Source: Sulfurospirillum sp. (lineage in GTDB: Bacteria > Campylobacterota > Campylobacteria > Campylobacterales > Sulfurospirillaceae). From it: a stretch of 32,835 nt of DNA. Under the pieces are notes generated by a model that did no database searches, had not been told where the DNA came from, and saw only the letters and a list, made by a program, of their open reading frames with translations. The position numbers were made by a program, and so were the translations under genes. The DNA lies in assembly GCA_026987955.1 (NCBI GenBank), contig JALSME010000094.1:1-32835 (forward strand), written 5' to 3'. Positions 1-32,835 of this stretch are shown here, piece after piece; the first letter of the stretch is position 1, and each line of letters starts with the position of its first letter.

Positions 1-105
1 TACAAAGATATCTGTAATGAAATTACTGAAGAGCCTAACTATGATGGTGCATTAGCAGCTATCAAAGATGCTGCAGACACAAGCTGTTGTGGAACTTGTC
101 AGTAA
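1..105 (+). CDS. 3' end of an unidentified gene with a Cys-rich C-terminus (partial)
   Basis: The first 34 codons are open in frame 1 and end in TAA; the start lies outside the window. The visible tail is acidic and ends in a compact cysteine cluster, CCGTCQ, in which CC and the later C could bind metal or form disulfides. The tail is too short for a family assignment and I do not recognise it. A structured non-coding element begins 22 bases after the stop and its long hairpins may serve as the transcript end. Confidence 0.6.
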   Translation, partial: YKDICNEITEEPNYDGALAAIKDAADTSCCGTCQ

Positions 106-126
106 TCTTAAGTAGGTAGTTACCTA

Positions 127-392
127 AGGGTACCTCTAATAATAGGTATAGCCCATAGCTTTAAGAGATTGACTTTCAGTGAGGCAATACAACGAAGACC
201 TAATTAGTTAAGTCAAGGAGTATTAACGAAGCTGAGAGTAAATCTCTTAAAGCCCATAGGGCAGTCACTACAAAAGCAATCTTGCACAAAACTTTTTATC
301 ACCATAGCTTAGGCTATGACTCAAAAAAGATTTTTTACAATCTCACATTTGTAGTGACTGCTATGGACTATACCTATTATTAGAGGTACCCT
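127..392 (+). mobile_element. Structured non-coding element, copy 1
   Basis: Outer inverted arms at 127-159 and 360-392 pair over 33 positions with a single mismatch (C152 against A367). They enclose hairpin A (158-253) and hairpin B (261-361), separated by a 7-base linker. Hairpin A is interrupted by a 7x7 internal loop, TGAGGCA (180-186) facing AACGAAG (225-231). Hairpin B has CAATCTT (277-283) facing AATCTCA (339-345), with an apical stem CATAGC-TTAG-GCTATG (303-318). There is no ORF. The same loops, order and mismatch recur in the copies at 28441-28707 and 32556-32822, while the stem sequences differ. No clear target duplication is visible at this copy. It lies directly upstream of the FNR box of nnrS. 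Mobility is inferred from copy 2. Confidence 0.75.
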
Positions 393-398
393 GTAGAT

Positions 399-446
399 TT
401 GATAACAATCAAGACTTTTAAATAAAAAATTTCCTATAATTCGGAT
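399..446 (+). promoter_or_regulatory. FNR/CRP-family class II promoter of nnrS
   Basis: A perfect FNR-type dyad, TTGAT-AACA-ATCAA, occupies 399-412 with its centre at 405.5. A consensus -10 box TATAAT lies at 435-440, predicting transcription start near 447. The dyad would then be centred at about -41.5, the classic class II activator position. FNR-superfamily regulators (oxygen- or NO-responsive) commonly drive nnrS, which fits. Which regulator acts here cannot be told from the site. Confidence 0.75.
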
Positions 447-468
447 AAAATACATCTGAATTATAGGA
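432..468 (+). promoter_or_regulatory. Inverted repeat covering the nnrS -10 box and ribosome binding site
   Basis: 15-bp arms at 432-446 and 454-468 are complementary except for one pair and are separated by 7 bases. The left arm contains the -10 box TATAAT; the right arm contains the Shine-Dalgarno AGGA (465-468), 8 bases before the nnrS ATG. It may be an operator overlapping the core promoter. In a transcript starting further upstream it would be an RNA hairpin that hides the ribosome binding site. Confidence 0.55.
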
Positions 469-476
469 ACCTCTAC

Positions 477-1646
477 ATGTACAGCAAATTTGCATCACAA
501 CCTCATCAACCTTTTTTTACTTTTGGCATACTCTTTTTTATAACTTTTCTTTTTATCTTAGGCTTCAGTTATGGAGGAACTCTTACACTTAATGGCTCTA
601 TATCTAGCTTCCACTCATACCCACTTATACATCTAGTTTTTATACAGTTTTTCTTAGGTTTTTTGTTCGTTGTTTTCCCTCGTTTTCTTACTCAAGCAGC
701 TATACCTAAAAATGTATATATGGGTAGATTCTATATTTTCCTTATTGGCGGTATATTATATATAGCATCTCTTTTTATAGGAGACTGGCTCAACAAAATT
801 GCTATTGTTATACTAATAGCTGCAAATTTCATGAGTCTTAAAACACTGTTTTCAATCTATAAAAAAAGTATAGTTCCTAATAAACACGATGTTACTTGGA
901 TTTTAGTTGCATTTAGTTTTGGACTACTCTCAAATGTACTCTTTTTTATATCTACTTTTGGTTTCTCTTGGCTTGAAACATTTAGCATGCACATGGGTTT
1001 TTATATGTTTTTATTTGCTCTAATTTTTACAATTACTCAACGAATGGTTCCATTTTTTTCTAGCGTAAAAGTGGCAGGTTACAAAATAAACAAATCAAAA
1101 TATGTACTAGAAACTGCATTTTTACTACTTGGTCTCAAAGTAGTTGCTCTTAGTTTAGAAAACAATATCATCTCATTTGTTATAGACTTGGCACTGTTTT
1201 CTTTTTTTACTTATGAGCTTTTAAGATGGAAACTACCCATTTTCAAAGTAACTGCAATCATGTGGGTTCTTTATCTCTCACTTTTTTGGTTACCTGTTGG
1301 TTTTTTTATATCTCTTTTAGAGTCCACTTCAAATCTGTTTGATTTGGGATATGTATTTGAAAAGTCTGCACTTCATACACTCGCAATTGGATACTTTGCT
1401 ACTATACTCATCGGCTTTGGTACCCGTGTTGTTTTAGGACACTCAGGACGGACACCAACAGCAGACAAAATCACAATTTTTATGTTTTGGGCAATCCAAG
1501 CTATTGTGGTGCTTCGAATATTTGCAGGGCTTAGTTTAAATGGTAACTTTGACTATGCTTTTTGGATAGTAATGAGCTCAAAGCTACTTGCGTTTGGTCT
1601 TATACTTTGGTCTTTTAAATATCTGAAAATTCTCGTAAAAGGCTAG
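477..1646 (+). CDS. nnrS: NnrS family haem/copper membrane protein
   Basis: 389 residues, almost entirely hydrophobic, with about 12 predicted membrane segments. NnrS-family landmarks are visible in order: an N-terminal HQPFF, a His-containing FHSYPLIH stretch near residue 47, MHMGFYMF near 170, QRMVPFF near 187, and the C-terminal ALHTLAIGYFATILIGFG followed by TRVVLGHSG. The conserved His residues in these motifs are the expected haem ligands. NnrS proteins protect against nitric oxide and nitrosative stress, and the FNR-type promoter upstream fits this role. The ATG sits inside a TACATGTA palindrome (474-481). The 3' end overlaps the convergent small ORF by 4 bases. Confidence 0.9.
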   Translation: MYSKFASQPHQPFFTFGILFFITFLFILGFSYGGTLTLNGSISSFHSYPLIHLVFIQFFLGFLFVVFPRFLTQAAIPKNVYMGRFYIFLIGGILYIASLFIGDWLNKIAIVILIAANFMSLKTLFSIYKKSIVPNKHDVTWILVAFSFGLLSNVLFFISTFGFSWLETFSMHMGFYMFLFALIFTITQRMVPFFSSVKVAGYKINKSKYVLETAFLLLGLKVVALSLENNIISFVIDLALFSFFTYELLRWKLPIFKVTAIMWVLYLSLFWLPVGFFISLLESTSNLFDLGYVFEKSALHTLAIGYFATILIGFGTRVVLGHSGRTPTADKITIFMFWAIQAIVVLRIFAGLSLNGNFDYAFWIVMSSKLLAFGLILWSFKYLKILVKG

Positions 1647-1864
1647 GATGATGATTGTGCTGCTTTTATAGCGGCATCACTTGCTCTGTAAAATTTTAGT
1701 AGTCCGTCTATCTTGTCTTTTGATAACTCATGACTAAAAGTAAGTCCTATTAGCTCCTTTGCAAGGTGTTCGTTACTAAGAGAATCGACACCGTATGCCT
1801 TTGCTTTTTGCATAATTTTTATATCTCTTACACTAAATTTACCTTTTAATTTATTTTCATACAT
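1643..1864 (-). CDS. Small conserved-looking protein of unknown function
   Basis: 73 residues, charged and helical in character, with no membrane segment or cysteine. I chose the ATG at 1864 rather than an upstream ATG at 1897 because GGAG lies six bases before 1864 and because this start overlaps the pgeF stop by only 8 bases, typical of translational coupling. The protein contains repeated Lys/Ala/Leu helices (KIMQKAKAYGVDSL, then HLAKELIG) and ends in AAQSSS. It is last in the ribE-pgeF operon. I do not recognise the family. Confidence 0.7.
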   Translation of the reverse strand: MYENKLKGKFSVRDIKIMQKAKAYGVDSLSNEHLAKELIGLTFSHELSKDKIDGLLKFYRASDAAIKAAQSSS

Positions 1865-2441
1865 ACACAACTCCACAAAACCGCTCTTTTGTACCATCTC
1901 TTCTGTAAGAAAAATAATCTTGATTGCAACATGTGCATATGGGCTCTACATGTAGAGCTTTTAAACCCTTTGAGTTTAGAGCAACTAGGTCAAGAAAAAA
2001 CTTGTCATGCACTACTGATACAAACTCCTCATAGCCCTTAGTAACTTCTTCCCCAACTTCATAGCAACACTTTTTGATAGATGGTCCAAAAACTATCTCT
2101 ATATCGTCCTTCTTACAACCAAACTCTTTTTTCATCTTTTCTATTGTTTTTGCGATGATATTTTTATATGAGCCAACTCTTCCTGCATGAGCGACCCCTA
2201 CTACTCCTTTTAGCTTATCTTCAAGTACAACAGGAATACAATCAGCCACAACTACACACAATGCTACATCTTTGTCAATTGTTATCATAGCATCACACTC
2301 TTTTATAGTCCAGTTTTTATCTACAACTTCAACTATATCGCTGTGAGTTTGTTTCATAAAAAGTAGTTTTCTTTCGCCAACCTCTTTTTGCAGTTTTTCT
2401 CTGTTTTGACCAATTCTTCTATCTGTAAAAAAATATGCCAT
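1857..2441 (-). CDS. pgeF: PgeF/YfiH family peptidoglycan-editing (laccase-domain) protein
   Basis: 194 residues, shorter than the roughly 240-residue E. coli protein. Family motifs seen in order: QTHSD (residues about 31-35), CVVVADCIPV, VAHAGRVGSYKNI with the metal-ligand His, FGPSIKKCCYEVGEEV, and the terminal CTCC...DYFSYRRDG. Family members are zinc/copper-binding cytoplasmic enzymes acting on purine nucleosides or removing misincorporated residues from peptidoglycan precursors. The ATG follows the ribE stop with no gap (TAA then ATG), so translation is probably coupled. A perfect 16-bp palindrome at 1943-1958 encodes ALHVE here. Confidence 0.88.
   Translation of the reverse strand: MAYFFTDRRIGQNREKLQKEVGERKLLFMKQTHSDIVEVVDKNWTIKECDAMITIDKDVALCVVVADCIPVVLEDKLKGVVGVAHAGRVGSYKNIIAKTIEKMKKEFGCKKDDIEIVFGPSIKKCCYEVGEEVTKGYEEFVSVVHDKFFLDLVALNSKGLKALHVEPICTCCNQDYFSYRRDGTKERFCGVVYV
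1943..1958. repeat. Dispersed palindrome GCTCTACATGTAGAGC (16 bp, perfect)
   Basis: This is the longest perfect copy of the TACATGTA-centred palindrome, inside pgeF, where it encodes ALHVE. Nine other TACATGTA sites occur in the window with varying flanks. Confidence 0.8.
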
Positions 2442-3050
2442 TTAGTAGAGTGCCATTACTTTGTCCACACTATCCCAACTAATATCTTTTTTCTCTTTGA
2501 ACATATGGTAAATATAGCGAGCGAACATATCTGTTTCTATATTGACCCTGCGACCTACTTTGTACTCAGCAAAGATAGTCTTTTCCAAAGTATGCTTTAT
2601 GATTGTAAGTCTAAACTCACTTCCACTAACATCATTTAGCGTCAAGCTAACTCCATCTACTGCGATACTTCCTTTTGGGATGATAAACTTAGCATACTCT
2701 TTAGGAACACTCAGCACAAAGTCAGTTGCATTTTGGTTTTTTTTGATTGATTTTATAACCCCAATACAATCTACATGCCCTTGGACTATATGCCCTTCTA
2801 GTCTATCTCCTATTGCCATGGCTGGTTCTATATGCACTTTTGATTTTAGATTTTCTACCGCCATTATGCCTCTAGTTTCTGCTGAAAGCTCCACCGTAAA
2901 AGTACCATTTCCAACGACTACTACTGTAAGACAGACACCATTGGTTGCTATGCTATCCCCAATCTGTGGCTTGTAGTCTGCTTTTAGTGTTAAGTAGCTA
3001 TTTTCATAGCTAACTACTGTGGCAAATTCTCTTATGAGTCCTGTAAACAT
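2442..3050 (-). CDS. ribE: Riboflavin synthase (alpha chain)
   Basis: 202 residues, the normal length. The family start MFTGLIRE is present, followed by two tandem lumazine-binding barrels: GDSIATNGVCLTVV in the first and KGSIAVDGVSLTLND in the second, with GDRLEGHIVQGHVDCIG between them. The enzyme dismutates two 6,7-dimethyl-8-ribityllumazine molecules to riboflavin. It is first in a minus-strand operon with pgeF and the small ORF. The 105-base gap to the divergent chemoreceptor gene holds both promoters; I see no FMN riboswitch there. Confidence 0.95.
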   Translation of the reverse strand: MFTGLIREFATVVSYENSYLTLKADYKPQIGDSIATNGVCLTVVVVGNGTFTVELSAETRGIMAVENLKSKVHIEPAMAIGDRLEGHIVQGHVDCIGVIKSIKKNQNATDFVLSVPKEYAKFIIPKGSIAVDGVSLTLNDVSGSEFRLTIIKHTLEKTIFAEYKVGRRVNIETDMFARYIYHMFKEKKDISWDSVDKVMALY

Positions 3051-3155
3051 TTTAAGTACCTAATTAATTATTATCGTTATTATAGCATAGTACGAAGGTA
3101 AATTTAAGTATTATAAAAATATAATTAAGAGTGATAAAAATATAAAGGGGTATAC

Positions 3156-5108
3156 ATGAAAGATTTATCTATATCAACTAAGATACATATACCACTTATA
3201 GCTTCCATAGTTATAGGAATGTGTTTTATTCTTTTTTCATCTTATAACAGTATAAAAAAGATTGAAAAAGATATATACAAAAGTAAAACAGATACTCTAA
3301 ATGTATACCTAGAAAACCAACTTAGAAGTAAGTACGAAATAGGTCTTACAAATGCTATCAATATATCTGCAAACTATGATGTCATTGAAGCACTAAAATA
3401 TGACAACATAGAGTTTGCTATAGATGGGCTTGGTAGACTCATAAAAACCTACAAAGAGAGTACTCCCTATAAAAATGTAAAGATTCATATACATACAAAG
3501 GATCTAAAGAGTTTTCTAAGACAGTGGAAACCAACGAAAAATGGAGATGATCTCTCAGGTTTTAGGCACACAATCGTAAAAGTAAAAGAGACAAAAAAAC
3601 CTCTAGTTGCTATCGAGCTTGGAAGAGCTGGTATGGTCATAAGAGGAATTGCTCCGATTATGCAAGGTGGGGAATACTTAGGCTCAGTTGAGTTTATGCA
3701 AGGGTTTAACTCTATAGTTAAGGCTGCAAAAAAAGATATAGATGCTCGTGTTATAGTTCTTATGGACAAGTCGCAACTCAAAACTGCTACTCTTCTTGAA
3801 AAAGCACCTGCAGCTAAAACTACAGTCTTAGCACAAAGAGAAAGCTCAACAGATATGAACTTTTTTAACGAGATAAAAGATATAGATATTAATTCACTTG
3901 GAAAAAGTTTTAAAACCAAAAGCTACTTTATAGCGAGAAAAGAGCTTAAAGATTTTCAAGGTAAAAGAGTAGGAGAAATCCTCATTGCTGATAAAATAGA
4001 GCAAGTAGAGCATGCAATAGGTGAAGCAAAAAGTGGCATGATCAATCAAATCATAATCATGGCACTTATAGATGTTTTTATACTAGTCATGCTTATTATT
4101 GTTATGAGAAAGATGGTAAGTACCCCGCTAAACGAACTCAAAGCAAGAGCCCAAGAACTTGCAAGTGGTGAGGGCGATTTAACAAGAGAACTAGAGATAA
4201 AAAACAAAGATGAGATAGGTGAAACCTCTATGCAAGTCAATAACTTTATATCAAAAGTTAGAGACATCATAAACATAGCTAAAAACTCAAGCAATGAAAA
4301 TTCAGCCGTTGCGAGTGAGCTTTCTAGCACATCTATAGAAGTCGGAAAAAGAGCAGAAAACACATCAAAGGTTGTCGAAGAGACAAACAAGATGTCACAA
4401 GAGATAAAGCATGAACTAGAAACCTCCCTTCATGAAGCAAAAAAATCAAAAGAAGAGATAGAAAATGCAAACCAGAAACTAGAAAATGCAAGAAATCAGA
4501 TACTTCGTATGGCAAACCAAGTAGGTCAAAGTGCAAATGTAGAGATAGAGATGGCTCAAAAGATTACTCAACTTAGTAGTGATACTGAACAAGTCAAAGA
4601 TGTTCTAACAGTCATATCAGATATAGCAGAGCAGACAAATCTACTCGCTTTAAATGCTGCGATTGAGGCTGCAAGGGCAGGTGAGCATGGTCGAGGATTT
4701 GCCGTTGTTGCTGATGAGGTGAGAAAACTAGCAGAGAGAACCCAAAAATCTCTTAGTGAAATCAATGCTACTATCAATGTTGTCGTTCAAGCAATCTCAG
4801 ATACAAGCGAACAGATGAACATAAACTCTAAAGATATGGAAAAGCTTATAGAAGTTGCAAATCTTGTTGAAACAGATATCAACGATACATCAGAAATCAT
4901 GAACAATGCAACTCACTCTAGTGAAAAAACTGTACAAGATTACATAAACACTGGCAAAAAAATAGATATAATTGTTCAGCAGATACAACAAGTTCATGAC
5001 AACACAACAAGCAATACTAAAAGCATAGACGAGATAGGAAAAGCTGCTAGTCATCTGAGTGACTTAACAGAAGAGCTAAACAATGTTCTAAATAAATTTA
5101 AAACATAA
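3156..5108 (+). CDS. Methyl-accepting chemotaxis protein with periplasmic sensor domain
   Basis: 650 residues. A first membrane segment (about 12-30) is followed by a large periplasmic region (about 31-293) resembling a Cache-type sensor: a long helix, then a beta-rich part with [18 protein letters not shown] and a [17 protein letters not shown] strand pair. A second membrane segment lies near 294-317, followed by HAMP (about 318-372, with [17 protein letters not shown]). The cytoplasmic coiled-coil has the canonical hairpin tip [20 protein letters not shown] near residues 490-510, then [17 protein letters not shown]. It signals to CheA/CheW. The ligand cannot be read from the sequence. The ribosome site AAAGGGG lies 5 bases before the ATG. 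The next gene follows after 7 bases. Confidence 0.93.
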
Positions 5109-5115
5109 AGCTATT

Positions 5116-6294
5116 TTGAAAGACCATATAAAACCTATCATATCTGGTGTCTTAGTCCTTTTTGCTTGCCTTGGACTAGGACGCTTCGTTTTTGGAATGA
5201 TACTTCCAAATATGCAAGTAGATTTAGGCATGAGTATATCTGAGGCTGGTTTATTGGGTACTAGCAACTTTATAGGCTATCTTTTAGGTTTGGTTTTTGC
5301 AGGTATCTTTTACTCTAAATTTGGTCCTAAAAAACTCATCTCTAGATCTTTGCTGACTCAAAGTGCAAGTATGCTTCTTATGAGTCTTAGTAGCAACTTC
5401 TATCAAATATCTTTTTTCTACTTTATGTGTGGTTTTTTTGGATCACTTGCTACGATTGCTATCATGTCATACATAACCCAAAATGTCCCAAGAAATATAA
5501 GAGGAAAAGCAGCTGGTCTACTCTATGCAGGAGGAGGATCTGCTATAGTTCTTAGTGGATATACTGTTCCATTTATGGACAAAATATACAGTACTCAATC
5601 ATGGAGATATACCTGGGGGTTATTTGCTATATTTACCCTACTAATCGCATTTTTTATATGGTTTAATCTAGTTGAAAAACCTCTACATGTAAACAAAACT
5701 AAAAACAATGAACATCCACTCGCTATACTCAAAGATAGAAGATTTATACGCATTGGAGTACTATATTTCTGCTTTGGAATCACATATGTTATATATGTTA
5801 CATTTTTTGTAGTTGCAAGTATGGACAGGTGGCAGATAAGTAGCAATCTTTCCTCATCATTTTGGGTACTTCTTGGTTTTCTAAGTATATTTAGTGGACC
5901 TATATTTGGAGCACTTTCTGATAAAATAGGCCGCTATAAGACTATCTCTGTTGTTTTTTTAGTTCAGTGCATTGCCAATGTCATCATGAGTATTGAGCTT
6001 CCCATATCTTATCTATGGGTTTCTGCATCTCTTTTTGGTATCTCCGTATGGGCTATACCTTCCATAATGGCAGTTTTAACCGCTGAGACTTTTGGTATAG
6101 AAAAAACTGCTACAATTTTTAGTAAAATCACTCTTGTTTTTGCAATAGGACAGATTCTTGGACCTGTTGGAGCTGGGTATATAACAGATTTTATGCATGA
6201 TTTTTCTTATGCTTTTGCCTTCTCATCACTTGTTACATTTGTTGCATTTGGATTTTCTATTAAGTTCCTAATAAAAAACAAACAGATAATATAG
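5116..6294 (+). CDS. MFS transporter, YbfB/YjiJ-like
   Basis: 392 residues with about 12 membrane segments. It starts at TTG, 7 bases after the chemoreceptor stop, with only a weak ribosome site; the start is placed because the first helix (PIISGVLVLFACLGLGRFVFGMILP) begins right after it, as usual in this subgroup. Major-facilitator loops are visible: YSKFGPKKLISRS between helices 2 and 3, and GALSDKIGRYKT between helices 8 and 9. Substrate unknown. Co-transcription with the chemoreceptor suggests the two may deal with the same compound, which is inference. A TACATGTA palindrome at 5694-5701 encodes PLHVN. Confidence 0.85.
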   Translation: MKDHIKPIISGVLVLFACLGLGRFVFGMILPNMQVDLGMSISEAGLLGTSNFIGYLLGLVFAGIFYSKFGPKKLISRSLLTQSASMLLMSLSSNFYQISFFYFMCGFFGSLATIAIMSYITQNVPRNIRGKAAGLLYAGGGSAIVLSGYTVPFMDKIYSTQSWRYTWGLFAIFTLLIAFFIWFNLVEKPLHVNKTKNNEHPLAILKDRRFIRIGVLYFCFGITYVIYVTFFVVASMDRWQISSNLSSSFWVLLGFLSIFSGPIFGALSDKIGRYKTISVVFLVQCIANVIMSIELPISYLWVSASLFGISVWAIPSIMAVLTAETFGIEKTATIFSKITLVFAIGQILGPVGAGYITDFMHDFSYAFAFSSLVTFVAFGFSIKFLIKNKQII

Positions 6295-6327
6295 TATAAT
6301 ATAGCCATAAGTAAATGAAGGAATTTT

Positions 6328-8229
6328 ATGAAATATGATGTTATAGTAGTAGGTGGTGGACATGCCGGAATTGAAGCAGCACTTGTAAGTGCAAGAAGTG
6401 GCAAGAAAACTCTACTCATAACTATACTAGCAGAACAGATTGGAGCAACGAGTTGTAACCCAGCAGTTGGTGGACTTGCAAAAGGTCATCTTGTAAAAGA
6501 GCTCGATGCACTTGGTGGTCAAATGGGGCTTGCCACAGATATCAATGGCATACAATATCGGATTTTAAACCAGTCAAAAGGTCCAGCAGTCAGAGGGAGT
6601 CGTGCTCAAATAGATATGGATAAGTATAGAATATATATGAGAAATCTTATCTTAAATAGTGAAAACCTCAGTGTTGCTCAAGAGATAGCAGAAGAGATAA
6701 TCACCAAAGATGGAGTAGTAACAGGCATCATCACTCACCTAAAAAACCGCTATCATGCTAAGAAAATCATACTCACAACAGGAACATTTTTAAAAGGTCT
6801 AATCCACATAGGCGAAAACAAGCAAGAAGCAGGTCGTGTTGGAGAGTTCCCTGCAAACAAGCTTTCAGACTCTATGCGTGAGCTTGGACTCGACATGGGA
6901 CGACTAAAAACAGGAACATGTGCAAGGATAGATGCTAAAAGCATTGACTTTAGCAAGATGGAGATACAAGCAGGAGATGAAGACCCTATCCCTTTTAGTT
7001 TTAGAACTGAGCGAGAAACATTTAAACCAAAACAATTACCATGCTACATAACATATACTAACACAGACACACACCAAATCATAGAAAATAACTTTCATAG
7101 AGCACCGCTCTTTACAGGACAGATAGAAGGTACGGGACCAAGATACTGCCCAAGCATAGAAGATAAAATCAACCGTTTTAGAGACAAAGATAGACACCAT
7201 CTTTTTGTAGAACCTCAAACACTTGAAGCAACAGAGTACTATGTAAATGGACTTACAACTTCACTTCCACCAGAAGCACAACTAGATATGCTGCACTCCA
7301 TAGTAGGTTTTGAAAATGCAAAGATAGTAAGATATGGCTATGCCATAGAGTATGACTATGTAAACCCAACAGAGCTAACACATACACTTGAGACAAAAAA
7401 AGTAGGTGGACTATATTGTGCAGGGCAGATAAATGGAACCACAGGCTATGAAGAAGCAGCTGCACAAGGACTTATGGCAGGAATTAACGCTGTCCTGAGC
7501 TTAAATGATGAAGAACCTTTTATTCTTCGTCGTGATGAAGCTTATATTGGTGTTCTTATAGATGACTTGGTAACAAAGGGGACTAAAGAGCCTTACCGTA
7601 TGTTTACTAGTCGTGCTGAGTATAGACTTCTTCTAAGAGAGGATAATGCTGATTTAAGACTCACTCCATATGGATATAAACTTGGGCTTATAGATGAAAA
7701 AACTCATGCAAAAGTTGTGCTTAAAAAAGAGCAATTAGATAGAGGGATAGATTACCTTAACAATACTTTTCTAACTCCATCGAAAGAAAATATTGCATTT
7801 TTAAGTGAAATTGGTGAAGATAAGATTACGGACAAAGTAAGCCTGCAAAAGATTGTAGCAAGAAAGAACTTCACTATAGAAAAGCTAGAAAAACTTTCAG
7901 ATATGATTCATAGCTTTACGCCAGAAGCAAAAGAGCAGATTTTAGTCGAAGCCAAATACAAGAACTATATAGAAAAACAAAAAGAGCAAATAGACAAGAT
8001 GAAGCAGATGCTAAATGTCAAAATTCCACCCATGATGGACTTTAGTAGTATCTCAGGTCTTAGCAATGAGATAGTAGAAAAGCTACAAAAATTCACCCCA
8101 CCGACTCTATTTGCGGCAAGTGAGATAAGTGGAATGACCCCAGCTGCAATTGATATACTACATATATATATCAAGATGAGCAAAAGAAAAAATCTTAGCG
8201 ACCAAAAAGAAACAATAAATAATATATAA
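6328..8229 (+). CDS. mnmG: tRNA uridine-5-carboxymethylaminomethyl modification enzyme MnmG (GidA)
   Basis: 633 residues, full length. It shows an N-terminal FAD-binding [18 protein letters not shown], the GidA signature [44 protein letters not shown] with the catalytic Cys region, [13 protein letters not shown], the second FAD segment [18 protein letters not shown], and a C-terminal helical MnmE-interacting domain. With MnmE it builds cmnm5U34 on tRNAs reading split codon boxes. The ATG has AGGA five bases upstream. It lies 33 bases after the MFS gene and may share its transcript. Confidence 0.96.
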
Positions 8230-8296
8230 TTCAAAACTATTTACTAATAACACTTTTTAGGCACTTATTTATGATAATATTTAAAGTTAAAAGCAA

Positions 8297-8342
8297 AAAT
8301 GTAACATTGTTATGTTAAAATAGTGACTTTAGAGTTACATTT
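8297..8342 (+). promoter_or_regulatory. Nested inverted repeats in the petABC promoter region
   Basis: TAACAT-TGTT-ATGTTA (8302-8317) is a perfect 6-4-6 dyad with the geometry of CRP/FNR-family sites, overlapping a plausible -10 (TAAAAT, 8316-8321). Around it, AAATGTAAC (8297-8305) is the inverse of GTTACATTT (8334-8342), so a larger hairpin is also possible. It lies 70-115 bases before the petA start. No regulator can be assigned. Confidence 0.35.
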
Positions 8343-8411
8343 GACTCATGTCAACTGTTTCTTCTATAGTATTAGGGTAAAATAAGTAAAACTACAATGA
8401 AAGGAATAAGA

Positions 8412-8909
8412 ATGGCAGTTAAGAGAAGAGACTTTCTCGGCATGGCATTTGGTGGCTTTGTTGCTGCTGGTGGGGCTATCTCACTTGTGGCAATGAAAAA
8501 GACTTGGGATCCACTTCCAAGTGTAAAAGCAGCTGGATTTACCACAGTCGATCTATCTCCAATGGAAGAGGGGCAATTAAGTACAGTTACATGGAGAGGT
8601 AAACCGATTTTTATACTAAAAAAGACGGCGGAAATGAAAAAAAATGAGAACAGAGATGTAGTCGTAGGCAATGCTGACTACGCAGTTATGATTGGTCTTT
8701 GTACTCACTTAGGATGTATTCCAACTTGGACACCAGCAACATTGCAATTTAAATGTGCATGTCATGGTGGTGAGTTTGATGCAAGTGGGGTAAACACTTT
8801 TGGACCTCCTCCTCGACCTATGGATATACCTCCATTTAGGATAGATGGTACGAAGCTTGTTTTGGGCGAAGAAGGTCCAGAATACAAAAAACTTGTAGCA
8901 AAAGTGTAG
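8412..8909 (+). CDS. petA: Cytochrome bc1 complex Rieske iron-sulfur subunit
   Basis: 165 residues from the ATG at 8412, chosen over an ATG five codons upstream because AAAGGA precedes 8412 at good spacing. The N-terminus has a Tat-type KRRDFLG followed by one membrane helix (about 10-32). The C-terminal Rieske domain carries CTHLGC (about 97-102) and CACHGG (about 115-120), supplying the two Cys and two His ligands of the [2Fe-2S] cluster. It transfers electrons from quinol at the bc1 Qo site to the cytochrome c subunit. First gene of petABC. Confidence 0.95.
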   Translation: MAVKRRDFLGMAFGGFVAAGGAISLVAMKKTWDPLPSVKAAGFTTVDLSPMEEGQLSTVTWRGKPIFILKKTAEMKKNENRDVVVGNADYAVMIGLCTHLGCIPTWTPATLQFKCACHGGEFDASGVNTFGPPPRPMDIPPFRIDGTKLVLGEEGPEYKKLVAKV

Positions 8910-8918
8910 GGGGCAAAT

Positions 8919-10163
8919 ATGGCAGAAATAACAAAAGCTAATGGTATTGGTGATTGGTTTGACCAAAGATTAGCTACAAAAAAATTAGCGAAAGTAATGA
9001 TGACGGAGTATTGGATTCCTAAAAACATTAACTTTCTGTGGGCTATGGGCGTTGTCTTAGTAGTTTTATTTTCAATATTATTAATCACTGGTATTTTTCT
9101 TCTAATGTACTATAAACCAGATGTAAACTTAGCATTTGATAGTGTAAATTACACTATTATGCAAGAAGTTGAATACGGATGGTTGTGGAGACATATGCAC
9201 GGCGTTGCTGCATCTATGATTTTCTTAGTAATTTACATTCATATGTTTGCAGGCATATACTATGGATCTTACAAAAAAGGTCGTGAGATGATTTGGCTAA
9301 CAGGAATGGCACTATTTGGTATGTTTTCAGCTGAAGCTTTTAGTGGTTACATGCTTCCATGGGGACAGATGAGCTACTGGGCAGCTCAGGTTATTACTAA
9401 TCTGTTTGGTGGTGTGCCAGTTATTGGTGATGCACTTGTTGTTTGGATTCGTGGTGACTTTACAGTTGCTGATTCTACTCTTACAAGATTCTTTATGCTT
9501 CATGTATTTTTACTTCCTTTAGTAATCATCATGCTTATTGTTGTTCACTTCTACTCTTTAAGAATTCCTCATGTAAATAATCAAGAGGGAGAAGATATAG
9601 ATTTTGATGAAGAGAGTGAAAAATACTTAGCAGGGAATAAAAAAGAGTCTAAAGTAGTTCCTTTTTGGCCTGTATTTTTATCGAAAGACTTCTTTGTAGT
9701 AGGGGTTGCACTAACTCTGTTTTTCTACTTAACATTCTATCACTTTAACTTTGCAATGGATCCAATCAACTTTGAGCCTGCAAACTCAATGAAAACTCCT
9801 GCTCACATCTACCCTGAGTGGTATTTCTTGTGGAGTTATGAAGTTTTAAGAGGCTTCTTTTTTGATATAGCGGGATTTGCTGCTATGAATATAGGCTTAA
9901 TCGCATTTGCATTTGCAAATGTAATCTTTATGATTTTTCCATTCTTAGACCGTGACCCAAGAGTTTTACCAGCACACAAGAGACCACTATTTAAAATTTG
10001 GTTCTGGATTCTTTTAGTAGATATGATAGTACTAACAGTTTATGGTAAGCTACCTCCACTTGGTATCAATACATGGATAGGCTTCTTTGCAACTATTACA
10101 TTCTTGTTATTATTTGTTGCTCTTCCTTTTATAACTAAAAAAGATGCAAGGAGTGCAAAATGA
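8919..10163 (+). CDS. petB: Cytochrome bc1 complex cytochrome b subunit
   Basis: 414 residues, a full-length cytochrome b with N- and C-terminal halves in one chain. Haem-ligand His pairs sit in WRHMHGVAASMIFLVIYIHM (about 89-108) and in the helix from MLHVFLLPLVI to VHFYSLRIPH (about 193-220). The quinol-site PEWY motif lies near 298-301. An acidic loop GEDIDFDEESEKY connects the halves. GGGGG stands six bases before the ATG. It overlaps petC by 4 bases (ATGA). Confidence 0.96.
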   Translation: MAEITKANGIGDWFDQRLATKKLAKVMMTEYWIPKNINFLWAMGVVLVVLFSILLITGIFLLMYYKPDVNLAFDSVNYTIMQEVEYGWLWRHMHGVAASMIFLVIYIHMFAGIYYGSYKKGREMIWLTGMALFGMFSAEAFSGYMLPWGQMSYWAAQVITNLFGGVPVIGDALVVWIRGDFTVADSTLTRFFMLHVFLLPLVIIMLIVVHFYSLRIPHVNNQEGEDIDFDEESEKYLAGNKKESKVVPFWPVFLSKDFFVVGVALTLFFYLTFYHFNFAMDPINFEPANSMKTPAHIYPEWYFLWSYEVLRGFFFDIAGFAAMNIGLIAFAFANVIFMIFPFLDRDPRVLPAHKRPLFKIWFWILLVDMIVLTVYGKLPPLGINTWIGFFATITFLLLFVALPFITKKDARSAK

Positions 10164-11026
10164 GAGAATTAAAAATATTTGGTGTAGTTGTATTTTTTAC
10201 AGCATTGATTTATATAGGTGTTGAGCCTTTTGCTCATTCACAAATGCATCCAGAAGTTGCTCCTGCTGATTTTGAGTTTAAGGACCTTCCAGCTATAAGC
10301 AAATCTGGAGATGCTACAAAGGGTGCTGAAAACTTCATGAATGCAGGCTGTGTTGGATGCCATGGATTAAAATCTCAAGGAATGCCTGCTCCAATGGATG
10401 ATGCTTCTGCATCAGCTTCTTTTGGTGTAGTACCACCAGATCTTAGTACTGCAGGTGCTATTTATGACAGTAACTTTCTTGCAGCACTTATAAAAAATCC
10501 TGTTCATGCTTTAAAACTTGAACATAAATTTAATGAATCTAAACCTCACCCTATGACACAATTTTATGGTCTTGGTGGAGATATAGACCAAGAAATAGCT
10601 GACATAGTTGCATACCTTAAATCGATAGCACCAAAAGAGCTAAGCGATAAAGAGGTATTTGATAGTGCATGTTTAAGATGTCATAATATGAAATACTCTA
10701 AAGATTTTAGAAGTAGCGATACTGAACTTTTAACAAAGTATATGGGTAGTAATCCTCCTGATCTTTCTATGATGATTAGATCAAAAGGTAAGGAATATTT
10801 AGAAAACTTTATCAATAATCCTCAAAGAAAACTTCCTGGTACTGCTATGCCTAGAGTTGGTCTTACAAAAGAGGCACAAGAGCAAGTTATATCTTATATC
10901 GAAAAAACTGGTGACAGAAAAAAAGATGAAAGAGATAGCCTTGGTGTGAAAGTTATAGGCTTTATGCTAATCTTCACTCTATTAGCTTATCTATGGAAAG
11001 TTAAAATCTGGAGAGAAGTTCATTAA
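10160..11026 (+). CDS. petC: Cytochrome bc1 complex di-haem cytochrome c subunit
   Basis: 288 residues. It has an N-terminal membrane or signal segment (about 5-22) and two c-type haem sites, CVGCH near residue 64 and CLRCH near 170, each in its own class I-like domain with a later Met (MTQFYG and MPRVG regions). A C-terminal helix (about 263-280, VIGFMLIFTLLAYLWKV) anchors it. This two-haem, doubly anchored form is typical of Campylobacterota and unlike mono-haem mitochondrial c1. It passes electrons to soluble cytochrome c or a terminal oxidase. Last gene of the operon. Confidence 0.93.
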   Translation: MRELKIFGVVVFFTALIYIGVEPFAHSQMHPEVAPADFEFKDLPAISKSGDATKGAENFMNAGCVGCHGLKSQGMPAPMDDASASASFGVVPPDLSTAGAIYDSNFLAALIKNPVHALKLEHKFNESKPHPMTQFYGLGGDIDQEIADIVAYLKSIAPKELSDKEVFDSACLRCHNMKYSKDFRSSDTELLTKYMGSNPPDLSMMIRSKGKEYLENFINNPQRKLPGTAMPRVGLTKEAQEQVISYIEKTGDRKKDERDSLGVKVIGFMLIFTLLAYLWKVKIWREVH

Positions 11027-11029
11027 ACA

Positions 11030-11053
11030 AAAGTGGCTCAAATGAGCCACTTT
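11030..11053. terminator. Bidirectional hairpin terminator between petC and accA
   Basis: A perfect 11-bp stem (AAAGTGGCTCA / TGAGCCACTTT) with a 2-base loop begins 4 bases after the petC stop. A T-rich tract follows downstream (TTTTTTT near 11078-11084). The two flanking genes converge, so it can end both transcripts. Confidence 0.85.
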
Positions 11054-11096
11054 CACTTCTATTGTAATTATGTTGAAGTTTTTTTGGGTTTAGAGC

Positions 11097-12032
11097 CTAC
11101 TCTGTAAAGGCTCCCATAGAACAAATTCTTTCATACCTTCTATTCATTCTATCTTCACTACTTAGTTCATCTAGCTCCTCAAGAGACTTCATAAAATAAT
11201 CTCCTAGAGCTTTGGCAGCAGCTACTTTATCTCTATGTGCTCCTGTTATTGGCTCATCAATAACATCATCTACCAAATCCATACTCTTTAGGTCTTCGGC
11301 TGTGATTTTCATAGCTTTTGTTGCACTCTCTTGTTTTGACGGGTCATTCCATAGAATTGCAGCACAACCTTCAGGTGAAATTACTGAAAAAACAGAGTAT
11401 CTCATCATAGCAACTCTATCAGCAACACCAATCGCTAAAGCACCACCGCTTCCACCCTCACCAATAACTACTGAAACTGTTTTAGTGTTAAGTTGACTCA
11501 TCTCATAAAGGTTTCTAGCTATCGCCTCGCTCTGTCCTCTCTCTTCTGCACCAATACCTGGATATGCACCTGGAGTGTCAACAAGAAATAGAATTGGTAT
11601 ATCAAATTTTTCTGCAATTTTTGCCATTCGAAGAGCTTTTCTATAGCCCTCTGGATTTGGCATTCCAAAGTTTCTTTTTAGTTTATTCTTAGTTCCGCGA
11701 CCCTTTTGTTCACCAATCACCATTACTTTTCTCTCAGCAATATAACCAATGTAACACACCATAGCCAAATCATCTCTAAATGCACGATCCCCATGAAGCT
11801 CATAACTATTTTTTAATAGTAGTCTAATATAATCGATAGAGTAAGGTCGGTCTGGGTGACGAGCAAGTTGTAGTTTTTGGTAGTCACTTAGATTTTTATA
11901 TGTTTTAGAAATCTCTTTTTCAAGCTGCTTTTCTAAAATTTCTACTGCATCAACATCTGCTTTTATTCTTGCACTTGCGATATCTTCATCAATCTGCTTT
12001 ATGCTATTTTCAAAATCTAAGTAAGTTGCCAT
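11097..12032 (-). CDS. accA: Acetyl-CoA carboxylase carboxyltransferase subunit alpha
   Basis: 311 residues, normal length. It opens with the helical [15 protein letters not shown] segment, followed by the carboxyltransferase core with [29 protein letters not shown], the substrate-binding [19 protein letters not shown], and the oxyanion/CoA loop [12 protein letters not shown]. With AccD it transfers CO2 from biotin-AccB to acetyl-CoA, giving malonyl-CoA, which feeds fabF and fabG in the same operon. It starts 3 bases after the fabF stop and has only a weak ribosome site, so its translation may depend on fabF. Confidence 0.96.
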
Positions 12033-12035
12033 AAA

Positions 12036-13244
12036 TCACACTCTTTTAAATATAATTGAACCGTTAGTTCCACCAAAACCAAATGAGTTACTCATAACAC
12101 AATTTAGTTCTGCTTTTTTAGCTCCATTTGAGATATAATCTAAATCACAATTTTCATCTGGATTTTCAAGGTTTATAGTTGGAGGAAGAATACCATCTCT
12201 CATAGCCATAAGGCATACTACAGCCTCAATAGCTCCTGCAGCCCCTAAACAATGTCCTACTTGACCTTTTATTGAACTTACAGCTGGAATATTTGAGCTA
12301 AATGCCTCTTTTATAGCTGCTGTTTCATTTTTATCATTTGCTGGCGTACTAGTTCCATGTGCATTGATATAGTCGACTTTTACATCTCCTGCCATCTTTA
12401 GAGCTGCTTTCATAGCACGAAGTGGACCATCTAGTGTTGGAGTTGTTATGTGATTTGCATCACCACTCTCTCCAAAACCTACAAGTTCAGCATATATATG
12501 AGCACCTCTTGCAACTGCATCATCATAAAGCTCAAGGACTAAGGCCCCTGCTCCCTCTCCCATCACAAAGCCATCTCTGTTTTTATCAAACGGTCTTGAA
12601 GCTTTTTGTGGCTCATCGTTACATGTAGAGAGTGCCTTCATAGCTGCAAAACCACCAATACCTGTTTCACTTATAGCAGACTCCGCACCAACAACTAACA
12701 TCTTATCTGCACCACCTAAAACTATAGTCTTATAAGCTTCACCTATAGCATGAGTTCCTGCAGCACATGCTGTTACACTTGAGAGGTTTGGACCTCTTAA
12801 AGTGTGCTCAATAGATATAAAACCGCCAAGCATATTGATAAGAGCAGAAGGTATAAAAAATGGAGATATTCTTCTTGGTCCTCTTGTATGATTTATAACA
12901 GAGTGCTTTTCAATAGCAGGAAGTCCACCAATACCAGAAGCTGAACTAATTCCAAAGCTATCTGAATCATATGAGTCAAACTTCGCATCTTCCATTGCCT
13001 CTTTTGCTGCAACTATACCAAGTTGTATAAATCTATCCGCTTTTTTAACATCCTTAGGATTCATTACTGTACTTGGATCAAAATCTGTAATTTCGCCTGC
13101 AATTTTTACAGAGTGTTTCTCTGTATCAAACAAGGAAATGCTTTTAATGCCACATTGTCCATCTATGATGGCCTTAAAAGAACTCTCTTTATCTAAACCC
13201 AACGAATTTATCATGCCAATTCCAGTAACTACTACTCTTTTCAA
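12036..13244 (-). CDS. fabF: 3-oxoacyl-[acyl-carrier-protein] synthase II
   Basis: 402 residues. It starts at TTG (13244) with GGAG five bases upstream. The ketosynthase Cys-His-His triad is visible: TACAAGTHAIGEA (nucleophile Cys), NAHGTSTPANDKNE, and GQVGHCLGAAGA. The glycine-rich C-terminus SNSFGFGGTNGSI is also present. It elongates acyl-ACP with malonyl-ACP. It lies between acpP and accA. A TACATGTA site at 12620-12627 lies in the coding region in a frame that does not give the LHV peptide. Confidence 0.96.
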   Translation of the reverse strand: MKRVVVTGIGMINSLGLDKESSFKAIIDGQCGIKSISLFDTEKHSVKIAGEITDFDPSTVMNPKDVKKADRFIQLGIVAAKEAMEDAKFDSYDSDSFGISSASGIGGLPAIEKHSVINHTRGPRRISPFFIPSALINMLGGFISIEHTLRGPNLSSVTACAAGTHAIGEAYKTIVLGGADKMLVVGAESAISETGIGGFAAMKALSTCNDEPQKASRPFDKNRDGFVMGEGAGALVLELYDDAVARGAHIYAELVGFGESGDANHITTPTLDGPLRAMKAALKMAGDVKVDYINAHGTSTPANDKNETAAIKEAFSSNIPAVSSIKGQVGHCLGAAGAIEAVVCLMAMRDGILPPTINLENPDENCDLDYISNGAKKAELNCVMSNSFGFGGTNGSIIFKRV

Positions 13245-13273
13245 ATTTTCTCCTTAGCTTTTTATACAACAAA

Positions 13274-13302
13274 GTAAAGTCCCCGTAAAGGGGAAGTTTT
13301 AC
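13274..13302 (-). terminator. Hairpin between acpP and fabF (attenuator-like)
   Basis: TCCCC-GTAAA-GGGGA (13280-13294) with outer GTAAA/TTTTAC pairing starts directly at the acpP stop codon. On the transcribed strand it is followed by TTTACTTTG rather than a pure U run. It may partly terminate or protect the acpP message, giving more acyl carrier protein than FabF. Confidence 0.45.
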
Positions 13303-13533
13303 TTACTTGTGATCTTCTACATACTTGATTGCATCGCCAACAGTAGCTATCTTTTCAGCATCTGCATCAGGAATTTCTATATCAAACTTCTCTTCAAGTG
13401 CCATTACTAACTCAACAACATCTAGTGAATCTGCTCCTAAGTCCTCTACAAACTTTGAATCTTCTTTGATTTCATCAGGGTTAACATTTAGTTGTTCTAC
13501 AACTACTTCTTTTACATCTTCCAATAGTGCCAT
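13303..13533 (-). CDS. acpP: Acyl carrier protein
   Basis: 76 residues, acidic, normal length. The phosphopantetheine attachment Ser lies in [16 protein letters not shown] near residue 35. The ribosome site is strong (AAGGAG). The 56-base gap before it is AT-rich and contains -10-like TAAAAT sequences, so an additional promoter for acpP is plausible. It carries growing acyl chains to FabF and FabG encoded on either side. Confidence 0.97.
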
Positions 13534-13589
13534 TACAGCTCCTTCTTTAAAATTTTTGTTATTTTATCTAAATTATCTTTAAACCTAGC

Positions 13590-14333
13590 CTACATATACA
13601 TTCCGCCATTGACTTTTAGAACTTCGCCTGTTATATAAGCTGAGCTATCACTTAGTAAAAATGCTACTGCTTCAGCAATATCTTTTGGATCTCCAAATCT
13701 TTTTAGTGGAATTTTTGCAGTATAACTATCTTTGATTTCATCACTAAGTTTGTCTGTCATCTCAGTTGCTATAAATCCTGGTGTTACTGCATTGAACCTA
13801 ATACCCCTTGCACTTCCCTCTTGAGCAAAACTCTTCGTCATAGTAATCAATCCACCTTTACTTGCAGAGTAATTCACTTGTCCAGCATTACCAGTTTCTG
13901 CAACAATAGAAGCTATATTTACAACGCATCCAAACCTTTTTTTACTCATCGCTTTTAGAGCCTCTCTACAACCCACAAATGCTGATGTCAAATTTACATC
14001 AAGAACATTTGTAAAATCCTCTTTTTTCATACGGATTGCAAGCTTATCATTGGTAATTCCTGCATTATTGACAAGGTAACTTAGCTCTCCATCACTTAAG
14101 ATTATAGTTTTTATGCCTTCTATAAAAGCCTCTTCATCAACAACGTCAAAACCAATTACAGCAGCTTCTCCACCACTCTCTTCTATCTCTGCCTTGATTG
14201 CATCTGCAGCTTCAGGGCGAGAGCGATAGTTTATCCACACCTTTAGTCCATATCCTGCCAAAGTGATAGCTAATTGCTTTCCAATTCCACTTGCTGCTCC
14301 AGTTATCAGTACATTTTTACCTGTAAATTTCAT
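13590..14333 (-). CDS. fabG: 3-oxoacyl-[acyl-carrier-protein] reductase
   Basis: 247 residues from the second of two adjacent ATGs, preferred because AAGGA is five bases from it and only two from the first (14336). Short-chain dehydrogenase motifs: ITGAASGIGKQLA (NADPH-binding, about 9-21), NNAGIT, the catalytic Ser in NIASIVAETGNAGQVNYSASK with YxxxK, and the C-terminal ITGEVLKVNGGMYM. It reduces 3-oxoacyl-ACP to 3-hydroxyacyl-ACP. It lies 8 bases after gpmI, with the ribosome site just beyond that stop. Confidence 0.95.
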   Translation of the reverse strand: MKFTGKNVLITGAASGIGKQLAITLAGYGLKVWINYRSRPEAADAIKAEIEESGGEAAVIGFDVVDEEAFIEGIKTIILSDGELSYLVNNAGITNDKLAIRMKKEDFTNVLDVNLTSAFVGCREALKAMSKKRFGCVVNIASIVAETGNAGQVNYSASKGGLITMTKSFAQEGSARGIRFNAVTPGFIATEMTDKLSDEIKDSYTAKIPLKRFGDPKDIAEAVAFLLSDSSAYITGEVLKVNGGMYM

Positions 14334-14341
14334 CATATTCC

Positions 14342-15805
14342 TTAGATTAAAGTTTCATCCATCTCTTTTGGGATTTCTAGTCCCATGAGTTTTAAAATAG
14401 TTGGGGCTATGTTATTTAACCCACCATCTTTTACTTTTTCTACACCTTTAGCATCTATAAAACAAAATACTTCATATGTAGTGTGATTTGTCAAAATATT
14501 GCCATCACTATCAACCATCTCTTCGCAATTACCATGGTCACTTATTTGTACTATATTGTAGCTATTTTTTGCTTGGTAGATTCTTCCTAACTGCTCATCA
14601 ACACTCTCAACTGCTTTTTTTGCAGCCTCAAAATCACCAGTATGTCCTACCATATCTCCATTGGCAAAGTTAACTACTATAAAATCATACCCGCTTTTCA
14701 TGCCCCTAAGCACTTCGTCACAAACCTCTTTTGCACTCATCTCTGGTTTTATATCATAAGTTTGTACTTTTGGAGATGGAACTAAGACTCTGCTTTCATT
14801 TGGATATGGCTCTTCAATGCCGCCATTAAAAAAGAATGTCACATGAGCATACTTTTCTGTTTCTGCTGTATGAAGTTGAGAAAGTCCTGCATTTGAAATA
14901 ACCTCTGCAAGAGTATTTTTAGGAGTATCACTTGTGAACATAACTTCAAAATCATAAGAGTTATCATACTTCGTCATAGTAATCACTTTTGCAGGAACTA
15001 CATCTCTTTTAAACTCTTCAAACTCTTTTGCTCCCACGGCTCTGCTTATCTCTCTTGCTCTGTCATTTCTAAAGTTAGCAAAAAGCACGCCATCTTTTTC
15101 TTTTATAGGGTGTCCAAAACTAACTGGTTCACAAAATTCATCTGTTATATTCTTCTCATACATACTTCTTACATACTCGCTTGGAGACTCTCTACATGTA
15201 GAGCCCTTTCCAAAAAGTGAGTTGTATCCTTTTTCTACCCTATCCCATCTGTTGTCTCTATCCATAGTATAAAATCTACCACTGATAGAGGCTATCTCTA
15301 TACTGTTTTTTTCTAGCGTTTTTATATACTCTATGCCACTTGTTGGTGATACATCTCTTCCATCTAAGATAGCATGCACATATACATTTTTGCCACTGTC
15401 TTTTACTATCTTAGCAAGACCAATTATATGGTCAATATGCGAGTGAACCCCACCATCGCTTAGAAGTCCTACAATATGTATATCCCCCTCTACACATAGA
15501 AGGTTCTGTAGAGCTTTATTTAATTTTAAAGAGCCATCTTTTAAAGCCATAGAAATCTTAACTAAGTTTTGATAGAGAATTCTACCACTTCCTATACTCA
15601 TATGACCTACTTCTGAATTTCCCATTTGCCCCTCAGGTAAACCAACTGAGAGACCTGAAGTTTTTATTAAAGAGTTTGGAACCTCTTTGAAAAGTTTATC
15701 GTATGTTGGAGTATTTGCACTTTTGAATGCATTTAAATTTTGAGTCTGCGAATGACCTATGCCATCTGTAATAATCAAAAGCGTCTTTGTTCTGTTTTCT
15801 GTCAA
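14342..15805 (-). CDS. gpmI: 2,3-bisphosphoglycerate-independent phosphoglycerate mutase
   Basis: 487 residues. It starts at TTG (15805) with AAGGG seven bases upstream. Alkaline-phosphatase-superfamily metal sites are visible: [11 protein letters not shown] at the N-terminus, the phosphoserine segment [39 protein letters not shown], and SDHGNCEEM with the C-terminal His ligands. It interconverts 3- and 2-phosphoglycerate. It heads the fatty-acid operon and shares a 72-base divergent promoter region with mraY. A CTCTACATGTAGAG palindrome lies at 15190-15203. Confidence 0.95.
15190..15203. repeat. Dispersed palindrome CTCTACATGTAGAG (14 bp, perfect) in gpmI
   Basis: A copy of the TACATGTA-centred palindrome. 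Here the reading frame gives STCRE rather than ALHVE, so the nucleotide palindrome rather than the peptide is what recurs. Confidence 0.75.
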
Positions 15806-15877
15806 ATTTTACCCTTATCGTCTTATAAGCAATATTTTACTAAAATACAACTTACACTAAAATATAAGCAGGATTTT

Positions 15878-16942
15878 ATGCTCTATTGGCTCCATCAAAT
15901 AACATCGATTAACATTTTACAATATATAACGGTAAGAGCTGGAATCGCTTTTTTTCTCTCTTTTGTGCTTGCTCTAGTTCTTATACCAAGGTTCATAAAA
16001 TGGGCAAAAAATAAAAATGCAAGTCAACCTATATACTCTTTGGCACCACAATCTCACCAAAGTAAATCAAACACACCAACTATGGGTGGTATGGTTTTTC
16101 TTTTCTCAACAGTATTGGCAACTATATTGTGTATAAAACTTGACAATGCCTATGCAATACTTGGACTTGTAACCATAGTTTTATTTGGACTCATTGGCAT
16201 AAAAGATGACATATCTAAGATATTAGGCGGAACTAACCAGTCTGGACTTAGCACAAAAGCAAAGTTTATGCTACAAAGCCTCTCAGCACTCATTGTTGCT
16301 AGTCTACTATATACTTACACAGGTTTAGGCACTGAACTCTACCTACCTTTTTACAAAAATCCAGTAACTAGTATGAATGTTTTTGCTATTGTATTTTGGA
16401 TTTTGGTTATGGTTTCTGCTAGTAATGCAGTTAACCTAACAGATGGGCTAGATGGACTTGCAACAGTTCCTTCTATATTTTCAATGTTAACACTTAGTGT
16501 TTTTGTGTATATTGGCGGTCATTCAGTTCTTAGTAGCTATCTGTTTTTACCAAAGATTAGTGGATCTGGAGAGGTTGTCATCATCGCAGCAGCACTTATA
16601 GGCTCACTGACTGCATTTTTATGGTACAACTGCTATCCTGCTGAGATTTTCATGGGTGATAGTGGAAGCCTTAGTATTGGTGCATTCATCGCTTATATGG
16701 CAATAATCTCTAAAAATGAGTTTCTTCTTGTGCTGATTGGGTTTGTATTTGTTCTTGAAACAGTATCTGTTATACTCCAAGTGGGTAGTTTTAAGACAAG
16801 AAAAAAACGAATATTCCATATGGCACCAATCCATCACCACTTTGAGATTAAAGGTTGGGCTGAAAACAAGATTATTGTTAGATTTTGGATTATCGCTATT
16901 ATGTCAAATCTAATAGCACTTATGGAGATCAAACTAAGATGA
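15878..16942 (+). CDS. mraY: Phospho-N-acetylmuramoyl-pentapeptide-transferase
   Basis: 354 residues from the ATG at 15878, chosen because AGGA lies four bases upstream and the protein then begins MLYWLHQI as in the family; the frame is open further upstream, but that part would overlap gpmI. About 10 membrane segments. Motifs: [30 protein letters not shown] with the catalytic Asp residues, [10 protein letters not shown], and [12 protein letters not shown]. It attaches UDP-MurNAc-pentapeptide to undecaprenyl phosphate, making lipid I. Its stop overlaps the murD start by 4 bases. Confidence 0.96.
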
Positions 16943-18132
16943 CAATCGCACTTTTTGGATATGGAAAAACTACAAAAGCAATTGCAAAAAGATTTCAAAA
17001 CTGTCTCATTTTTGATGACAACTTCCAAACTGAGGGCGAAGATGAGTTTGGAAACAGATTCCTACCAACCTCGATGTTCTCTAAGTGTAAAAGCGATATC
17101 CAAATCCCAAGTCCTGGATTTCCTCCCAATCACGAGCTTATAAAAAATGCTACAAACTTGGTAAGTGAGTATGATTTTTTTGAAAAAGACATGCCATTTT
17201 CTATCTGGATAAGTGGAACCAACGGCAAAACAACAACCACACAGATGGTTGAACATCTTTTAAAGAAAAAGGGAGCCATTAGTGGAGGTAACATCGGAGA
17301 GCCGCTAGCAAACCTTGAGCCTTCTAAACCGATTTGGATTTTAGAAAGTAGCTCATTTTCACTTCACTACACAAAAAAAGCAACACCAGATATGTACCTA
17401 CTTCTTCCAATAAAACCAGATCACATTAGCTGGCATGGAAGTTTTGAAGAGTATGAGAGTGACAAACTTAGCCCTTTAAAACGCATGAGAGAGGGAAGCG
17501 TAGCGATAGTTCCTGAAAAATACAAAGATTTTCCAACAAAGGCAAAACTTGTTGCCTATACAGATGAGTTTGACCTTGCAATAGCTCTACATGTAGAGAT
17601 AAACAATATAGAGTTCAAAACTCCATTTCTTATGGATGCTGTTTTTGCGATGAGCTGCTCTAAAATCATATTCGATGAGCTTGACTACGAGAAAATGAAC
17701 ACATTTAAAACAGATATTCATAAACTTGAAGAGTTTAAAGACAAAAAAGGTAGGCTTTGGGTAAATGACACAAAAGGAACCAATGTCGATGCTACCATAG
17801 AAGCACTAAAAAGATACAAAGATGAAAACATACTCATCATACTTGGTGGTGATGACAAAGGAGTAAGCCTAGACCCACTTTTTGAAGTGATGAAAGCTCT
17901 ACATGTAGAAGTATTTGCTATAGGTTCTAACACTGATAAAATTGTAACACTATCTAAAAAAATAGGTAAAAAAGTTACTGCATGTTATGAGCTTTCAAAA
18001 GCAATGGAACTTATACAAAAAAAGCATACTCTAAACACAATAGCTCTTCTCTCTCCCGCAGCAGCTAGCCTAGATCAGTTTAACTCTTATGCTACAAGGG
18101 GAGAGTTGTTTAAAAAACTTGCACTTAGCTAA
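16939..18132 (+). CDS. murD: UDP-N-acetylmuramoylalanine--D-glutamate ligase
   Basis: 397 residues from the ATG that overlaps the mraY stop (ATGA), shorter than the E. coli enzyme (about 438). The N-terminal domain starts [16 protein letters not shown]. The ATP P-loop [16 protein letters not shown] lies near residues 93-108. Further motifs are NIGEPLANL, the central [14 protein letters not shown], and the C-terminal [11 protein letters not shown] and ILGGDDKG. It adds D-Glu to UDP-MurNAc-L-Ala. Unusually, it contains two copies of the dispersed palindrome, both read as ALHVE (residues 216-220 and 320-324). Its 3' end overlaps the convergent activator gene by 8 bases. Confidence 0.94.
17584..17598. 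repeat. Dispersed palindrome in murD, first copy
   Basis: GCTCTACATGTAGAG, in frame as ALHVE at MurD residues 216-220. Confidence 0.75.
17896..17910. repeat. Dispersed palindrome in murD, second copy
   Basis: GCTCTACATGTAGAA, in frame as ALHVE at MurD residues 320-324; one base off the perfect palindrome, with the Glu codon kept. Confidence 0.75.
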
Positions 18133-18877
18133 CCTCTAGACCTGCTAGTGCCGCTCCAACTGAACCTACTAGCTGAGGATTGTCTGGAGCAACTATGTTT
18201 TTTTCAAGTTTTTTTGAAAGCAGATGCCTTAAAAAAGGATTCATCGCTCCTCCTCCTGTAAAGACTATATGCTCACTCTTATGTGCAAACTTTCTAGCCA
18301 TAGATGCTAATCTTGAAGCGATTGATTCATGGACTGCATAGGTTATATTTGCCGCACTCTCTTTTTTTGCTATCAAAGATATGACTTCAGACTCTGCAAA
18401 TACAGCACACATACTTGAGATTTCTAACTCTTTATCTGCTTCAAAACCAAGGTTTGCAAAGGTCTCCATATCTAAGCCCATACGATTTGCAGCTATCTCT
18501 AAGAACTTCCCAGTTCCTGCTGCACACTTGTCGTTCATACGAAAATCTATAAAGCCGCCGCTCTTGTCTAGCTTTATGACTTTGCTATCTTGTCCACCAA
18601 GGTCTATAACTAGCTGGGCTTCTGAGTTAAAAAAGTAAGCACCCTTTGCATGGGCTTTTATCTCACTAATTACAGGGCACGAGAAGCTATCTTCAATCAT
18701 ATACCTTCCATAGCCAGTTGAGACTAACATCTCAACTGACTTGTCTTTTAGATACTCGCCAACCACCTCATCTTGGTTAACGATAGTCGGTATGACTTCA
18801 CTATAAATAATCTCTTTTTTTTCATTTATCCCCGTTATCTTAGTGTAGGTTGAACCTACATCAACTCCCCAGAACAT
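18125..18877 (-). CDS. BadF/HgdC-type ATPase activator of a double-cubane/2-hydroxyacyl-CoA dehydratase system
   Basis: 250 residues, the length of HgdC-type activators. ASKHA-fold ATPase motifs: GVDVGSTYTKI (phosphate-1), VIDLGGQDSKVI (phosphate-2) and FTGGGAMNPFLRHLL (adenosine). The two Cys expected to bridge a dimer [4Fe-4S] cluster are in FRMNDKCAAGTGKFLE and ISSMCAVFAESEVISL. Such proteins use ATP hydrolysis to push low-potential electrons into a partner. The partner gene is immediately upstream, its TAG directly abutting this ATG. E. coli YjiL is the closest named relative I recall. Confidence 0.9.
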   Translation of the reverse strand: MFWGVDVGSTYTKITGINEKKEIIYSEVIPTIVNQDEVVGEYLKDKSVEMLVSTGYGRYMIEDSFSCPVISEIKAHAKGAYFFNSEAQLVIDLGGQDSKVIKLDKSGGFIDFRMNDKCAAGTGKFLEIAANRMGLDMETFANLGFEADKELEISSMCAVFAESEVISLIAKKESAANITYAVHESIASRLASMARKFAHKSEHIVFTGGGAMNPFLRHLLSKKLEKNIVAPDNPQLVGSVGAALAGLEVS

Positions 18878-20197
18878 CTACTTGCTTTTAAAAGCAGCTG
18901 CTTTTTTCTTAAAAGTCAGGCTCTCTAAAAATGCCTCAACACGAGTCTTAATCTGTCCTGCATCCTCAGGGGAGTAATCAGACTCTATAACCAAACATGG
19001 GATTCCCTCTTTTTCTAAAGCTTCAGTTACTAAGTGAGATTCTACATTGTAAGTGTGACAAAAAGAGAGTGTATAGTAGATAACTCCATCTGCCTTTCTA
19101 TCTTTATACATCTGTAAAATCTTGTCTATTCTTGGAGTATTTGGAGTAAAACACGCACAATCAATCTGGCTATATCTCTTCATAAGGTTTTCCATAAGAG
19201 CATCTTCATCTTCTACATTTTCAAGCTCTACATTGTCTTTGTAGTATCTATGTCCTATGCATGACTCCTCATTTATAATAGCTCCTCCTGTTGTCTCAAC
19301 GGCAGTATGAAGCTTCCAATTTGGTGGAGCAAATGGAGTTCCTAAAACCATAAGTCTAGGAGTATCTTTTTCAAAAACACTAATTTTTTCTTCAACTCTC
19401 TTTTCAAGCTCATCGCAAAGCTCATTTACCTTCTGTGTATATCTTTCAGGATCATCTAAAAAACCCATCTGTGTTACAAAAAGAGCATCTTTACCGCTGA
19501 TTGGTACAACATCTGGATTCATACCTCTAAGAGCATCAAGCCTTAAAAGTGCCTTTCTCTTTTCATTTACTATGCGAGTTCCCTCTTTCATCTCTTCAAG
19601 GCTTAACTTCTTACCAGTTACCTCTTCTATATGCTCTTTGAACTCTACAATCTCCTCTTTCCAAGATTTTAAATCTTTTTCTCTTTTCATATGAGGAATA
19701 TTCATAACATGAACAGGGTGATGTTTATCTAAAATTTCCCAAGTCTTCTTTTTTGCTTCACAAGTAGTCTCACCATATATAAAGTCTGAACTTTGAGTAT
19801 ATGCACATGTTCTTTGTAGTTTAAATCCATGAGCTGATTTTATAAGAGGGCAGATGTTTCTTGGGAGTTCAGTCTCCGCATCTGCAATTGTTGCTGGACT
19901 TCCTCCACACAACCCATAACAAGCTCCACCAGCTCCAACAACAATCTCCTCAGGGACAAAGATACAAAATGTACCCACTGCTGGCTTTTTCTCAGCTCTT
20001 AGCTTATTTATCTCAGCAATTCTCTCACCTTGAATCTCACTCATAAACCAATCAAAATATTTCATACCTTCTGGTCTATTGTCTTGAGACATAAACTGAT
20101 TTTTGTATGCCTCTAGCCCCATACTCATCATCTTTGCATGTTTTTCAACATCTAAACCTATACTTGAGAGTAACTCCTTATGTACTTCTACACCCAT
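18878..20197 (-). CDS. Double-cubane cluster / 2-hydroxyacyl-CoA dehydratase D-like protein
   Basis: 439 residues, HgdB/FldC superfamily. Candidate cluster Cys residues lie in ACYGLCGGSP, RNICPLIKS, QRTCAYTQSSDFIYGETTCEAKKK, DCACFTPNTPR and YTLSFCHTYNVE. Only one large subunit plus activator is encoded, whereas true 2-hydroxyacyl-CoA dehydratases have two large subunits. That layout fits the double-cubane cluster proteins (E. coli YjiM-like), one of which is known to reduce small molecules such as acetylene in an ATP-dependent way. No acyl-CoA pathway genes are nearby. AAGGA lies eight bases before the ATG. The physiological substrate is unknown. The 166-base gap upstream holds a TACATGTA site (20237-20244) and no other clear signal. 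Confidence 0.85.
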   Translation of the reverse strand: MGVEVHKELLSSIGLDVEKHAKMMSMGLEAYKNQFMSQDNRPEGMKYFDWFMSEIQGERIAEINKLRAEKKPAVGTFCIFVPEEIVVGAGGACYGLCGGSPATIADAETELPRNICPLIKSAHGFKLQRTCAYTQSSDFIYGETTCEAKKKTWEILDKHHPVHVMNIPHMKREKDLKSWKEEIVEFKEHIEEVTGKKLSLEEMKEGTRIVNEKRKALLRLDALRGMNPDVVPISGKDALFVTQMGFLDDPERYTQKVNELCDELEKRVEEKISVFEKDTPRLMVLGTPFAPPNWKLHTAVETTGGAIINEESCIGHRYYKDNVELENVEDEDALMENLMKRYSQIDCACFTPNTPRIDKILQMYKDRKADGVIYYTLSFCHTYNVESHLVTEALEKEGIPCLVIESDYSPEDAGQIKTRVEAFLESLTFKKKAAAFKSK

Positions 20198-20363
20198 AAA
20201 TATATCCTTAAATAAAAATTATGCTGGTTATTTGTTTACATGTAGGGAAAGCTGGTATTTGAAAGTTGCTTATTTCATGTATGTCTAGACCCTAGACCTA
20301 ACAGCATTAGCCAGAATTATAATATTTATAAACTGAAAATAAGTTTAAACGGTAAAATATTAT

Positions 20364-22397
20364 TTACCGCTTAAAATCTTCTATTTTTATTACTATTGCT
20401 TCAAAACTGTTTTCTGATGCAAAACAAGCGATGAGACTACATGCTTGATACCTATCATCATCAGTGGCTTTCTTAACCACAAATGGATAACTCTTTACAT
20501 CCTTAGATATAAGTTTATCTTTTGTAGCTTTTAAACTCACATAGCCTCTCTCAAATGCTAAGTATACACGAGTAAGCCATGCTGAGTTGCTTGGGCTTGA
20601 TGTTAAGGTCATAGAGTTGTTTTGTAGACTTTGTTTTACTATATCTTGAAGATCTAAATCCTCATTTAAGATAGCAAGTTTCAGAAGATTGTCTAGCATA
20701 TTGGAAAAAGCACTTTTATATGAGCTATCGTATGAGCCTGCTTCACTTTGAAACTCATCATCACTCATATACCAGTTTCCATCTACATAAAACTTTTTTA
20801 TAGCTTCTTTACTTAAAGTATTTGCGACTTTTAGGTACTGTTTATCTAAACTAAAATCATGCGCTTTTAAAAGTGCTGAGACTAAAAACGAATAATCCTC
20901 AAAAAGAGCATCTACTTTTGGTTTTTTATCTATAAGTCTTTGGTGATATAAAATACCATCTATGTAGAGTTTATCTAGTAAAGTATCTAAGTGATTTTGT
21001 GCCTTTTCCCCATAGTTAGCTTCAAAAAGTGCATCTATATAGAGTGCATTCCAAGATGTCAAGATCTTATAGTCTGTAAAAGGATACTCTTTTTGCTCTC
21101 TTAATTCTTGCAAAACTCTTTTAATCTTTTGCAAATCATCTGGAGCTTTTTTACCGTTTAAGTATGGATTTGTCTGATTTTTTTCAAAGTTTCCCTGTTT
21201 TGTGATGTTAAAATACTCTAAAATCTCTTTTGAATTTTTAAATCCATTTGACTCAAGAAACTCTTTTGTCTTGGCATATTCAAAAACAAAGTAGGCACCC
21301 TCTTCCTTCTCATCACCAACTTTACTGTCTGCATCACTTGCACTATATATAAGTCCATCTTTTTCAAATCTTGCATCTACAAAGTTAACTATGTTATCTA
21401 CTTGATTTTTATAAAACTCATCTTTTGTGATTTTATATGCTTTTGCGTATGAGCTAAGAAGTTCAGCATTTGTATAGAGCATCTTTTCAAAGTGCGGTAT
21501 CATCCAAGCTTCATCTACACTATATCTGTAAAATCCACCCTCAATCTGGTCATTTATGCCACCATTTGCCATGGCTCTAAGCATATCTGTTGCCATATTT
21601 AGGGCTTCTTTGTTTTTATCAACTCTATAAATATCTAAAAGTGTTTCTATGGTTGAGGCATGTGGGAATTTGGGAGCATGTCCAATGCCTTTGTAGTTTT
21701 TATCGTACGAGTCTGAAACATCTGATATAAACTCTTTGATAACTCTGCTATCAAGTGGAACTTGTTGCTTGTTGGACTGATTTTTGTGGTCTTTTAAAAT
21801 TCTCTCAATTTCCAAAGAACTTTGGACTACTCTTTTAGTATCACTTTTAAAAACACCTTCTATTTTCAAAAGAAGCTCTTTTATGCCGCTTCGTCCATAT
21901 TTTGGCTCATTTGGTATATATGTAGCTGCAAAAAAAGCCTTTGCATCAGGAGTCATGATGATACTAAGTGGCCAACCACCTCCACGCTTGTTTAGAAGAT
22001 TATGTACATCTTGATAGTACTTATCTATATGAGGCATCTCTTCCCTATCTACCTTAATACTTACATAATACTTGTTTAAAATCTTAGCAACTTCCTCATT
22101 CTCAAAACTTTCACCCTCCATAACATGGCACCAGTGACAAGTACTGTAACCAATAGAGAGAAAAATCAACTTGTTTTCATCTTTTGCTTTTTTAAAAGCC
22201 TCATCACCCCAAGCAAACCAATTTACCGGATTATGGGCATGTTGCTGTAGATATGGTGAATCCTCTTTGATCAAAGCATTTGTGTATTGTTCTTTTGCAT
22301 CTATATTTGTAATCATAATAATGAATATTAATATAGTTTTCATTAATAAAGAATAAAAATTATTGTTTAATATATTTCTCATATTAGATTTTAGCAT
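20364..22397 (-). CDS. YyaL/DUF255 thioredoxin-domain protein with (alpha/alpha)6 barrel
   Basis: 677 residues. After an N-terminal hydrophobic stretch, the family opening [21 protein letters not shown] is followed by a thioredoxin-like domain with a CHWC redox motif ([16 protein letters not shown], near residue 86), DREEMPHID, and [13 protein letters not shown]. The remainder resembles glycoside-hydrolase-like helical barrels ([29 protein letters not shown]). Eukaryotic homologues are called SPATA20. The start is uncertain: an internal ATG at 22343 would give a cleaner signal peptide ([16 protein letters not shown]), but neither ATG has a strong ribosome site. The predicted location is periplasmic, which is unusual for the family. 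Function unproven. Confidence 0.88.
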
Positions 22398-22556
22398 ATT
22401 CTTTATGTAGTTAATGTTAGTTTTAAGATAAAATGATATTATACTAAAAGCGATTTACCCAAGGTTTGGGTATGACATAATGTTGCATACTTTCTTACAT
22501 GTAAACACTTCCCTGTCTTATACTTTTGCAAAACAACTTCAAATAAGGACAATACA

Positions 22557-23645
22557 ATGTTAAGAAGAGATTTTTTAAAAACTTCTATGGTTACAATGGG
22601 CGCAATTTCACTAGCTTCTTCGGAGCTACTAGCTGGAGAAAAAAGTAGAAAATTCAAAGTAGTGTTAGACTTTGATATAAAATATGATGAGAAAAATTAC
22701 GAAGCAAAACTTTGGAATCCACTTCCATTTAATGCTGAGTATCAAAAGGTAAAGTTTTTCAAATTTGATGGCAATTACGATAACTACAATATAAACAGAG
22801 ACAATACATACGATGCAAAAACTCTATTTACCTCTTGGAAAAAAAGTGACAAGAAAAAACTTTTACATATAGAGATGGAGATAGAGACAAGATACAGAGA
22901 AGTTAGCATGAAGCTAATCAAAAAAGCAAGTAAAGAGAACTTGCCATTGCCTGAAAATGTAAAGCTATATTTAGAGCCAACAGAGCATATCCCAACTGAT
23001 GGTAAGATCAAGGAAGTAGCAGACAAGATAACTAAAAATATGACTGATCGTTTTGAAAAAGTTCAAGCTATCTATGACTGGGTAACTGAAACTACATTTA
23101 GAGACCCTAAGGTACTTGGTTGTGGGATTGGTGATGCTGGAAAGATGGTAGAGAGTGGCTACTTTGGTGGAAAATGTACCGATATAAGCTCGCTTTTTGT
23201 TGCAATCCTCAGAGCTGCTGGAATTCCATCTCGTGAAGTTTTTGGAATCAGGCTTGGTAAATCAGAATTTTCAAAAGCACTTGGAAAATCAGATGCTAAA
23301 GGTTTTGCAAACATTTCTACATGGCAACATTGTCGTGCTGAGTACTTTATACCAGGAGCTGGCTGGATTCCTTCAGACCCAGCAGATATAACAAAGCTTG
23401 AGCTTGTTGAGAGACTTGATTATAATGACCCTAAAGTTAAAAAGCTAAGAGCTAAATACATCAACTCTTGGGAAATGAACTGGGTTGGATTTAACTATGC
23501 AAGAGACTTTGAACTCTCTCCAAAGCCAACGCAGTTCCCACTAAATATGCTAGGCTATCCATATGGTGAGATTGATGATGAAGTTCTAAACTACTATAAC
23601 CCAAAAACATTTTCATTTAACTTTACATCACAAGAAGAGTTATGA
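22557..23645 (+). CDS. Tat-exported transglutaminase-like cysteine protease-fold protein
   Basis: 362 residues. The N-terminus is a twin-arginine signal (RRDFLKTS, hydrophobic run, SSELLAGEKS), so the folded protein is probably periplasmic. The transglutaminase-like catalytic triad is visible: Cys in GGKCTDISSLFVAILRAAGI near residue 206, His in WQHCRAEYFIPGAGW near 257, and Asp in IPSDPADITK near 275. An N-terminal beta domain precedes it. AAGGA lies eight bases before the ATG. It is coupled by a 4-base overlap (ATGA) to the TusA-MerT fusion, so a periplasmic thiol or metal-related role is possible but only inferred. Confidence 0.87.
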   Translation: MLRRDFLKTSMVTMGAISLASSELLAGEKSRKFKVVLDFDIKYDEKNYEAKLWNPLPFNAEYQKVKFFKFDGNYDNYNINRDNTYDAKTLFTSWKKSDKKKLLHIEMEIETRYREVSMKLIKKASKENLPLPENVKLYLEPTEHIPTDGKIKEVADKITKNMTDRFEKVQAIYDWVTETTFRDPKVLGCGIGDAGKMVESGYFGGKCTDISSLFVAILRAAGIPSREVFGIRLGKSEFSKALGKSDAKGFANISTWQHCRAEYFIPGAGWIPSDPADITKLELVERLDYNDPKVKKLRAKYINSWEMNWVGFNYARDFELSPKPTQFPLNMLGYPYGEIDDEVLNYYNPKTFSFNFTSQEEL

Positions 23646-24217
23646 TTCAGACTCTAGATTGTAAAAATCTTGAGTGCCCTCAACCTGTCATAAAAACTAA
23701 GGAGGCGATAGAATCGCTTCCTAATGGCAGCTTTCTTGAAGTTGAACTTAACTCTTTCTCTTCTATTGAAAATGTAAAAAGATTTAGTAAAAATCAAGGT
23801 CTACATGTAGAGGTTAAATCAAAGACTAAAGAAGCTACAATCCTCTCTATAAGTATTGAAGATGGCAGGGAAATCGGCAAAGAAGATAAGTCATTTTATA
23901 CTCTTATAGTTGGCTCTATTGTTTCTGCTTTTTTAGCTACTGCTTGCTGTTTAGCACCATTTTTGTTTTTGGTTTTTGGAGTTAGTATGAGTTCACTCTC
24001 GTTTTTACAAGTTCTTGCACCATATCAGATCTATTTTTCACTTCTTTCTGGTGCAGTTATACTCTACCTTTGGTATGACTACTTTCAAAGAGTAAAAAAA
24101 CAGTTTGTCTGCTCAACTAAACTATGCAAAAACTACAAGCTTTATCTTAGTATCGGAACTCTGTTTGTTCTAGTTTTTAGCACCTACCCTTACTGGGTAA
24201 ATTATATATTGGAGTGA
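23642..24217 (+). CDS. TusA-MerT fusion: sulfur carrier domain plus metal-transport membrane domain
   Basis: 191 residues. Residues 1-75 are a TusA/SirA fold with the persulfide-carrying CPxP motif (LDCKNLECPQPVIKTKEAI). Residues about 85-190 contain three membrane helices resembling MerT: the first has the vicinal Cys pair in ATACCLAPFLFLVFG, and the loop between helices 2 and 3 has a second pair, CSTKLCKNYK. MerT moves Hg(II) inward from MerP; here the MerP-like gene follows with an overlap. Joining a sulfur-carrier domain to a thiophilic-metal transporter in one chain is unusual. No merA or merR is present. The palindrome at 23802-23809 encodes LHVE here. Confidence 0.85.
   Translation: MIQTLDCKNLECPQPVIKTKEAIESLPNGSFLEVELNSFSSIENVKRFSKNQGLHVEVKSKTKEATILSISIEDGREIGKEDKSFYTLIVGSIVSAFLATACCLAPFLFLVFGVSMSSLSFLQVLAPYQIYFSLLSGAVILYLWYDYFQRVKKQFVCSTKLCKNYKLYLSIGTLFVLVFSTYPYWVNYILE
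23801..23812. repeat. Dispersed palindrome in the TusA-MerT gene
   Basis: CTACATGTAGAG, in frame as LHVE at residues 54-57 of the TusA domain. Confidence 0.7.
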
Positions 24218-24219
24218 TT

Positions 24220-24492
24220 ATGAAAATATTTTTAAGCCTTATCCTTGCATTTACTTTTGCATTTGCACAAAAAGTTGCCGTTATAGATGTAGAGGGTATG
24301 ACCTGCCCACTTTGTACTACTGCAATCAAAAAGAGCCTTAAACAGATAGATGGTGTTAGTAATGCAAAAGTTCGACTTAACACAAGACAAGCTACTGTAT
24401 ACTTTGATGAAAAAGTTACAAAAAAGCAGCTTTTAAAAGCTATAGAAGCTGTTGGTTATAAAGGTAAAATTATAAGCATCAAAACAGAGTAG
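24220..24492 (+). CDS. MerP-like periplasmic heavy-metal-binding protein
   Basis: 90 residues: signal peptide (MKIFLSLILAFTFAFAQ) followed by one HMA domain with the metal-binding GMTCPLCTTAI motif and the family's VGYKG near the C-terminus. I chose the ATG at 24220 because GGAG (24211-24214) is its ribosome site; the GTG at 24214 overlaps that site. It would bind a soft metal (Hg, Cu or similar) in the periplasm and hand it to the MerT-like domain encoded just upstream. Its 3' end overlaps the convergent cyclase gene by 14 bases. Confidence 0.9.
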   Translation: MKIFLSLILAFTFAFAQKVAVIDVEGMTCPLCTTAIKKSLKQIDGVSNAKVRLNTRQATVYFDEKVTKKQLLKAIEAVGYKGKIISIKTE

Positions 24493-25627
24493 AAGAACCA
24501 AAAATTTCTACTCTGTTTCTGCCATTTTGTTTTGCTTGATAAAGCATCTCATCTGCTTTTTTGATTGCATCTTTTATGTTCTCATACAAATCAACTTTTA
24601 GATTTAGACCTATAGACACACTTATTTTAATACTTTCTTTTTCATTAATTCTTATCGGAGTATTGTATATATTTTCTCGAATTCTTTTGGCTATACTTGT
24701 TGCAATTTTATCTTTTGACTTTACTATTATTAAAAACTCCTCTCCTCCATATCTTATGGCTATATCCTCTACTCTTATATTGGCTACTATTTTTTTAGCA
24801 ATTGAAGCGATAACAGTATCTCCAGCAACATGTCCATATTTGTCATTTATTGCTTTAAAATAATCTATATCTATCATCATTATTGATATTTTATCTTTTT
24901 TTAATTCTTTAATTATTTCAGATAAATAGTGTCTATTGTATAGTTTTGTAAGAGAGTCTATAACCCTATTTTTATACTGATTATAAAAAAGTACTCCTTG
25001 TAAAGCAACAACTAAAAAAACTATAAATAAAAACAATAAAAATTTATTTAAAAAACCACTCAATGGCACTATAAGCTTATTGAACTTTTGGTACTCCTCA
25101 ATAGATATATCAAGTACCAAGATACACTTAATGTGTCCGTCAACAACTGATGGTGAGAGATATGTTAGCCATATTCCTTCCGCCCTACTTTGAAGCTCAT
25201 AAGTATCTTTTTGATCTTTTATTGCCCTATTCCAAAGCTTTTCAAATACAGGCATAAATTTTTGCTTAAAATCTGCTTTTTCACTTCCACTTGAGCCATC
25301 TGCAATATATCTGAAAAAGCCGTCTTTTTCTTGCTTTACAATATAGACATATCTAAATTCATCATTTACAAAGTATGAGAGGATATTGCTTATCTTCTCA
25401 AAGCTTTTAGGGGTAGGTTTTTGATTTATATTTAAATAATTTTCTATAATTTTAGACTTAATATGGATTGCTGTTTTATATGCTCTATCTGTTTCTAGTT
25501 TATATACTTGCCTATCATGAGCTACAATGACCTCTTTAAAATTTATAAAAAAATAGAAACTTCCAAAGAGAATTAAAAATGAGATAATAAAAAATAGATT
25601 TTTTTTAAGTAAATAAAATTTTGTCAT
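24479..25627 (-). CDS. Membrane-bound diguanylate cyclase
   Basis: 382 residues. Two membrane segments (about 10-30 and 192-216) bracket a periplasmic sensor region of about 160 residues. The C-terminal GGDEF domain has LYNRHYLSEI, DIDYFKAINDKYGH, and the active-site GGEEF near residue 290. An RVED inhibitory I-site stands exactly five residues before it, so product inhibition by c-di-GMP is likely. It is the last gene of a three-gene operon with a periplasmic protein and a TonB-dependent receptor. Confidence 0.92.
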   Translation of the reverse strand: MTKFYLLKKNLFFIISFLILFGSFYFFINFKEVIVAHDRQVYKLETDRAYKTAIHIKSKIIENYLNINQKPTPKSFEKISNILSYFVNDEFRYVYIVKQEKDGFFRYIADGSSGSEKADFKQKFMPVFEKLWNRAIKDQKDTYELQSRAEGIWLTYLSPSVVDGHIKCILVLDISIEEYQKFNKLIVPLSGFLNKFLLFLFIVFLVVALQGVLFYNQYKNRVIDSLTKLYNRHYLSEIIKELKKDKISIMMIDIDYFKAINDKYGHVAGDTVIASIAKKIVANIRVEDIAIRYGGEEFLIIVKSKDKIATSIAKRIRENIYNTPIRINEKESIKISVSIGLNLKVDLYENIKDAIKKADEMLYQAKQNGRNRVEIFGSSTLF

Positions 25628-25630
25628 ATC

Positions 25631-26047
25631 CTACTCTAAAAACTTCTGAAAATCACTGCTGAAACTCAATCTTTTCTCTTTTGAAACTTTTTTTCTTATT
25701 ATGATATTTGGTCTTCCTTTTTGCCAAAAAAAGACTCCTAGTACATCTGGATTTAATTTGTATAATTGATAAGATGTTGTTAATATATATGGCTTATGTG
25801 AGCACTTCAATAATTCATACCTATTTGAAACAAATACAATATCAGCTTTATCAATTGAAGAGACAAACTTTATATCAGTAGAAGATAACTTCTTTTTGTA
25901 AAAATCTCTTTTGTCTGTATAGATTTTTACTACATCTTTTTTTACTACCTCATGTGCAATTTTCGACAATATCTTGATCTGGATATCTATCGCATTGAAA
26001 CTAAATAAAGATGTCACAATGAATAAGAATAGAATTATCTTTTTCAA
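25631..26047 (-). CDS. Small secreted protein between TonB receptor and diguanylate cyclase
   Basis: 138 residues with a signal peptide (KKIILFLFIVTSLFSFNA). The mature part alternates strands and helices (DVVKIYTDKRDFYKKKL, KADIVFVSNRYELLK, KPYILTTSYQLYK, LGVFFWQKGRPNIIIRKK). It resembles one lobe of a periplasmic binding fold or a YfiR-type signalling protein, but I cannot assign it firmly. It starts at TTG overlapping the receptor's TGA and ends one codon before the cyclase ATG, so all three are tightly coupled. Passing a signal from the receptor to the cyclase is an attractive inference. Confidence 0.8.
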   Translation of the reverse strand: MKKIILFLFIVTSLFSFNAIDIQIKILSKIAHEVVKKDVVKIYTDKRDFYKKKLSSTDIKFVSSIDKADIVFVSNRYELLKCSHKPYILTTSYQLYKLNPDVLGVFFWQKGRPNIIIRKKVSKEKRLSFSSDFQKFLE

Positions 26048-27957
26048 AACTGATACTCCAATCCAATCCAGAAGGACCTATCTATATTTGGTATATCATC
26101 TAAAAATGTAAAACTATTTGTTAGTGGATTATAGCTTACATAATCACTCTTTAAAGCCTTATCCAATAGATTTATACCCTTTAGATAAAAGTTCAAACTT
26201 CTTGAATAATTATATGTTATAGTAGAGTTCAAATTCCAGCCATCAGGGACACTTTTTTCTCCATATGCATATGCAATGGAGTTATATATATCTACTCCTC
26301 CAAACCTGTTGTATAATGTGATATACCCTCCAAAGTCATTACTATATCTATCGATAGTTTTTTCACTATAATCAGCTGCTACTGCCCAACTACCAAAATC
26401 TAATCTATCACTATTTTGAAATCTATATGATGCATCTAATGATATAGTATCAAATATACTTTTAAAGTTTTGGTTATGAAATCCGCTAAGATCCCTATAT
26501 ATTGACTTATCAGATATTGTTCTTCCCAATAAAATTGAGTATTTTAAATCATTCATTTTCCATACTGCTTTTGTAGATAGCCCATAAGCTATCGAGGGCT
26601 TAATACTTCTTAGAGCCCCATAGTCTAAATCATTCATAAGCAACACAGTACTTGTAGGGAAAAATTGTCCATATGAAAGAAATGTTTTTTGCATAAAATT
26701 ATCTTTTTTATATATATGCCCAACTCTTCCACCATTTATGAACCTACTTTTTATATTTGCCTCTTCTTTGTAATACTGTGTATTTATAGAAAATATGGCT
26801 GAATTATAGCTGTCAATATCATGTGTCAACTCAGCAAATAATGATGTAATATTCTCACTATTATATTCCATAATGTTAGTATAGTCTACGCCACCAAGAT
26901 TATATTTACTAAAATCAAATTTTTTAAATCTATTGCTAAATCCTAACAATATAGAAGTTTCATCGAATTTAATTTTTTTTGTAAGTTTTAGATCTAATTG
27001 ATGCTCTTTTATCTTAGTATTGATGGTATAGTAAGGTATATAAAATGGTGCTGTTGCTATCTTGCGAAAACCAAGTGGGGAACTAGAGCTATCTTGGAGT
27101 TTGCTTTCAAAGTATGTATAATTTAGTATAAACTTCAAACTTTTATCTGTAGAATCATATGTGTAAGATGGCGAGAAGTATGTAAAATCTATATTATTGT
27201 TATCAGGAGTCATATCAAAACTCAATCCTGCAAAGTTATCTAGTTTTGAATTTAATAAATGAATATCTATCTTTGAGTTTTCTTGTGAGAACTGAGTAAA
27301 TAGTTGAAAAAAATCTTTATCTCTTGATAGTTCGCTGCCTTGATTGTACTGTTTTTGATTGTTTAAATTGGCATAATTTACATATGAAAAGTAAGAAAAG
27401 TCTTCTAATTCCTCAGCACTATAAAAGTAAGAATCTAAAGAATTTCTACTTCCAATAGAAGCACCTATGACTTTACTATTTTCTCTTTCTGGCGTTTTAG
27501 TATAGGCCTTTATTACTACAACTGAAGGCTCTATTGCTATCTCATATGATGGAATACTATGATATATCTCAATGTGATCAATATAGTCTATACTTGTCTG
27601 ACCAAAAATACGAATTCCACTACCAAAAAGAGGAGTAACTACCTCTCTATCGTTTATAAAAAGTCTAATATTTGAAGGTGATGCAATTTGAAATGGACGA
27701 TAAAATGGATCATTTGTTCCATAATTATCTAGTTTATTTTTTAAAAAAGGAATCTTATCAATAAGCTCACCAAAAGATTTTACTTTCATCCTGTCTAAAT
27801 CTTCTCTAGTAAAGATAGATATATATCCTGCTGTCTCTTTTTTTGTGTAGTTTGATAAATCATCTCTACTTTGAAGATTGTCAAGTAGCATATCAATACT
27901 TGTTGCATTTAACATTATAACTAGCAAGCAAAAAACTCCAAAAATTCTAAACAACAA
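26044..27957 (-). CDS. TonB-dependent outer-membrane receptor
   Basis: About 637 residues. I place the start at one of two adjacent TTGs (27957 or 27954) just after AGGAAGG; this gives a normal signal peptide (LFRIFGVFCLLVIMLNATS). A TTG at 27990 is open but lacks a ribosome site. A plug domain (about 30-150) has FTREDLDRMKVKSFGELIDKI, NIRLFINDREVV and IDHIEIYHSIP. A beta-barrel of alternating strands follows, ending in an aromatic residue (FWIGLEYQF), the outer-membrane assembly signal. No clear TonB box is seen. Substrate unknown; it is followed by the periplasmic protein and the cyclase. Confidence 0.85.
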   Translation of the reverse strand: MLFRIFGVFCLLVIMLNATSIDMLLDNLQSRDDLSNYTKKETAGYISIFTREDLDRMKVKSFGELIDKIPFLKNKLDNYGTNDPFYRPFQIASPSNIRLFINDREVVTPLFGSGIRIFGQTSIDYIDHIEIYHSIPSYEIAIEPSVVVIKAYTKTPERENSKVIGASIGSRNSLDSYFYSAEELEDFSYFSYVNYANLNNQKQYNQGSELSRDKDFFQLFTQFSQENSKIDIHLLNSKLDNFAGLSFDMTPDNNNIDFTYFSPSYTYDSTDKSLKFILNYTYFESKLQDSSSSPLGFRKIATAPFYIPYYTINTKIKEHQLDLKLTKKIKFDETSILLGFSNRFKKFDFSKYNLGGVDYTNIMEYNSENITSLFAELTHDIDSYNSAIFSINTQYYKEEANIKSRFINGGRVGHIYKKDNFMQKTFLSYGQFFPTSTVLLMNDLDYGALRSIKPSIAYGLSTKAVWKMNDLKYSILLGRTISDKSIYRDLSGFHNQNFKSIFDTISLDASYRFQNSDRLDFGSWAVAADYSEKTIDRYSNDFGGYITLYNRFGGVDIYNSIAYAYGEKSVPDGWNLNSTITYNYSRSLNFYLKGINLLDKALKSDYVSYNPLTNSFTFLDDIPNIDRSFWIGLEYQF

Positions 27958-28094
27958 CCTTCCTAATTGATAAATTATATTTCTAAACAAAAAGACTATA
28001 TCAAAAAATCAATTAAAAATAACTTTTTTATAAACTCTACTATCCATAAGCATAAATTAAAGTTATTTAGGTATACTTTCATCTCTTAATCAGT

Positions 28095-28170
28095 GGCCTG
28101 ATAGCTCAGTCGGTAGAGCAGATGACTGAAAATCATCGTGTCCTTGGTTCGATTCCGAGTCAGGCCACCA
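28095..28170 (+). tRNA. tRNA-Phe (GAA)
   Basis: A 76-base cloverleaf with acceptor stem GGCCTGA/TCAGGCC, D-loop AGCTCAGTCGGTAGAGC, anticodon arm GATGACTGAAAATCATC with GAA, T-arm GGTTCGATTCC, and an encoded CCA end. Confidence 0.97.
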
Positions 28171-28213
28171 CTCCTTTTGAAAATATAGAAACAAATTCAT
28201 TATATGTAAAGAC

Positions 28214-28266
28214 TTCAAACAGATAACTCTAATAGCCTATCATCAATTAATTTTTATCTGTTTGAA
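28214..28266 (+). repeat. 13-bp perfect inverted repeat upstream of argO
   Basis: TTCAAACAGATAA (28214-28226) and its exact inverse (28254-28266) are separated by 27 bases between tRNA-Phe and the argO remnant. The right arm is followed by a T-rich stretch, so it may end the tRNA transcript or control argO. Confidence 0.5.
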
Positions 28267-28290
28267 TATCTTTTTTATTGGGAGCCTACC

Positions 28291-29160
28291 ATCACTGCTT
28301 TTATACAAGGTTTTTTAGTTAGTATCGGTCTTATAGCTGCGATTGGTGCACAAAATATCTATGTACTTAAGCGAGGCCTTCTAAAAGAGTCTGTTTTTGC
28401 TGTAGCTCTTACTTGCTCACTTATAGATGCTCTTTTTATTAGACTTCTTGCATAACCCCTTGTAGTCTCAGAGAAATTAGAAGTAGTGAGATTGTGCAAA
28501 ACCTTTTTTGAGTAATAGCCGTAGCTATTGCGATGAAAAATTTTGTGCAAGATTGCTACTTCTAATTTCTCCCTGCGGGCAACTCATAGATAAGTTTGAG
28601 CTTCGTTAGCTTATCTCATCCGTAGCTACGGCTACGCAAGAGATAAACTGCCTCACTCAAACTTATCTATGAGTTGCTGAGACTGCAAGGGGTTATGCAA
28701 GAAGTCTATTGTTTCTGGCGTCAAAGGCTTGGGTAAATTTTTAGAGATTTTTCCCTCTTTTATAACATATATAACTTGGTTTGGTATTGTATTTTTAGTA
28801 GCATATGGAATCATGGCTCTAAAATCAGCTGCATCGAAGCACTCAATAACTGTAGATACCAACTCAAATAAAAAAGCAACTTCGGCTATAGTATTGACCC
28901 TGTTTTCACTCTCTTTTTTAAATCCTCATGTCTATATTGATACACTCATACTCATAGGAACTATAGGTAGCAAATACATAGGCACTGATCAAAACTTTTT
29001 TGTTATAGGTGCTATATCTGCCTCTTTTATCTGGTTTTTCTCTTTGGCTTATGGGAGTAGAGTTTTGATACCACTATTTAAAAAACCCATAACTTGGAAG
29101 TTTTTAGATCTTTTTACTGCATTGATTATGTTTTTTGTAGCATATTCACTTGTGGCTTAA
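28291..29160 (+). pseudogene. argO: argO/LysE-family amino acid exporter, interrupted by structured element copy 2
   Basis: Codons 28291-28440 encode the N-terminus (TAFIQGFLVSIGLIAAIGAQ, then NIYVLKRGLL and SLIDALFI). After the insertion at 28441-28707 the frame resumes at SGVKGLGKFLEIFPSF and runs to LNPHVYIDTLILIGTIG, ASFIWFFSLAYGSR and the TAA at 29158-29160. Removing the insertion and one ATT copy restores LFIVSGV exactly in line with the LysE family (E. coli LICAGIFG). The rest of the frame is intact, so the disruption looks recent. The expected start is ATC at 28291 behind GGGAG rather than ATG, a second possible lesion. Intact, it would export arginine or lysine. Confidence 0.88.
28441..28707 (-). 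mobile_element. Structured non-coding element, copy 2, inserted in argO
   Basis: A 267-bp element flanked by ATT at 28438-28440 and 28708-28710, a 3-bp target duplication. Outer arms 28441-28471 and 28677-28707 pair over 31 positions with one mismatch (T28463/G28685). Relative to copies 1 and 3 it is inverted: hairpin B (28472-28570) comes first, then linker CCCTGCGGG, then hairpin A (28579-28677). On the minus strand hairpin A has TGAGGCA facing AACGAAG and hairpin B has CAATCTT facing AATCTCA, the same internal loops as copy 1. The core GCAATCTTGCACAAAA is identical to copy 1. Apical palindrome CCGTAGCTACGG lies at 28620-28631. It contains no transposase and is probably non-autonomous. The 3-bp ANT-type duplication would suit IS5/ISL2-group transposases, which is only a suggestion. 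Confidence 0.85.
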
Positions 29161-29167
29161 ATTCAGG

Positions 29168-30571
29168 TTATGACTTTTTATTTTTATCTTGCATATGCTT
29201 GATTTGCCACTTTAGGCTCTTGTATCTAAGCTTGCTTCTTATATGTTTTATCTTCTCTATATCTTCCATATTGACGCTTATTGGGGTATGTTCTATGTCG
29301 TCACCCTCTCCAAAGTCTATATTATCTGCCTTTTTAAGCATAATTTTTTGCGAAGGAAAAACACTTCTATGTCCAGTGATAAGAAAAGCAATAACAACAC
29401 TAACAGCAACATAATGAGATATTTGAGTACCAAAAAGCTCAACTGCCATAATAATAGAAGCTATTGGTGAGTTTGTAGTTCCTGCTAATACACTCACAAA
29501 CCCAAGAGCTGCAAATAAAGCGACATTGTCACCTATAATATGCCCAACAAGCACACCACTTGTAGCGCCTACAAAGAAAATTGGAGTGATAATACCACCA
29601 CTTCCTCCAGCACCCAATGTAAGAGCAGTAAAAATTGTTTTTAAAATAAAATCATACCAGTGAATACCATCAGAAAGAACAACTTCAGCCCTAAAAGCTT
29701 CTGAAATAGTATCTAGACCCAAACCTAAGTATTTATCGGAAATAAAGTAAGAAAAAAGAGCCATCGCTGTACCAATCGCAAATGCCTTTACATATCTACT
29801 GTATGACAATTTGGTTATAAATGCTTCAATTTTATGAACAACGGTAATAAATGAGTCCGAAACAAACCCAAAAAATACAGCTGCTAAGACAACTTGTCCA
29901 ATTAAAACTAAATTTAAATCTAAGCTTCTAAAAAAATCTATATCATAGTAAGTGTATTCCACTCCTAAAAATTGTGCCGTTGTAAATGCTGCAAACCCCG
30001 CAATAAAAGAGGGTAAAAGAACATCATACATAATTACGCCAATAATTAGAACTTCTATTCCAAAAATAGCTCCTGCGATTGGAGTACCAAAGACTGAAGC
30101 AAAACCAGCACTAATACCACAAATAACAAGCTTTTTCTTATCTCTATCGGAGAAATTTAAAATCATCGCAGTAAACGATGCAGCACCAGCACCAATTTGT
30201 GCTCCTGGTCCCTCTTTACCGACAGAACCACCAGCAAAAATAGTTATAATTGTTGCTACAAGTTTTACAGGTATAACTTTAATATTTATATGTCCATTTT
30301 TCTTGTGAACTGCTTCAATTACCTTCTCTGTTCCATGTCCCGTTGCAGTCTTATCAAAAGTTCTCACAATCCAAATAGTTAAAATTAAAGCAAAAGGAAG
30401 TAAAAAATAATACTCAAATGGAAGTTCACCTCTACTTGCCTCAGCAGTATGTAAAAGCTTTAAAAATATAGACATCAGGGCACCTATCATTATCCCGATA
30501 ATCGAAGATAAAAAAAGCCACTTTGAGACACTAAAAAATATAACAGTTTGCTCAGCTAGGTGTTTTCTCAC
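29168..30571 (-). CDS. ClC family chloride channel / antiporter
   Basis: 467 residues from a GTG start, with about 10-12 hydrophobic segments. ClC signatures: GSVGKEGPGAQIGA, with the gating Glu of the GxEGP motif near residue 120; GTPIAGAIFGIEVL; and GGSGGIITPIFFVGATSG, the GxFxP-like anion-binding loop. The first selectivity loop reads GHGTEKV rather than GSGIP, so coupling and ion preference are uncertain. There is no C-terminal CBS pair; the tail is a short charged region. It converges on the argO remnant with 7 bases between stops. Confidence 0.93.
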   Translation of the reverse strand: MRKHLAEQTVIFFSVSKWLFLSSIIGIMIGALMSIFLKLLHTAEASRGELPFEYYFLLPFALILTIWIVRTFDKTATGHGTEKVIEAVHKKNGHINIKVIPVKLVATIITIFAGGSVGKEGPGAQIGAGAASFTAMILNFSDRDKKKLVICGISAGFASVFGTPIAGAIFGIEVLIIGVIMYDVLLPSFIAGFAAFTTAQFLGVEYTYYDIDFFRSLDLNLVLIGQVVLAAVFFGFVSDSFITVVHKIEAFITKLSYSRYVKAFAIGTAMALFSYFISDKYLGLGLDTISEAFRAEVVLSDGIHWYDFILKTIFTALTLGAGGSGGIITPIFFVGATSGVLVGHIIGDNVALFAALGFVSVLAGTTNSPIASIIMAVELFGTQISHYVAVSVVIAFLITGHRSVFPSQKIMLKKADNIDFGEGDDIEHTPISVNMEDIEKIKHIRSKLRYKSLKWQIKHMQDKNKKS

Positions 30572-30677
30572 AATAATTCTTTATAGTATTAGTCTTATTT
30601 GAAATTATAATACTTTTAGTACTCAAAGTAAATGGCAAAATAGGCTTTTTTCAATATTTATCGTCTATTTGTATAAA

Positions 30678-32531
30678 TTAGACCCAATTTTCTCTTTTTT
30701 CACTATTATCTACCTCTCTTCCCATACTTTGATGTAGATTCCAATAATAATTAACAAAAGATTTCACTGCTGAATTAGTAGACATGTAAAATCCATCTTC
30801 TTTAATTGCATATTGTGACAAAAATTCATCCGCATCTTTTTTTGCAAGATAGTGTGAGGCTAAATTTTCATATGTTTTGACATACCATGCTTTTAACTTG
30901 TTATAAGACTTATCACTCATGTCTATCTCTAATTTATCGGTAAAACTTAAAACTTTTGTTTCAAAAAGCCCTTCTAAATGAATAAGTCCTTCGCAGTAGT
31001 ATGGTTGAACTTCATCTGTTTTCATCCATGCTATTAGTCCAACTGAGCGTTTTATCAAGTCTGCTAGAACATACTCTTTGCAACTTTTATCTTCATTCAT
31101 AAAAAATGCCATAAGTCCACCAGTAGTCGCTTTAAACTCCTCTATATTTTTAAAAACTCCACTTTGATTCATTTGATTTTCAGTATCATTGTCAAGCCAT
31201 AAAATGTGCCCATACTCATGCCCAATAGTTGTTATTTCATAGACCTTATGCCAAATTGCTGGTTTTTTAAAAACTAATTCTCTCTCTTTGTGCATAAACT
31301 CTTTTCCAAAAATTTTATTTTGAATCTTTAAAAATGGTTTTGCTTTTATAGAATCAAGTATATTATCTGAAAATGCATATATTTTTTTACCCTCTTCTTT
31401 GCTTACTTGTTCATCATTTGGCACTACTTGTGCTGAAAACAGTCCATTAAATTCTGCTCCATAAAAAAGGGCTGGACGACCTATATATAGTCCAACTCGC
31501 TCCAAGTTAGAAACACTGAGGTCTAAAACTTTTTTCTTATTCTTGCCTACTTTTTCAAATACTCTACTATACATGCTAAGTATATTTTTATATGTCACAT
31601 CTGCCCCAATATTTTCAGGATTTGAAATGCGAACATCCCACTCTAGTGCTACTGCTTTTCTGTAGTGGTCCTCATAATACTCTAAGGGGTGTCCCACCTG
31701 AATTGGACCTGTAACATGCATCCAAGTTCTATCAACTTCTTGCCATCTCTGTATTAATTTTGTTTGGTCAGTCTCTCCAAATGCCTCTTTTAAACTATTG
31801 AAATAAGATATGTATTGATCCTTTTGATTGGTATCACTATCTTCAAGACATCTTAATCTTGCTATAGTTTGTGTCAATGCTTTTATAACTTCATCTACCT
31901 CTTCTTTGAAGAAACTTGCATATGAAAGTACCTTATAATTGTCATTTTCTCTTACTAAAACCGAGTATGATCTATCTGCTTTATTTCCAAATTCATCTAT
32001 ATCATAAAGTTTTTGCTTATCAAGGTATGCTATAACATCATCTCCAAATCTATCTTTTAACTCTGGATTAATCTCATTAATTATATGTTTAGTCCAACTA
32101 CTCTGCCACTGACTAAGTAAAACTCCTACCTTATGCACACCTTTTAATAGCTCTCTATAAAACTCATTTAAAAGTTTTTTTTCTTCAATCACATTTAAAA
32201 GCTTACTATGACGATTTAGATAAAACTCTTTTACCCAAATATATGCTATCTCTTTGACCTCATCTATCTTTTTATCACTAAATCTCTCTTTAGTAAGAGA
32301 CTGGACTAGCTGCTCATCTCTAAGAGATATGAGCCTTGTAAGAGCAGAAAGTCTATTTTCATTGTTTAGAGTTAAACCTACTTTTTGTAAAAAAGTATCA
32401 ACAAAAACTCTCATCTGCTTAAAACCGCAACTCTTATCTTCAACTATCTGGAAACACTCTCCAAGCTCTTTTTGTTTAATTCCTACTATTTTGTACAACT
32501 CTTTTAAGTCATCTGTAAAATTTTTACTCAT
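30678..32531 (-). CDS. ciaB: CiaB-like protein with zinc-metallopeptidase motif
   Basis: 617 residues, close to the roughly 610 of Campylobacter CiaB, which it resembles along its length. No signal peptide or membrane segment. A zincin-type HEYGH lies in TTIGHEYGHILWLDNDTE near residue 436, with a likely third ligand Glu in NIEEFKATTGGLMAFF about 25 residues on. The remainder is helical. CiaB was named for Campylobacter invasion, but homologues occur in free-living relatives, so a housekeeping peptidase role is more likely here. Structured element copy 3 begins only 24 bases upstream of the ATG, within the expected promoter or leader. Confidence 0.8.
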   Translation of the reverse strand: MSKNFTDDLKELYKIVGIKQKELGECFQIVEDKSCGFKQMRVFVDTFLQKVGLTLNNENRLSALTRLISLRDEQLVQSLTKERFSDKKIDEVKEIAYIWVKEFYLNRHSKLLNVIEEKKLLNEFYRELLKGVHKVGVLLSQWQSSWTKHIINEINPELKDRFGDDVIAYLDKQKLYDIDEFGNKADRSYSVLVRENDNYKVLSYASFFKEEVDEVIKALTQTIARLRCLEDSDTNQKDQYISYFNSLKEAFGETDQTKLIQRWQEVDRTWMHVTGPIQVGHPLEYYEDHYRKAVALEWDVRISNPENIGADVTYKNILSMYSRVFEKVGKNKKKVLDLSVSNLERVGLYIGRPALFYGAEFNGLFSAQVVPNDEQVSKEEGKKIYAFSDNILDSIKAKPFLKIQNKIFGKEFMHKERELVFKKPAIWHKVYEITTIGHEYGHILWLDNDTENQMNQSGVFKNIEEFKATTGGLMAFFMNEDKSCKEYVLADLIKRSVGLIAWMKTDEVQPYYCEGLIHLEGLFETKVLSFTDKLEIDMSDKSYNKLKAWYVKTYENLASHYLAKKDADEFLSQYAIKEDGFYMSTNSAVKSFVNYYWNLHQSMGREVDNSEKRENWV

Positions 32532-32555
32532 TTTTTCTCTCTTTTAGTTATAATA

Positions 32556-32822
32556 TAGCCATCCAAGAACAAACTAAGGCATACTAGCGATAAGAGAAGT
32601 ATGCAATTGCGAGGCAAAAGGTTGCAAGAGCTACTAGTAGCTTTAAAACCTTTTAACGAAGTCAAGTGTATGCTTCTCTTATCGTCCTTTGGATAAGTCA
32701 TAAGTAAGCAATCTGCAAAGTATCTATCTCTCACCTTTACTAGTAAAGGCTTCAAGATAGCTACTTCACATCTCACTCACTTATGACTTACTAGTATACC
32801 TTAGTTTGTTCTTGGATGGCTA
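32556..32822 (+). mobile_element. Structured non-coding element, copy 3
   Basis: Outer arms 32556-32587 and 32791-32822 pair over 32 positions with one mismatch (C32580/A32798); pairing may extend two more bases each side. Hairpin A (32588-32684) has CGAGGCA facing AACGAAG and apical palindrome AGCTACTAGTAGCT (32629-32642). Hairpin B (32694-32790) has CAATCTG facing CATCTCA and apical palindrome CCTTTACTAGTAAAGG (32734-32749). Order, loop sizes and mismatch polarity match copies 1 and 2, while stems are different sequences. No clear target duplication; the exact ends are uncertain by a few bases. It lies directly upstream of ciaB. Confidence 0.72.
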
Positions 32823-32835
32823 TAAAGCCAGCATT

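Follow-up and report, generated by a model that had tools for sequence, protein, structure and literature searches.

Inverted-repeat elements with many end types and a conserved pair of inverse hairpins: a putative MITE group of the Campylobacterales

Three inverted-repeat elements of about 270 bp each lie in the window, by which we mean the whole 32,835-nucleotide stretch of Sulfurospirillum sp. DNA analysed here (contig JALSME010000094.1): element A at positions 127–392, element B at 28440–28708 and element C at 32554–32824. From their sequences and covariation, we consider it likely that they belong to a distinctive kind of MITE that combines many types of TIR with inverse twin hairpins, the hairpins being under selection for structure and probably acting as RNA.

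The elements share a common plan. Read with hairpin alpha first, an outer arm (P1, about 32 bp) is followed by alpha, a CCC-NNN-GGG mini-hairpin, hairpin beta and the returning arm, a four-way-junction layout in which the internal loop of alpha is YGAGGC/AACGAAG and that of beta is GCAATCT/ATCTCAC. Element A (+ strand, alpha first; F3 ends, AGGGTACCTCT) was delimited by its inverted repeats, its fold and an alpha-model match at 162–249. Its left arm (127–159) pairs with the right arm located by inverted-repeat comparison (360–392), and between them lie alpha (162–249; loop strands GAGGCA at 181–186 and AACGAAG at 225–231), the mini-hairpin GCCC-ATA-GGGC (252–262, from sequence reading and fold) and beta (261–361; loop strands GCAATCT at 276–282 and ATCTCAC at 340–346), whose inverse strand is alpha-like and gives a weak alpha-model match on the − strand (267–355). 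Element B, on the strand opposite to A and C and with F1 ends (TAGACTTCTTGCATAACC), sits within a LysE-type gene and has alpha first on the − strand. Its outer arm at 28440–28471, whose outer bases are the IS5-family TIR, pairs with a second arm at 28677–28708 found by inverted-repeat comparison, and it encloses beta (28471–28571; loop strands within 28486–28556), a mini-hairpin read from the sequence as CCC-TGC-GGG (28571–28579; CCC-GCA-GGG when read alpha first) and alpha (28583–28673; loop strands within 28601–28654), which was found by both the loop pattern and the alpha model. The original prediction, which had placed this element at 28441–28707, is thereby extended by one nucleotide on each side. 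Element C (+ strand, alpha first; F2 ends, TATAGCCATCC) likewise emerged from inverted repeats, fold and the alpha model; its left arm (32554–32587) pairs with the right arm from inverted-repeat comparison (32791–32824), and alpha (32592–32680; loop strands within 32611–32661; pattern and alpha-model match), the mini-hairpin TCC-TTT-GGA (32685–32693, read from the sequence) and beta (32694–32790; loop strands within 32708–32776) follow in this order. The bases of the mini-hairpin have changed among A, B and C yet still pair.

Alpha and beta are in inverse orientation within an element. Read on its other strand (GTGAGAT..AGATTGC), beta is related to alpha, though diverged from it, and gives weak alpha-model matches on the opposite strand in A and B; many subfamilies (F4, for example) carry two inverse-oriented alphas. 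Base pairing between the alpha and beta loops was considered and rejected, since the loop variants of an element's two hairpins do not match each other. In each element the two outer arms are 97% complementary, in agreement with the original prediction of nearly complete self-complementarity. The z-scores of the single-strand folds are −17.9 for B, −12.5 for A and −13.8 for C, and none of the shuffled sequences is equally stable. The same prediction held that the outer arms are unrelated between the copies while the loops are kept. Within the window this is what we find, as the arm identities (0.38 for A/B, 0.45 for A/C and 0.38 for B/C, against a shuffled mean of 0.44) reveal no likeness beyond that of shuffled sequence, and the beta cores of A and B are 86% identical; outside it, however, the arms of C are akin both to those of another subfamily (TATAGCCATCCAAGAACAAACTAAGG versus TATACCCATCCTAAACCAAACTAACG) and to those of sister copies in relatives.

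The elements are multicopy and widespread. Loop patterns (GAGGCAN{28,58}AACGAAG for alpha and GCAATCTN{42,72}ATCTCAC for beta) match 30 and 14 times, respectively, in the genome of origin, where the reversed patterns give no match; two of the 30 alpha matches (L001 and L011) look like chance matches inside genes. An alpha covariance model finds 72 matches there at E <= 0.01. Every arm type is multicopy, which makes A, B and C members of three subfamilies, and the genome has no fewer than seven end types: F1, F2 and F3 as given above, F4 (AACTGACCTTACGCAC), F5 (TATACCCATCC, visibly related to F2), F6 (ATGAGACCACTG) and F8 (TAAGTACCTAACCC). Several of its contigs (C62, C67, C88, C136 and others) start or stop inside an element; the repeat thus breaks the assembly, and the true copy number is probably higher. 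Pattern matches occur in 39 of 44 genomes of the same GTDB family, many of them chance matches in the larger genomes, in which the reversed control matches too. The covariance model is positive in 68 of 397 sampled genomes of the phylum, representing 25 genera, and the matches listed all fall in the same order (Campylobacterales). In other families the elements mostly agree in length and layout and draw their ends from a recurring set. Most copies are 263–282 bp long, and identical end types recur across families of the order; the MAGs that carry F1 ends with alpha include some labelled Arcobacter and Campylobacteraceae. Crude ORF calls place 31 of 40 copies between co-directional ORFs, a raw count on which we base no claim of a neighbour bias. 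A search of the window against Rfam 15 at gathering thresholds returned a tRNA only and a search of five related loci a single chance-level match; Rfam has no family like the element. A literature search, mostly of freely readable papers, yielded no publication on such elements in these bacteria, and the type is apparently undescribed. A search for plasmid and phage copies of element B gave no match.

Some copies depart from the plan. Four of five apparently armless copies proved to have arms, and one is a lone alpha. At L296 (about 1047391–1047479 of the single contig of G162), a lone alpha hairpin with no adjoining outer arms or beta is the sole significant alpha match of its genome, and would be either a relic or an alpha motif put to non-mobile use. 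At L294 the right end of an F6 element is tandemly duplicated, and at L035 a full element is adjoined by a derivative with an internal deletion of about 50 bp.

Several features support the assignment of these elements to the MITE-type non-autonomous DNA transposons. They are short, multicopy and dispersed, have TIRs of about 32 bp and hold no transposase gene, and the insertion site of element B fits a TA target duplication. Element B splits a gene for a LysE-type translocator (28285–29160), and deletion of 28442–28708, that is, of the element and one TA, restores a single open frame matching PF01810, as expected for TA insertion with duplication; the TA at its left end (28440–28441) has its partner at 28707–28708. 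F4 copies are flanked by TA in most cases, though not in all. No autonomous form, with a gene placed between its two hairpins, was seen. REP/BIME sequences are palindromes of 20–40 bp with a GTAG/CGTC tag and no long TIR. On size, TIRs and tag, membership among the REP/BIME moved by RAYT was rejected, the elements being about 270 bp long with TIRs of about 32 bp and no constant tag.

Partner transposases can be proposed for some of the ends. A complete IS5-family IS of about 910 bp in a genome of the same family (G003, L139 1448–2357) has the end of element B (TAGACTTCTTGCATAACCC) as its terminal repeat, and the two ORF pieces of this IS match NF033581 (IS5 family); F1 ends are identical to those of this IS over 19–22 bp, and IS elements with similar, variant F1 ends are found in the relatives G017 and G018. 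A search for IS elements sharing an arm sequence, which the original prediction had proposed, was thus successful for B. TIR identity to an IS5-family IS was seen for the F1 subfamily only, not for A or C, and membership as an "IS5-family MITE" is supported by sequence for F1 only. In a Nitrospira MAG, an IS5-like element of about 929 bp (L270 2892–3820) ends in TAGACTTCTTGCATAACCCC, nearly an F1 end. In G001, where F8 copies are present as well (L075), F8-type ends (TAAGTACCTA..) flank a decayed remnant of 521 bp that contains an IS630-type DDE_3 fragment. This match, spotted by eye first and checked afterwards, has 4 mismatches in 21 positions at each end, and loose end pairs (<= 6 mismatches) also occur at 9 of 193 control loci, some of them holding real copies; we regard the link between the remnant and the F8 ends as suggestive only. 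PF13358, the IS630-type partner, has no match in the genome of origin and is matched in 3 of 44 same-family genomes and 3 of 19 others; for the two transposase families searched, no partner was found in the genome of origin. For F3, no partner transposase was found in complete genomes with 20 or more F3 copies; one of these (G257) holds 23 F3 end pairs at MITE spacing (265–266 bp) but no pair at IS spacing, and it lacks a PF01609 gene. The F3 mover is gone, unlinked or of another family. The IS5-like elements of G253 and G292 were rejected as F3 partners because their ends differ. F4 ends also bound shorter hairpin elements (58–150 bp) without alpha, so that one TIR serves several element sizes, and a search for an F4 partner near unpaired F4 ends gave only short hairpin elements and ordinary-looking ORFs. 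F4-ended hairpin elements of about 58–121 bp that lack alpha were noted at L123, L127, L131 and L133 (in G001, G003 and G009). Transposase-specific subfamilies, one of the two explanations originally offered for the differing arms, are therefore upheld for the outer 16–22 bp or so, where F1 matches an IS5-family IS and F8, more weakly, the decayed IS630-type remnant.

The combination of differing stems and kept loops would have a simple account in a conserved structure whose helices are saturated with change. In 25 nonredundant alphas aligned with MAFFT without reference to structure, 26 of the 29 pairs have changed on both sides; 247 cells are compensated, and the share of paired cells is 90.9%, as against 35–47% when the partner is slid. 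A set of 44 copies, for the most part from other families, gives two-sided changes at 28 of 29 alpha pairs, 494 compensated cells and 92.2% of cells paired (32–50% when slid); this alignment was fitted to the covariance model and hence leans towards it, whereas the 25-alpha alignment was made without structure. Within the 25-alpha set the loop bases do not vary, partly since the search pattern demanded them; among the 44 copies they vary mildly (TAGGC/AACGACG, AAGGC/AACGCAG).

The differences between close copies point to how the stems change. The 20 copies compared in G003 diverge by 6% on average; they vary at 29 pairs, and most changes are one-sided; 27 of these pairs include a non-Watson-Crick state and 6 include two Watson-Crick states, 4 of the latter also showing a one-sided intermediate. 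Furthermore, sister copies of C in G005–G007, with identities of 65–75% in P1 and 75–84% elsewhere, diverge to a similar extent in each segment and form a graded series. The expectation that gradual compensatory drift would leave traces of similarity was sound, and such traces appear once enough copies are collected. The base-by-base intermediates in G003, of the sort that the original prediction had named as its refutation, speak against a mechanism rewriting both arms together, as first proposed, and given the one-sided changes and the graded sisters of C no such mechanism is needed. Element A is a mosaic, with ends nearest to G292/G253 elements (0.77–0.80) and a beta core nearest to F1 elements (0.86–0.89), and L212 in G003 combines two block types; such mosaic copies show that cores and ends have been exchanged too. 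Drift, exchange of parts and the type of end thus all appear to set the subfamilies apart, and the arms look unrelated because the outer ends are TIRs of different transposase types and the remaining stems covary. At L024 (G000, contig C105, about 1885–2150), an apparent recombinant, an F1-type left end and alpha are joined to a right end that is F3-like, which leaves the outer arms unpaired; the beta of this copy carries an extra insertion.

Stems that matter only as DNA palindromes are expected to hold G-T and A-C mismatches equally often. In 58 alphas read AGGC strand first, pairs 1–14 hold 84 G-T against 6 A-C on one strand and pairs 10–13 hold 68 against 1, and the commonest state at pairs 11 and 12 is a tandem U-G. 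Beta has 19 G-T against 6 A-C on its inverse strand, and the outer arms show a slight bias only (72 against 47); all of these are raw counts in which kinship is ignored. Because of the one-strand G-T excess, each hairpin seems to act single-stranded, and the covariation together with the strand-specific wobble suggests that it probably does so as RNA. Each strand would then have one hairpin in working orientation, the first to be met by transcription entering from that side. Outside pairs 10–13 wobbles are rare (16 of 580 cells), and this low rate in the rest of the stem, below what we would expect of an RNA helix, is the main point against RNA. A further reading, which we hold as tentative and with somewhat more doubt than belief, is that alpha represents a functional motif of RNA (or ssDNA) not described before, and that an inverted pair of it travels in a selfish cassette whose structure has stayed the same order-wide through switches between several unrelated transposase end types.

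The main rival to an RNA role is that the hairpins act as ssDNA or as an extruded cruciform in transposition or replication, which we judge rather unlikely. The low overall wobble rate would suit it, as would the inverse orientation of the hairpins, which resembles transposon ends, and G-T is better tolerated than A-C in ssDNA too; the conserved tandem U-G at pairs 11–12, however, is an RNA-like feature, and the short alpha-less elements bounded by F4 ends imply that alpha is not obviously needed for movement. Complementarity could also be mechanical and unselected, if hairpin template switching (palindrome correction) rewrote arms and stems together. In its favour, the stems are nearly perfect and, between subfamilies, saturated, few wobbles lie outside pairs 10–13, compensated pairs distinguish some close copies, and blocks have been exchanged. 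Yet copies in the same genome differ mainly one-sidedly, 27 of the 29 variable pairs including a non-Watson-Crick state, and correction would also erase the internal loops and the strand-specific wobbles, both of which are kept. We therefore regard template switching as improbable, except as a minor contributor, given the exchange of cores between copies. It is harder still to credit that three unrelated MITE families of known IS types have similar loops by chance. The arms do belong to different TIR types, but dozens of subfamilies share the layout, the lengths of the segments, the loops and the scheme of pairing, the reversed patterns find nothing, and a single covariance model retrieves copies over an order with 28 of 29 pairs covarying, results that refute a chance origin.

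On the favoured account, that of MITEs with structurally selected twin hairpins, transposases of different specificities would move the elements in trans through their tips, while selection on structure would keep the hairpin pair in the copies that spread. Stems would change one base at a time and be compensated later, with saturation between subfamilies, and recombination between copies would reshuffle ends and hairpin cores. Each hairpin would act as a single strand, namely the one that gives its loop the sequence YGAGGC..AACGAAG, the working form most likely being the first hairpin of an RNA transcribed into the element from that hairpin's own side, so that the same RNA structure would be presented in either landing orientation.

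Descriptions of bacterial MITEs usually deal with a single species and a single transposase. In the present case the same structured interior persists in 25 genera and with about ten types of end, and it covaries strongly enough to support a family model. Whether, and why, the interior of a MITE is selected for RNA or ssDNA structure thereby becomes testable, and the breadth of the group suggests that such an interior can outlive its transposase. The covariance model is ready for annotating this assembly-breaking repeat in these genomes.

Among known systems, the IS5-family IS shares the F1 ends over 19–22 bp, whereas its interior has no sequence in common with the elements and the other end types are unmatched to IS5. 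RUP, ERIC/IRU and Correia/NEMIS are non-coding, multicopy repeats with TIRs, TA ends and strongly folding predicted transcripts; RUP is thought to be moved by IS630-Spn1, and ERIC and NEMIS transcripts affect neighbouring mRNA (PMC2229807). The present elements resemble them in being non-coding and multicopy, with TIRs, TA ends and a strong predicted fold. However, those repeats are about 100–200 bp long, with one end type each and a limited host range (PMC2229807), whereas the present elements are about 270 bp long, have a four-way-junction layout and an inverted pair of hairpins whose internal loops are conserved, and show many end types and an order-wide range. The CIR repeats of Caulobacter and Brucella likewise consist of two paired arms joined by a linker, with conserved structure, but contain a GANTC motif and have neither a long TIR nor an inverse alpha pair (PMC2229807). 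Pneumococcal BOX elements are also modular, with TIRs paired within the fold, and are transcribed; unlike the present elements, they are built of boxA, boxB and boxC modules with a variable boxB copy number and belong to one streptococcal group (PMC3049150). Finally, the repeat motifs of Borrelia plasmids are similarly mobile-looking, with many compensated stem pairs that were read as evidence for RNA structure, although they are much simpler stem-loops of one genus with no conserved internal-loop module (PMC2674063).
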